This document shows, piece after piece, positions 1-55,092 of a stretch of DNA of 55,092 nt. Below the pieces are notes generated by a model. That model saw only the letters and a list, made by a program, of their open reading frames with translations. It made no database searches and was not told where the DNA came from. The stretch's first letter is position 1. Every line of letters begins with the position of its first letter. Made by a program: the position numbers and the translations under genes. The DNA is from Dethiobacter alkaliphilus (GTDB lineage: Bacteria; Bacillota; Dethiobacteria; DTU022; UBA8154). Location: contig JAENYV010000012.1 of assembly GCA_016841605.1 (NCBI GenBank), positions 1 to 55,092 on the forward strand, given 5' to 3'.

Positions 1-50
1 AAGCCCATAGCGGACTTTCACCGCCAAGCTATCGCCCATGCCGGGCGCAC
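1..50 (-). mobile_element. 5' end of a group II intron (runs out of the window)
   Basis: Read on the minus strand from base 50, the sequence starts GTGCGCCCGGCATGG and carries a GGTGAAAGTCC motif about 30 bases further on. Both are typical of the first nucleotides of domain I of bacterial group II introns. The intron begins a few bases after the T-run of the intrinsic terminator at 53-85, which is the target preference known for class C introns. Only about 50 bases are present; the rest, including any reverse transcriptase gene and domains V/VI, lies to the left of the window. Class assignment is inference. Confidence 0.72.
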
Positions 51-52
51 TT

Positions 53-85
53 GAAAAGGGGCCAAAGGAACTTTCCCTTGACCCC
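53..85 (-). terminator. Intrinsic terminator after the CFI-box gene
   Basis: On the minus strand a 12-bp stem (GGGGTCAAGGGA pairing with TCCTTTGGCCCC, with two G-T wobbles) and a 3-base loop are followed by TTTTC. It lies 20 bases past the stop of the gene ending at 105 and would end the two-gene surface protein operon. The group II intron starts right behind it. Confidence 0.7.
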
Positions 86-104
86 CTGCAACATTGCATC
101 CGCT

Positions 105-1361
105 TTAATTCTGCATCTGCGCTGCTCTTTTTCTTCGGTATAATAAGAGACCCATACCGAAGAAAAATAATACTGACAGATAGACTGGATAATAAAGGAG
201 ATAAACGAGGCAGATCAAAGGCAGCAGGAGCACCCGGACCAGGGTCCTAAGCAGAGCACTTCCCGCAATAAAATCGGCAACCGGCGGAGAAAGCCGGTAG
301 TAAGCCTTCACAAAGGCTGTTCCCCAGGAATTGCTTAACAGATAATCGTCACGAAAATGCCTCAGCAAAATGACGGAGGGCTCAAATTTTGAGCCGAAAC
401 AGGCCGTGGCGATAAAGCATTCGTCGATGTTTGCCGCAGCATCAACAAGTTCTCCGGATGAATTAAGAACAAAGCTTCTGGTCTCCAGGACGGCAGTCCC
501 GGCAAAGTTATAAGCTTTGACCTTTATTAAATCACCGGACCTGATACCGGAGCGGGACCAGGTGAATGAACCGTTCGTTCCCCAGATAACTGCACTTTCC
601 TCGCCATTCCAATCTATTTTAACCTCTCCGACCTGCTCCGGATTAATCTGCCCTGATATGCTCAGCAGTTGTAGATGGGCTGAGTAATCGGCTTCGATAT
701 TGGATAGATAGACAGACACTTTCTGCGATTCAAAGGCTAACACAGCACTGTTCAGAGCAACCAGGCCCTCGTCAACCTCTTCCTGTGTGACATCAGGATT
801 ATCTCTCACTGCCTCCGCCTGCTCAATAGCGGCAAGCAGGGTATCTCGCGCTCCCGGCTGATATTGCCCCGGCGATGTCCCTTCCACAGCCTGCTCATAT
901 CTATTCCTGGCATCATTGATTGCGGCAGTGAGCGCTTCCCGATCAACAGTCACAATCGAGGAGCCGACACTGAACTCACCGTCAATATTGAGGGTACAGT
1001 TAAGTGTTTCCAGCAGGTTGCCGTCAAAATCGTAGGCCCTCAGGGCCAGCTGGGTGCCGGGGTTAATCCCCGTGCGGTCCCAGCTGAAGGTACCTCCGGC
1101 ATTCCATTTTTGAATCAATATCTCTTCTTCATCCAGCACAACCGAAACTGGTCCTACCTTTGTCGTATCAATTGCTCCGGTTATCTGTAATAAAGATAGT
1201 TGGAAGTTATACGTTCCCTCAATATTGCTGAACAAAGAGCTTGCATGCACACTTTGAACAGGTAAGATGAAAGCCGGCATCAGACCCCATAAGACAATAC
1301 AAAAGATAATCTTCTTATAGCAAATCTTGCTTTTTCTGACCTGAATCTGCAATTTCATCAT
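105..1361 (-). CDS. Secreted CFI-box C-terminal domain protein with FIVAR domain
   Basis: 418 aa. A signal peptide (about residues 1-40, cleavage after VHA) is followed by two copies of an ~85-residue beta-type module (about 42-125 and 215-300; both start with SNIE and share a W-G-T-N-G/W-N-A-G-G-T-F-S/T-W motif). A helical FIVAR-like segment lies between them (about 140-212). The C-terminus has the motif ECFIATACFGSKFEP, then an RHFRDDYLL segment, a YYRLSPPVADFI segment, two hydrophobic stretches and a basic tail YRRKR. This is the CFI-box-CTERM layout, thought to be a surface anchoring or sorting signal. The gene starts 9 bases after the stop of the upstream giant gene, with GGGGAGATG as ribosome site, so the two are probably co-transcribed. 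A second CFI-box protein is at 19677-20891. Function unknown; probably displayed at the envelope. Confidence 0.8.
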   Translation of the reverse strand: MMKLQIQVRKSKICYKKIIFCIVLWGLMPAFILPVQSVHASSLFSNIEGTYNFQLSLLQITGAIDTTKVGPVSVVLDEEEILIQKWNAGGTFSWDRTGINPGTQLALRAYDFDGNLLETLNCTLNIDGEFSVGSSIVTVDREALTAAINDARNRYEQAVEGTSPGQYQPGARDTLLAAIEQAEAVRDNPDVTQEEVDEGLVALNSAVLAFESQKVSVYLSNIEADYSAHLQLLSISGQINPEQVGEVKIDWNGEESAVIWGTNGSFTWSRSGIRSGDLIKVKAYNFAGTAVLETRSFVLNSSGELVDAAANIDECFIATACFGSKFEPSVILLRHFRDDYLLSNSWGTAFVKAYYRLSPPVADFIAGSALLRTLVRVLLLPLICLVYLLYYPVYLSVLFFFGMGLLLYRRKRAAQMQN

Positions 1362-1370
1362 CTCCCCGTC

Positions 1371-4300
1371 CTAAAATGCCCTGCGGACTATTTCTTCCAA
1401 AACCTCGTTAGAGGAATTATACGCACGAATGGTTACAAAACTTCCCTGGGCAACGCCTGTAAGGGTTGTTTCAAAGCAGTGCTTCCCACTGGCGGTATCC
1501 GTGCTGTATTGCTCCAGCTGATGCGACTCTCCGTTGGCAGTGATTTCAAGTTTGCTTACTTCACTATCTCCAATGACGAAAATAGAAATTGCATCACCGG
1601 TATAACTTACCTCCGCTTCATGAAGGTAAACGACGGGAAGCACGAGATTCAGCTTATCCAGGGTAAACACATCGAGTATCTGGTTGAAGAGAACCGGATC
1701 ATCCACTAATTCCTGTAAACTATATTGATTATTTTCAGGAATAACCGGGTTGTAAGTTGAGTTATATAATCTCATGGTTTTTCTCTCCAGTTCATTATCA
1801 TTTCCGTCATAGGCTATAAAAGTAATATCGCTTCCCGCAGTTAGCCCGCTAATGCCCCGTGCAAAGATATTATTTTCCTGATAAATCATCGGATAGGTTT
1901 GACCTCCGGCCAGGATATCAATTCCGGCTGCATCGGGTTTTGCCGTCACGGAAAAATCGCTGACCGTACTTGTATAAGTAATGGTAATCTGTTCCATGGA
2001 GATAACCGGCATCATGACGGTTAAGCGATCCAGGGTGTAAACCGCGAGTATTTCATTAAACTGCTCCGTATTGTTAACCAGATACTGCAAGGTGTAAGTC
2101 TCTCCTGCCGGCACTTCCGCTTTCCTGTTTACCGTCACTGTATAGGTCTTCTGTTCCCCGTTCAAACTGACAATAACGGTAATGGGGTTTGTTCCGACAT
2201 TGAGATTTACCCGGACCGGGTTAGCACCGTCGTAGACGAAACCGTTAACGGTTACTTCCGCGTTAGGGTCTCCGGCCGTCGGGCTCACATCGGTGAACAA
2301 AACATCGTTTTCCACATCAGCGGTATAATTGTAAATGTCTGAATTAAACGCGGGATTCAGGGTTCCGGCACTCAAAGTAAGGTTATTTAAAACCGCTCCG
2401 GACGCCATTTTCTCGAGGTTGAAATTAATGTTTTGAATCTCATTGGTTAAGGTTACGGTCAATAATGTAGCCTGTTCCTTAATCGTTGCGTTATCCCAGA
2501 ATTTCAGGCCGTATCCCGGCGCTCCTGCTGTTACCAGGTATTCTCCGGACTGCAGACCGGCAATGACGTAATCTCCTTGTTCATTTACTCCTGCGCGTAC
2601 GGTTTCCTGTGTGTCCATATTTTTTGCTTCAACCCAGGCATCAGGGACACTTCCGGTTCCGCCTGCTTCATAAACAAGTCCGGAGATACAGCGCGGCCAA
2701 AGTTCAATCCAGTGATTATTGTACTTGTTTAACTCGGGAAGGGTATTTTGTCCATCTATTTCCACAATAATTTCGTCGATATAGTTTGTCGCAGAAACGG
2801 TTCCCAAGTAATTGAATTGTCCATTGCAGCTTCCCCCCGGGACCAGAACCGGCAGTACGTCCGTTGCTTCTACTTGACCGTCAACCCGAAGTTCGATACT
2901 TACATTATCCGGTGAGTCCGCATTACCGCGATTAAGCACCTCATATTTTACTCGATAGTCTCCCGTAGTCGCGGGAACCCACTCCATATTTACTTCCAGA
3001 ATCTTAAGATCCGGTCTTACCAGGGTTGGAGCGGTACTTTTCTGCAGGGTCAACAAAGCCCATTCTGTGGATAAAATATAGTCTCCGGCATTATCCATAT
3101 AGCTGGTGGGCCAGGAACCGTCTGCCTGCTGTTCGGGCAAAATCGCTTTCCTGAAGCCCCAGTACCAATCAATCGAGGGAGTGCTGCCCAGAGTAGATAC
3201 AGCCAGAGCCTCAAAGCCTTTCATGACAGTATAAGTAGCATGGTAACTGGTCGGCTGCCCCATATAGGAATCACCTTTCCAACCGGTATTCCAGTTAGGA
3301 TCGTTCCAGTGTCTAACCATATACTCCAGGGCTGCCAGTACTCTAGAAGTACTTACGGTATCCCCCTCAAAAGCCATCTGCTGCAGGAGATTACCTGTTT
3401 TAAGAATATTAACATCCGACCAGTGTCCATCCGGATCCGTCGGGGGAACGTAGGAGGCCCCTCCGTCATTTTCTTCTCCGGTCGAATCGACTTGAACAGC
3501 ATCAATCCAAAGATCTAATTCCGACCTTACAAAACCGGGGATGGTGCAGGTAAAACCGTACTCCGGCGCTTCCGCGTAAGCCAGAGCCAGCGTTACCCAG
3601 CCGGAATTGGACTGGTCGGCCCGAGGCCATTCATTATTATTATCGCAGGGCTGGTAGTTCCAACCTCCACGACCATATGAAGCATCGACCTGACCCCAGG
3701 CCAGATAGTCCATCCCATCCTGCAGGACATCCCGGTAAGTCCACCCATTAACCGCACTTCCCGGTACACTGACGATAGCAGTGGGATTTTCGCTGGCTGC
3801 AATGGCCATCAGGGCAATGCTGGTTTCATATATCTCAACGGAGTGTCCAGGCCCATCTAGCGGACTGGTAAAGTAAATGCCGATTCCATTACCGTTAGTG
3901 TCGGGATTATCGGCTATCCCATCATGATACTGATCGCTCAAGGTTATCTCATGAGCATTGGCAAAAAGGTATTTTAATCCCTTTTCAATATTTGTCGGAT
4001 AGAGATACCCGGCATCCCCGGGGGCTATATTTTGGTTGATATTGGCAATCTCTAAATCCAATACCGCCAGACCGGTTTTGGCAACTGTATATTCCGTCCC
4101 CCAGAAACCACCCAATTTTTGTTGATCCACAAGCCAATTTAAACCGTCAGTCACTGCGTCAACTAATGCTCGATGAATCACAAATTTACCAACCGTGAGA
4201 ACCGCTGCACCCTTCCAAACCTCAACCTCATACTTACCTACCTCTAATCCGGCAGCAAGCGTGAAAGTTAAAGTACCCTCTCCGGCAGTGAGTCCTGGTA

Positions 4301-7300
4301 GGGTCCTCAACGGGACTCTTTCCGAGGTTGTCATATACTCGGTATCAGCAGAGTCTAGTTCATATATCTTAACATCCAAAATATCTCCGGCACTCCAGAG
4401 TCCTTGCCCCCCGTCATCCAGAGTTATTTCCGTATCTTCATAAGCTGCCTCCAGGGCAGAGGGATTCAGGATTATTTCCGGTTTCTTTACTTCCAGGCAT
4501 ATTCTTCCCAGTAAATCTCCGTCCTGTTGCAGGTAAACATCATAATCCTGCCAAGGTTCTTCGGTTAAAAGCTGCAATCCGCCGACAAAAGTCATTTTGA
4601 TTTCATCCTGATTAGCTCCGGTCTCAAAGTTAAAGGTTTTACCCACTAACTCCTGACCGTTCCCACATTCATCCCTGTAGTAGAGATTGGCCGTAAAGCG
4701 GTCGGCAGCGAAGGATACACCTATCTCCGGCTGTTCAACCGTAATCATGACATCATCGTCGGTTGCTACGATGGGGTTTGGTTGCGCCATCAACACTATT
4801 GGTTCAAGGTGCGAAATCCAGTAATAATTGGCGGGACCTTCCGGATAATAGCCGGGAATCCGGATATTATACATATCAGCGCCATCCACATTATCAAAGA
4901 AATAACCTCCGTATGGATCTCCGGAAACGTCGAGAACCTGCTCAACCGGGCCTTCTTCAGTATCAAAGATGGCCTCTATCGTTCCATTGGTCAGGGGTTC
5001 GCCTGTTATAAAGTCATAGTAATAACTGACGTAATCTTTATCTGTGAAAGCAAATAAGACCAGGTCATCGTTATAATCAAGCGGAGAATATTGGAGAGGA
5101 ATTGAGCCGTCAAAAACCTCCAGGCTGCAGTTAACATATTCCGCCGGGAAGCGACCTTGGGGATATAGGGCCAGCGGTACGGTGCCCTCAGATACCGGAT
5201 AAAAACTTAGAGTAAACAAAGTGGAATCGTAAGTATCCGGATCAGCATCAATATAAACATCCCCGGAGATATTGACTGTGGCCCGGCGCCGGCCTTCGCC
5301 TAGGTCTTCTATATAAACGATATCCCGCACAGTCAGATCATCCCGCATCACCGGGTCCCGGAAGACCGGGTCAGCTACTGTCTGGGAGTCATAATCAACT
5401 GTAAAGGCGGCACTGGTAAAATGAACATCCTGCATATTTACACTTAGATTCAGATATCCGCCGGTAAACGGCGCCCGAACGGAAGAATAACCCGGTTCAC
5501 CCAGGCCATCCGTGGAAAGCCAGGCTTTGGGGAAATACTCATGATTGTCTTCAACATTAAATTGGCCTCCTGCAAGAAGCGAAGTATTATTGAAAACCCC
5601 AATAGAATATTCTCCCGGCTGGAGACCAAACGGCAGTTCAAATTGGATATCGTTTTCATAGACAAATAGATCCGCTTGCGGAATCGTTGTCAAGATATTT
5701 TTAATCGGAGGGATGCCGGGGTTATCCGGATCAAGGTAAAAATTAAATATTTCCACCAGCAGATCATCGTCACAGGTCCAGAGCGACTGCTGCGGAGTAA
5801 TATCCGTCAGGGTCATCAGGGGCGTTTCCCCTGCATTTAGGCAGTCGGGATTTACGCTTAACTGAGGAGGTGTAATTGCAAACCCTCCAACGGCAATAAG
5901 TTCAGTTCCACGGAAAACCCCGATAGTATATCCTCCCGGTGCGTACCCCTCTTCCAGGGAAAACTGCAGGTCATTTTCGTTTACAGTAAGATTTAATCCA
6001 TAGATATGAGTCAAACTGATATCCAGGGGAAGGTCATTCGAACTTTCCGGATTAAACGACCCTGCGAAAATTCCCAAAGAAAGCAAACGCTCTCCGCTGC
6101 TCCAAAGATCCTGCCCGGGAGTGCTATCGATGACGGTCATCGTCTGGTCGACATAGCCTGCCGGCAGTTGGGCCGGCTCAACCGTAACCAGCGGTGGTAA
6201 AACAATAAATCTCCCCGTAGCCAAGACCTCTGCGCTTTTAATTACATCAACCTCGTACAGCCCTCGGTCAAGACCGGCTTCAAGGATATAACTGACAGCA
6301 TCAATAGAAACCGTTACTCCCGAATCGATAATCCTTACCGGCTGTTTTTGCGGAGGACTTAGCGGTTTGGCCGGATCAAAGACCATTTTAGATATCTCTA
6401 AAGATAGGGTATCACTTACGTTCCATAAACCGGATGAAAGAATATCGGTTAACGTCATTGTTAGATCCTGATATCTTTCTTCAACCAATCGTGGATTAAC
6501 CTGCAGTATAGAAACTTGTATACCTGTCCCTTTTACCACCAGGACGAATGGTTTACTACCAGTAGATGTCCCTTTGCTGATAGTAGCAGTTAAAAGAACC
6601 CCTGTATCGTAAACGGATCGCACCACTGTTCCATCAGTGGCAATAATATTGGCATCGCTTGTTTCCCAGGATATGTTTGAGCCACATTCTCCCAGGACAG
6701 GTAATCCTATATCCTGGGTCACAGAGTCTGCACTGTCGCCTTCAGCGTATCCAATTTCCAAGTTTGCGGCATCAGCGGTTACCGAGTCTTCATCGGTAAA
6801 AATTTCTTCCAGCCCAAACCATATGGGACCGTATTCATTTCGTGTCGTATCCGGATCGTTCCAGTTTCCATAAAAGCGGTTATTTTCGTCAATTGTTAAA
6901 TCAACATTGTAGAGACAGCCGAGGATAGCCGGACCTTCCTGAATATAGGCGGTTTCTGCAAAATCTAAAATATTTCCACTCACATTACCCTCAATTTGAT
7001 TAATTGAATTAATTGAGGTCCAGTGAATTTGACCGCCTACTGTTCCTCCGGCCGGATCATAGCTGGTAAAGGTTAATATAAAGGGCCACATTTTTCCGCT
7101 TACCTCATCAGTTGCCCATCCATAAAATTCTTTACAGTTATTTACCGCTTCACCGATATCCAATATAGTCGGATCCGGGGCTTCCCTGGTTACAAAAAGA
7201 TAATAATTAGTGCCTGTTCCTATTTCGTCGTATACTTCTACGGTTACGGTTATTTCGTTGACCCCCTCAAGCAGGTCTACCGGCACCGAGGGCGCGACCT

Positions 7301-8510
7301 CTGTTACCATGGTATTGTTTACCCAGACCATTGCCGTGGCATCCGCTGCAACCGGCGTAACCTGGATATTCTCAATTTCGTTGGCTACGTAGACAAAGTA
7401 ATTTACAATAGAGGGATCAAACGCCGGGTCTAGCGTACCCGGACTCACTTCCAGGCTAGATAAATCCATGCTGTTTCCAGGGTTTACCCCTGCTTCCTTG
7501 AATACGTTGACAGTATAGGTTTTTAATGTTCCATCTGCTGCGGTTACATCTATGGTGATACAGTTATCCCCTTCGGCCAGACCCACCCGTACGGATGGGG
7601 CCGCTGCCGTTACCGCCTCTCCGTTTACCGTTACCGTTGCTGTTGGATTTGCGGTAACCGGCGTGACGATTGTATGTGTTACTTCATTAATTACATAGGC
7701 TGTATAATCCCGGGTTGCCGAATCGAATTCCGGGGTCAATGTCCCTGCACTCAGTTCCAGGCTGCTTAAATCCGCATTGCTTGAGGGTGCCCAGTTTTTA
7801 GCGGTAAGCAGCATGCGGAAAGTATAGGTATAGCCATTAGCCACTCCGGGAATGGGATCTCCCTGTATCCGGAGATCTTCATACCCCGGGACCGGCAGCA
7901 TTTCCATCCGAAACTCATTACTCAATGCGCCTGTAAACTCACTGAGGAATGGGTCATCGGTCGGCTCTAGAACTCCCTCCGTATAGGCAAGTAAAAACTC
8001 ATTAACCGGGTTCCCATTCTCCATTAGCTGACTATCTATAACAGTTGTTAATTGATTACTCTGCAGTAAAGTGCGTATTGAAGAACCGTCCTGCAATGAT
8101 AAGGAAAATTCACTGCCTGCTTCCGGCAACCAGACCTCATGCCAGGTCCAGTTTAACCCTTCCTGCAGATAGCTGGTTGCCTCGTTATCCATCTCCGCAG
8201 TTCCAATAGTAAGAGTTAACTGTTCGGGGTCAATATTGTTTAAAGAAGGGAAGCCGCTTATTTCGACGGCTGTCACCTGACAATTAGATAAATATTTAAA
8301 ACCATAATAATCCTGACCACCGGCTGATCCTAAATACTTGCCGTAATCGTGTGCATTCATTGATCCTTCGAAAATGATGTAGGGCTGCCCTTCAAGCAAT
8401 TCCGGCCTTGGATCTGCATTCTCGAAAGCATAAATCGGACTGCTTCCCACTGGAATAAAAGTAAATAAAAAAAATAATAAAGTCACCAAAGCAAAAAATT
8501 TAGATTTCAT
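1371..8510 (-). CDS. Giant secreted multidomain protein with prenyltransferase-like toroid domain
   Basis: 2379 aa with an N-terminal signal peptide (1-28). Recognisable in order: two cadherin-like beta-sandwich domains (about 247-337 and 349-442, each opening with DLSSLE and S.GTL.P.FD), a run of repeated modules each beginning with a (L)W(S/T)..D..L-type sentence (about 690-1010 and 1390-1447), an alpha/alpha-toroid segment of squalene cyclase/prenyltransferase repeat type (about 1448-1830, with GGFWGTEYTVAKTGLAVL and ADGSWPTSYMDNAGDY), a CARDB domain (about 1843-1940), a carboxypeptidase-regulatory-like domain (about 1940-2037), a third cadherin-like domain (about 2042-2133) and two C-terminal repeats starting YTLQYLV and YSLQELV. 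No cell-wall anchor is visible. The protein is probably an extracellular adhesion or matrix protein; the toroid in secreted proteins may bind or process carbohydrate or peptide, but no catalytic motif is evident. It heads an operon with the CFI-box gene. Confidence 0.85.
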   Translation of the reverse strand: MKSKFFALVTLLFFLFTFIPVGSSPIYAFENADPRPELLEGQPYIIFEGSMNAHDYGKYLGSAGGQDYYGFKYLSNCQVTAVEISGFPSLNNIDPEQLTLTIGTAEMDNEATSYLQEGLNWTWHEVWLPEAGSEFSLSLQDGSSIRTLLQSNQLTTVIDSQLMENGNPVNEFLLAYTEGVLEPTDDPFLSEFTGALSNEFRMEMLPVPGYEDLRIQGDPIPGVANGYTYTFRMLLTAKNWAPSSNADLSSLELSAGTLTPEFDSATRDYTAYVINEVTHTIVTPVTANPTATVTVNGEAVTAAAPSVRVGLAEGDNCITIDVTAADGTLKTYTVNVFKEAGVNPGNSMDLSSLEVSPGTLDPAFDPSIVNYFVYVANEIENIQVTPVAADATAMVWVNNTMVTEVAPSVPVDLLEGVNEITVTVEVYDEIGTGTNYYLFVTREAPDPTILDIGEAVNNCKEFYGWATDEVSGKMWPFILTFTSYDPAGGTVGGQIHWTSINSINQIEGNVSGNILDFAETAYIQEGPAILGCLYNVDLTIDENNRFYGNWNDPDTTRNEYGPIWFGLEEIFTDEDSVTADAANLEIGYAEGDSADSVTQDIGLPVLGECGSNISWETSDANIIATDGTVVRSVYDTGVLLTATISKGTSTGSKPFVLVVKGTGIQVSILQVNPRLVEERYQDLTMTLTDILSSGLWNVSDTLSLEISKMVFDPAKPLSPPQKQPVRIIDSGVTVSIDAVSYILEAGLDRGLYEVDVIKSAEVLATGRFIVLPPLVTVEPAQLPAGYVDQTMTVIDSTPGQDLWSSGERLLSLGIFAGSFNPESSNDLPLDISLTHIYGLNLTVNENDLQFSLEEGYAPGGYTIGVFRGTELIAVGGFAITPPQLSVNPDCLNAGETPLMTLTDITPQQSLWTCDDDLLVEIFNFYLDPDNPGIPPIKNILTTIPQADLFVYENDIQFELPFGLQPGEYSIGVFNNTSLLAGGQFNVEDNHEYFPKAWLSTDGLGEPGYSSVRAPFTGGYLNLSVNMQDVHFTSAAFTVDYDSQTVADPVFRDPVMRDDLTVRDIVYIEDLGEGRRRATVNISGDVYIDADPDTYDSTLFTLSFYPVSEGTVPLALYPQGRFPAEYVNCSLEVFDGSIPLQYSPLDYNDDLVLFAFTDKDYVSYYYDFITGEPLTNGTIEAIFDTEEGPVEQVLDVSGDPYGGYFFDNVDGADMYNIRIPGYYPEGPANYYWISHLEPIVLMAQPNPIVATDDDVMITVEQPEIGVSFAADRFTANLYYRDECGNGQELVGKTFNFETGANQDEIKMTFVGGLQLLTEEPWQDYDVYLQQDGDLLGRICLEVKKPEIILNPSALEAAYEDTEITLDDGGQGLWSAGDILDVKIYELDSADTEYMTTSERVPLRTLPGLTAGEGTLTFTLAAGLEVGKYEVEVWKGAAVLTVGKFVIHRALVDAVTDGLNWLVDQQKLGGFWGTEYTVAKTGLAVLDLEIANINQNIAPGDAGYLYPTNIEKGLKYLFANAHEITLSDQYHDGIADNPDTNGNGIGIYFTSPLDGPGHSVEIYETSIALMAIAASENPTAIVSVPGSAVNGWTYRDVLQDGMDYLAWGQVDASYGRGGWNYQPCDNNNEWPRADQSNSGWVTLALAYAEAPEYGFTCTIPGFVRSELDLWIDAVQVDSTGEENDGGASYVPPTDPDGHWSDVNILKTGNLLQQMAFEGDTVSTSRVLAALEYMVRHWNDPNWNTGWKGDSYMGQPTSYHATYTVMKGFEALAVSTLGSTPSIDWYWGFRKAILPEQQADGSWPTSYMDNAGDYILSTEWALLTLQKSTAPTLVRPDLKILEVNMEWVPATTGDYRVKYEVLNRGNADSPDNVSIELRVDGQVEATDVLPVLVPGGSCNGQFNYLGTVSATNYIDEIIVEIDGQNTLPELNKYNNHWIELWPRCISGLVYEAGGTGSVPDAWVEAKNMDTQETVRAGVNEQGDYVIAGLQSGEYLVTAGAPGYGLKFWDNATIKEQATLLTVTLTNEIQNINFNLEKMASGAVLNNLTLSAGTLNPAFNSDIYNYTADVENDVLFTDVSPTAGDPNAEVTVNGFVYDGANPVRVNLNVGTNPITVIVSLNGEQKTYTVTVNRKAEVPAGETYTLQYLVNNTEQFNEILAVYTLDRLTVMMPVISMEQITITYTSTVSDFSVTAKPDAAGIDILAGGQTYPMIYQENNIFARGISGLTAGSDITFIAYDGNDNELERKTMRLYNSTYNPVIPENNQYSLQELVDDPVLFNQILDVFTLDKLNLVLPVVYLHEAEVSYTGDAISIFVIGDSEVSKLEITANGESHQLEQYSTDTASGKHCFETTLTGVAQGSFVTIRAYNSSNEVLEEIVRRAF

Positions 8511-9016
8511 TTTAACCCCCCTTATTTACTTTGAGCACGGACTTTTTGGATAGAAATTTCCAGTCCTTATATTGCTCTTTTTCTAGTTCCGGCCGTCAGT
8601 CAGGCAACTTTAAAACTCGCCATATAAGGCTCATTCAACTAAAGATGCTTAGAAAACAACCTCATCTCACCCATTCATCAGTTATTAGCATTTTTTTTCG
8701 TTGCATTTTTTTTAGTAACTTCGAGGAAGCACCTCCTTTTAAAAAAGTTCGTTGAAAATTTGTTCATTCCGGAAAATCAAAACTTCATAATCTTACCTCC
8801 ATTTCCATTAAGAAATTATTTTTTTTATTGTACATCATATTGCTTTTTCTGAATGTGTCGCTACTCACAAGATCCCGAAAAAAAAATACTATTTAGACAA
8901 ATTTTCATGGAGTAATATTCTACACTTTTTCCATAATTCCTTTTTTATTCTACAACTTTCGACATTTATCTCTATGTTGGCATAATTGGCCAAGAAGATG
9001 CTTCCTTTTCACTAAA
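8511..9016. other. Long leader/intergenic region upstream of the giant surface gene
   Basis: No gene is supportable here. On the minus strand it holds two strong Shine-Dalgarno-like sites that serve no reading frame of note: GGAGGTAAGATTATG followed at once by a stop codon (M-K-F-stop, near 8785-8800) and AAAAGGAGGTG (near 8730). There is also a TGTCGAA heptamer (8958-8964) like the core of a Spo0A site, and AT-rich stretches that could hold promoters. A hairpin-like sequence GGACTGG...CCAAAAAGTCC lies close to the gene start (about 8540-8565). No known riboswitch consensus was recognised. Confidence 0.4.
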
Positions 9017-9054
9017 AGAAAAAAGGCAACAGTGTATAAAAACACTCTGTCGCC
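9017..9054 (-). terminator. Intrinsic terminator of the glycosyltransferase-phospholipase operon
   Basis: On the minus strand GGCGACAGAGTGT pairs with ACACTGTTGCC (one bulge, one mismatch) across a TTTTAT loop and is followed by TTTTTTCTTTT. It lies about 95 bases beyond the phospholipase stop codon. Confidence 0.85.
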
Positions 9055-9146
9055 ATAAGCAAAAACTTTCACTGCAGTGTTAGTTGCTTTAAATACGTTT
9101 TGGAGAACAAAGCTGGAGGGGAGAGCGGGGTAGCCACGGCAGACCT

Positions 9147-9779
9147 CTACACAAGGCCTGCGTTGCAGTTGAAAAGATGGAGTAGAGCTGCACCTGAACG
9201 CTGTGCTAGGGAAAGAAGCTCACGGGTTATTTCCATTTTCATGGAGTTTTTGGGGTTGTGAAGCAATTCGCTGTATTCTGCCGCTTGCAGGGCATTATTA
9301 TGGAATAGCTTTAATGGGTCGCTTATAGTGTAACAACCTACCTCTCTCGCTCGAAAAAGAGGATAATGACGCGCCACCCAGTTCTCGTACTCCCTGTGCC
9401 CGCAAAGCACCTTCGTCATAGCGTGATGGGGAACGCAAATATCCTGCAGAAGATGGAGAGCTGAACCCAGGCAGAAAAAGCTGTTTGCCGGCTTACCCTT
9501 TTGGTAAAAGTCCAGAGCGCGTTGAAAATACTCTACAAAACACCTGTCTGCCGGTGAAAAACCCATGATCCCCTTTTTGCTGTGCGGATCGTAATAATGG
9601 TTAACGTAGCGCAAACCTTCATCTGCCCAGCGGTTGCCGCTGTCGAGGATTTCCACGAATGGCCGGAGCTTTGCCGAGAGGGTTGTATGGCCGTCGTTGG
9701 ACAAAATCTCCAATGCCTGGTGATTACAAAAGAGATGAACCACACACCCGGGCAAAAAGTGTCGTGCCAAATTGTTCAT
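9147..9779 (-). CDS. Zinc-dependent phospholipase C-like protein (probably intracellular)
   Basis: 210 aa of the zinc-dependent phospholipase C family (Bacillus cereus PLC/clostridial alpha-toxin type). The metal ligand pattern is visible: H in CVVHLF near the N-terminus, RWADEGLRYVNHYYDP (D and H), HLLQDICVPHH (H, then D at +4 and H at +10) and GHREYENW (H with E at +4). The family members known as toxins are exported; here there is no signal peptide, so action on the inner membrane face is likely. The start codon overlaps the stop of the upstream glycosyltransferase (9776-9779). The expected reaction releases diacylglycerol from phospholipid, which is the acceptor of the partner enzyme. The operon is preceded by a phosphate-box-like array at 11002-11066, which fits phospholipid replacement in phosphate starvation. 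Substrate is inferred. Confidence 0.78.
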   Translation of the reverse strand: MNNLARHFLPGCVVHLFCNHQALEILSNDGHTTLSAKLRPFVEILDSGNRWADEGLRYVNHYYDPHSKKGIMGFSPADRCFVEYFQRALDFYQKGKPANSFFCLGSALHLLQDICVPHHAMTKVLCGHREYENWVARHYPLFRAREVGCYTISDPLKLFHNNALQAAEYSELLHNPKNSMKMEITRELLSLAQRSGAALLHLFNCNAGLV

Positions 9780-10930
9780 GATGTCTGCCTCCAGATCATT
9801 GTTTTCAATTCGTCCGCCATAATGCGCGCAACATCACGGGCTGCCGAAGGCATGCCACGTGCACAAGCCTGCCTGGACATTGTTTCCATTTTATATGGGT
9901 TAAGCAGCAGGGCCCGGATGTTTTCCCGCAACGATTCTTTTCCTTCAGCGCGGCAGGCCCAGCCTTCGCGGACGGCTAAACCGGCATTCTCTTCTTCCTG
10001 GCCCGGCAGGGGACGGTAGATGATAACCGGCAGTTTGCAGGCCACTGCTTCGCTCAGTGTAACTGCGCCCCCCTTGGTAATAAGCAGATCCGCCCTGCGG
10101 GTAAGGTGTTCAACTCCGTCAATAAAAGAAAATACCTGCCAGTTATTACTGCTGCCCACGAGCCTGGTTTCCAGGGATTCCTGCAGTCCCCTGTTTTGCC
10201 CTGCCAGCACTACTCCTTCCAGGGATATGGCCAACTCATCCAGTATCTCCACCGTCTCTTGAACAGCACCCAGACCCAGGCCGCCCCCCATTACCAGGAT
10301 AAAGGGCGTCCGGGACCTACAGCCCGCCGTATATAACTTACCTGTTGACGGTCCCGCCAATGCAGTAAAAGCACCGCTTTCTGCTCCGAAGTTCGAGTCA
10401 AAGGCAGGGCTAATGGGGATACCGGTACAGTGGATTCTTTCCCGGGGAAAACCGCGCTTTGCCAGAGAATCTGCAACGGACTCCCTGGCCACAAAGTAAC
10501 CGCGGATGCGGGGGTTAAACCAGGAAGCATGAAAAGCGAAATCAGTGATAACGGCAAAGGCGGGTACGGAAACAATAGGAAGGTAAGCCCCCGTGGCAAA
10601 GGGGTGCAGCAAAATGAATGCGGCAGGATGATACTTTTGTCTGATCCTCTCCAGTCCCCTATTGCATAACCAGGAAAGCAGGCTGCCGGTTGGTCCGGCT
10701 TTCCTGGACCATGAATATGCATTTCCATAAAGAGAGGGTGTTTTCTCCAGCATGGTCAGGTACAATTTCTTAACCTTTTGGAGAGTGCGGCTCTCTTCCA
10801 GCAGGTCAACAATGCACACTGGTATTGCCGGCTGGAACTCCTCCAGGGCTTTTTTAATGTTTTCCGCAACCTTTTGATGTCCATAGCCCACTGAAACAGA
10901 GACAATAACCACTTGACTTTTGTTGTTCAT
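9776..10930 (-). CDS. MGDG-synthase/UgtP-type diacylglycerol glycosyltransferase
   Basis: About 384 aa from ATG 10930 (a TTG at 10945 is an alternative start; neither has a strong ribosome site). The N-terminal half is the MGDG synthase domain with SVSVGYGHQKVAENI, the glycine/histidine loop that contacts the membrane acceptor. The C-terminal half is a GT28-type nucleotide-sugar domain: LVMGGGLGLGAV (about 215-225), SFIDGVEHL, and LLITKGGAVTLSEAVACKLP followed by PGQEEENA. Family members such as UgtP add hexoses to diacylglycerol to form glycolipids, at the cytoplasmic membrane face. It overlaps the phospholipase C gene by 4 bases, so both are made in fixed proportion. The upstream TTAACA-type array places it in the presumed phosphate regulon. 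Sugar and linkage cannot be read from sequence. Confidence 0.85.
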   Translation of the reverse strand: MNNKSQVVIVSVSVGYGHQKVAENIKKALEEFQPAIPVCIVDLLEESRTLQKVKKLYLTMLEKTPSLYGNAYSWSRKAGPTGSLLSWLCNRGLERIRQKYHPAAFILLHPFATGAYLPIVSVPAFAVITDFAFHASWFNPRIRGYFVARESVADSLAKRGFPRERIHCTGIPISPAFDSNFGAESGAFTALAGPSTGKLYTAGCRSRTPFILVMGGGLGLGAVQETVEILDELAISLEGVVLAGQNRGLQESLETRLVGSSNNWQVFSFIDGVEHLTRRADLLITKGGAVTLSEAVACKLPVIIYRPLPGQEEENAGLAVREGWACRAEGKESLRENIRALLLNPYKMETMSRQACARGMPSAARDVARIMADELKTMIWRQTS

Positions 10931-11001
10931 TTTTAGCACATCCAATCTAGGTAATACAGAAATTGGCTGAACACCAAAACGTCAACAAAACAACTTTTAC
11001 T

Positions 11002-11066
11002 ACCATAACATGAAAGGGTTAGATTTCTATTAAGTTCCGGAAAGATACTTGTTAAAGTTAGCTTAA
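11002..11066 (-). promoter_or_regulatory. Pho-box-like 11-bp repeat array and -10 for the glycosyltransferase operon
   Basis: Minus-strand hexamers at exact 11-bp steps: TTAAGC (11061-11066), TTAACA (11050-11055), CTTTCC (11039-11044), TTAATA (11028-11033), CTAACC (11017-11022), ATGTTA (11006-11011). The last hexamer runs into TATGGT (11002-11007), the likely -10. No -35 is visible, as expected for PhoP-activated promoters. The same sequence of hexamers recurs before phnM. The promoter lies about 70 bases before the gene start. Confidence 0.75.
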
Positions 11067-11120
11067 AAATATTAAGGGAAGAGATACGTGTCGAAGTTGG
11101 GGGGGGAGACCAGGGGGATG

Positions 11121-11918
11121 GAGACCAGGGGGACGGTTCTTGTGGTTTGAGTAGTAAACAGAACCGAAAGAAGAAAACCTATCGATAATGTGCTATCTAT
11201 CTTTACTGAGATGTAATATTATCCTGGCGGGTATCACGCTTTTATTATAATACCTCTGCTAATCCTCGTTAGTCTCGCTATTTGCCTTGTAGATAATCCA
11301 TTTATAGTCCGCAATATTTTTAACTAATCCGGCCTTTAATGGGTTTTGATGAATATACCTCAGAACTGTCAAAAAGTATTTATCGTCTTCAACGGTTTCA
11401 CTTTTATATCGGTCCTGAAATAGATGGCTACAGCGTTCATATTTCCAGTTATACCAATATACATAGATAGCTCCGATACGCCTCATTGCTACTCCTAATT
11501 CTTCCTTTTCTTCCTTGGGGGGGAGACCAGGGGGACGGTTCTTGTGGTTTGAGTAGTAAACAGAACCGAAAGAAGAAAACCTATCGATAATGTGCTATCT
11601 ATCTTTACTGAGATGTAATATTATCCTGGCGGGTATCACGCTTTTATTATAATACCTCTGCTAATCCTCGTTAGTCTCGCTATTTGCCTTGTAGATAATC
11701 CATTTATAGTCCGCAATATTTTTAACTAATCCGGCCTTTAATGGGTTTTGATGAATATACCTCAGAACTGTCAAAAAGTATTTATCGTCTTCAACGGTTT
11801 CACTTTTATATCGGTCCTGAAATAGATGGCTACAGCGTTCATATTTCCAGTTATACCAATATACATAGATAGCTCCGATACGCCTCATTGCTACTCCTAA
11901 TTCTTCCTTTTCTTCCTT
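11121..11918. repeat. 402-bp-period tandem duplication
   Basis: Bases 11121-11516 recur at 11523-11918 with no difference noticed by eye. Each copy starts with GAGACCAGGGGGACGG and ends with TTCTTCCTT; six G residues join them. The identity implies a recent event. Confidence 0.9.
11234..11516 (-). pseudogene. 3' fragment of the Y1 transposase gene (duplicated copy)
   Basis: This is the duplicate of the C-terminal part of the neighbouring transposase. The open stretch 11259-11486 encodes MRRIGAIYVYWYNWKYER and onward, the conserved region after the HxH motif. It lacks the catalytic HxH motif and the N-terminal part, so it cannot be active. Confidence 0.8.
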
Positions 11919-12120
11919 TTCTTCCTTAAGCAGCAGATGGATATGATTGCCCATCAAACAGTAGGCATATAACTTATATTCACTTATTTTTTCATATTCT
12001 TTTAAAGTACGCAATAATTTGGCAGAGTCTTCCTTATGCTCAAATATCGCCTGTCTGTTAATACCTCGAAAATAATATGATAATCCTTGTCTTGCTCTTC
12101 TCCCTGGCTGCTCTTGGCAT
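11636..12120 (-). pseudogene. REP-associated tyrosine transposase (RAYT, Y1 family), frameshifted and internally deleted
   Basis: A start at 12120 (MPRAAREKS) leads after two single-base losses (near 12090 and 12070) into the frame GINRQAIFEHKEDS and then the long open frame 12014-11661. That frame carries the HUH motif in GNHIHLLLK and the conserved FQDRYKSE, YIHQNPLKAGLV and ADYKW segments. After ADYKW, a deletion joins a second conserved part: the C-terminal helix-turn-helix text IARLTRISRGIIIKA is present but in another frame, ending at 11636. The catalytic Tyr, normally before the helix-turn-helix region, appears to be lost with the deletion. The 117-aa open frame alone is not a functional transposase. 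Confidence 0.85.
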
Positions 12121-12128
12121 TGTTGTGA

Positions 12129-13229
12129 TCACCCATTATTGAATATAACACTCTTTGCTATTTTGGGCAACCGCAAGAACCGTCCCCCTGGATTACCCCC
12201 CTGGATTACCTGATCACCAAACTGCTTCCCTTCAAAGGCAATCCGGCGCTTGAGATCATCCATCAACCCGGCAAACTGCACCAAATTCAGGGATTGGGCC
12301 CCATCGCAGAGAGCCCTGGCTGGATCATTATGGGTTTCGATCATTAAACCGTCGGACCCCACCGCTATGGCGGCCCGGGCCAGAGGGGCAACCAGCACCT
12401 GGATACCCGCGGCATGGCTGGGATCGACAATAACCGGCAGATGGGATTTCTGTTTCAGTAATGGAACGGCAGATAGATCCAGGGTATTGCGTGTGTAAGT
12501 TTCAAAGGTGCGTATCCCTCTCTCGCAAAGGATCACCTGGCTGTTGCCCTCAGACATGATATACTCGGCGCTCATCAGCAGCTCTTCCAGAGTATTGGCC
12601 AAACCCCTTTTCAGGAGGACAGGCTTACGGCATCGTCCCACTTCCCTGAGCAAGTCGAAGTTCTGCATATTTCTGGCGCCGACCTGGATAACGTCAATCT
12701 CCTCAAATAAAGGAAGTTGGGTCTGATTCATCACTTCCGTAACAACCGGCAAGCCGGTCTCTTTTTTGGCCGCCAGCAACAGCTTCAGTCCGTCCGCGCC
12801 CAGTCCCATAAAGGCATAGGGAGAGGTGCGCGGCTTGAAAGCGCCGCCCCGCAGTAAGGTGGCGCCGGCGGCTTTCACGGACCTGGCCACTTCGATAATC
12901 TGTTCTTCGCTTTCCACCGAACAGGGTCCTGCGATTACCTGGAACATTCCCGCACCGATAGGCACACCCCCCCCGTTGACGATCGTGTCCTCAGGATGAG
13001 CTGTTCTGTTTACTGCTTTATAAGGTTCGGTGACACGTTTGCCGTACTCCACGATATCGTTGGTCTGGACGACGGAGTCTATATCGATGGCGGCAGTATT
13101 GCCGATCAGGCAAACCACTGTATGCTCGGTGCCGATGCTGATGAAAGTTTTGAAACCGCGAGATTCGATTAACGCTACAAACCGGTCAATTTCCCGTTGT
13201 GATACACCCGGCTTTAGTACAAATACCAT
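12129..13229 (-). CDS. aroF: DAHP synthase, type I beta with ferredoxin-like domain
   Basis: 366 aa. 3-deoxy-7-phosphoheptulonate synthase joins phosphoenolpyruvate and erythrose 4-phosphate, the first step of the shikimate pathway. Residues 1-70 form the ferredoxin-like regulatory domain seen in the Thermotoga type enzyme (feedback control); the barrel follows with AGPCSVESEEQI, RGGAFKPRTSPYAFMG, QVGARNMQNF, LLKRG and VDPSHAAG. The start is ATG with GGGGAGG 8-9 bases before. It lies 59 bases after trpF and is the last gene of the trp operon in view, so Trp-responsive T-box control would also limit pathway entry. The last ~24 residues (from about QGGNPGGRFLRL) come from the inserted Y1 element and are not native. 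The core is intact. Confidence 0.93.
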   Translation of the reverse strand: MVFVLKPGVSQREIDRFVALIESRGFKTFISIGTEHTVVCLIGNTAAIDIDSVVQTNDIVEYGKRVTEPYKAVNRTAHPEDTIVNGGGVPIGAGMFQVIAGPCSVESEEQIIEVARSVKAAGATLLRGGAFKPRTSPYAFMGLGADGLKLLLAAKKETGLPVVTEVMNQTQLPLFEEIDVIQVGARNMQNFDLLREVGRCRKPVLLKRGLANTLEELLMSAEYIMSEGNSQVILCERGIRTFETYTRNTLDLSAVPLLKQKSHLPVIVDPSHAAGIQVLVAPLARAAIAVGSDGLMIETHNDPARALCDGAQSLNLVQFAGLMDDLKRRIAFEGKQFGDQVIQGGNPGGRFLRLPKIAKSVIFNNG

Positions 13230-13288
13230 TTCTGTTAAACCTCCCCTATCTTTTTTTATCTATCTATCTATATTTTTCTTTTTCTTTC

Positions 13289-13906
13289 TTAACGAATATT
13301 TCTGATGGTTTCCACGATCCGCCTGATTTTGTCTTCTTCTTTGACACCATCTGTTTCCGCACCGCTGCTCACGTCGACGGCAAAGGGGCGAGAGGCTAAA
13401 ACCGCCTGCTCAATGTTGTTTTCATTCAATCCGCCGGCTAGAAAAAACGGTTTTTGCAGGGCAGGGATTATTGAGTGGTCAAAGGCCTTACCGCTTCCGC
13501 CGTACCGGCCCTTTTGGTAGGTATCCAGCAAAAGAAGATCGCAGGAGAGCTTCTGGGCCTGCAGAATCTGTTCCGCACTCCGCACCCGCACTGCTTTGAT
13601 TACCGGAGCTGCTGTTTTCTGTCTGAGCGCCCGGATGAACTCTTCGGTCTCATCCCCATGAAGCTGCACAATATCGATAAGTCCCGTCTCACAGAGCGCG
13701 GCAATGTTTTGTACTGTTTCATTGGTAAAAACGCCCACCGCTTTAATGCGGGAATCCAGTCTTTCTCTCAGCAGGAGCGCCTGCTCAGGGATCACTCTCC
13801 GGCGGCTGCCGGGGGCAAAGACAAAGCCCATATAGTCCGGAAGGTAGCGGTTGACTACCGCAATATCCTCTTGCCGTGTCAGACCGCAGATTTTAACTTT
13901 AGTCAT
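13289..13906 (-). CDS. trpF: Phosphoribosylanthranilate isomerase
   Basis: 205 aa, normal length. Converts N-(5-phosphoribosyl)anthranilate to the carboxyphenylamino-deoxyribulose phosphate. The catalytic Cys is in VKICGLTR (residues 4-11) and the general acid Asp lies in LLLLDTYQ; the phosphate site FFLAGGLNENN and VDVSSGAE follow. The start overlaps the end of trpC by 8 bases, so translation is probably coupled. Confidence 0.95.
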   Translation of the reverse strand: MTKVKICGLTRQEDIAVVNRYLPDYMGFVFAPGSRRRVIPEQALLLRERLDSRIKAVGVFTNETVQNIAALCETGLIDIVQLHGDETEEFIRALRQKTAAPVIKAVRVRSAEQILQAQKLSCDLLLLDTYQKGRYGGSGKAFDHSIIPALQKPFFLAGGLNENNIEQAVLASRPFAVDVSSGAETDGVKEEDKIRRIVETIRNIR

Positions 13907-14693
13907 TACTCGTCGCCCTCCCCTGCAGTTCGGCCAGCATTTTCCTTTTATCCGGACTGCGCATCAGAGTTTCCCCAATCAGCACTCCATTGACTTTGGC
14001 CTGCCGCAGTACATTAATATCTGCCGCAGTTTTAATGCCGCTTTCAGCTACAAAGAGAATGTTTTCCGGAACAAATTTCCGTAGAGCGACGCTGTTGTTA
14101 ATATCTACGGTAAAATCTTTGAGATTGCGGTTATTGACGCCGATAAGGCGCGCCCCTGCTGCCAGAGCAGATGCTACTTCCACGGCATCGTGCGCTTCCA
14201 CCAACGCGGAGAGTCCAAGCTCATCGCAGATGGCAAGATACTCTCGGATGGTGCTCGTCTCCAACAGGGCACAGATGAGCAGCACTGCGTCGGCCCCGAT
14301 CGCTTTGGACTCGTAAATTTGATAGGCGTCTACGGTAAAGTCTTTGCGCAGCACAGGAAGGGATACTTCCCTTTGTATTTGCCTGAGGTACTCATCGCTG
14401 CCCAGAAAAAATTCGGGCTCAGTCAATACCGAGACGGCAGCCGCGCCGGCATCCTCATATTCCTTGGCAATATGCAGATAGGGGAAATCAGCTGCTATCA
14501 ACCCTTTGGAAGGGGAGGCCTTTTTAACTTCACAAATAAAACTGATTTCCTCTCCGCGCAAGACCTTTTCCAGAGGGAAGCCTGTTGCAGGGTCACAGCG
14601 GCGGGCTGCTTCTTTAATTTGCTCCGGAGGGATCCTGGCTTTGTTCCGTTCTACCCTGGCCCGGGCTGCTGCGGCAATGGTATGGAGTATCAT
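13899..14693 (-). CDS. trpC: Indole-3-glycerol-phosphate synthase
   Basis: 264 aa, a stand-alone TIM-barrel enzyme that closes the indole ring. Typical motifs are FICEVKKASPSKGLI (catalytic Glu and Lys), LRKDFTVDAYQIYE, LVEAHD, GVNNRNLKDF and ESGI. It overlaps trpD by 4 bases (ATGA type) and trpF by 8. Confidence 0.95.
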   Translation of the reverse strand: MILHTIAAAARARVERNKARIPPEQIKEAARRCDPATGFPLEKVLRGEEISFICEVKKASPSKGLIAADFPYLHIAKEYEDAGAAAVSVLTEPEFFLGSDEYLRQIQREVSLPVLRKDFTVDAYQIYESKAIGADAVLLICALLETSTIREYLAICDELGLSALVEAHDAVEVASALAAGARLIGVNNRNLKDFTVDINNSVALRKFVPENILFVAESGIKTAADINVLRQAKVNGVLIGETLMRSPDKRKMLAELQGRATSND

Positions 14694-15709
14694 GGAGCCA
14701 CCTCATTTGTTAGTCGGCAAAATTCATCAAGTTTGGCGGCAGCTTTTCCGCTATCCAGAAGTTCCTGCGCCATTTTCACACATTCCGCCACTGTGCAGTT
14801 GTCAATGCCGAGATAAAGGCCCATGGCCGCGTTCAGCACTACTACATCCCGTTTCGCTCCCTTTTCTTTGCCGCTGAAGATGTCCCGGGCAATGAGGGCG
14901 TTTTCTTCGGGCTTACCGCCCCGCAAATCCTGTAAGCTGCAGCGGCTCAAGCCGAACTGTTCAGGGGTGATCTCGTAGGCAGTCAGTTCGCCCTGGCGAA
15001 TTTCGCAGACATGGGTCGGCCCGGTGAGTGTGACCTCATCCATGCCGTCGCTGCCGCTGACCGCCAGGCCGCGCCTCACACCGAGATTGGCAAGCACCTG
15101 GGCCAGGGGTTCCACCAGTCTGGAGTCGTACACACCCATCAGCTGCATCGTAGCTCCCGCGGGATTAGACAGGGGACCGAGTATGTTGAAGACAGTCCGC
15201 ACGCCCATTTCCCTGCGCACCGGCGCCGCGTATTTCATGGAAGCATGATAGAGCTGGGCAAACATAAAGCAGATATTGCTCTCTTCCAAAATTTTCTCAC
15301 TCTGCTTCGGAGACAGGTTCAGGTTAATGCCGAGCTGCTCCAGCACATCGGCCGCGCCGCTTTTGCTTGATACGCCGCGGTTGCCGTGTTTCGCTACCGG
15401 AACGCCCCCGGCCGCAACCACAAAGGCAGAGGTAGTGGAGATATTGAAGCTGTTCACCCCGTCGCCCCCGGTTCCCACAATATCGATAACCTTGCGCACC
15501 GGATTGATTTTTAGTCCCTTTTCGCGCATAACGGAGGCAAAGGCAGTAATCTCTTCAACCGTTTCTCCCTTCATGCGCAATGCTGCCAGCAGGGCTCCCA
15601 TCTGCGCCTGAGTGGCCGTCCCCTCCATCATTTCTCTCATCACTTCTTGAGCGGTTTCGTAAGGGAGATCTCTGCCGCTGAGTATTTCTTGTATGGCATG
15701 CTGAATCAT
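14690..15709 (-). CDS. trpD: Anthranilate phosphoribosyltransferase
   Basis: 339 aa. Transfers phosphoribose from PRPP to anthranilate. Motifs: GTGGDGVNSFNISTTSAFV (PRPP site), KHGNRGVSSKSGAADVLE, and SDGMDEVTLTGPT. The start lies one base after the trpG stop region and the end overlaps trpC. Not fused to trpG, unlike the enterobacterial protein. Confidence 0.95.
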   Translation of the reverse strand: MIQHAIQEILSGRDLPYETAQEVMREMMEGTATQAQMGALLAALRMKGETVEEITAFASVMREKGLKINPVRKVIDIVGTGGDGVNSFNISTTSAFVVAAGGVPVAKHGNRGVSSKSGAADVLEQLGINLNLSPKQSEKILEESNICFMFAQLYHASMKYAAPVRREMGVRTVFNILGPLSNPAGATMQLMGVYDSRLVEPLAQVLANLGVRRGLAVSGSDGMDEVTLTGPTHVCEIRQGELTAYEITPEQFGLSRCSLQDLRGGKPEENALIARDIFSGKEKGAKRDVVVLNAAMGLYLGIDNCTVAECVKMAQELLDSGKAAAKLDEFCRLTNEVAP

Positions 15710-15710
15710 T

Positions 15711-16286
15711 TTAATTTCCTCCCAAAGCCAAAAAATTTTCCATTATAACATTCCCCAGGGGAGTCAGAATGGATTCCGGATGAAACTGCACCCCGTAAAC
15801 ATCATAATCTTGATGTTTAACCGCCATCACTTCGCGGCTGTCGTCCTCCGCAACCACCTGCAGCCGTCCCGGAATGGTCTCCCTGCGGGCGCTCAGCGAA
15901 TGGTAGCGCGCCCCGTCAATGTTTGCGGGTAGCCCGCGAAAGATGGGACAGGTGTTGTCAAGAAGGATATTGCTCTTCTTTCCGTGCATTAGCTGCCTGG
16001 CATGCGTGATTTCCGCTCCGTATACCTCGCAGATTCCCTGATGCCCCAGACAGACCCCCAGGATGGGAAATTTGCCTGCCAGCTTGCGGACCAGTTCCTC
16101 GCAGACGCCGGCATCTTTCGGATAACCGGGGCCGGGGGAAAGGATAATGTGGGACGGGTGGAGTGCTTCGATCTCCTCAACCGTCAGCTCGTCGTTGCGG
16201 ACAACGCGGATATATGGATTGATGCCTCCTGCCTGCTGCACCAGATTATAAGAGAAGCTGTCGTAATTATCGATAACTATCAGCAC
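15711..16286 (-). CDS. trpG: Anthranilate synthase glutamine amidotransferase subunit
   Basis: 191 aa class I glutamine amidotransferase feeding ammonia to TrpE. Nucleophile Cys in GVCLGHQGI, His and Glu in VQFHPES. The N-terminus MLIVIDNYDSFSYNLVQ matches the family, so the start at 16286 inside the 3' end of trpE (20-base overlap) is well supported. Confidence 0.95.
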   Translation of the reverse strand: MLIVIDNYDSFSYNLVQQAGGINPYIRVVRNDELTVEEIEALHPSHIILSPGPGYPKDAGVCEELVRKLAGKFPILGVCLGHQGICEVYGAEITHARQLMHGKKSNILLDNTCPIFRGLPANIDGARYHSLSARRETIPGRLQVVAEDDSREVMAVKHQDYDVYGVQFHPESILTPLGNVIMENFLALGGN

Positions 16287-17754
16287 AGTCTTCTACCTCC
16301 CCTGCATTACGGACGGCATTTATTAAGGCCAGCGCCTTATTGGCCGATTCCTCATACTCAGTTTCCGGGACGCTGTCCGCCACGATGCCGCCACCGGCCT
16401 GCACATAGACCTTGTCGCCCTTTTTTACCGCCATGCGGATAGCAATACAGGTGTCCATATTCCCTGTAAAATCCACATAGCCCAGAGCTCCCCCGTAGAT
16501 ATCCCGGGGCTCCTTCTCCATCTCCTCAATGATCTCGCAGGCGCGGATCTTCGGGGCGCCGGAGAGGGTGCCTGCCGGCAGCACCGCCTCAATGGCACTG
16601 TAAGCGTCGCAACCGGGGAGAATGTTGCTCTCCACCTGAGAGGCGATATGCATGATTTTGGAGTAACGATGGATCATCATGTACTCTGTGACCTCCACCG
16701 AAGAAAATTGGGATATTTTACCGAGATCGTTTCTGCCCAGATCCACCAGCATATTGTGTTCCGCTAATTCCTTTTCATCAGACAACAGATCCAGTTCCAA
16801 CTGTTTGTCCTCTTTCTCTGTTTTTCCCCTGGGGCGAGAACCGGCTACCGGGAAAGTTGTTAGCCTTCCATTTTGCAGCCGCACCAGCGTTTCGGGAGAT
16901 GTGCTCATGATCTCATCTTCGTCGATATGGAGATAGACCATATAAGGTGAGGGGTTTGTCGTCCTCAGAACCCGGTAAGCGTTCATCAGGCTGCCCTGAT
17001 AAGGACTGACAAACTGCCGTGAGATAACGGCCTGGAAGATATCGCCGTCCCGGATATATTCCTTTGTCCGTTCCACCATGGCACAGTATTCTTCTTTCGT
17101 CACATTGCAGGTGAACTCCACATGCTTTTCACCCTCCTGCCGCGAAAACGTCCGGGTGTCGCGGATGATGGAAGCAATCTCTTCAATCTCGGCCGCGGCC
17201 CGTCTGTAGTTTTCCTGCACATTATCGGTTTTTATATTGACCACAATAGTGATCTTCTGTTTGAGATGATCATAGGCAATTACTTTATCAAAGAGCATCA
17301 GGTCAAAATCATGGCAGTGCCCTCGTTTAATTTTTAACTTGGGTTCCGCGTGATTGATCATGGCATAGGCAAAATATCCCACAAACCCGCCGGTAAATGG
17401 CGGCAGATCAGGCAATCTCGGCGCTTTATATTCTTTTTGGATTTGTCGCAGCAAGTCCAGGGGATTGTCGGTTTGCGACTCGGAAACAATCTCACCGTCC
17501 CTTTCCACAGTAACCTTCTGTTCCTTGCAGAAGACTCGCATTACCGGGTCAAAACCCAGAAAGGAGTAGCGGCCCCACTTTTCTCCTCCCTCCACGCTTT
17601 CCAGCAGAAAGTAGCGTTTGCTTATCTCCGACAGCTTGCGCAGCATTGTGATCGGAGTGATAACATCAGCATAAATTTCCAGGGAGACGGGAATAACGCT
17701 GTGCCCCTCCGCCAAGGCCAAAATTTTTTCATAAGTCGGTTCCATCATCTTCAC
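16267..17754 (-). CDS. trpE: Anthranilate synthase component I
   Basis: 495 aa. Converts chorismate plus ammonia to anthranilate. Chorismate-binding motifs are visible: TSPETLVRL, FPVAGSRPRG, DLGRNDLGK, AGTLSGAPK and YVQAGGGIVADS. The N-terminal Trp-binding element (LLESVEGGEKWGRYSFLG) is kept, so feedback inhibition by tryptophan is likely. First gene behind the T-box leader; the start follows GGAAGG, with ATG choices at 17754 and 17748. Confidence 0.95.
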   Translation of the reverse strand: MKMMEPTYEKILALAEGHSVIPVSLEIYADVITPITMLRKLSEISKRYFLLESVEGGEKWGRYSFLGFDPVMRVFCKEQKVTVERDGEIVSESQTDNPLDLLRQIQKEYKAPRLPDLPPFTGGFVGYFAYAMINHAEPKLKIKRGHCHDFDLMLFDKVIAYDHLKQKITIVVNIKTDNVQENYRRAAAEIEEIASIIRDTRTFSRQEGEKHVEFTCNVTKEEYCAMVERTKEYIRDGDIFQAVISRQFVSPYQGSLMNAYRVLRTTNPSPYMVYLHIDEDEIMSTSPETLVRLQNGRLTTFPVAGSRPRGKTEKEDKQLELDLLSDEKELAEHNMLVDLGRNDLGKISQFSSVEVTEYMMIHRYSKIMHIASQVESNILPGCDAYSAIEAVLPAGTLSGAPKIRACEIIEEMEKEPRDIYGGALGYVDFTGNMDTCIAIRMAVKKGDKVYVQAGGGIVADSVPETEYEESANKALALINAVRNAGEVEDCADSYR

Positions 17755-17839
17755 CTTCCTTTCATTAAACTGTTGGAATGAAATTTCTTTACTTTTAATT
17801 CTTTACGTTTAAATTTAAAGGTCCTTTGGCCATAAAATG

Positions 17840-18118
17840 GCCATAAAAAAAGCTCCTGCCCCCCGTAAGGGGCAAAAGCTTGACTTCTGCGGTACCACCC
17901 AAATTGGTAAAATAAATTACCCACTCATTTTACGCACCATCATGCGCACCCCACTGATAACGGACGGGGTTCCCGTCGACGTCTACTCCCTTGCGGTTTC
18001 AAGCCGCCCTCGCAACTCCATTCGGTTAATTCCGGCATGCCGCATTCACACCAGCCTGCGGCTCTCTGAGATGCTTTCCTAAACCTACTTCTCTTGCTCA
18101 TGGGTTTGTTAATTCATT
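17840..18118 (-). ncRNA. T-box leader (tRNA-Trp sensing) of the trp operon
   Basis: On the minus strand the leader begins with an AGCAAGAGAAGTAG element (stem I, AGAG motif). It continues through GC-rich stem I arms with a TGG triplet (18018-18020) in the sequence GAATGGAGTTGC at the specifier position, reading Trp. It then has the conserved T-box GGGTGGTACCGC (17889-17900) followed by the terminator. Uncharged tRNA-Trp would pair with the T-box and favour the antiterminator, allowing trpE and downstream genes to be read. The specifier assignment rests on position and on the downstream genes, not on a folded model. Confidence 0.93.
17844..17881 (-). terminator. T-box-controlled attenuator terminator
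   Basis: A 13-bp stem (AAGCTTTTGCCCC with GGGGCAGGAGCTT, two G-T pairs) is followed by a TTTTTTT run on the minus strand. The T-box sequence lies just before it and would compete for its 5' arm. A second small palindrome, GGCCATAAAATGGCC, follows at 17828-17842. Confidence 0.93.
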
Positions 18119-18124
18119 TTTATC

Positions 18125-18152
18125 AGTATAACATTTTGATTTTATTTGTAAA
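18125..18152 (-). promoter_or_regulatory. Sigma-A promoter of the trp operon
   Basis: TTTACA (18147-18152) and TATACT (18125-18130) with a 16-base spacer, minus strand. Transcription would begin near 18118, right at the 5' end of the T-box leader. Confidence 0.75.
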
Positions 18153-18215
18153 TACTTTTTTTGATTTAATGTTTGTAAAGTATCTTCTTCTGAGGCAGTC
18201 CCTTTGGAATAAGGT

Positions 18216-19128
18216 TTAGTTTAATATTTGCGCTTCTGCCAGGTTTATTTGAACACTCCCCAAATCACTATTAAGCCGGTCGAAGACAAAGACCTTAACG
18301 AAAAAGTCGTCACCTGTTTCATTGAAATAGGCAATCAATTCTTCGCTATTATTAATGTCCTTTTGTAAAGCAACAATATTGAACGGCGTGCTGCCTTTCA
18401 TTAACTGAAAAACAACCACTTCACTGCCCTCATGGTCCGTGACAGCCGTGCGGCAGATATTTGCCACGGCTTTAAGGCCGCTTGTCCGGTCCAGCTTGCC
18501 GTCGGAAATAACGGCAAAGGGTTTAACTGCAGTATATTGACTCAGGATAAGGTTAATGTTGTTATCTTCCGGTTCCGGGTCTGTACCCAGATAAAGGAGG
18601 GCCCCGCCCAACATCCTGGTCAGATCGTCCGGTGAGACGGCCATTTGCTGCAAGACGGGCAACAATTGCGGGTCAATGGATTCATCACCCTTGTAATGGT
18701 CCGCCATGGCGTTCACAACAAGGTCGTTTACAGTTACGTCTGGGACTACTTCCTGCTGCAGCATTAAGCTCAATAAACCTGTAGGGACAGGGATAGGTAA
18801 CCAGTGAGCCCGTTTCAATATCATAGAGCATTTTTTCACCAAATTGCTTGCCGACAATATCCTGTGCATGGAAATGTCCGGTGAAAACAGCCTACATCCC
18901 GGCTTCCGCCAATTCCTCAGCTATCCGGTCCCCGTTCTCTATGACATACTCCGGGAAGAACAGGCGCTGCACCGTAAAATGTTCCAGCAAGCCGTGGTGC
19001 ATCATACCAAGAACCTTTTTCCCCTGCACGGCAGCTTCCTGTGTTTGTTGTTTAATCCAGTTCAACCTTTCCTCCGTAAACATACCTCTTGTCTCCCCGT
19101 AAACGGCTAAAAGACCTCCCTGTAATGT
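18216..19128 (-). pseudogene. Broken metallophosphoesterase surface gene
   Basis: An open stretch from about 19128 reads YGETRGMFTEERLNWIKQQ and GMMHHGLLEHF, and meets an in-frame TAG at 18894-18892. Past that stop the same frame continues AVFTGHFHAQDIVG, the C-terminal metal-binding motif of calcineurin-like phosphoesterases, then VTYPCPYRFIEL. A frameshift follows near 18770, after which another frame runs open to 18216 (LQQEVVPDVTVNDLV and onward). The N-terminal metal motifs (DxH, GDxxD, GNHE) and a signal peptide are absent. So it is 5'-truncated with one nonsense and one frameshift change. TAG as pyrrolysine is unlikely given the other damage. It is the last member of a run of surface phosphatase genes read in the same direction. 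Confidence 0.82.
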
Positions 19129-19163
19129 TTAAATAAGCCACATTACGATTATCATCTTGAAAA

Positions 19164-19619
19164 TCAGTACCGGTTCATCTTAATTGTTTGACAGCACTTA
19201 ACTTTTCCAGGCTGGAAAATATATTCAAGAACAAATTTTTTTATATACCGAAAATCACTTAAAGTTTCCGTAAGTAACTCGTACAGTTTTTCTTTCTCAA
19301 TACCCTCGATGACCTCATTATCCTGTCCTGGGACAAATTCCCTTTTTCCGGCCAGGTTTTTTACCAACCAGTCAGGGTATACCTTGTGGCGTTGAAGAAG
19401 TTCCAATGTTTCCGGGTAATCAATACCGGTAAATCCATATTCCCGGCATATTTTATTATTGATGTCCGCTATACACTTTAAGGCTAATTGGATATACCAT
19501 CCGGCACCTCCGCATACCAAAGGATCATGTAAAAAGATACTTTTTTCAAATGTTGCCGCCACTGAAATAATTTCCGTATATGTTTCAAGGTCCTGCAAAC
19601 GTTCCATAATTTTATCCAT
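19164..19619 (-). CDS. HepT-like alpha-helical protein lacking the catalytic motif
   Basis: About 151 aa from ATG 19619, chosen because AAGGAG stands 8 bases before it (GTG 19670 is the longest start). The pattern of helices and short motifs resembles the HepT (DUF86) family: LQDLETYTEIIS, AGWYIQLALKCIADINNKI, DYPETLELLQRHKVYPDWL and LYELLTETLSDFRYIKKFV. The HepT RNase/AMPylation motif R-x4-H-x-Y, which should follow the word corresponding to KNLAGKREFVPGQ, is not there: no His or Tyr is found at the expected spacing. No MntA-type nucleotidyltransferase partner lies next to it. Either a divergent or a disarmed HepT relative; the assignment is tentative. Confidence 0.5.
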   Translation of the reverse strand: MDKIMERLQDLETYTEIISVAATFEKSIFLHDPLVCGGAGWYIQLALKCIADINNKICREYGFTGIDYPETLELLQRHKVYPDWLVKNLAGKREFVPGQDNEVIEGIEKEKLYELLTETLSDFRYIKKFVLEYIFQPGKVKCCQTIKMNRY

Positions 19620-19676
19620 TACTCTTAACTCCTTAGGTAATATTTTTAAGATCTTTAAAGCAGTTAGCACTTTAAC

Positions 19677-20891
19677 TTATGAAACAAGATACCTCCGTCT
19701 TACAATCCATAAGCTGATAAATGCACCGATAAGTATCGTTATAAAAGGATTGTAGATGATATAAACGAGAGCAATTATGGGAGTCAAGAATATTTTTACC
19801 ATAAATTTAAGTGATTCACTCTTAGCAATAAAATTGGCTATTAATGGAGAAGTACGATAATAATATTTTACAAAAGTTCGTCCCGAGGAGTTCGTCAGGA
19901 GATAATCATCTCTAAACCGGCGCAAGAGGATAACAGCAGGTTCAAATTTAGACCCATAAGAGGCAGTGGCGATAAAGCATTCATCCAGGGCCTCCGTTAC
20001 GGCAAATGTAGCTGTGTCAACCATTTCTCCCCGTCCGGCAACAACGGTATATGTTCCCGCTGCCGCATCCGCCGGCAAGGTAAATGTATGGGAAAATATC
20101 CCGGTTACAGGTTCAATAACCTCTAAATAAAGGATAGTATTGTTCGGGCGGATTACTTTGATGCTGACCTCGTCTAAGGTAGTCTCCCCGCTGATGGTCA
20201 CGCTGTCGCCGGGCAGCTTGTCGGAGATGGGGTCAATCGTAATGGTGGCCGACACGGCTTCCCGTATAACTGTAACGGAATATTCTTTTACGGTTCCGTC
20301 TTCCGCCGTGACTTCCACGGTGATAATATTCTCTCCCTCGTTGAGGGGTAAGGCACCTGTCGGTTGACCGCTCTCGACAGGAGTGCCGTTTACTTTTATG
20401 GTTGCCCATGTGTCTGCTGTTGTCGGTGTTATCGTGATGTCGGCGACATCGCAGGCGACTTCAACTGTATAAGTCGTCTCTGACGGATTAAAGTCCGGGA
20501 GGAGATCCCCCGCGCTAAGGTCAAGGTTGCTGAGGTCTGCATTGCTGCTAATCTCCTCTTTAACCTCAAATGTTTCGTTGGCAACGATGGACTCTTGTCC
20601 GGCAACCACCGTATAAATTCCTGTGGCTGTATTTATAGGCAAGTCGAAAGTTTTTGTGAATATCCTGTTACTTACTGCGGCTACTTCCACAAATAGGATG
20701 GTGCCGTTGGGACGGAGAACTTTAATACCGACCTCGTCAAAATTTGCTGTTCCGCTGATTGTTACGCTGTCGCCGGGAGTTTTGGCAAAGATAGGGTTCA
20801 GGGTAACCCCTTCCGACGCGTCGACTACAAAGGGAAGAACAGTAAGCAATATGGCCGTAATTACCAGAATACTAATTAACCGGTCCCTCAT
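19677..20891 (-). CDS. CFI-box C-terminal domain protein with cadherin-like domain
   Basis: About 404 aa from ATG 20891, which has AGAGG 9 bases before it (a TTG at 20912 is the longest start). Signal peptide about 1-25. Two copies of an ~80-residue beta module that reads ..PGDSVTISG...[12 protein letters not shown] and ..[20 protein letters not shown] (about 30-110 and 215-300) flank a cadherin-like beta-sandwich domain ([19 protein letters not shown] to EYSVTVIRE). The C-terminus is the CFI-box: [29 protein letters not shown], two hydrophobic segments and RRRYLVS. The beta module is shared with the SLH protein at 25906-26997, so this is a local family of surface proteins. It lies 67 bases behind the large phosphatase gene in the same direction. 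Confidence 0.8.
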
Positions 20892-20913
20892 TTTACCAAA
20901 CCTCTCTTTCAAG

Positions 20914-20948
20914 AGGCGATGGAATCCGCCGGAGGGATTCCATCGCCT
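20914..20948. repeat. Perfect 14-bp inverted repeat between phosphatase and CFI-box genes
   Basis: AGGCGATGGAATCC, 7 bases, then its exact complement. There is no T-run on the minus strand after it, so it is not a standard terminator for the gene that ends at 20959. It may act as a processing or stability hairpin between two co-transcribed genes. Confidence 0.7.
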
Positions 20949-20958
20949 GTAACCTGTT

Positions 20959-23900
20959 TTAATTTACCTGGGTACTGCCCACCACGGTATTTTCTAATTC
21001 TTCCAGGGGATCGGCGTACTCCGCCAACCTGGCGGCAACTGCAGTATCCTCAGCATAAGTTGTCACATCCAGCAGCAGGCCGTTTTGCTGTATTATTTTA
21101 CCGTCCGCATCGAAGGAGACATTTAAGCGGCCCAACAATTGGCCGTGCTCACCGGCCTGCACCACAACGGTGGGTGTGTTTTCCGCATCCACAACCGCAG
21201 GATAATCAGCGGGGTCCGTATGGCTGTGCCCGCCCACAATAATGTCGATACCTTCCACATCCTGGGCCAGTTGCAGATCCCTGTCCCAACCCAGGTGGGT
21301 CAGCGCGATGATCTTGTTGATGCCCTTATTGCTCAGCTCGCTGACAGCATTTGCAGCTGCCGTAAACGCATCATTAATGTTAATATTGCCTCCTGGACTG
21401 GAAATTTCTTCCGTGTCCTCGGTATCCAGCCCCAGGATACCCACTTTTTCTCCGTTTACATCCAGTATTACCGCAGGGTAGATGCGGCCGCCCAGAAGAT
21501 CCGTCCCTTCCTCAGCCACGGTTGTTTGGGCCAGACTGCTCAGGGCCGGTTCGTTGCTGAAGTCAAAGTTCGCGTTGACCAGCGGAAACTGCGGAGCCGT
21601 CTGATATCCTTCGGTATAGCTGCCGGTAAGAAATTTGGCCAGGCCATGGGGTCCCTTGTCGAATTCATGGTTACCCAGAGCCATGGCATCATAACCCAGC
21701 ATATTCATGAACTCCAGATCCGCCTGACCCTGGTACTGGGTAAAATACAGGGTACCGGAGAAAACGTCCCCCGCATCCAGCAGCAGATTGTTGGACGCTT
21801 CGGAGCGTATCCGTTCAATAGCCGCAGTCCTCCGGGCGATGTTGTCCAGGTGCGCGTGCGTATCGTTGGTGTGCATAACGGTCAGGTTCCAGCCATCCTG
21901 CTCTTCATCTCCGGTTATTTCATAAACAGCCACTGTTCCGGAAACCTCATGGGCTGCCAGCAATATTGGCGTGCCCGTGGGACTTTCATCTCCGGGAATG
22001 AATTTCAAACCCTCGGGTGCCACGTCTCCGGCCACATCCGCACTGAAATCTCTGCTGTTAAAGTAAGTTGCAAACTTCGGCGCGGCAGGATCGGTTATAT
22101 CGTAGACCATGATGCCGCTGATACGTTCCATGCCGATAAAAGCATAGTAATGATCACCGATTTTCCCCACTTCGACATCTTCGGGCTCTGGTCCCTTGTC
22201 ATCGCTGCGGGAATCAAAATCTACGTCAGAGTTACTAACATTGAAATAGTCGGGCAAAGACTGGAAGATTACTTTCTCGAAATCGTCTCCGCTGTCGTAG
22301 ACCAGGCTGAAATCGTCTGCATTCCAGATGGAAAAGGAACGTGCTCCATAGCTGTAAAGGGATTCATACTTTCCACTTGCGTTTTTACCGTTGGCAGTGG
22401 TAATTTTCAAACGTCCCAGCTTATTGTCGTCAAAAAGACCGCCGCTGAGCAGGGCATCCAGTTCACTCTGGTTATAGCCGCCATAGTTTTCGGCCTTTAA
22501 CTCAATGTCATCCTTAATGTCCTTAACCCGTTCTTCCTCGGAATATGCGTCATAATCCCGGGCATCTCCTTCATTGGCCGTCAGCACATAACTCTTACCG
22601 CCTGTGTTAAACATGCTTATACCGTCGGGAAGGTACATACCCAACACCGGCCAGGATTGTATGTTGACCAGGCTATCCTTATCCGAAGCGTCAAGACCGT
22701 TGTCCGTTAGAGAGTGGTCCTTAAAACCAAGCCCGTAAATATGGGTAAAAACCTTATTGTCGATATCCAACCCGGCGATGGCATTGTTCTCCTGCAGCAC
22801 CACATAGGCTGTGCTGTTATTTTCCACGGCGATATACTCAGGTTCAAAGTCCTGTTGCGGGGTAGACTGGCCGTTATTGCCGAAAATACGCACATTAGGA
22901 TCATAGAAGACCCCGTCAAAAAAGACATTATGCACCACCGCATTTTCCGCGCCGCCGGCAAGATCAATAATGGATACGGAGCCTACAGGATCTACGGTAT
23001 AATCGTCATTGGGTTCCCCTTCATTAGCCACCAGCAGCTTGCTGCCGTCGGGGGTGAAGGTAATCATATCAGGTAAAGTACCCACAGATACCGTATTAAT
23101 GACAGTACCTGCCTTGTTTAAAAAGACCACCATACCGTTGTCGGTTTTAACGGAAGCAGGCACTGCCACCGCTACCAGGTCATTCTGCCGGTTCACGGCT
23201 ACACTGGTAATGTCGCTTACACCTAACTCCAGATCCGCGATGACGATTCTCTGGGTAAGGGGTAGATCTGCATATTGACCGCTGCTCAATGTGTTTAAAT
23301 CCACAATATCCATGGCGGAATCCGCCCCATTAGCAATAAATACTTTTTGGGAAACAGGGTCGTAGTCCACAATTTCCGTTCCGGCTTCCTTCATAACACC
23401 AACCTGGCCGGAACTGTAATACCTGCCGATAAGCTTCAAATTTACCCCTTCAAGTTCCGAAGAATCCGGAACAGCATATCTCAAATACAGGGTGGGAATT
23501 TGTTCCGCCACGCCGCCGCTGCCTTCATAGGATTCCGCGGATCTGCGACCTTCACCCTTCAAGATAAAACTGAGGGCATTCCCTGCACTCCAGCCTTCCT
23601 TGTTAACGATTTCCTGAACCAGCGGGGCAAGATTGGGTGTTTGCTGGTCAGGTCCCGCTTCATGCTCTACCGTCCAGAAAGGTATGTTTTTCCAGGAAAT
23701 ATAATCGGCTATTTTGGTTCGTGAAGAGACGGTATTGGTAATATTTTCAAAGGGTGCTGCATCGGGAGAATCTTCAGCATAGATTTGAACATCAAAGGGG
23801 TCGGTGTTTTTATCCGCTTCGTCAACGGAAAACTGAACATAGGCATCAATAATCACGGCTTCTTTGGGGATGGACAGATCCTCAAAACGCAGTCCTATCA

Positions 23901-25710
23901 GCTGGTTATTGTCATCCTTTTCCCAGGTTATCTCCAGGTCCGAACTGTCATAATCCAGGCTTCCGTCAGGACGTTCTTCCATGTCATCCAGGGAGTTTTT
24001 TATCGGTGCAATGATCTTTTTCGTATCGGTTATATAGGTCAAATGCAGGGTGGGAATTTGTTCCGCCACGCCGCCGCTGCCTTCATAGGATTCCGCGGAT
24101 CTGCGACCTTCACCCTTCAAGATAAAACTGAGGGCATTCCCTGCACTCCAGCCTTCCTTGTTAACGATTTCCTGAACCAGCGGGGCAAGATTGGGTGTTT
24201 GCTGGTCAGGTCCCGCTTCATGCTCTACCGTCCAGAAAGGTATGTTTTTCCAGGAAATATAGCCGGCTGTTTTGGAACGTGAAGAAACGGTATTGTTAAT
24301 GTTTTCAAAGGGAGCTGCATCAGCCGTGTTCTCTGCATAAATTTTTACTTTAAACGGATCGGTGTTCTTATCCGCTTCATCAACAGAGAACTGAATATAT
24401 GCTTCAAGGACTGTTGCTCCCGCGGGAACAGGAAGATCTGCAAAGCGAAGCCCGATCAGCTGGTTATTGTCATCCTTCTCCCATGTTATTTCCAGGTCCG
24501 AGCTATCATAATCCAGGGTCCCGTCAGGGCGTTCTTCCATATCATCCAGAGCGTTTTTTATCGGCGCAGTAATAGTTGTTGCCCAGGGGACATCGGGCAC
24601 GTAAGTAACATCTTCTTCTTCCTCGGAGACAACTTGTGCCGTTATGGATACTTTATCACTGATAACGGTCTTTTCACCGTCGGTAACCTCCGCCCAAACT
24701 TTAACACTCGCACTTTCCGTCAGATCATCGTGCAGCGTTACGATACCGTCCTCCGAAATATTAACGACACCCTCTACATCTTCCTTATAAACTATGGTGA
24801 AAGAGGAAAGATCCAGTTCATTCTCCAAATAGTCTTTACCTGTAAGATTTAGGTTGACTGATGATTCCCGAGAGATGGTATTTCCGTCCGCAATTAGCCT
24901 TACCCTTTTTAACTGCTGTTCTGTTTCCGTTATGCCGCTTGAAACCCCATCCCTTTGAATGGTCAAGCTGTCATAAAGGAAAGTTTCTTTGGCAATGTAG
25001 TTTGAATTTCTGTCAAAGCCTGTCATCCAGGCATCTAGCTTCATCTCTGCATCAGATAATGTTACAGCGACAAATGTGGGGTAACGCAGATATTCCGGGT
25101 CTGTTCCTTCCAGATCATCATTGGTGCATGGTCCATCCGGGTTGAGCTCATCACCTGCCGGCAGAGCTGAATTGATGTCGAGGAAACCGTAATCAGGAGC
25201 TATCGGGTCGTTTTCGTCAATCCAGTCATTGTTGGGAAGGGGAGCGTAAAATTTCAGCGTGCTGCCGCAATTAGCCACATAATGAAGGGGAGCATGGTCC
25301 GGTTGAGATGCCAGATATGTTCTGTCGTAAACTTTGGTTGTAACATCTGCTTTTGTTCCGTCCGCTTTGACAAAGCCACGGCTCAAGACATGGTCATGTC
25401 CGGCCAGGACAGCATCCACACCTATACCGGATAAGACGGAGCTCCAGTATTTTCTGCCGGTTATTGTATCTGCGTCATCCAAATGGTTTGCTCCGGTGTA
25501 AATAGGTTTATGAAATTCGACAATGGTCCATTGCCCCAAAGCCTTGGCCTCTTGTACTTCGTTCTTTACAAACGCGGCTTGGGCTGCCTGCTCGTCTGAG
25601 TCAAGAACATTGTATTCGGTGTTAATGATAATAAAGCGCGCTGCTCCGTAAGTAAAGGCATAAGTTACGGGAATTCCGTCTACTTCACTCGCCCATGTGT
25701 AGTGACTCAC
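20959..25710 (-). CDS. Large surface phosphatase: purple-acid-phosphatase remnant, repeat domains, choice-of-anchor-I and 5'-nucleotidase domain (truncated both ends)
   Basis: 1583 aa from GTG 25710. Residues 1-270 match the C-terminal half of a purple-acid-phosphatase-like domain ([29 protein letters not shown]) but its first metal motifs and any signal peptide are missing. Two near-identical ~186-residue modules follow (about 380-561 and 567-752, each opening [14 protein letters not shown]). Next comes a beta-propeller-like choice-of-anchor-I domain (about 753-1273) and a 5'-nucleotidase-type metallophosphatase with all motifs ([42 protein letters not shown]). It stops at GSTQVN, just where the nucleotide-binding 5'-nucleotidase C domain should begin. 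A Pho-box-like promoter with SD (GGGAGGTGG near 25760) lies upstream, but no good start follows the SD. It may be decaying or non-secreted; family members act outside the cell on nucleotides and phosphoesters. Confidence 0.75.
23482..24261. repeat. Intragenic direct repeat, period 558 bp
   Basis: Bases 23487-23703 and 24045-24261 are identical by eye (about 217 bp), within two tandem copies of a 186-residue module. Flanking parts of the modules differ by many substitutions, so the identical block looks recently homogenised. Confidence 0.88.
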
Positions 25711-25778
25711 TGTCCCCTGATATCAGCATAAAGACCTAAAAAATTTGCTACTTTTTACCACCTCCCATTTTAGAAAAA

Positions 25779-25842
25779 GTATACATCCTCAACTTTAAGG
25801 TGCTATTAAACAATTGTTTGAGGTTTGTTAAAGAAATGTAAA
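25779..25842 (-). promoter_or_regulatory. Pho-box-like array and -10 for the large phosphatase gene
   Basis: Minus-strand hexamers at 11-bp steps: TTTACA (25837-25842), TTAACA (25826-25831), CAAACA (25815-25820), TTAATA (25804-25809), TTAAAG (25793-25798), GATGTA (25782-25787). The last runs into TATACT (25779-25784), the -10. Same phase as the other four arrays in this window. Confidence 0.75.
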
Positions 25843-25854
25843 TTAAATTATTCA

Positions 25855-25891
25855 AAAATACAAAACCCCTAAGAAAACGGTCTTAAGGGTT
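25855..25891 (-). terminator. Intrinsic terminator after the SLH gene
   Basis: On the minus strand AACCCTTAAG pairs with CTTAGGGGTT (one G-T type mismatch) across ACCGTTTT, followed by TTGTATTTTTG. It separates the SLH gene from the phosphatase promoter. Confidence 0.8.
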
Positions 25892-25905
25892 CCGGCTGAA
25901 GAAGT

Positions 25906-26997
25906 TTATTTAATTGCTTTGAAAATGACTGTAAGGGCTTCTGCCCTTGTCGCCCGGCTCCCGGGCCTAACAGTATTGTCCGGGTATCCGGTCATAATGC
26001 CGTTTTCTGTTGCGGAAGCCAAAGCTCCCCTGGCCCATTCCGAAATATTGTTGCTGTCTGTAAAAAATAATTCACTACTAACAGGTTTAAGCTCAGCAGC
26101 CCGCACAATCATCAAAGCCATCTGCTCACGGTTTAATAAGTCATCAGGTCCGAAGGTCCCGGCATCGTAACCCTCCACTATTTCGTGAGCAGCCGCTGTG
26201 GCGATAGCGTCTTTGGCCCAGTGCTTTGCCGTATCACAGAACACTTTACCGCTCTCACATTCCAGCTGAAAAGCTCTGACCAGAAAAACCGCGAATTCTG
26301 CCCGGCTGATTTTGTTATCCGGTTTAAAACAGCCGTCAGGGTAACTCTGTGCAACCCCCTGGGTTATCATTACTTTTATGGTGTCTTCGGCCCAGTGATT
26401 GATTATGTCCCGTAATGCTCCACCGGCGTTGGCTTCCTGTATTGGCGGCGGGATATCCTTCGGCGCGGTATCTTCCGGAATAATAACGGTGGCGTCGGTC
26501 TTTAATAGCGAACTATTGCTTGTGGAACTGACTCCGTCACTTCCCCCTGATGACGGAGAGCCTGTTGGGTTATCTGCCGGCAGTGTTGTCGGCGTTTCCG
26601 ATGTATCTGCCGTTTCCGGCGTTTCCGGCGTTTCCGATGGCGGAGGTGGTGTCGGCGTTTCCGTATCACCTACCGTAAAGGTTTCGGTAGCCACGTACCT
26701 GCCCATACCCACAACCACAGTGTAATTTCCCCATACCGCATCGGAGGGTAACTGAAAACCGGTGCTGTATACGCCTCCCGCGGGATTGACTATATCTACG
26801 TAGAGCACCGTGTTATTTGGGCGGAGCACCTTGATGTTTACTTCGCTAAGGGATGTTTGTCCGCCAATGGTTACAACTGAACCGGAGGTTTTGCTTGATA
26901 TATGATTTAGGGTTATGGTATTGCTTGCCACGACTGCAAAGGGCACCTGTAAGCAAGCCAAAAGTATTATTAAAATTATAAAAAATCTTTTCCTCAT
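25906..26997 (-). CDS. S-layer homology (SLH) domain surface protein
   Basis: 363 aa. Signal peptide about 1-24; one ~80-residue beta module (NIKVLRPNNTVLYVDIV, the same type as in the CFI-box protein at 19677); a Pro/Thr/Glu-rich linker of TPET-like repeats (about 112-150); and three SLH domains from about residue 194 to the end (INHWAEDTIKVM, AKHWAKDAIATAAAHEIVEG, ISEWARGALASATENGIMTG). SLH domains hold proteins to secondary cell-wall polymers. The gene follows the HAD gene by 64 bases in the same direction and may be read from the phnM promoter. Strong SD (AAGGAG). Confidence 0.9.
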   Translation of the reverse strand: MRKRFFIILIILLACLQVPFAVVASNTITLNHISSKTSGSVVTIGGQTSLSEVNIKVLRPNNTVLYVDIVNPAGGVYSTGFQLPSDAVWGNYTVVVGMGRYVATETFTVGDTETPTPPPPSETPETPETADTSETPTTLPADNPTGSPSSGGSDGVSSTSNSSLLKTDATVIIPEDTAPKDIPPPIQEANAGGALRDIINHWAEDTIKVMITQGVAQSYPDGCFKPDNKISRAEFAVFLVRAFQLECESGKVFCDTAKHWAKDAIATAAAHEIVEGYDAGTFGPDDLLNREQMALMIVRAAELKPVSSELFFTDSNNISEWARGALASATENGIMTGYPDNTVRPGSRATRAEALTVIFKAIK

Positions 26998-27061
26998 TAA
27001 TCATGCTCTCCTTTTTGTTATGGGGAAAAAGCCCGTTAATCCGGAATCCTTTTCCAATATC

Positions 27062-27859
27062 TCATTCGGGAAAAAGAAGTGCGCCGAGGGTGGGGATGAT
27101 TAAATCTGCCGTATACATCATGTTTAAGGAGCCGTCCGCTTTTACCCGGGCTTTCCTCCGGAACCAAATCGTCCGTAGCCCGGCCCTTTTAGCCCCATCA
27201 ATATCCCGTAGATAGTTGTCTCCGATCATCGCTGCCTGAGTGGGGGCAACTCCCAGTTCTTCCAGGGCAAAAGTGAAGATGCCCGCTTGCGGTTTTCCTA
27301 CCCCGACCTCCCCTGAAACAAAAATTCGTTCAAAATAGCTCTCCAGCCTTGACGCGTTAATCTTACTTCTCTGCAAGTCGGATGCACCGTTGGTAATGAC
27401 GGCAAGACGGTAAAGGGGCCTCAGAGCTTCCAGCGTCTTCCCGGCGTCGGGGAAAAGATAATTGTGTGCACGGCGCTTTATCACGTACACACTCGCCAGC
27501 AATTCAGCCAGGTCTCCCCCAAATATTTCAAGCTCTTCAAGGGCGCGCTGCCAGCTTTCCAGACGATAGTAAAGCAGCCACTCCCTGAGCAGGCCCGTTC
27601 TCTCTTTCCCGCCGTCCTGGTTGACACAAAGACCTTCCATAAAGGTTATTTCAATCTGCTCCAAGTAAGAAAAAAAAGGAGACTCTTGCCAGAGCAGGCG
27701 GGCTTGGCGCTTCACGGCGCGGTAAAGCTGCTGGGGATTAACGCCTCGTTGCCGACAGGCGAGGCAGCATACTTCCTTGAGGGCTTCCCTTGTCCCCGTA
27801 ATGTCGTCGAGCAGAGTATTATCAAGATCAAAAAACAGGGCTTTTATGCCGGAAAGCAT
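27062..27859 (-). CDS. HAD-superfamily phosphatase
   Basis: About 265 aa from ATG 27859, which has GGAGG 8 bases before it (27895 is the longest start). HAD motifs: FFDLDNTLLDD (nucleophile Asp and acid/base Asp), VITNGASDLQ (motif II), GKPQAGIF (motif III Lys) and IGDNYLRDIDGA (motif IV). The helical cap lies between motifs I and II. It resembles YjjG/pyrimidine 5'-nucleotidase-like members. It overlaps the phnM 3' region on paper but from the chosen start it begins 26 bases after the phnM stop. The pairing suggests dephosphorylation of a product linked to PhnM or general phosphorus salvage; the substrate is unknown. Confidence 0.85.
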   Translation of the reverse strand: MLSGIKALFFDLDNTLLDDITGTREALKEVCCLACRQRGVNPQQLYRAVKRQARLLWQESPFFSYLEQIEITFMEGLCVNQDGGKERTGLLREWLLYYRLESWQRALEELEIFGGDLAELLASVYVIKRRAHNYLFPDAGKTLEALRPLYRLAVITNGASDLQRSKINASRLESYFERIFVSGEVGVGKPQAGIFTFALEELGVAPTQAAMIGDNYLRDIDGAKRAGLRTIWFRRKARVKADGSLNMMYTADLIIPTLGALLFPE

Positions 27860-27885
27860 GAAAAGGCCTCCGTCCTCTCTGTGCT

Positions 27886-29082
27886 TTACAGACAAAACTC
27901 CTCCTGAACCATTTCCCCATTGTATCTGTAGGTAAAACGGGACGTCTCCCGCCCTTCCACCAGAGTTGCCATAATTACCGGCTTATCATCCACCAGGTGC
28001 ACCAGGATCAGGTCACCTTTCTTTCCTTCCCGGATCGAGCCCAGCCGGTCGTCAAGACCCGTTGCAATGGCTGGGTTAAGGGTTGCTGTGCAGGTTGCGG
28101 CAGGAAGACCAAACCCGTTCAAAGCCAGCCTAAAAACTGCATAGAGAAAGGCAGGGGGGTGATAATCGGAACAAAGAATATTGGCTGCCCGTTGATGAAG
28201 CGCCTCAGAGGCACTCAGGTTGTTCCCGTGAGAACGGCCCCGCAGAAGATTGGGAGCTCCAACGCAGACCTGCATTCCAAGAGAACGGGCATATAGGGCT
28301 GTATCGAGGTTTACGGGAAACTCCGCGATGCTGACACCCAGCCGCAGCATCGCATCAACTTTTTCGCGAGAATCGTCATCATGGGAGGCGATGCGTATAC
28401 GGCCGCAGTCTGTCATAGAAGAGAGCCGCTCCAATTGCTGGGTATCCACTCTCTTTCTCTCTTCCATCTTCTGCGCCGGCAGTTCCAGACACTCTTCCTC
28501 CTCCAGACGGTAGATATTCCCGGCCTCGCGCCTGTAATCTTCAGCGTTGCGGTACTGCCCCTGATCGGAATAATGGTCCATAAAGGAAAGGAGCTGAACT
28601 GTTCCTTCCTCCAGGAGGTTTTCTATCAATTTCAGGCTGTATATATTGCTGACTTCATAGCGCAGGTGAACCAGGTTGCGGATCAGGTGCGGAAATTTAG
28701 ACATAGCCGCAATGCGCCGGACAACCAGAGAGGCCAGTACATCGGAGCGCACCCCTTCCCCGGAGGAGAAAGAAACGGTATGAAAAATGGTTGTGATCCC
28801 ATGAATGACCATCCTGCGCTCTATCTCGCGGCAGGCTATATCCACGTCCCAAAATACATTGGGGCGAGGCTGGACCTCTCTTTCAATGGCGTCACTGTGA
28901 ATATCCACCAAACCAGGCAGCAAGTAAGCACCCTCTCCGTCCAGGACGTCAAAGCGGTTATTTTTTCCTTTTAATCCTTCCCCGACCTCGATGATCAAAC
29001 CGTTTTCAAGATAGACCCATCCAGGGTCCAGTATCCGGTTGGGGAGAACAATGCGAACATTAGTTATAAGCATCCTTGACAT
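27886..29082 (-). CDS. phnM: PhnM-family alpha-D-ribose 1-methylphosphonate 5-triphosphate diphosphohydrolase
   Basis: 398 aa, normal length. Amidohydrolase-fold enzyme that in the C-P lyase pathway removes pyrophosphate from ribosyl phosphonate triphosphate. Metal site and family signature are in LLPGLVDIHSDAIE (about 54-67) followed by QPRPNVFWDVD; further ligands are in GITTIFHTVSF, IRIASHDDDS and CSDYHPP. Start ATG after GAGGAGG. No phnGHIJKL genes lie in this window; the only partner is the HAD hydrolase behind it. A seven-hexamer Pho-box-like array precedes it. It may serve a C-P lyase encoded elsewhere, or another nucleoside triphosphate-like substrate. Confidence 0.88.
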   Translation of the reverse strand: MSRMLITNVRIVLPNRILDPGWVYLENGLIIEVGEGLKGKNNRFDVLDGEGAYLLPGLVDIHSDAIEREVQPRPNVFWDVDIACREIERRMVIHGITTIFHTVSFSSGEGVRSDVLASLVVRRIAAMSKFPHLIRNLVHLRYEVSNIYSLKLIENLLEEGTVQLLSFMDHYSDQGQYRNAEDYRREAGNIYRLEEEECLELPAQKMEERKRVDTQQLERLSSMTDCGRIRIASHDDDSREKVDAMLRLGVSIAEFPVNLDTALYARSLGMQVCVGAPNLLRGRSHGNNLSASEALHQRAANILCSDYHPPAFLYAVFRLALNGFGLPAATCTATLNPAIATGLDDRLGSIREGKKGDLILVHLVDDKPVIMATLVEGRETSRFTYRYNGEMVQEEFCL

Positions 29083-29284
29083 AGCAGTTTTCCTCCTCGC
29101 TAAAACATTTAAATGTGGGGGCTTCTTCGCGCCGTGGCCGCTACGTTCCGGAAGCTACCCTACCCGCAGTTCTCCGGCACTATTGTCTTACTTCGAACCT
29201 TACCCGCCTGCTCGCAACAGCAGAGGCCGGAAAAGTCTCTTCCTGAAGAAGCCTTTTTTCTTCACTCTTTAAAAAGGCAAAGAT

Positions 29285-29360
29285 ACCATAACACCAAACG
29301 GTTAGATCCCTATTAAATTCCAGGAAAAAACATGTTAAAGTTGCGTAAAAGAAATGTAAA
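29285..29360 (-). promoter_or_regulatory. Pho-box-like array (seven hexamers) and -10 for phnM
   Basis: Minus-strand hexamers at exact 11-bp steps: TTTACA (29355-29360), TTTACG (29344-29349), TTAACA (29333-29338), TTTCCT (29322-29327), TTAATA (29311-29316), CTAACC (29300-29305), GTGTTA (29289-29294). The last runs into TATGGT (29285-29290), the likely -10. It lies about 200 bases before phnM, so the transcript would have a long leader (29083-29280) in which no gene or known riboswitch was recognised. Confidence 0.78.
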
Positions 29361-29469
29361 GAGTAAATAAATAATATTCAGAAAAGATGTAGGGCGGATT
29401 GCGGTCCGACAAAGGTCGAGACCATAACCCAGGTAACGGAACCGGCGATTTGCTCTGACAAAATAATTT

Positions 29470-29523
29470 TTAACTTCGTTTTAATCCGGATTACGCGACA
29501 ATTTAACAAAGATTTGTTACAAT
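29470..29523 (+). promoter_or_regulatory. Pho-box-like array and -10 for the PhoH-type gene
   Basis: Plus-strand hexamers at exact 11-bp steps: TTAACT (29470), TTAATC (29481), TACGCG (29492), TTAACA (29503), TTGTTA (29514). The last runs into TACAAT (29518-29523), a near-perfect -10. No -35. It is divergent to the phnM array 110 bases away; the stretch between (29361-29469) shows no gene. Confidence 0.8.
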
Positions 29524-29618
29524 GGCAGCCGAAATTCTTTTGAGACCGGTAAAATATTTATCGCTAAATTTTTTGTAGCTGAACAAAATACCGGAAAGAA
29601 AGCGGGGAGAAAAACAAT

Positions 29619-30944
29619 TTGAAAAAAGTATACCTTTTGGACACAAATGTGCTTCTACAGGCACCTAATGCTCTACTGGGTTTTCAAGACAATCTGATTG
29701 TGCTTCCCGAATGTGTTCTGGAAGAACTGGATAACAAGAAAAAAACTGCTGATTGCGAAATCCGTTCCAATGTTCGCTGGGTGGCCCGTTTTTTAGATCA
29801 ACTCCGCTCCCAGGGGAAACTGTATCAGGGAGTTCCACTGCCTAATGGAGGAGAACTGCGTGTGGAGATGAATTGCCTTGATGAGTTGGTCCTGCCCCGT
29901 TCCTGGATGGGAGACAAAGGAGATAACCGGTTACTGGCAGTAGCCAAAAGCCTGCAAAAAAATAATCAGCCTGTTATTATTGTTACCAAGGATGTTTTTT
30001 TGCGCATTAAGGCCGATGTACTCGGAATCTCCGCTCAAGATTACCGGAACGAGCAGGTGGAATTTGATATTGAGGAGCAGTATCGAGGTTGGGAAGAGCG
30101 GGAAGTGCCTGAGGACGTGGTGGACAAACTATACAGGGAAAATACTGTATCCTGGGGAGACTCCCCTGGTCCCATGAATAAGTTTTTTTTGCTCAAATCT
30201 GAATGTAATGCTCAAAAAACAGCCCTGGCACACTACAGAGAGGGACGGATGACCCTGCTGAAAGACACCCGGCCTGATTTTTTTAGTTTCAAGCTGAATC
30301 TGCTGCAAAAATATGCCCGGGAAGCATTGCGGGACGATAGCATCCCCCTGGTCACCCTGATGGGAGCTACGGGAAGCGGAAAGACTCTTCTCTCCCTGGG
30401 GGTCGGTCTGGAAAAAATCCTGGATGAAAATGCCTATCGCCGTATGCTTATCTGCCGGCCCAATGTGAGCATGGGAGAGGAAATCGGTTTTCTGCCGGGG
30501 GACGAAAAGGACAAGATTGCTCCCTATATGCGTCCCATTTTTGATAATCTGGAACAACTGGTGGATTCTCATCCGGACCGTTATGAGAATGAAAAGGAAC
30601 TGGATGGGAAAATAGCCTATCTTTTTGCCACTCGTAAAATAGTAACCGAGGCGATTGCTTATCTGCAGGGACGCTCCATCGTGGGGCAATATATCCTCAT
30701 AGACGAAGCGCAAAACCTCACTCCAAAACAGGCCAAGGGCATTATTACGCGGGCCGGCGAAGGCACCAAAATAGTTCTGGCGGGAGACCCGGAACAGATT
30801 AACAACCCCTTCCTGGACTCCCGGACCAACGGTCTTTCCTGGGCAGTGGAAAAGATGAAAGGCAGCCCCCTGCATGCCCATGTTACCCTGACGGAAACAA
30901 AACGTTCCAACCTTGCGATGGAAGCGGCACGGCTGATGAAGTAA
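29619..30944 (+). CDS. PIN-domain PhoH-family ATPase
   Basis: 441 aa. Residues 1-150 are a PIN nuclease-type domain (LLDTNVLL, LEELD, GDKGDNRLLAVA, TKDVFLRIKAD). Residues about 220-441 are the PhoH ATPase with Walker A GATGSGKT (248-255), CRPNVSMG and Walker B ILIDEAQN (about 358-365), then LAGDPEQINNPFLD. PhoH2-type proteins are RNA helicase/RNases; PhoH itself was named as phosphate-starvation inducible. The start is TTG 29619 with GGGGAG about 9 bases before. The Pho-box-like promoter directly upstream agrees with phosphate control. Monocistronic: the next gene has its own promoter. Confidence 0.92.
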   Translation: MKKVYLLDTNVLLQAPNALLGFQDNLIVLPECVLEELDNKKKTADCEIRSNVRWVARFLDQLRSQGKLYQGVPLPNGGELRVEMNCLDELVLPRSWMGDKGDNRLLAVAKSLQKNNQPVIIVTKDVFLRIKADVLGISAQDYRNEQVEFDIEEQYRGWEEREVPEDVVDKLYRENTVSWGDSPGPMNKFFLLKSECNAQKTALAHYREGRMTLLKDTRPDFFSFKLNLLQKYAREALRDDSIPLVTLMGATGSGKTLLSLGVGLEKILDENAYRRMLICRPNVSMGEEIGFLPGDEKDKIAPYMRPIFDNLEQLVDSHPDRYENEKELDGKIAYLFATRKIVTEAIAYLQGRSIVGQYILIDEAQNLTPKQAKGIITRAGEGTKIVLAGDPEQINNPFLDSRTNGLSWAVEKMKGSPLHAHVTLTETKRSNLAMEAARLMK

Positions 30945-30961
30945 GCCTGTTAAACAATATT

Positions 30962-31015
30962 TTAACTTCATCTTAATCCGGATTACGCGGTAATTTAACA
31001 GAGATTTGTTACAGT
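30962..31015 (+). promoter_or_regulatory. Pho-box-like array and -10 for the PHP-domain gene
   Basis: Plus-strand hexamers at exact 11-bp steps: TTAACT (30962), TTAATC (30973), TACGCG (30984), TTAACA (30995), TTGTTA (31006), running into TACAGT (31010-31015) as -10. About 47 of 52 bases equal the array before the PhoH-type gene, so one is probably a copy of the other. Confidence 0.78.
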
Positions 31016-31047
31016 TAAAATAAGTCAAAACCATGGGGGTAAGAAAA

Positions 31048-32442
31048 TTGAGTAAATCGGCTCTTTCTGCCAATGAAATGTTGTTTTTTTCCTGGCGTTC
31101 GTTATTGACGGCCGATGACAGTCACGAGTATTATCCGGTTACATTTAAGTTACCGTCGGCAGCTTTGGGGATACGGGTTACGGTCCGTTACAGCGGTGAT
31201 GGGAATTATCTTGGACTTTGCCTTTATGAAAAAAATCGTTTTCGCGCCCATGGCCGAATGGAAAAGAAAAACGGTTTTGTTGAGCTGAAGGCTGAAGTCT
31301 GGGCGAAGAAAAATATTCCGGGTGCAATTACCGGTCCGCTCTCAGCGGGCACCTGGCAGGCGGAAATCATGACAAATAAAGTCAAACAGGACTGCCCGGT
31401 GGAACTTTTTGTTGATGTTTGGTGGGGGGGAAGTAACGGTGAGCAGCCCCCCATTCCGCCGCGTCCCGAGAAAATAAGTACCGCGCCGGGCTGGTACCGA
31501 GGAGATTTGCACGTTCATTCCACAGAGAGCGATGGGAAAAAAAGCGTCGCCGAGCTTTTTGAAATCGCTGCGGAACAGGGTATGCACTTTCTGGCTCTGA
31601 CAGATCATAACAACATTTGTAACTGGTGGAAATTCCCGAGCCGGACCCAGGGGATTCTGCCCTTACCGTCAATGGAGATCACTACTTTCCTGGGCCATGC
31701 CAATGCATTCGGCATCCGCGATTGGGTAGATTGGCGCGTCGGGAAAGACGGCCGGACTATCAATGAAGTAATTGATGAAGTCCATGAGAAAGGCGGTTTG
31801 TTTAGCATTAATCATCCCTGTACCCCCGGTTTGCCGGATGACCATGCCAGTTGGAGGCATAAGAACCTTGAGTGGCACAAAGTTGATGGGCTGGAAGTAT
31901 GGAATGCCCCTGTTTTCTCCCGTGGAGAAGGGGCAAACAGACAGTGCCGCAAATTATGGGATAGGTTGCTGAATCAGGGTCTGCGTATTACCGGTTTGGG
32001 TGGCAGCGATGCTCATTATCTGGACCAGTCGGTTCAGCCGATGGGTTTGCCCACAAATTATGTATATCTCCATGAGTTATCCCGTGAAGGACTTTTAGAG
32101 GGGATAAAAAACGGGCACGTTTTTGTCACACGCGGGCCGGAAATTCATTTTTACGCTTTCGGTAAAAATAACTATACTTTGCCGGGTGGAGAAATTAAAA
32201 GCAACGGCAAGGTCAGGTTGTATGCGGGGATTCAAACACACGGACTTGCCTCGCTTATACTCCGTTTCATTAAAAACGGGAAAGTCGTTGCGGAAATGCC
32301 GGTTAGCGAGGATAAGCGATCTTACAACCTTGAAGATACATGCCGGGCCGGAGATTGGTATAGAATCGAACTTGAAGAGAACGGCGCGGGCGGCTACCGG
32401 TTAGCCGCCTTTACCAATCCCATCTATATAAAAGCAGATTAA
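31048..32442 (+). CDS. PHP-domain metallohydrolase (CehA/McbA-like)
   Basis: About 464 aa. TTG 31048 is preferred because GGGGGT stands 9 bases before it (ATG 31033 is the longest start). The first ~150 residues form a beta domain. The PHP domain follows: WYRGDLHVHSTESDG (HxH), LALTDHNNI (DH), GHANAFG, FSINHPCTPG, and GLGGSDAHYLDQ near the end of the fold. A C-terminal beta domain of ~90 residues ends the protein. No signal peptide, so it should be cytosolic. PHP proteins of this group hydrolyse phosphoesters or other esters with divalent metals; the phosphate-type promoter favours phosphoester cleavage, which is inference. Confidence 0.85.
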   Translation: MSKSALSANEMLFFSWRSLLTADDSHEYYPVTFKLPSAALGIRVTVRYSGDGNYLGLCLYEKNRFRAHGRMEKKNGFVELKAEVWAKKNIPGAITGPLSAGTWQAEIMTNKVKQDCPVELFVDVWWGGSNGEQPPIPPRPEKISTAPGWYRGDLHVHSTESDGKKSVAELFEIAAEQGMHFLALTDHNNICNWWKFPSRTQGILPLPSMEITTFLGHANAFGIRDWVDWRVGKDGRTINEVIDEVHEKGGLFSINHPCTPGLPDDHASWRHKNLEWHKVDGLEVWNAPVFSRGEGANRQCRKLWDRLLNQGLRITGLGGSDAHYLDQSVQPMGLPTNYVYLHELSREGLLEGIKNGHVFVTRGPEIHFYAFGKNNYTLPGGEIKSNGKVRLYAGIQTHGLASLILRFIKNGKVVAEMPVSEDKRSYNLEDTCRAGDWYRIELEENGAGGYRLAAFTNPIYIKAD

Positions 32443-32455
32443 GATACACTACAAC

Positions 32456-33202
32456 TTAGATTTGAATTTTGGAAAACAGGTATCCGCCGATGATGACCAG
32501 AACAAAGCTGCTAAATGTCAACACCCCAAGGTCCGCCCAGATGCCCAATTGCGCTTGGCCGATCAGCGCGCCGCGCAGACCGTCCACACCATAGGAAAGC
32601 GGGTTTAAACGAACGATAGCATCTACAGCGGCAGGCAGATCATTTAGCGGAAAAAGTGCACCGGAGAGAAAAAACAGCGGCATGATCAGGAAATTCATAA
32701 TGAGCTGAAAGCCCTGCATATCCTCCAGTAGCGAAGCGATCGCTGTCCCCACGGCAGTAAAAAGAACGGCAATCATAAACATAAAAAATAACGCGGCGAG
32801 AAGTGCCGGCATGCTGGAAAACCGGAAACCGATTAGTAGCGAAATAACCAGGATGATTATCCCCTGGAAAACGGCCACCGAGGCACCACCGAAGGTCCGG
32901 CCCAGCATGATTTTAACTCTGGAAACCGGCGCCACCAGTGTCTCTTTCAGGAAACCGAATTGGCGGTCCCAGATAATTTCGATCCCGTTGAACATGGACG
33001 TAAACAGGACACTCATGGCGATAATACCGGGAACCAGAAACTGCATGTAATTCCCTTCACCTGCCCTCTGGTAAACCGGTCCAAAACCGAAACCCAGAGC
33101 AAAGAGAAAAAGGAGAGGTTGACCGAGCGCTCCGAGGATACGCGGTTTGGAACGAAAATAACGCTTCAGTTGACGCAGCCAGAGAATATATATTACGTTC
33201 AA
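32456..33202 (-). CDS. ABC-2 type exporter permease
   Basis: 248 aa with six predicted membrane segments, ABC-2 family (DrrB/NodJ-like): YILWLRQLKRYFRSKPRIL at the N-terminus, LVPGIIAMSVLF, GIEIIWDRQFGFLKETLVAP (the coupling region), and LPAAVDAIVRLNPLSYGVDG near the end. It is two bases downstream of the ATPase gene. Substrate unknown; relatives export drugs, polysaccharides or lipids. Its end faces the end of the PHP gene 13 bases away; no clear terminator hairpin was seen between them. Confidence 0.9.
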   Translation of the reverse strand: MNVIYILWLRQLKRYFRSKPRILGALGQPLLFLFALGFGFGPVYQRAGEGNYMQFLVPGIIAMSVLFTSMFNGIEIIWDRQFGFLKETLVAPVSRVKIMLGRTFGGASVAVFQGIIILVISLLIGFRFSSMPALLAALFFMFMIAVLFTAVGTAIASLLEDMQGFQLIMNFLIMPLFFLSGALFPLNDLPAAVDAIVRLNPLSYGVDGLRGALIGQAQLGIWADLGVLTFSSFVLVIIGGYLFSKIQI

Positions 33203-33204
33203 AT

Positions 33205-34020
33205 TTACCGCCTCCCCCGCAACATCCGGCCTAACATCCGGCCGTTACTTTCAGATTCCTCATCCCGGATATCTTTACCCGTCAGCGCCAAAAAGGCTTC
33301 TTCCAGCGAAGTTGTCCCGGTCTGCTCGGCAAGGTCCTTCGGTGAGCCCCGGGCAATTATTTTACCGTGATCGATAATCGCGACAGTATGTGCCGCGCGT
33401 TCAGCTTCTTCCATAATGTGAGTCGTAAAAAAAACGGTAATTTGTTCTTTTTCATTCAGCTCCCTGATATAATTCCAAAGCAGGTTTCGGGTCTGAGGGT
33501 CCAGGCCCAGGGTCGGTTCGTCCAGGAAGAAGATTTGCGGCAGATGAAGCAGTCCCCTGGCAATTTCCAGCCTGCGCTTCATCCCGCCGGAAAATTTTTT
33601 AACCTGCTCATCTTTCCGGTCCCAAAGCTGCACCAGTTCAAGCAGCATTTTAATGCGCTCTTCCCGGACATTTTTCGGCATGCTGTACAGTACCGCATGA
33701 AAAACCATATTTTCCCGTGCCGTCAGTTCATTGTCCAGGCTGAAGTCCTGAAAAACAATGCCGAAGGAACGGCGGACAGCGTCCTGCTCCCGAACCGGGT
33801 CATAACCGTTCAGCAGCAACTTCCCATCTGTCGGTGTAAGCAGAGTGGTCAGCATTTTTATGGTGGTAGTTTTACCGGCGCCGTTCGGACCAAGAAAGGC
33901 AAAAATTTCCCCCCGTCTGACAGTAAAAGAGATATTATCCACTGCTAAAAAATTACCATATCGTTTTGACAGTTCCGTCACCCGGATGACGGCTTCATCC
34001 GTCTGCTCGATGCTCTTCAT
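33205..34020 (-). CDS. ABC exporter ATP-binding protein
   Basis: 271 aa, DrrA-like. Walker A LGPNGAGKTTT (about 44-54), Q-loop FQDFSLDNELT, signature KFSGGMKRRLEIARGLL, Walker B IFFLDEPTLGLDP, H-loop FFTTHIMEEAE. Starts within the stop of the TetR gene (4-base overlap), so regulator, ATPase and permease form one operon. Confidence 0.95.
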   Translation of the reverse strand: MKSIEQTDEAVIRVTELSKRYGNFLAVDNISFTVRRGEIFAFLGPNGAGKTTTIKMLTTLLTPTDGKLLLNGYDPVREQDAVRRSFGIVFQDFSLDNELTARENMVFHAVLYSMPKNVREERIKMLLELVQLWDRKDEQVKKFSGGMKRRLEIARGLLHLPQIFFLDEPTLGLDPQTRNLLWNYIRELNEKEQITVFFTTHIMEEAERAAHTVAIIDHGKIIARGSPKDLAEQTGTTSLEEAFLALTGKDIRDEESESNGRMLGRMLRGRR

Positions 34021-34700
34021 TGTCTATTTCCCCCATAATCTATTTTATTGTCCTGTCCTGCTGTGCTCTCGTAAAGCTTAATGGAACCTTTTTTTGCTCC
34101 CAGAATCCTTTCAACCGCTTCCGCATAAGCTTCTATCTTGCGTTTAATGATTGCTGTGTTATCAGGCTTCTCTCCTCTTTCGGAGACCAGTTTGCCGATT
34201 AACTTGTTCAAGATAATTACCAGATTGATAATCTGCTCTGCCGCTTCTTCCGGATAAATGGTATGGAAAACGCCTTCCCTGATCCCCTGCTCTATAGTGG
34301 ACCTGTACGGCAGACAGAGCATCTTAAATTTATTTTCCATAATTTTATGCCGCAGTTTAATATTTCCTTTATGATCAAACATTTTGGAAATTTTTTGGCG
34401 CTCATCTTTCTTGAAAGCTCTGTGTGCCAATACGTCATTTAAAATCTTGTTAATCTTCTCCACGGCGTTCAGGCAATCGTCTTCCACTGTTTTTTGAGTA
34501 ATGGCGATTTCTGCTTTAATATGCTTCGTGATCACTGTTTCCAGCACATCTTCCTTGGACTTGAAATAATGATAAAAAGCTCCCTTTGACGCACCCAGCT
34601 TGCCGATAATATCGTTAACAGTCGTGTTGTCATATCCTTTTTCCAAAAAAAAATTCAGAGCAGTATCCAGGAACTCCTGTTTTCTGGAACTGTCTTGCAT
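34017..34700 (-). CDS. TetR-family regulator of the ABC exporter
   Basis: About 227 aa from ATG 34700, which has GGGAG 6 bases before it (34721 is the longest start). N-terminal helix-turn-helix: FLDTALNFFLEKGYDNTTV, DIIGKLGASKGAFYHYFKSK. The C-terminal ligand domain is variable, with a basic stretch KKDERQKISKMFDHKG. It is the first gene of its operon and a palindromic operator lies 32 bases upstream, so self-repression is likely. Confidence 0.92.
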   Translation of the reverse strand: MQDSSRKQEFLDTALNFFLEKGYDNTTVNDIIGKLGASKGAFYHYFKSKEDVLETVITKHIKAEIAITQKTVEDDCLNAVEKINKILNDVLAHRAFKKDERQKISKMFDHKGNIKLRHKIMENKFKMLCLPYRSTIEQGIREGVFHTIYPEEAAEQIINLVIILNKLIGKLVSERGEKPDNTAIIKRKIEAYAEAVERILGAKKGSIKLYESTAGQDNKIDYGGNRQ

Positions 34701-34731
34701 ATTCAGCTCCCACCTTTCCAAGACAGCATAA

Positions 34732-34752
34732 CCAGACCGTCCGCCGGTCTGG
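34732..34752. promoter_or_regulatory. Palindromic operator for the TetR regulator
   Basis: CCAGACCG, five bases, CGGTCTGG: a perfect 8-bp inverted repeat directly upstream of tetR. A TATAAA/AATATAAAG -10-like sequence lies just before it on the minus strand, so a bound dimer would sit at the transcription start. Confidence 0.75.
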
Positions 34753-34790
34753 TCTTTATATTATCACCAAATATTAAAAAAATCTATACC

Positions 34791-34860
34791 AAAAATACAG
34801 AGGTCAGAAGTCAGGAGTGCCGGCAGTCCGGTAAAAGCATCCGTCTTATCAGTAAATGAG
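34791..34860. repeat. Dispersed intergenic repeat, copy 1
   Basis: The sequence beginning AAAATACAGAGGTCAGAAG and going on through GTGCCGGCAGTCCGG and ATCCGTCT is similar along about 65 bases to 44105-44170. Both copies lie between genes. No coding function. Confidence 0.55.
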
Positions 34861-35020
34861 ATATGACAGGAAATGCATCTCCTGTATAGAATATTACTCT
34901 TTAGAATATTTATTAAGGTAAAGGATGGGGATGAGGGAAATGGATATATTTAAGAATATGTTAAATCAGACTGAAAAGGATAATTGCTGAGAACCGGGCA
35001 AAGATGCTGGTCGGCATCAT

Positions 35021-35752
35021 ATGGCAACTACGACGGAAAACTGCCTGGTTTGCAGCAACGAATTAGTATACTTTGATAGCGGTAAAGAACTGACCTGTTT
35101 TTATTGTGGAAAAACTGAAAATACAAATATTACGTGTCCAAACGGCCATTATATTTGTGACGATTGCCATGGGAAAGGTGTTTTTGCTACGGTCAGAGAT
35201 TACGTTCTTAAAGTTGAATCCGGCAATTCTTTTGACATTGCTGAAACTATCATGGGATTTACAGATAAAGTACCCATGCTGGGCTGTGAAAATGCCTGGA
35301 TTGCTGCCGGCGCTTTCATGGCTGCCCTTAAAAACGAAGGCACAATTACTATTTCAAACAACCAAATAGATGAAGTACTTCGTCGTACCAGGAAACAGGC
35401 TATTGGAGGATACTGTGGATTAACAGGGATATGCGGAATCGCTCCTGCCATGGGAGCATGTTTTAGCGTTCTTTTAGGTGCAGCATGTCCTAAAGATCAG
35501 GAAACAGCCATGACGATGAAAGTTGTTGGTAAAATAGTAAATGCTATCGCTGACCAGACCGGCCCATGCTGCTGCAAGAACTTTGTCAGGACTGCACTCA
35601 TTGAAGCCGTTAAGTTAGCTGAAGCGTATCTTAATGTATCTTTACCATTGTACAATGATACAATTGTTTGTACACATAGTGAACGCCACCCCCATGGATG
35701 CAGAAAGAACAAATGCCCTTATTATAAACAAACACCATCGCCATGTCGCTGA
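35021..35752 (+). CDS. Cysteine-rich DUF5714-like protein
   Basis: 243 aa. The N-terminus has paired-cysteine motifs like small zinc or Fe-S knuckles: NCLVCSNELVYF, LTCFYCGKTENTNITC, YICDDCHGKG. The middle has the family-like text MLGCENAWIAAGAFMAALKN, YCGLTGICGIAPAMGACF and TGPCCCKNFVRTAL; the C-terminus is CTHSERHPHGCRKNKCPYY. I take this as DUF5714, from memory of the family; function unknown, with cysteine number suggesting metal cluster or zinc binding. The ribosome site before ATG 35021 is weak. A 21-codon frame just upstream (34926-34991, ending TEKDNC) resembles the start of the protein and may be a remnant or leader. Confidence 0.6.
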   Translation: MATTTENCLVCSNELVYFDSGKELTCFYCGKTENTNITCPNGHYICDDCHGKGVFATVRDYVLKVESGNSFDIAETIMGFTDKVPMLGCENAWIAAGAFMAALKNEGTITISNNQIDEVLRRTRKQAIGGYCGLTGICGIAPAMGACFSVLLGAACPKDQETAMTMKVVGKIVNAIADQTGPCCCKNFVRTALIEAVKLAEAYLNVSLPLYNDTIVCTHSERHPHGCRKNKCPYYKQTPSPCR

Positions 35753-36022
35753 CGGCTCCTATAATATTATTTTGTCAAATCAAGGCTTCACTGTAAACCT
35801 GCGATCGTCATTCTTGCAGATTAGCCTGACGGCTTTTTTCCCGGAATGGGCATTGATAAAATGGGCACCTGCGGAAGTAGGCGGATACCTACCGCTTTGT
35901 TACCTCAGGTAGAGATTACCATGAAAAGGTTTATTACTTAACCGGTTTATTTTTATTAAATAATATAGTAAAATCATTCCAGCAGGATTTTAAACTTTTT
36001 TTGCTATGTGGAGGTATGCACT

Positions 36023-37201
36023 TTGCGTTACACACCGAAAACAGAGCTTGACCAAAGAGTTGCTAAACTGCAGGAAGGTTTAAGGAAAAGCGGTATTGAC
36101 GGGGCAGTTATTGTTCAGAATGCCGACCTCTTCTATTTTACAGGAACCATACAACGTTCCCATCTCTTCATCCCGTCGGAGGGGGAGCCGGTACTGCTGG
36201 TCAACAAGAGTCTCGAGCGGGCAAAAGAAGAGTCTTCCATGGATAATATTATCAGTCTAAACAGTTTAAAAGAAATAAATAAGGTTTTACAATCATTCGG
36301 TTACGGCCCTTTTCAAACTTTGGGCTTTGAACTGGATGTGTTGCCGGCAAATCAATATTTACGTTATCAAAAACTGTTTGAACCGGCTGAAATTGTTGAC
36401 GTCAGCCGGCTTATACGCACTGTAAGGATGATCAAATCACCTTTTGAAATAGAAATTCTTAAGGATGTAACAAAACTCCACCAGGAAATCTTTTCTCTTA
36501 TTAAGAACAATCTCCGGGAAGGTATTTCCGAGTTGGAACTGACAGGACTGGTGGCGGCAGTTACCCGGAAAAAAGGACACTCCGGTATAATGAGGGTGCG
36601 GGGCTTTAATCAGGATTTATTTTATGTTCATTTATTATCCGGTAAAAATACTACTCCGAGCTATTTTGACGGGTCTGTCGGCGGCAGAGGGGTCGGCCCT
36701 GCCTTTGCGCAGGGTTCCTGCACCAAATTGATCGGCAGGAATGAGCCGGTGCTGGTAGATTTTAGTTTCGTTCTTGACGGATATATGTTAGACCAGACAA
36801 GAATATTCTGCCTGGGAAAATTGCCGGACCACTTGGCCCGGGCGCACGTGGCGGCGGTTGATATCCTGAAAGAGTTGGAAAAAATATCCAAACCGGGAGT
36901 CCCCTGCAGTGATCTTTACGACCGGGCAAGGCAACTGGCTGCGGATAGCGTGTTTGAAAAACATTTTCTGGGTTTTCCTAATCCTGTGGCATTTGTCGGT
37001 CACGGCATCGGCATCGAACTGGATGAACTTCCGGTAATCGCCCATGGTTTTAACATCCCTCTGGAAGAAGGTATGGTTTTCGCCCTTGAACCAAAATTTG
37101 TCTTTCCCGATGGGGCAGTTGGAGTCGAAAACACCTATTTAGTAAGGAAGGACGGATTGGAAACATTAACTGTTTTTGAAGAGAATATAATCTATCTTTA
37201 G
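36023..37201 (+). CDS. M24-family Xaa-Pro aminopeptidase-like metallopeptidase
   Basis: About 392 aa. TTG 36023 is preferred: GGAGGT ends 7 bases before it (GTG 36008 is the longest start). N-terminal creatinase-type domain (LRKSGIDGAVIVQNADLFYF), then the pita-bread catalytic domain with metal ligands in VDFSFVLDGYMLDQTRIF (two Asp), VGHGIGIELDELP (His), FALEPKFVFP (Glu) and VGVENTYLV (Glu). Such enzymes cleave X-Pro bonds or act on methylated amines/creatine. Stands alone. Confidence 0.9.
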   Translation: MRYTPKTELDQRVAKLQEGLRKSGIDGAVIVQNADLFYFTGTIQRSHLFIPSEGEPVLLVNKSLERAKEESSMDNIISLNSLKEINKVLQSFGYGPFQTLGFELDVLPANQYLRYQKLFEPAEIVDVSRLIRTVRMIKSPFEIEILKDVTKLHQEIFSLIKNNLREGISELELTGLVAAVTRKKGHSGIMRVRGFNQDLFYVHLLSGKNTTPSYFDGSVGGRGVGPAFAQGSCTKLIGRNEPVLVDFSFVLDGYMLDQTRIFCLGKLPDHLARAHVAAVDILKELEKISKPGVPCSDLYDRARQLAADSVFEKHFLGFPNPVAFVGHGIGIELDELPVIAHGFNIPLEEGMVFALEPKFVFPDGAVGVENTYLVRKDGLETLTVFEENIIYL

Positions 37202-37248
37202 CCAATAAACTTTCCCCCTTGCCAATCTCTAGGAAACTTTGAGAAAAA

Positions 37249-37277
37249 GCCCGGTACCTGTAAAACTTGGTCCGGGC
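37249..37277. terminator. Bidirectional terminator-like hairpin
   Basis: GCCCGGTACC and GGTCCGGGC pair (one bulge). On the plus strand it is followed by GTAATTTT after the peptidase gene; on the minus strand by TTTTTCTC. It should end the peptidase transcript. Confidence 0.6.
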
Positions 37278-37340
37278 GTAATTTTCAGGATTCCCTCAGC
37301 GCTGGAATAAATCTCGGCAGTCCCCTCTTGCGTTCCTGTG

Positions 37341-37369
37341 TTGACAAATTGCTCTGGGAAAGGTATTCT
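37341..37369 (+). promoter_or_regulatory. Sigma-A promoter upstream of the thioredoxin-like gene
   Basis: TTGACA (37341-37346), 17-base spacer, TATTCT (37364-37369). A palindrome begins at the last base of the -10. The leader to the gene is about 170 bases, in which no gene was recognised. Confidence 0.7.
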
Positions 37370-37393
37370 ATGCATATATGCAGTGATATGCAT
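37370..37393. promoter_or_regulatory. 24-bp palindromic operator-like site
   Basis: ATGCATAT, eight bases, ATATGCAT, a perfect inverted repeat just after the -10 box. The AT-rich form and position resemble ArsR/SmtB-type operators, but no such regulator is encoded nearby. Confidence 0.5.
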
Positions 37394-37545
37394 GTATTTT
37401 TTACAGTACGAGGTAATGCAAGTTATAGAGATTTCTCAGTCCAATGCATCGCGGATATTGAGCCCCCTTCAATAAAGAAATGTTACTGTAATGAATGAAG
37501 TAGGGTAGATATATCAGCTTAAAAATAAGGAGGATGCTTAAAAAA

Positions 37546-37794
37546 ATGATAATTAAAATTTTAGGTACGGGATGCGCTAATTGCCGGAAATTGGAGAAAG
37601 AGACTATCAACGCCCTGGCAGAGCTGGGCGTTGATGCCGATGTGGAAAAGGTAACGGAGTTGAATAAGATCATGGAGCATGATATCATGATGACTCCGGG
37701 ATTGGTGGTAAACGAAAAAGTCAAAGTATTCGGCCGTGTACCCCGCAAAGAAGAGATTAAAAAGTGGATTAAGGAAGAGTTCGAACGCAATTAA
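37546..37794 (+). CDS. Small thioredoxin-family (thioredoxin-like, CxxC) protein
   Basis: About 82 aa from ATG 37546 (ATG 37534 directly abuts the GGAGG and is unlikely). Short thioredoxin fold of the redox-active disulfide protein type: MIIKILGTGCANCRKLEKET with CxxC, TELNKIMEHD, and the cis-Pro loop MMTPGLVVNEKV. Such proteins often accompany ArsP/permease genes for metalloid handling; only a 31-codon membrane peptide follows here, which may be the remains of that arrangement. Confidence 0.85.
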   Translation: MIIKILGTGCANCRKLEKETINALAELGVDADVEKVTELNKIMEHDIMMTPGLVVNEKVKVFGRVPRKEEIKKWIKEEFERN

Positions 37795-37852
37795 CCTTTG
37801 ACCCGATATTTCCGAAGTCCGGATAAATGACTGTTATCAGGAGATGGAGATA

Positions 37853-37948
37853 ATGAAGGAATGGCAGAAATTAACACTTATAGTAGCTGCCTTTCTTATC
37901 ATGGCCACTATTTCAGGTTTACTATATGGAGCTATTTTCCCAGGGTAA
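37853..37948 (+). CDS. 31-aa single-span membrane peptide
   Basis: ATG 37853 follows GGAGATGGAG. The frame starts MKEWQKLTL, has one hydrophobic helix (IVAAFLIMATISGLLYGAIF) and ends PG. It lies 58 bases after the thioredoxin-like gene. It could be a true small membrane protein or the N-terminal remnant of a permease. Confidence 0.45.
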   Translation: MKEWQKLTLIVAAFLIMATISGLLYGAIFPG

Positions 37949-38206
37949 AATCGGTGGAAATAATATATTGAAAATAATGTCATGTTAATATGTTATAGTT
38001 GGACTAAAAAATGAATATATGAGCAGCTGTTGTAAACCCGGAGCAACCAAGATTTTCAAGCTAAATATTATTATTTATTGCAGGCAGGATTTTAGTGATC
38101 GGTAAAGTAAATATAAATAATGAATTGCCTGTGAATGCAGCAGAAGTTTATTAAGGGTGCTTATCTCCCTTAGAAAAATTGATTAAATAATGAAGGGGTA
38201 GTAACG
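37949..38206 (+). other. Gap before cysK with a Cys-containing micro-ORF
   Basis: A 28-codon frame, 38019-38105, starts MSSCCKPGATKIFKL; another short frame (ending VNAAEVY at about 38155) overlaps its end and could be its frameshifted continuation. No good ribosome site is evident. No other feature was recognised; the cysK ribosome site (GAAGGGG) lies at its end. Confidence 0.3.
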
Positions 38207-39109
38207 ATGATCACGGAAAGCATATTGGATATCATTGGGAATACACCGATGCTCGGACTGAAAAAACTAACCGGACTGAATATTTTTGCCAAGGCGGAAT
38301 ATTTGAACCCCGGCGGAAGCATCAAAGACAGAGTAGCCAAACATATGATCGAACAGGCGGAAGCCAGAGGGGTTCTTAAACCCGGTATGACAATTATGGA
38401 GCCCACTTCGGGTAATACCGGTATCGGCATTGCATTAGTCGGTGTGCAAAAAGGTTACAGGGTCGTGATAGTAATGCCGGAAAATATGAGTGAGGAAAGA
38501 AAAAAAATTATCTTAGCATTGGGTGCCGAACTAATATTAACTAAGTCTGATGATAGTATTGGCGGTGCAGTGCTGGAAATTGAAAAACAAAGGGCAAAAG
38601 ATCATAATATTTTCGTTCCTCAGCAGTTTGAAAACCCCGACAATCCCGAAATTCATTACCTGACAACAGCTGCAGAAATCTGGCAACAAATGGAAGGCAA
38701 CGTAGATATCTTCGTCTCCGGGTTGGGTAGCGGAGGTACCCTGGAAGGAGTTGGAACCTTTCTAAAAGAAAGAAATCCCCAGGCCAAGATCATAGCCGTT
38801 GAACCCAAAAATGTATCAGCGCTTTTAGGGCACGAGCCCGGCTTACACAAGATTCAGGGGATCGGCGATGGTTTCATCCCCAGTGTCCTGGATGTAAACC
38901 TGATTGATGGGGTTGTGGAAGTAACAGATGATGATGCCATCAGTACAGCCAGGGATTTGGCCAAAGTTCAGGGTATTCTGGTCGGAACTTCTTCCGGTGC
39001 AAATCTTTGGGCTGCCATTAAGATGGCCGAAAAATATGGCCGGGATCAGAGAATTGCCACCATTCTGCCCGACCGGGTAGAAAGATATTTCAGTACATCC
39101 TTGATATAA
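38207..39109 (+). CDS. cysK: Cysteine synthase (O-acetylserine sulfhydrylase)
   Basis: 300 aa, normal length. PLP enzyme making cysteine from O-acetylserine and sulfide. PLP Lys in NPGGSIKDRVAKHMI (about residue 41), substrate loop EPTSGNTGIGIA, phosphate loop GLGSGGTLEG, IQGIGDGFIP, and GTSSGAN near the C-terminus. The extended C-terminal loop of CBS is absent. No serine acetyltransferase lies nearby. Confidence 0.95.
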   Translation: MITESILDIIGNTPMLGLKKLTGLNIFAKAEYLNPGGSIKDRVAKHMIEQAEARGVLKPGMTIMEPTSGNTGIGIALVGVQKGYRVVIVMPENMSEERKKIILALGAELILTKSDDSIGGAVLEIEKQRAKDHNIFVPQQFENPDNPEIHYLTTAAEIWQQMEGNVDIFVSGLGSGGTLEGVGTFLKERNPQAKIIAVEPKNVSALLGHEPGLHKIQGIGDGFIPSVLDVNLIDGVVEVTDDDAISTARDLAKVQGILVGTSSGANLWAAIKMAEKYGRDQRIATILPDRVERYFSTSLI

Positions 39110-39131
39110 ACCTTTTCTGGAAACTTATTCC

Positions 39132-39160
39132 TTGACAAATACGGATCAGCCGTCTACAAT
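39132..39160 (+). promoter_or_regulatory. Consensus sigma-A promoter of the chemoreceptor-EAL operon
   Basis: TTGACA (39132-39137), 17-base spacer, TACAAT (39155-39160). Start of transcription near 39167. Confidence 0.85.
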
Positions 39161-39181
39161 TAAAAAAAAGTCGAGCAAAGG

Positions 39182-39214
39182 CGCTCAGAAGTTCTTCTTC
39201 TGAGCGTTTTGTTT
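39182..39214 (+). terminator. Terminator-like hairpin in the leader of the chemoreceptor gene
   Basis: CGCTCAGAAG, five bases, CTTCTGAGCG, then TTTTGTTTT. It could end cysK transcription, but it lies between the promoter at 39132-39160 and the gene at 39237, so it would also act on that transcript as an attenuator. Confidence 0.8.
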
Positions 39215-39236
39215 TAAGGGAGGATAGATTTGGGAT

Positions 39237-40598
39237 ATGTTTGCAAATCTAATAAAAGAACAGTCAAACAGAGGCAGGAAAAAGTCAAACGATTTAATTA
39301 ATCTTCTGGAGACCATGTCCAGTGGAAAAATTAATACTATAATCAATAAAGACCATTACAAAGGTGTCTGGAGGGATGTGGCCGAGGGGCTGGAACAGTT
39401 CCGGGAGTTGACTTCAGGACTGGCGGATGAGATCCAGGTATCTGCGGCACAAATATCTTCTGCTGTAGCCGAAATTCGCGACGTAGCAGGACGAATGAAT
39501 GAACTGATTTCTGTTCTCTGCAGTTTGCAGGCCACGACAGAATCGGTCAATCGACTCAGCAGCGGGATCGCGGAGATAGTAAATACTCAGGAAAAAACTT
39601 TTTTTGAAGTTCATAAAGCTGTTAATGAAGCGGCTTCAACTACCGCCATGGCCCTGGAAAAGATGAAAACAACCACGGATTTGCGGCTAAATGAACTGGA
39701 ATCGGCCGTAGCAAAGGTAGACAGCGTCATGTTCAGGATTGACGGAATTGCCCGGCAAACCAAACTCCTTTCTCTAAATGCCAATATCGAAGCTGCCCGT
39801 GCAGGCAGAGACGGCAACAGCTTTAATGTTATTGCCGATCAGGTCAAACAATTAGCAGAATTCAGTTCAAGTGCGGTCAAGGAAAGTGCTGAAATTACAA
39901 AGACGATCAAAGTAGAAGCAGAAACAGTAGCTACGGCCGTAGAGGAAGGCCGGGAAGAGGTAAATGAATTGGTAACGGGGACAACTTCTAAAGTAACTGA
40001 GAGCCTGCAGTTCTACCGGAATTCTGTCCTTGAAATAATACAGAAGGCGCAAAAAGTACAGGAAGAGATAGACAATTCCCTGGAAAAAGTAACTGTCTAT
40101 ATGGATGCTTGCCGGAAAATATCCGAAGGATTAAGCACAACCTCCGACCTTATCGAAAATGTGGGCAGGGCTTTGGACAAAGCTATCATTAAAGTGGAAA
40201 GTAGGGACTCATTTCGGTCCGGGGAGGAAGATGCTGCCGGAAATATTTCCGGCAAACTTATAGAAATAGCTTTGCTTCGTGAAATAACCGACATGGAAAA
40301 ACAGAAGCACCAAAATGTTCTGGATAAATTTATGCTTAATAACGAATTAATTGAGGCCATTTACAGTAACCGGGCAGACGGCTCTTTTGTTTACAGTAAC
40401 CCACCAGCCGGCCTGATCAATGCCGGTGTCCGAACCTGGTGGCAAGAAGCGATGCAGGGGAAAACGTATGTCTCCCCGGTTTATGTATCCGCTATCACGC
40501 GGGCTCCCTGCCAAACAATAGCCGTACCCATACCTGGAGAAGCCGGAGGGGTCGTCGGAGTACTGGCGGTTGATCTGAGGAAAGCGGGATTAAGCTGA
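39237..40598 (+). CDS. Soluble methyl-accepting chemotaxis-type protein with C-terminal Cache/PAS-like domain
   Basis: 453 aa, no membrane segments. A coiled-coil signalling domain occupies about residues 40-300, with the hairpin tip [20 protein letters not shown] and [10 protein letters not shown] (about 171-215). The C-terminal ~110 residues form a sensor-like domain: [14 protein letters not shown], then [20 protein letters not shown], and [10 protein letters not shown]. The order (signalling first, sensor last) is the reverse of standard transmembrane receptors. The start ATG 39237 is 13 bases from GGGAGG. It is 2 bases from the EAL gene and surely co-transcribed, so the pair may join chemotaxis-like sensing to c-di-GMP. 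Confidence 0.85.
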
Positions 40599-40600
40599 AG

Positions 40601-41773
40601 ATGCCGCCCCAAATAGTTCCTTTTTATCAACCGATAGTCAGCATAGATACGTGTGAAATTCTGGGTTATGAAGTTCTGGGAAGAAAGATAACGGCCAACA
40701 AGATTGATAGCCTGGGTCCTTTTTTCCATGACTCCCAAATTGACGTGGAAGAAAAGCTAAATGTCGACCGCTACCTGCGGAAAACAGCCCTGGAAAACTT
40801 TGAAAAGTATTATACGGGCGGAATGCTGTTTATAAATATCCAGCCCCAGTGGATCTACAGGTTTAAAGATATTCCGGAACAATTGCCTACCCTGGAGTTC
40901 ATTTGCCGGGCCGGAGTGCCGGAGGAAAAAATTGTCATTGAAATATCGGAATCTGAATTCCAGGGAGATATGGAGCTTCTTGTGGAACTCATTTGCAGGT
41001 ACCGACAGGCCGGCTGCAAGATAGCCATCGATGATGTGGGATGCGGTTTTAGCAATATGGATCGCATCATTCATCTACATCCGGATTTCCTCAAAATCGA
41101 TGCCAGCCTGGTTAAAAAAAGCGGCCGGGAGGAGCTGACAGCCTGTCTCCTGGAATCTATGGGACTATTCAGCGAGAGAATGGGGCTTGAGCTTATCTTC
41201 GAAGGTATTGAAAACAGGGAACAATTTGCCGCGGGTTTGCGGGCAGGCGCCAGGCATTATCAGGGCTTTTTCTTCTCACCACCCGGGCCGCAGTTGCTTC
41301 CCAGGGAAAACTGGTCGGATGTCCTGGAAAAGGACTTAAAGGGGCATGTTGCTGTTGAAGCTTGTTTATTGGAACGGCAGCTGATACAAGCACAGAAGAT
41401 GAATGCTTTTCTTAATTCCTTAATATACCGGTACCGGCCGCAAACAATCGAGGAGTATATTGACTGCTTTATCCGCGCCGCTCCCTCCGAATGGTTTAGA
41501 ATATATGTCTGCGATGAAAAAGGATTCCAGCAGACACCTAATTATATTAAAAATAATGATGGAAGATGGTCTAATCAACCGGAATACCAAAACAGGTACT
41601 GGGGTTGGCGTCCATATTTTGTCCCGACGATCGCAAAAGTAAAGCAAATTGCTAAAGGACTCTTTTCCGATCCTTACTATGACCTGTCTACCAGGGAAAG
41701 AATTACTACTTTTTGCTATCCTCTCGTCAGAAATATGTTTTTATACATTGATTGCAACTTCCGGCGTTTGTAA
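40601..41773 (+). CDS. EAL-domain c-di-GMP phosphodiesterase with YkuI-like C-terminal domain
   Basis: 390 aa. EAL residues 1-245 keep the catalytic set: YEVLGR (ExLxR), INIQP (Asn), IVIEISESE (Glu), IAIDDVGCGFS (Asp-Asp), DFLKID (Lys), IFEGIEN (Glu) and YQGFFFSPP (Gln). So hydrolysis of c-di-GMP to pGpG is likely. Residues ~270-385 resemble the YkuI C-terminal sensor (PAS/Cache-like). No membrane segments. The last residues run into the remnant gene on the opposite strand (41716-42165), so the native C-terminus may have been changed slightly. Confidence 0.9.
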   Translation: MPPQIVPFYQPIVSIDTCEILGYEVLGRKITANKIDSLGPFFHDSQIDVEEKLNVDRYLRKTALENFEKYYTGGMLFINIQPQWIYRFKDIPEQLPTLEFICRAGVPEEKIVIEISESEFQGDMELLVELICRYRQAGCKIAIDDVGCGFSNMDRIIHLHPDFLKIDASLVKKSGREELTACLLESMGLFSERMGLELIFEGIENREQFAAGLRAGARHYQGFFFSPPGPQLLPRENWSDVLEKDLKGHVAVEACLLERQLIQAQKMNAFLNSLIYRYRPQTIEEYIDCFIRAAPSEWFRIYVCDEKGFQQTPNYIKNNDGRWSNQPEYQNRYWGWRPYFVPTIAKVKQIAKGLFSDPYYDLSTRERITTFCYPLVRNMFLYIDCNFRRL

Positions 41774-42165
41774 CAAGCCCAGGCAAATGCCGCTCCCAGG
41801 AAAATACTTATGGCTGTCCACGGATTATAGAGCAGATAAACCATGGCGATGGCCGACTTAGTATTATTCTTGCAAAACCGCCGAGTAAACTTCGGTAGAC
41901 ACTGTGGAATCGCCATAAACTTTCATTTCGTAATATCCTACCGGATAAGGCTCAGAAAGGATGGAAACAATGGGAACAGAAACATATTCGTATGTAGATT
42001 CCCAGGTATTTTTCTCAAGAACTATCGTACTCCCGGAATAGGGGCTTGAACTTGCATTTTCATATACAACTCCATAATATTCTGAAGGCGTCGTATCGCC
42101 CACATTGCGCAGGTGAAATTCATAGCCCTCCGCTGCCGGCAGAACTTCCCGGGCGTCTTAAGCTC
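41716..42165 (-). pseudogene. Remnant of an envelope protein gene with C-terminal membrane anchor
   Basis: One frame (about 42160-41864) reads EGYEFHLRNVGDTTPSEYYG to VYSAVLQE with no start; a stop precedes it. A second frame then encodes a hydrophobic anchor, AMVYLLYNPWTAISIFLGAA, followed by CYKRRKLQ, like the end of the CFI-box proteins in this window (VYLLYYPV...YRRKR). The CFI motif itself is not found. So it is a 5'-truncated, frameshifted remnant that overlaps the ends of the EAL gene. Confidence 0.6.
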
Positions 42166-42207
42166 TTTCAACAGTGTGTAAAAAAGCAAACTGAAAAGGA
42201 AGTGATA

Positions 42208-43095
42208 TTGTTGCGAGCGGCAGCCCTGAGTTTTGCCGAAGCGGACTTTACTACCCGGCAGGGTTTCCTGGACCATGTTTATAACGCTCTTTCTCCCGCT
42301 GCGGAAGGTGAGCAATTTTTACTGGTCTTTCCGGCACACCTGGCCCTGCTTTTCGCTTACCGCTGTGGAGATCTCGGCAGTCCGGCAGACTTTGCCGAAG
42401 CTGCCTCGGCCTTTTTAAAGCTGCCTCCGTCCTGGTCCGAAAAATTCCTTGACATTCAGCGTGCCATCGCCCTCAGCTTACAGGCCTATCTTGTTCCCGG
42501 CAGCTTTTTAACGGCGCATTATGAAGATATCTTCCATACGGCCTGTCTCTTTTCTCCTGAGGGAGAAGTGCTGGGATACCAGCAGCAGCTTTTTCTTTCC
42601 CGGGAAGAAAGAAATATGGGATGGTCCCGCGGCGAAGAAGCCGTGGTTTTCCAAACCGGCCTGGGACAACTGGGAATCATCATCGGCACAGACGCTTGGT
42701 ATCCTGAAGTCAGCCGCGTCCTGGCCTTAAAAGGAAGCGAAATTGTCTGTCACTGCGGGGCCCTGGACGCTGACGAAAACAAGTGGCGGCAGGTGGCGGG
42801 CATGTGGCAGCAGGTCCAGCACAACCGGTTTTTTTGTGTAGAAAGCCAGCTGACGGCTGCAATCGCGGGGCGCAAATTCGGCGCGTCATGCCTTATTCAC
42901 GCTCCCTGTGAAATGACTCCTGCATATGAAGGACTTTTAGCAAAGGGTGAAATGGAGGGAGAAGTTATTGAAGCTATCCTTGACAGAGAAATCCGGCAGG
43001 AAGTCTCCCCCAAATTTCCGCTTTTACAACTGTTGAAACCGGCAGCCTACCACGGTCTGGCTGTCATTATGCCGGAGGAAAGTAATGATACTTAA
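42208..43095 (+). CDS. Nitrilase-superfamily pseudoenzyme
   Basis: About 295 aa from TTG 42208 (AGGA 7 bases before; the frame is open further up but the fold begins here). The nitrilase fold is clear (LLVFPAHLALLF, CLFSPEGEVLGYQQQLFLS, LGIIIGTDAWYPEVSRVLALK, IVCHCGA, QVQHNRFFCVESQ). All three catalytic residues are changed: Glu of FPE is Ala in FPAHL, Lys of the y-x-K motif is Gln in YQQQL, and Cys of CyD is Gly/Thr in IIGTDAW. So it cannot be a hydrolase of the usual kind. It overlaps an intact paralogue by 11 bases and may be its structural or regulatory partner. Confidence 0.82.
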   Translation: MLRAAALSFAEADFTTRQGFLDHVYNALSPAAEGEQFLLVFPAHLALLFAYRCGDLGSPADFAEAASAFLKLPPSWSEKFLDIQRAIALSLQAYLVPGSFLTAHYEDIFHTACLFSPEGEVLGYQQQLFLSREERNMGWSRGEEAVVFQTGLGQLGIIIGTDAWYPEVSRVLALKGSEIVCHCGALDADENKWRQVAGMWQQVQHNRFFCVESQLTAAIAGRKFGASCLIHAPCEMTPAYEGLLAKGEMEGEVIEAILDREIRQEVSPKFPLLQLLKPAAYHGLAVIMPEESNDT

Positions 43096-44107
43096 ACAAA
43101 AATTATTTTTGCTGCAGCTCAAACGACGGACAAGAGCGTCCCTGGTAAGCAGACACCTGAAAAGAAAGAAAATTAAACTCTCGGGCAACTGTAACAGCAT
43201 CGATCTCCGCGGCGTAAAAGTTGGGGCGGTCCAGGTTGAAGCCAGGTTGTATTCCAACCCGCTGGACTACGCAGATGAAATGTGCAGACACACTGCACGC
43301 GCCGTAGCGGAAGGAGTACAGCTTCTCGTTTTCCCGGAGAACAACTCCTTCCAACTGCTCGGTCTAATCCCGGATATTGCTGCCATGGCAGAAAAAATGA
43401 ACAGGGATAACTCTTCCGTCAAGGCGGTTCACCTCTTCCGCTTTGCCGGTCAGGCAATGAACAGAATGGCACTCCAGGTGTTTTCTTTCCTGGCCAAAGC
43501 TCACGGTATGTATATTATGGCGGGAAGCTTCCCCTACCCTGAGGCCGGAGTTGTAATGAACAGGGCTTTTCTCTACGGACCCGACGGCGTGCAAATCGGT
43601 CGGCAGGATAAGGTTCATCTCATGCCCATCGAACACCTCTGGGGGTTGTCCTCAGGGTGCTCCTTCCATGTTTTTCCGACGTCGCTTGGCCGCCTGGCCA
43701 TGCCGGTCTGCATGGACGCCAGTTATTTTGAGACATTCCGTATCCTTGACAGCCAAGGTGCGGAAATAGTGATGGTACCTATCGCCAACGCGGAGCCCTA
43801 CAACTTCTGGCCCGCACTGCGGGGCCTTTGGGCAAGAGTGCAGGAAAGCACGGTCTACGGAATCAAAAGTGCGCTTGTCGGTAAACTGTTTGGCTTTACG
43901 CTGACAGGTAAGGCGGGAGTGTTCGCGCCGCTTGAACTTACCCCGGAGAGAGACGGGGTGCTCAGCGAGGCGCCTAACTTTGATCGGGAGACACTGGTCA
44001 CTGCTGTGCTGGACCTGGAGGCACTACAGAGGCTAAAAAAAAATCACCCCTACCTGGGTGACAAAAATCCGGCATTTGTTAATAAAAATTTCCCCTTAAT
44101 CTACTGA
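43085..44107 (+). CDS. Nitrilase-superfamily amidohydrolase with intact Glu-Lys-Cys triad
   Basis: 340 aa. A basic ~45-residue N-terminal extension (many Lys/Arg) precedes the fold. Triad: Glu in LLVFPENNSF, Lys in GRQDKVHLMPIE, Cys in MPVCMDASYFET. The usual second Glu region and IVMVPIANAEPYN follow. The enzyme hydrolyses a C-N bond of an amide; the branch and substrate are not clear. Start ATG with GGAGG, overlapping the pseudoenzyme gene by 11 bases. The basic N-terminus could bind membrane or nucleic acid. Confidence 0.88.
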   Translation: MILKQKLFLLQLKRRTRASLVSRHLKRKKIKLSGNCNSIDLRGVKVGAVQVEARLYSNPLDYADEMCRHTARAVAEGVQLLVFPENNSFQLLGLIPDIAAMAEKMNRDNSSVKAVHLFRFAGQAMNRMALQVFSFLAKAHGMYIMAGSFPYPEAGVVMNRAFLYGPDGVQIGRQDKVHLMPIEHLWGLSSGCSFHVFPTSLGRLAMPVCMDASYFETFRILDSQGAEIVMVPIANAEPYNFWPALRGLWARVQESTVYGIKSALVGKLFGFTLTGKAGVFAPLELTPERDGVLSEAPNFDRETLVTAVLDLEALQRLKKNHPYLGDKNPAFVNKNFPLIY

Positions 44108-44170
44108 AAATGCAGAGACCGGAAGTCAGGTGCCGGCGGGCCTGAAAAACTATCCATCTGATAATGAAGC
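44105..44170. repeat. Dispersed intergenic repeat, copy 2
   Basis: AAAATGCAGAGACCGGAAGTC and onward through TGCCGGCGGGCC and ATCCATCTG, similar to 34791-34860. Confidence 0.55.
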
Positions 44171-44218
44171 GAAGCTTCATGGGGGAAAATTTCCCATTTA
44201 TCCTGCCTATTCCTGCTA

Positions 44219-44452
44219 TTAACCCGGAATTTGCCGACACTTTCGCGCAAATTCAACCATCTTTTCCAGATTGACGGTTACTTCAGATAACTTGCCGTCA
44301 GACAGGCTTCTCCAATCTGATGTGCCGGCCGCCTCTTTAATCATGTCCAGCACCTGGAACCTGTAATACCCCATAAGCAGCAGTTCTCTGACAAGACTTT
44401 CAGTTTTAAGCACGTAGTCTCTCATCAAATCTTTCCCCTTTACTGTAACCAA
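44219..44452 (-). CDS. Small helical protein of unknown function
   Basis: 77 aa from TTG 44452 (AGGAG 7 bases before), or 68 aa from ATG 44425 (GGGGAAAG before). Predicted helical, acidic/basic mix, with LVRELLLMGYYRFQVLDMI and a C-terminal EFARKCRQ. I do not recognise a family. It stands alone between two plus-strand genes; the pattern resembles small regulatory or sporulation-type proteins but nothing proves this. Confidence 0.55.
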   Translation of the reverse strand: MVTVKGKDLMRDYVLKTESLVRELLLMGYYRFQVLDMIKEAAGTSDWRSLSDGKLSEVTVNLEKMVEFARKCRQIPG

Positions 44453-44636
44453 ACCCGGTCTCCTCTTAAGCTCTACTTAGGATGTTCACTTCATATCCAT
44501 ATTCCTTCCTTAAATAGAATATTCCAATTTTTTTGTTTAAATTCCTCAGTATAGAAAATTGGTAAATATTTTTAGGTATTTTTAGCTTTTATAAATACAA
44601 ACTAGGTAAACAACTTAACTGGAGGCAAAAATACAG

Positions 44637-45155
44637 ATGCAAAAATTTAAAGATCGTATTCTTCTCGGCTTGACAGCAGGCATCATCAGCACTGTACCAA
44701 CCAGGATATTAAATAGAATAGAAAACCGGTCCGGATTAAATGATGTGAAATATAATATGATGGCGGCGAATCTTTTTCTTCAGGAGAATGAAGTTGCCAC
44801 CCCTGCAGGAAGAATAGTCGGCGCAATTACCAACCATATCAATACAGGGGCAGTAGGGATATTAATTACCTACCTTCTTTCCTCCACAGGGCGTGATCAT
44901 GCCGTTTTAAAAGGAGCAGTAACGGGAGTGTTCTCCTGGATTGCCGTTTTCGGATTAACCTCCAGAATATTACCTGTAAGGGCCCAAAAACCTCTTGCTC
45001 CCCTTTTAAGTTTTCTTGATCATACACTTTTCGGAAGTTTGTGCGGCCTGGCCGTTTCCAAACTTGGTGATGATTCACTATTTCCCGACAGTCAACGGGA
45101 AAATAAAGAAAAAAAACTACCCATTTTTGCTAACCTAAAAACTTCCCACAAGTAA
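44637..45155 (+). CDS. Small integral membrane protein of unknown function
   Basis: 172 aa with about four hydrophobic segments: ILLGLTAGIISTVPTRIL, NTGAVGILITYLL, AVTGVFSWIAVFGL and LFGSLCGLAVSKL, and a basic C-terminus. The arrangement is like the YqhR-type membrane proteins of Firmicutes, but the match is weak. Ribosome site GGAGG 11 bases before ATG. Read in the same direction as the sigma factor 175 bases on; the gap between (45156-45329) is AT-rich without clear gene. Confidence 0.65.
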   Translation: MQKFKDRILLGLTAGIISTVPTRILNRIENRSGLNDVKYNMMAANLFLQENEVATPAGRIVGAITNHINTGAVGILITYLLSSTGRDHAVLKGAVTGVFSWIAVFGLTSRILPVRAQKPLAPLLSFLDHTLFGSLCGLAVSKLGDDSLFPDSQRENKEKKLPIFANLKTSHK

Positions 45156-45329
45156 CTCAGAACAAAACAGACCCTATAATTACCGGCGCATATACCTTTT
45201 TATCTTTCCCCCTCTTCTTACATAAAACTACATAGCTGTCCTAAATGGACTATTTTTAATTTAAGTTCCTTTTTTTTGCAGGAATTTCTTTTTTTATAGC
45301 CAAAAGTAAATGCTGTATGGAGGCATTTC

Positions 45330-45881
45330 ATGATGGACAAAAAATGGGTTAAGAATATTTATGCCAATTATCAAAACCTGGTCTACCGGGTAGCCGTCTC
45401 TATTATTAAGGACGTTCAGCTGGCAGAGGACATCATGCAAGATGTTTTTGTTACGCTGTATTATAAGGCAGACCATATCAGAGACAAAAATAAAATAAAG
45501 ACCTGGCTTATCAGGACTACGGTAAATCGAGCTATTGATTTTACAAGAAAGCTTCAAAGGGTCGTTGCCCTGCCGGCTGATTTTTTTGAGCAGTTGGACA
45601 GCAGCCCTTTATCCGATCCTGTCAAGGAACTAGATGAAAAAGAGCTTGTCATGGAAATCAGAGAAGGTATAAGCTCCCTTCCGCCGGACCTGCGCTCGCT
45701 GGTAATCCTGTATTACTTTTTGGAAATGCCGCAAAAAGACATTTCGGAAGTCCTGGAAATACCGATTAATACGGTTAAAACACGCCTAAGAAGAGCCCGT
45801 CTGATGATAAGGAGTTATCTTGTGGATATGGAACATTCCCTTTACGGCGAATTATCCCCTAAAAAAGGGGTGTCTCAATGA
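45330..45881 (+). CDS. ECF-type RNA polymerase sigma factor
   Basis: 183 aa. Region 2: YQNLVYRVAVSIIKDVQLAEDIMQDVFVTLY, TWLIRTTVNRAIDF. Region 4: ISSLPPDLRSLVILYYFLEM, ISEVLEIPINTVKTRLRRAR. ATG with GGAGG 7 bases before. It overlaps the anti-sigma gene by 4 bases, the usual arrangement. Its own regulon was not identified here. Confidence 0.93.
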   Translation: MMDKKWVKNIYANYQNLVYRVAVSIIKDVQLAEDIMQDVFVTLYYKADHIRDKNKIKTWLIRTTVNRAIDFTRKLQRVVALPADFFEQLDSSPLSDPVKELDEKELVMEIREGISSLPPDLRSLVILYYFLEMPQKDISEVLEIPINTVKTRLRRARLMIRSYLVDMEHSLYGELSPKKGVSQ

Positions 45882-46663
45882 TAGATAATGATGAACGCCT
45901 GGATAACTGCATTAAAAAAGCCATTGAACAAGAATTTGACGAATACCCTTTGCCTGATGAGGAAAGAATATGGCGGAGGATCGAAGCAACTATTGAGCTG
46001 TGCGATGGTTTAACAAAGAAGAAACCGGCAAAAAAAATCTGGTTTAAAGCTGCTTCTGTATTCGTTACCTTATTTTTAGCGTTTACAATTTTTGGCCTTA
46101 CCCAAAAAGGTGAAGCATTGCCCTTTGGTTCAGTCTTTGAAGGATTGAAAAAATTTTTCGGTGAAGAACAAACGCTCATCCAGTTTAAATTCGGAAAAGA
46201 AACTTCCAGGGCAAAGACACCGCCCCCTCCTCCGGAAGAAGATATGGAAGAAATGATGACCTATCAAACCAATCTAGTGGAAACATCAATAGAAGAGCTT
46301 CTCGGTATTTATCCCAAAACTGTATATTATCCCTCTTATCTGCCTGATAGTTCCCTGAAAAAGGTCCAGTATCTCAAAATGGGCGACAAATGGACAATTC
46401 TTCTGGATTTTTTGCTTGACCGTAAAAACATTCTTATAACACAGGACGATATTATCGGAGAGGGAGCTGCAGGAATAGGCTACGGGTCTGATGCCAAAAT
46501 TGACTTTCACCGTCTGGATGGTGTGGAGTACATGACTGCCGAACTCCGCTACGGAATAGTAAATGTTAAATGGTGCGATAATGATAAGCTTTTCGATCTG
46601 ACAGGCAATTTATCAGTAGACGAAGCGCTGTCGATTGCACGTTCTCTTGAGCCGTACAAGTAG
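45878..46663 (+). CDS. Membrane-bound anti-sigma factor (DUF4367-like)
   Basis: 261 aa. Cytosolic part 1-55 (ERIWRRIEATIEL), one membrane helix (FKAASVFVTLFLAFTIFGL), a proline-rich linker (KTPPPPPEED), and an extracytoplasmic domain with PSYLPDSSLKKVQYLKMG and EYMTAELRYGIVNVKW, as in DUF4367 proteins. Expected to hold the ECF sigma factor until an envelope signal arrives. Confidence 0.82.
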   Translation: MIDNDERLDNCIKKAIEQEFDEYPLPDEERIWRRIEATIELCDGLTKKKPAKKIWFKAASVFVTLFLAFTIFGLTQKGEALPFGSVFEGLKKFFGEEQTLIQFKFGKETSRAKTPPPPPEEDMEEMMTYQTNLVETSIEELLGIYPKTVYYPSYLPDSSLKKVQYLKMGDKWTILLDFLLDRKNILITQDDIIGEGAAGIGYGSDAKIDFHRLDGVEYMTAELRYGIVNVKWCDNDKLFDLTGNLSVDEALSIARSLEPYK

Positions 46664-46677
46664 GAATAATTAAAATT

Positions 46678-48204
46678 TTACTTTTCTCCATCAACATAGC
46701 TTTGAAATGTCAAAGTCCAATTTTCAACATAATATTCTCCCAAAGCCCATTCGGCCATGATGATCTCTTCATCATCCTTTAAGGGGATCCTTTCCAGAGG
46801 CTGGCCTGCCAGGTTTTCCCGATACATTCCATAAACAATAATTTCGTTATTCGTAATTACCAGTGCCAGATCTTTATTCGGCGAAGTCAAGATATCAACT
46901 GCACCGGGAACATAATTCTTCACCCGGGGCCAGGGAATATTCAATACATTATAAAACACGACATGGCCCGGCGGGATGGCATCAATATTATAATCCGCGG
47001 ATACTGACAGATCGTTTTCTTCATAACTCAACCGGCCGTTTAAAATCCAATACCCCATTTTTCTGGCCAGGCCAAAATTCTCCTCATCATCCTGAACCGT
47101 TTTTTCCAGTCCGAGCTGCCGCAGCAGGTTTTGTTTCCCCTCTTCCATGGCACTAAGAGCGCTAGGGCCCACCAAATCGGAAATTTTTACCGCTTTTAGA
47201 CCGGGCAAACCGTCAACCGCGACGACGTGCAGTTTACTTTTTTCATTTATGCTGCCGTCAATCAATGATGTCTGTCTTACTGTTTCTTCAAGGGAAACAT
47301 AGTCATTGCCGATATAATGAATCTTACGATATATATAACCTTCTTCTCCCTCCCATTGCAAGGAATTCGGAGATAGTTCCAGACCATCTATCTTTTCCTG
47401 TAAATTTTCCTGTCCTAATGTATGATCAATAACGATTAAAAAATCCTCCTCTTTTTTATCCTCATTTTTTCTGACAACTTCCAGCTGGTAAAAGCCTTTT
47501 CTTCGTGGAAAAACAATCGCATCTGTTTCAGCTACAGGAGCAAGCTTTTTATCCTCCAGCGCCAGCCAAAGCGTGCGATATTGTTCACCTTGATAATCCT
47601 GCCGGTCCTGATCCGGAGCACGCAGGCCGAGCAGCACGCCTGTATGTTTGCTTGCATTGTCCGTCAGGCCGCCGAGCTCCCGGATATCTGTAGTTTCAGC
47701 GGAAAGAAAGACTGTTTCATCCACATCGTCGGAAATTTTTTCGGCAAGATAGCTATTGTTAAAAAAATTAAGCAATAATTTGTTTTCATCTTTCAGCAGC
47801 AATTCACACAAGATGAGATGATTGTCGGAAAGTGTGATTACTTCAATTTCCTGATCCTGAAAATGGAAGCCCTCCGGAAAAGCCTGCTGCCGGTAAAGCA
47901 GGTAAGCTTCCGCATCGACTCTTTTTACTTGATAATGGGGATCCGGCAAAAAATAATCGCCCAGCAAAACATTTTCATCTGAAAAATGAAGGACTTTACC
48001 TTCCCACTTTTGCGCAAACTCCCTGTTAGCCGTGCCCTCCTTCAAGAGGGAAACGATCTCCCATGTCCCGGACAAAGGCACCTTTTGATTTTGAGGAGGG
48101 ATTATTCTGAGGTTGAAATTCGTATTTTGACCGATACAGCCGCCGACCATCATATTAAGAAGCAACAAGAGAAAAAGCGTCCTGCATATTTTCCTCACTT
48201 TCAC
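46678..48204 (-). CDS. Lipoprotein of a two-component operon
   Basis: 508 aa. Lipoprotein signal with lipobox MVGGC at about residues 19-23. The rest is soluble extracytoplasmic, rich in beta, with no known catalytic motif (QNLQEKIDGLELSPNSLQW; PSALSAMEEGKQNLLRQ). It overlaps the kinase gene by 4 bases (ATGA type), so it may be the sensory partner of that kinase. Family not recognised. Confidence 0.78.
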   Translation of the reverse strand: MKVRKICRTLFLLLLLNMMVGGCIGQNTNFNLRIIPPQNQKVPLSGTWEIVSLLKEGTANREFAQKWEGKVLHFSDENVLLGDYFLPDPHYQVKRVDAEAYLLYRQQAFPEGFHFQDQEIEVITLSDNHLILCELLLKDENKLLLNFFNNSYLAEKISDDVDETVFLSAETTDIRELGGLTDNASKHTGVLLGLRAPDQDRQDYQGEQYRTLWLALEDKKLAPVAETDAIVFPRRKGFYQLEVVRKNEDKKEEDFLIVIDHTLGQENLQEKIDGLELSPNSLQWEGEEGYIYRKIHYIGNDYVSLEETVRQTSLIDGSINEKSKLHVVAVDGLPGLKAVKISDLVGPSALSAMEEGKQNLLRQLGLEKTVQDDEENFGLARKMGYWILNGRLSYEENDLSVSADYNIDAIPPGHVVFYNVLNIPWPRVKNYVPGAVDILTSPNKDLALVITNNEIIVYGMYRENLAGQPLERIPLKDDEEIIMAEWALGEYYVENWTLTFQSYVDGEK

Positions 48205-49598
48205 TTTATATTCACCGCTTCCTTACGGGGCAAGGTAATAGTAATTCGTGTGCCCCGTCCAACCTCACTGCTGATTTCCAATTTTCCCTTCATGAGCATA
48301 ATAATTTCATCGGATATGGATAAGCCGATACCACTTTGCGATTTACTGGATTTACCCTTATAAAACTTCTCTTTTACTCTGTGGAGCTCTTCCTGGGGAA
48401 TACCACAACCGCTATCCTCAATATAAAAGTAGTATTGCTCGTCATCGGACATGGTTGTGAGAGATACTTGTCCGCCGGAAGATGTAAATTTGAAAGCATT
48501 ATCCAGCAAATTAATAAATACCTGCTTCAAGCGATTTCCGTCGGTATCAAGAAAAGGATCGTTTCCGTCATACCTGACTTGAAAATCTATTTCTTCCCGT
48601 AAAGCTCTGGGAGTCAGCTGGATGCGCAGGTGTTCCAAAAGGTCGGCAATATCAACCTTATCCTTCTTTAAGGTAATCGTCCCTGAGACAAACCTGGAGA
48701 AATCGAGAAGCTCAGCCACCATGTGAGTTAACCGGTCACTTTCTTTTTCAATAATGTCCAGGCCGTCCTGTAAAAGCTCTTTATTTTCATAACCCTGCTT
48801 GAGCGTGACAGCCCAGCCCTTGATGGAAGTCAAAGGCGTGCGTAATTCATGGGAAACTGAGGAAATGAAATTATTCTTTAGTTCATCCCTTTTTAAGATC
48901 TCACTGGCCAGGAAGTTCAGCGTTTCGGAGAGTTTGCCGATTTCGTCTTTAGATTTTCGGACATTTTTTACCTTGAAGTTTCCTCCGGCCATTTCTTCTG
49001 CGGCCAGAATCACCTGCTTCAGGGGTTCTGTAATTGTATTGGCTAAAATGATGCTCACCAGCCCGGAAAAAAGAATGACCACACCGCCTAGAGAGAGATA
49101 CCTGTAAGCTATGTTCCTGATTTCTTTGTTTACTTCCCTCAGGGAAGCCACAAACCGTAAAATCCCCACCTGCTCTGTTGCCACAACAATAGGGGAGGCG
49201 GCAGCCATGACTTTTTCCGAATCATAGGGAACGCGTCCGACCCAGATTCCTTTCTCTCCCTTTAATGCATTCTTTACATCATCCGTTTCAACTGGAGAAT
49301 CTGTAATAATGCCCTGGGAATTCATTAAGACGCGCCCATGCATATCAATGATTTCTACCTGAGCAGTGGCCTGTTTCCAGAATGTATCCACATTATTCAG
49401 GATATTCTCAGGAAGGGTTGCATCGGAAAAGTATCTGACATATAAATCCGTGGAAGTTTGCAGCTGATTCAACAAAATATCTTCCATATTTTTATAATAG
49501 TTTTGCCGGATACTCGTTATTAAAAAAAATTCCAGAATGATCACAGTAATTACAATGATAAACATGAAACTTAAGATTATTCTTTTCCGGACACTTAT
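48201..49598 (-). CDS. Sensor histidine kinase
   Basis: About 465 aa. First helix RIILSFMFIIVITVIILEFF, an extracytoplasmic sensor of ~145 residues, second helix YLSLGGVVILFSGLVSIILA, HAMP region, HisKA SSVSHELRTPLTSIKG, N box FINLLDNAFKFT, G1 DSGCGIPQEELH and GIGLSISDEI. No PAS domain. The frame stays open up to 49748, but that would overlap the response regulator by 154 bases. No ATG/GTG/TTG stands near the natural start; ATA 49598, overlapping the regulator stop (ATAA) and 7-8 bases after GGAGGAGG, is the best candidate. Target genes unknown. Confidence 0.9.
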   Translation of the reverse strand: MSVRKRIILSFMFIIVITVIILEFFLITSIRQNYYKNMEDILLNQLQTSTDLYVRYFSDATLPENILNNVDTFWKQATAQVEIIDMHGRVLMNSQGIITDSPVETDDVKNALKGEKGIWVGRVPYDSEKVMAAASPIVVATEQVGILRFVASLREVNKEIRNIAYRYLSLGGVVILFSGLVSIILANTITEPLKQVILAAEEMAGGNFKVKNVRKSKDEIGKLSETLNFLASEILKRDELKNNFISSVSHELRTPLTSIKGWAVTLKQGYENKELLQDGLDIIEKESDRLTHMVAELLDFSRFVSGTITLKKDKVDIADLLEHLRIQLTPRALREEIDFQVRYDGNDPFLDTDGNRLKQVFINLLDNAFKFTSSGGQVSLTTMSDDEQYYFYIEDSGCGIPQEELHRVKEKFYKGKSSKSQSGIGLSISDEIIMLMKGKLEISSEVGRGTRITITLPRKEAVNIK

Positions 49599-50305
49599 AG
49601 GTGCTCTCCTCCTCCCTTCAACCGGTAGCCGACACCCCAGACTGTTTCTATCCAGCGGGGAGCGGAAGGATCTTCCTCCAGTTTTTCCCGTATCCTGCGG
49701 ATATGTACATCTACTGTTTTCAGATCCCCAAAATAATCCTGGCCCCAAACGCTATTCATAATTTCGTTCCGGCTGAATGCTTTCTTGGGATTGCTCAAAA
49801 ACACTTTCATCATGGCAAATTCAGTGGGCGTTAATTCTATTTCCCGGCCGTTTTTATAGAAACGCTGCCCTTCCGGATCCAGCATGAGCTGTTGAAAGAA
49901 AAGACAATTCGCCTTTGCAGAAGAATAATCCGGCATTTTTCGCAAGTGGGCGCGGATTCTGGCGATAAGTTCTAAAGGGTTAAAAGGTTTGACCATATAA
50001 TCATCGGCACCCAGTTCCAACCCCATAATTTTGTCCATATCCTCTCCTCTGGCCGTCAACATAATAATGACGATCTGCGGCATCAGGCGCCTAATTTGTA
50101 TACATACCTCGAAACCATCCATGGAAGGCAGCATCACATCTAGGACGACCACGTCAGGCAAAAAACTTTTGACCATCTCCAGGGCAGTCTCCCCATCGCC
50201 GGCCTCAAGCACTTCAAAATCATTTCTGTATAAATTAACCGCGATAAATTTCCGGATGGAGACTTCATCTTCCACAACTAAGACTTTCGCGCTGCCTGTT
50301 TGCAT
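49595..50305 (-). CDS. OmpR/PhoB-family response regulator
   Basis: 236 aa. Receiver 1-120: acidic pair in LVVEDEVS, phospho-Asp in VVLDVMLPSMDG, Thr in MLTARG and Lys in YMVKPFNP. Winged helix ~135-232: ELTPTEFAMMKVFLSNP, KTVDVHIRRIREKLEE, WGVGYRLKG. First gene of an operon with kinase and lipoprotein. It is of the PhoP/PhoB structural class and is a candidate (unproven) reader of the TTAACA arrays in this window. Confidence 0.93.
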   Translation of the reverse strand: MQTGSAKVLVVEDEVSIRKFIAVNLYRNDFEVLEAGDGETALEMVKSFLPDVVVLDVMLPSMDGFEVCIQIRRLMPQIVIIMLTARGEDMDKIMGLELGADDYMVKPFNPLELIARIRAHLRKMPDYSSAKANCLFFQQLMLDPEGQRFYKNGREIELTPTEFAMMKVFLSNPKKAFSRNEIMNSVWGQDYFGDLKTVDVHIRRIREKLEEDPSAPRWIETVWGVGYRLKGGGEHL

Positions 50306-50534
50306 GGAGCAGTCCCTCCTGTAATTCTTTCTAGCAACGTTATTGTACTATAAATTCGACGGCATTTTCCACAAGAACTTTTTTATTTCAAAAACTGTAA
50401 CTTTTTTGTAACCAATCTTCATGACTTTGTAAATCAATGTCGAAGCAGAGCGGTTAAAATGAAAATTAAGGAAAGTAAAGTTTAGTTAGTTCGTTAGTAG
50501 GTAGTTCGTTAATTAAACCATTCTCAGGAAAGGA
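50306..50534. other. Divergent intergenic region with weak GTTACA repeats
   Basis: On the minus strand, upstream of the response regulator, GTTACA occurs twice at an 11-bp step within a TTTACA...GTTACA..GTTACA sequence (about 50391-50433), a weak match to the other arrays. The likely -10 (TACAAT near 50345) is too far from it for the common phase. TGTCGAA at 50438-50444 resembles a Spo0A core. On the plus strand a TAGTTCGTTA motif is repeated twice (about 50488-50515) before the SGNH gene. Confidence 0.35.
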
Positions 50535-51476
50535 TTGTTCTTTGTAGTGGAAAACAGATCTTACAGAATACAACGCTCTTCACACCTGCCCTCTTTTTCC
50601 CTTGCGATTGTGCTGCTTCTTCTTGCAGCCCTGGCCGCTGTTTTTCGTCCAGGATATTCTCACAGTCTGAATCGGGGTGTTACGCCCTCAGGTGCCGGCT
50701 CCTCGCAGGCAGAACAGGCTACCCCACTGCCTGCCGACCAACAGGGTGCATTTACCCCTCTAACAGATGAATATACTGATACCGAGCCCGTGGATGCTAA
50801 AACTCCGCCCACAAAGCCGGAGCCTTCAACTCACCCTGCTGTTACAACAGATACATTTGATTACAGCAGGCCCGTACCGGCAGCGGATATTGCCGTTGCG
50901 GACGACTATTTTCAGGATAGCGTTTTTATCGGCGACTCTCGCACCGAAGCCTTTCAAATGTTTAGCGGCCCGCAGAATGCCGTCTATTATCATTCTAACG
51001 GCTTAAAGGTAGATACAATTTTTACTAAAGAAGTCATTAAAAAGGTAAACGAGCAAAAAATTACCATCATGGAAGCTTTGCGACAGAAACATTTCCGGAA
51101 GGTGTATATTATGCTCGGCATCAATGAACTGGGCTGGGCTTACAGTGACTTGTTTATAAAAAAATATGGTGAAGTCGTCGCAGAGATTAAAAACATAGAG
51201 CCGGAGGTGCTGATTTACGTCCAGTCGATCCTCCCGGTCTCAGAGGAACGATCCCAAAACGATGAAATTTATAACAATACCAATATCGGCAAGTATAATG
51301 AGCTAATTCAACAAATGGCCGCGGAGGAGAGCCTTTGTTACCTTGATGTGGCACAATGTGTTACCGATGAAGAAGGTAATCTTTACAGCGACGCATCCAC
51401 TGACGGTATTCATTTAAATAAGACCTATTGTGACCTCTGGCTCGACTATCTAAAGCTCCATTATGTGGCTCCATAG
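50535..51476 (+). CDS. Membrane-anchored SGNH/GDSL-type hydrolase
   Basis: 313 aa. TTG 50535 or GTG 50547 start. N-terminal membrane helix (FSLAIVLLLLAALAAVF), then a low-complexity Pro/Thr linker, then the SGNH domain: FIGDSRTEAF (Ser nucleophile), LGINELGW (Asn), DGIHLNKTYC (Asp/His). Acts outside the cell as an esterase or acyltransferase. First gene of a cluster with DUF4358 lipoprotein, MBOAT and DHHW, as in cell-surface polysaccharide O-acetylation loci. Confidence 0.88.
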   Translation: MFFVVENRSYRIQRSSHLPSFSLAIVLLLLAALAAVFRPGYSHSLNRGVTPSGAGSSQAEQATPLPADQQGAFTPLTDEYTDTEPVDAKTPPTKPEPSTHPAVTTDTFDYSRPVPAADIAVADDYFQDSVFIGDSRTEAFQMFSGPQNAVYYHSNGLKVDTIFTKEVIKKVNEQKITIMEALRQKHFRKVYIMLGINELGWAYSDLFIKKYGEVVAEIKNIEPEVLIYVQSILPVSEERSQNDEIYNNTNIGKYNELIQQMAAEESLCYLDVAQCVTDEEGNLYSDASTDGIHLNKTYCDLWLDYLKLHYVAP

Positions 51477-51513
51477 CAGAAATTTCTGAGGGAAAGGTGG
51501 TGAGATTGAGATA

Positions 51514-52023
51514 ATGTACAGGACTGGAAAATTTATACATATGGTGTTATTTGTTGTCATTATAGCTCTTACAGGATGCAGCAACACAACTGCTGATAAT
51601 TTAACTTTAAATGTTGATGAATGTGCCGACACACTCCAAAAGACCATACCCTTTCAAGATACCCTGACAGCAATTAGTGACAATATGATTACAGCAATTT
51701 ATCAAATTGGCGAGCAGGACGCGGCCAAACAAAAAGTGTATGTCAGTACCGGCGCAACCGCGGAAGAAATCGCTGTTTTTGAAGCTGTCGATACCGACGC
51801 CGCGCAAAGAATTGAAACTGCCCTTTTGCAGCGGGTCGCCGACCAAAAAACAAGTTTTGAAGATTACCTGCCGGAAGAGTTGCCCAAACTGGCCGATCCG
51901 TTTATTTTGGTGCAGGGGAAATATGTGATACTCTGTATCTCAGACCATAATGCCGAAGTAAAAACAGAAGTAAACAAGCTTTTTCAAGAAGCAGTCGTGG
52001 AACATCCAACAACAGAAAAATAA
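51514..52023 (+). CDS. DUF4358-type lipoprotein
   Basis: 169 aa. Lipobox ALTGC (residues 18-22). The small extracytoplasmic domain (ITAIYQIGEQDAAKQKVY; STGATAEEIAVFEA) fits DUF4358, which is typically found with MBOAT/DHHW genes. Role unknown. Starts 37 bases after the SGNH gene and ends 13 bases before MBOAT. Confidence 0.8.
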   Translation: MYRTGKFIHMVLFVVIIALTGCSNTTADNLTLNVDECADTLQKTIPFQDTLTAISDNMITAIYQIGEQDAAKQKVYVSTGATAEEIAVFEAVDTDAAQRIETALLQRVADQKTSFEDYLPEELPKLADPFILVQGKYVILCISDHNAEVKTEVNKLFQEAVVEHPTTEK

Positions 52024-52036
52024 AGGATAACATCCC

Positions 52037-53443
52037 ATGGTTTTTAGCAGTTTATTTTTCCTTTTTATCTTTCTGCCCCTTGTCCTCTTGTTTTATTATG
52101 CAGTTCCGCGGCGGTATAGAAATTTTGTCCTGTTTCTCTCCAGTTTAATTTTCTATGCCTGGGGCGAACCTGTCTATATCTTGCTGATGTTCTTTTCCAC
52201 GGCAGTTAACTATACATATGGGCTGCTTCTGGCCGCATACAGAGAAAAGAAAAATGTCGCCCGGGGGGTTCTTTTTTCCTCCATCTTCATTAATGCAGGT
52301 TTATTATGTTTTTTTAAGTACGGCGACTTTCTTCTGCAGCTCATAAACAGTCTCATGGGGACATCCCTGGCCTGCCCCGGTCTGCCGCTGCCGATCGGCA
52401 TCTCCTTCTATACCTTTCAGGCCATGTCGTACATCATTGATGTTTACCGGGGCAACGCGCCTGCACAGCGCAACTTTATTGCTTTCGGCACCTATATTTC
52501 ACTCTTTCCTCAACTGATTGCGGGGCCGATTATACGCTATCAAACAATTTCCTCACAGTTAGTAAAGAGAATGGAAGGGTTTGATAGTTTTGGGGAAGGA
52601 GTAAGGCGGTTTGTTGCCGGTCTGGGCAAAAAGGTCTTACTTGCCAACAATCTAGGCCTCTTATGGCAGCAAATTCAGCAATTTCCGTCCTCTGATTTGA
52701 CAGTCATCACAGCCTGGCTGGGGATTACTGCCTTTGCCCTGCAAATTTATTTTGATTTTAGCGGATATTCGGATATGGCTATCGGTCTCGGTAAAATGTT
52801 CGGCTTTACCTTTCCGGAAAATTTCCATTACCCCTATATCTCGCAAAATATCACGGAATTTTGGCGGCGCTGGCATATTTCCCTCGGAACCTGGTTCCGG
52901 GAATATGTGTATATTCCCCTGGGAGGAAACCGCTCCGGCAAAGGGGCGCTCTACAGAAATCTGTTCATCGTCTGGTTTCTGACCGGATTATGGCACGGCG
53001 CGGGTTGGAATTTTATTCTCTGGGGGCTTTACTACGGCCTTATTTTAGCTCTGGAGAAAGCTTTCCTTTTGCAGCGGCTGCGCCCGGCCCCCCGCTTCAT
53101 CCGCCATGCTTATACCGTTTTACTGATCCTGCTGGGCTGGGTCTTATTTTCCTTTGATAACTTACTCGCAGGCCTGCAATATCTACAGGCCCTCTTCGGC
53201 CTGAGCGGCAGGGGATTCTTCGACGGGCAAGCTGTTTACTATTGTTATACCCATGCCGTATTAATTGTTATCGCGTTGCTTGCCTCCACACCGTTCATTA
53301 ATAATGTTAAACAAAAACTGCTCGAAAGGTCCGAGGCGCTCTATTATGCATTGGCAACACCGGCCTGTTTATCGGTGCTTCTCCTTTCCACAGCCTATTT
53401 GGTTGATGCGACCTATAATCCTTTTCTCTATTTTCGTTTTTAA
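52037..53443 (+). CDS. MBOAT-family O-acyltransferase (AlgI-like)
   Basis: 468 aa with about 11 membrane segments. MBOAT signature FWRRWHISLGTWFREYVYIP (candidate His280) and TGLWHGAGWNFILWG (catalytic His320). AlgI-type proteins move acetyl groups across the membrane to SGNH/DHHW partners that place them on a polysaccharide. Starts 13 bases after the DUF4358 gene. Confidence 0.95.
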   Translation: MVFSSLFFLFIFLPLVLLFYYAVPRRYRNFVLFLSSLIFYAWGEPVYILLMFFSTAVNYTYGLLLAAYREKKNVARGVLFSSIFINAGLLCFFKYGDFLLQLINSLMGTSLACPGLPLPIGISFYTFQAMSYIIDVYRGNAPAQRNFIAFGTYISLFPQLIAGPIIRYQTISSQLVKRMEGFDSFGEGVRRFVAGLGKKVLLANNLGLLWQQIQQFPSSDLTVITAWLGITAFALQIYFDFSGYSDMAIGLGKMFGFTFPENFHYPYISQNITEFWRRWHISLGTWFREYVYIPLGGNRSGKGALYRNLFIVWFLTGLWHGAGWNFILWGLYYGLILALEKAFLLQRLRPAPRFIRHAYTVLLILLGWVLFSFDNLLAGLQYLQALFGLSGRGFFDGQAVYYCYTHAVLIVIALLASTPFINNVKQKLLERSEALYYALATPACLSVLLLSTAYLVDATYNPFLYFRF

Positions 53444-53465
53444 AAACAGCAGCGCAGGGAGGCTA

Positions 53466-54644
53466 TTGTGTATTGTGCACCTCTTCAACAAGATATTAAC
53501 CATAATAACGCTTGCCTTTCTGGCCGTCCTTTCCTTTTTGTTCGTGCTGATGCCCGACCGGGATTTTTCGGAAACGGAAAACCGCATGCTGCAAAAAAAG
53601 CCGCTCTTCTCGTGGCATAATCTTATTTCCGGTAAATTCAGTTCTGCCGCGGAGACATATCTCGCCGATCAATTTGTTTTCCGTGATATGTGGGTCAACA
53701 TCAAATCAGCCGCGGAACTTATGTTGCAAAAAAAGGACAACAATGGCGTATATTTCGGCAAAGACGGCTATCTACTGCAGCAGCCGGAAGAACTCAACAC
53801 CGCGTTATTAGCAGAAAATATAGCGGTGATCAAGCAATTTGCCGAATCCCGTCCGGACCGGGTGTATTTCCTTCTGGCTCCCACTTCTGTGCTGATTTTG
53901 GACGACAAACTCCCATCGTTTGCTGAACCACGGCAAAAACTTGACACTTTTGATATGATCAAGGCACAACTTGCCCCCGGCATTCATTTTATTGACACCC
54001 GGGATGCTCTTGCCGCACACAGGGAGGAATATATTTATTATAAAACCGATCACCACTGGACCTCCAGGGGAGCGTATTATGCCTACCGGGAAGCAGGCAG
54101 CGTTATGGGGTTTACAGCTTTGGATTTAGATGATTTTACCGTTGAGCAGGTTTGTGACAATTTTTACGGCACCCTTTATTCAAAAAGCGGTAACCGTTTT
54201 ATTCAGCCTGATTCGATCCGGCTCTTTAAACCGCAGAGAGAGCTTTCCTGCCGGGTCGAATATGTAAATGAAAAAAGAAGCGCCGGCAGCCTGTATGAAA
54301 CAGAACATTTGCGGAAAAAAGACAAATATTCCGTTTTTCTGGACGGTAACCATGCGCTAATCAGGATTACCGCGCAAAATGAAACAGGCAGAAAACTGCT
54401 GATTATCAAGGATTCCTACGCCAATACTTTAGTCCCTTTTCTCGTCAATCACTATGATGAGATCCATATCATCGATCCTCGTTACTTCAACTCCCAGCTT
54501 GCGCCCTACATTAAACAATACGGGTTAAACGAAATATTATTTGTGTACAATGCCTTCTCCTTTGCCGAAGAATCTTCCATCCGTAAAATAGTGGCAGGGG
54601 TCCAGGAGATCCAGGGGGACGGTTCTTGCGGTTACCCAAAATAG
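53466..54644 (+). CDS. DHHW-family (AlgJ/AlgX-like) acetylation protein
   Basis: About 392 aa from TTG 53466 or GTG 53475, both just after GGGAGG (53457-53462); the frame is open further up inside MBOAT. N-terminal helix (ILTIITLAFLAVLSFLFVL). The domain contains YFGKDGYLLQ, LAPTSVLILDDKLP, KTDHHWTSRGAYYAY (the DHHW motif, Asp-His) and IIKDSYANTLVPFL (Ser). The last ~13 residues (from about EIQGDGSCGY) and the stop come from the Y1 element that begins at 54611, so the native C-terminus is lost. Confidence 0.9.
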   Translation: MCIVHLFNKILTIITLAFLAVLSFLFVLMPDRDFSETENRMLQKKPLFSWHNLISGKFSSAAETYLADQFVFRDMWVNIKSAAELMLQKKDNNGVYFGKDGYLLQQPEELNTALLAENIAVIKQFAESRPDRVYFLLAPTSVLILDDKLPSFAEPRQKLDTFDMIKAQLAPGIHFIDTRDALAAHREEYIYYKTDHHWTSRGAYYAYREAGSVMGFTALDLDDFTVEQVCDNFYGTLYSKSGNRFIQPDSIRLFKPQRELSCRVEYVNEKRSAGSLYETEHLRKKDKYSVFLDGNHALIRITAQNETGRKLLIIKDSYANTLVPFLVNHYDEIHIIDPRYFNSQLAPYIKQYGLNEILFVYNAFSFAEESSIRKIVAGVQEIQGDGSCGYPK

Positions 54645-55086
54645 CGAAGGGTGTTATATTAAATAATGGGTGATCACAGCAATGCCAAAACAGACAGGGA
54701 GAGGAGCAAGGCTGGAATTAATTATATTATTTTATAATTGGTTGTGATTTTTGTCTGGAAACAAATGAAAAGAAAAAGCTTAGAGACGATGAAACAAAAG
54801 AAATGATTGAATATGTAATGTATCATGCTGTGCAAAAGATCAATTTTTTGAACCGGATAACAAAAACCGATATTTGAAAGTGCTCAAAGAAGAAGATTAT
54901 CTACAAGGCAAATAGCGAGACTAACGGGTATTAGCAGAGGTATTAGGATAAAAGCGTTATACCCGCCAGGATAATATTAGATCTCAGTAAAGATAGATAA
55001 CATATTATAGATAGGTTTTTTTCTTTCTGCTTACTATTCTTGAATTTGAATAGTAACATGTTAAACCGCAAGAACCGTCCCCCTGG
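54611..55086 (+). mobile_element. Second truncated REP-associated Y1 transposase element
   Basis: Flanked by CCAGGGGGACGGTTCTTGCG (54611-54630) and, inverted, CGCAAGAACCGTCCCCCTGG (55067-55086). The left 65 bases inside match the left end of the element at 11121-12191; the right part matches its right end. The middle is a shortened, multiply frameshifted transposase (54681-54985), starting MPKQTG and still readable near its end as the helix-turn-helix text IARLTGISRGIRIKA. The HUH motif is gone. Inserted into the 3' end of the DHHW gene. Confidence 0.8.
54681..54985 (+). pseudogene. Y1 transposase remnant
   Basis: Starts at ATG 54681 and soon breaks into several frames. A stretch KLRDDETKEMIEYVMY (near 54780-54825) is like the linker before the C-terminal helix-turn-helix of RAYT proteins, and the C-terminal IARLTGISRGIRIKA is in another frame. 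No catalytic motif. Confidence 0.75.
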
Positions 55087-55092
55087 TCTCCT

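Follow-up and report, generated by a model that had tools for sequence, protein, structure and literature searches.

Most descriptions of nitrilase-superfamily enzymes are of homodimers and homo-spirals, and the state of oligomerisation is known to control both activity and specificity. A locus in Dethiobacter alkaliphilus raises the question of what a nitrilase paralogue that has lost its catalytic residues does beside one that has kept them. The locus lies on contig JAENYV010000012.1 (assembly GCA_016841605.1), of which positions 1 to 55,092 were analysed as a single stretch of DNA, referred to here as the window. A first-pass annotation of the window had described two overlapping nitrilase paralogues, and had proposed that they form a heteromer in which the upstream, dead copy regulates or completes the active site of the downstream one.

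The two reading frames and their active sites

Both genes are located on the plus strand. ORF A (42208..43095; 295 residues) probably starts at the TTG codon at 42208 or at 42211, is preceded by a likely ribosome-binding site (AAAAGGAAG, 42194..42202, 5 nt before TTG 42208), and stops at the TAA ending at 43095. ORF B (43085..44107; 340 residues) starts at the ATG at 43085, and its ribosome-binding site (GGAGGAAAG, 43074..43082) is embedded within the 3' end of ORF A. The frames share the 11 bases 43085..43095, exactly the overlap that had been annotated. Their paralogy as nitrilases is upheld as well, since both exceed the curated cut-off of the Pfam family PF00795 (42.3 bits for A and 61.4 bits for B, cut-off 23.2). 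Neither falls into a finer curated family. NCBIfam equivalogs score approximately one-tenth of their cut-offs, which holds for N-carbamoylputrescine amidase (TIGR03381; A 38.8 and B 41.4 bits, cut-off 410.25) and for the archaeal-type nitrilase (NF040852; A 40.6 and B 61.8 bits, cut-off 500).

Active members of the nitrilase superfamily are recognised by a Glu-Lys-Cys triad, which is absent from ORF A. In the alignment, the catalytic glutamate is replaced by Ala43 (codon GCA, 42334..42336), the lysine by Gln127 (42586..42588), and the nucleophilic cysteine by Gly160 (codon GGC, 42685..42687), with Thr161 next to it. These are the very substitutions that the first-pass annotation had read in the upstream copy, and they mark ORF A as a pseudo-nitrilase with a C-N hydrolase fold. 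The second, non-triad glutamate of the superfamily is retained as Glu134 (42607..42609), although the triad is gone.

ORF B is predicted to be the catalytic copy, an amidase or nitrilase of the superfamily. As had been claimed for the downstream copy, it keeps Glu85 at the site of the catalytic base (43337..43339), Lys176 (43610..43612), and the nucleophile Cys209 (codon TGC, 43709..43711), to which the alignment adds the second glutamate, Glu183 (43631..43633). The unusual basic N-terminal extension attributed to it also exists: in the window's B it comprises about 43 residues, including 13 Lys or Arg and a single Asp. Its lasting feature across the family is an amphipathic helix (43091..43162, delimited by conservation and by helices 295-307 and 310-318 in a model of the tethered pair), and the basic character is weaker elsewhere.

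The surroundings of the pair within the window include genes for a cysteine synthase, an MCP/cache protein, an EAL-YkuI_C protein, and an ECF sigma factor. These are uninformative regarding function, because they are hardly shared with relatives. The gap upstream of ORF A contains a short open stretch on the minus strand (41880-42130; EFHLRNVGDTTPSEYYGVVYENASSS...), which resembles what is left of the C-terminal end of a gene for a secreted protein. On the other side, a small unannotated frame on the minus strand (44220-44450; MRDYVLKTESLVRELLLMGYYRFQVLDMIKEAAG...) converges with ORF B. Further away, a DUF5714 protein (35021-35752) matches the first half of the model for the double selenoprotein MbdU with 394 bits, which is below the cut-off. 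The gene ends at a TGA that is followed soon after by a second stop, and there is thus no evidence of a longer selenoprotein at this position.

Conservation, fusion, and origin of the pair

Searches of Bacillota genomes and related contigs recovered 91 distinct A–B pairs after the removal of duplicates. In every one of them, A immediately precedes B on the same strand, and a profile-based estimate places most pairs either overlapping or no more than about 100 bases apart. Chance cannot plausibly account for a pattern seen in so many distinct pairs. The pair was found in the same family as the window's host, and then throughout its order, class, and phylum; named GTDB contigs that carry it include Dethiobacter, a Syntrophomonadaceae MAG, a Halobacteroidaceae MAG, and several Bacillota MAGs. 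It also occurs in MAGs whose titles name Desulfovibrio and Petrotoga (L043 and L048). Since the other matches are mainly from Bacillota, these two probably reflect misbinning, misnaming, or transfer.

Co-occurrence was assessed in 398 Bacillota genomes of at least 90% completeness, with a clear B defined as one scoring more than 250 bits. Such a B is present in 68 genomes, approximately 17% of the sampled Bacillota species, and an A, or at least part of one, adjoins it in all 68. Three of these escaped a plain search for A: in two (G256 and G322), B sits at a contig end with a piece of A still visible, and in the third (G343), inspection revealed a very diverged A beside B, with Glu replaced by Gln and Lys by Ala. 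The question of whether the pair is conserved, which the first-pass annotation had left for a survey, is answered by these results in the affirmative.

The same survey answers whether the triad is always lost in the first copy. An intact triad, which the first-pass annotation had named as grounds for refutation, occurs in none of the 91 A copies, a count to be read with the knowledge that A and B were assigned with profiles from the first set of pairs, which would in principle allow a triad-bearing A to be scored as B; every pair yielded one A and one B, and no pair had two intact copies. The catalytic glutamate is found in none of the 77 A copies that can be aligned at its site (Ala 54, Gly 17, Pro 3, Ser 2, Gln 1; 14 unalignable), and the catalytic lysine in none of the 90 scored, where the change to glutamine is nearly fixed (Gln 88, Glu 2). 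The nucleophile site holds Gly in 65 copies, Cys in 9, Ser in 8, Ala in 4, His and Asp in 2 each, and Asn in 1. The statement that all three catalytic residues are lost is therefore accurate for the window and for 82 of the 91 pairs, and needs amending for nine A copies, which keep the cysteine without the glutamate and lysine. As glutamate and lysine are missing from every A that can be scored, their loss is most simply placed before the radiation of the pair.

Other positions of the A pocket are retained. Asp162 is invariant (91/91), as is Gly119 wherever it can be aligned, Gln125 occurs in 86 copies, and the second glutamate in 74 of 91. This is set against a mean identity between A copies of 35%. 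B copies preserve their catalytic residues almost without exception (Glu, Lys, and the second Glu in 91/91, Cys in 90/91). A B copy lacking the cysteine was noted in genome G211 (L171, 7558-8637). A remote pair in G391 (L223, 332-1240 and 1186-2589) has a B that also seems to be without a triad, reading PAD and QEK with no Cys. In both of these genomes, the two members are possibly dead.

In five of the 91 pairs, the two genes are naturally joined into a single open frame, which runs through A, a linker, and then B including its N-terminal helix. Four of these belong to one family (G434, G207, G178, and G141) and the fifth to another class (G159). The order to which the first group belongs also contains unfused pairs, and the fusions consequently look like two independent events. 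Fusion in two unrelated lineages is Rosetta-stone evidence, drawn from gene structure, for a physical partnership of A and B. A further open frame (L157, 5824-9549, minus strand; G325) has B fused at the C-terminus to a GH125-like protein.

A maximum-likelihood tree resolves A (support 100/99) and B (100/98) as separate clades, and their sequence relationships identify them as products of an old duplication. Together with three unpaired, intact nitrilases, they are set apart from all other sampled nitrilases (100/98). The three (L221, 4136-5239; L222, 4175-5314; L225, 195-1361) form a small group with an intact triad and the shared helix motif GxWxRxQ. No A partner was found near any of them, and their neighbours are uninformative. 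As close relatives of the pair, they could serve as control enzymes. The A and B subtrees branch in parallel, and the pairwise distances of the two are correlated (r 0.89). This is expected of any linked gene pair, and shows only that A and B travel together. Across 84 comparisons, median dN/dS was 0.23 for A and 0.15 for B, and A is thus under purifying selection.

A role for the dead copy

The basic unit of the superfamily is a dimer across the A-interface, and heterocomplexes of plant nitrilases are known, being necessary in some grass nitrilases (PMC6214922, PMC6637149). Structure prediction of the A–B complex, a check proposed in the first-pass annotation, was carried out on tethered pairs. 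An alignment that mixed fused rows with rows of A or B alone was dropped, as A rows had apparently been placed on the B half; MAFFT stacks single-domain rows on one half, and for that reason in-frame A-stop-B rows were used instead. In translating these, the A stop was rendered as Gly, purely as a computing device, which gave 34 naturally paired rows. For the window's own pair, the two frames were connected at the overlap by a step of one base, resulting in a model of 632 residues.

AlphaFold2 returned confident models for the window's tethered pair (pLDDT 90.5, pTM 0.91) and for that of a relative, G009 (pLDDT 88.8, pTM 0.89). With two domains of about 300 residues each, a pTM of 0.91 means that their relative placement is predicted with confidence, with the caveat that AlphaFold2 has seen many nitrilase homodimers and could favour a dimer-like docking without this being specific. 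ORF B adopts the alpha-beta-beta-alpha fold of the superfamily, with pLDDT mostly above 90 and VIA-align Z scores of 26–29 to many members. In the model, the strands and helices of A follow one another as they do in B. Compared with solved nitrilase-superfamily chains, a comparison that spans the B half only, the model reaches Z scores of approximately 29. Among the A segments compared for conservation, the two that match the dimer-face helices scored highest, with 3.25 and 2.99 bits against a mean of 2.07.

On this evidence, A and B probably constitute a dedicated heteromeric enzyme of the nitrilase superfamily, with B as its sole catalytic subunit and A as a pseudoenzyme partner. The heteromer first proposed from the window draws support from strict co-occurrence and order, two independent fusions, mirrored phylogenies, and the predicted complex. 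In such an enzyme, A would stand in for one of the two subunits of the usual nitrilase homodimer. It is predicted to dock on B, and would do so via the conserved dimer face of the superfamily, formed by the helices after the nucleophile; the motifs YPEVSR and GMWQxVQQN in A, and YFETFR and RGxWxRVQE in B, are candidates for this contact. By docking, A may support the active site and fold of B. Translational coupling at the overlap would hold the subunits near a 1:1 ratio. B would act as an amidase or nitrilase on a small, possibly sugar-linked substrate.

The main rival to this explanation is that A is a ligand-binding regulatory subunit, whose dead pocket still binds a substrate, product, or signal, and switches B on or off, a role that would go beyond completing the fold. 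The dead site is certainly not decaying at random, given the near-fixed change of lysine to glutamine, the constancy of Gly119 and Asp162, and the frequent retention of Gln125 and the second glutamate; the fixed Gln127 in particular keeps a ligand-binding pocket open as an option. However, the former glutamate site, which accepts Ala, Gly, Pro, and Ser, and the former cysteine site vary more than would be expected of a fixed binding site, and the best-conserved segments among those compared are the dimer-face helices. A regulatory A is possible, and the less probable of the two. The same pocket could have been rebuilt for another reaction that uses Asp162, Glu134, and Gln127, which would make A a different enzyme. 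Asp162 is indeed present in all copies, and the other two are nearly invariant. Yet B, too, conserves the aspartate beside the nucleophile site and the second glutamate, neither of which is its nucleophile, and no candidate nucleophile is conserved in A, so that this reading is very unlikely. The idea that A follows a new catalytic code built on a conserved cysteine was likewise rejected, for want of a conserved nucleophile.

Two further explanations assign A no part in the activity of B. A and B could be neighbours by history only, with B an ordinary homodimeric nitrilase and A unrelated to it in function. The intact sister group, which occurs with no A partner nearby, demonstrates a close relative outside such a pair. 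Nevertheless, in the 68 genomes with a clear B, each is accompanied by at least part of an A, and the two independent fusions, the invariant order and strand, the mirrored trees, and the confident placement of the domains in the model all render mere historical adjacency improbable. Finally, A could be a decaying pseudogene left by tandem duplication, as the loss of all three triad residues in the window might suggest. A remains in an open frame in the surveyed pairs, its motifs have been conserved across a very old split, and decay is ruled out by this conservation, by dN/dS, and by the fusions; its probability is negligible.

Genomic neighbourhood and relation to known systems

Outside the window, the genomic context of the pair is more revealing. 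Among 54 loci examined, a GH125-like protein (PF06824) adjoins the pair or lies near it in approximately 24, often just upstream, and a symporter of the GPH family (MFS_2) is found nearby in approximately 15. The typical order on a single strand is GH125-like gene, A, B, and symporter (for example, L142, L173, and L175). This cluster was also noted at L139, L166, and other loci, in many Bacillota. The GH125-like neighbours score 66–81 bits against PF06824 (cut-off 23.4), and align to the exo-alpha-1,6-mannosidases 2nvp and 3qt3 with a PSDD motif and a C-terminal glutamate. As the alignment covers only the C-terminal 200 residues, the protein as a whole can be assigned to GH125 only in part.

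The recurrence of the pair beside a glycosidase and a sugar symporter in many genomes indicates that its substrate may be sugar-linked, and the composition of the cluster suggests a pathway that takes up a glycosylated amide or nitrile and hydrolyses it. Neither the GH125-like gene nor the GPH transporter was found when sought in the window's own genome; the pair can thus work without both, and the association is not obligatory. We give roughly even odds to the broader proposal that the pairs represent an undescribed, widespread, and ancient class of obligate pseudoenzyme–enzyme nitrilase heteromers in Bacillota, which many lineages would have linked with a GH125-like glycosidase and a GPH symporter for this purpose. 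Most pairs are presumably annotated as two separate hydrolases. A subunit that has kept its fold and interface and lost catalysis would offer a clean system for understanding the role of the second subunit in nitrilases. The conserved neighbours point to a pathway, and the substrate could be identified with ordinary assays.

Heteromeric nitrilases and pseudoenzyme partners are already known, and a bacterial nitrilase with an always-dead partner appears to be new: no description of the A–B pair, or of any nitrilase pseudoenzyme–enzyme heterodimer, was found in the open-licence literature searched. Among solved structures, the best sequence match of B is PH0642 from Pyrococcus horikoshii (PDB 1j31, 6ypa), with which it shares the fold and the Glu-Lys-Glu-Cys residues (VIA-align Z 28.6 over 255 residues). 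Amidases of the PH0642 type are described as assemblies of identical subunits. In contrast to B, they are not known to have a dead paralogue, and B has an extra N-terminal helix and the helix motif RGxWxRVQE, which it shares with A. 

The closest parallels for the combination of subunits come from plants. In the NIT4 homologues of Poaceae, activity requires two nitrilase paralogues to come together (Jenrich 2007, as cited in PMC6214922), and an inactive nitrilase subunit (Cys to Ala) can alter the specificity of its active partner (PMC6214922). These heteromers resemble A–B in that two nitrilase paralogues combine; unlike the bacterial operon, they belong to the plant NIT4 lineage and form helical filaments. 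To our knowledge, they are not an ancient pair with one member always dead. NitFhit (PDB 1ems) and other Rosetta-stone fusions of nitrilases are comparable to the fused A–B pairs, as fusion reveals a functional partner in each case, and the B half matches the 1ems chain with a Z score of 29.2. The partner in NitFhit is Fhit, whereas in the A–B fusions it is a second, dead nitrilase. The support of a live enzyme by its dead paralogue has a precedent in the BRCC36–KIAA0157 heterodimer, where, according to PMC4579573, the dead paralogue is required by or supports the live one. The fold and chemistry of that complex differ from those of the nitrilase pair.
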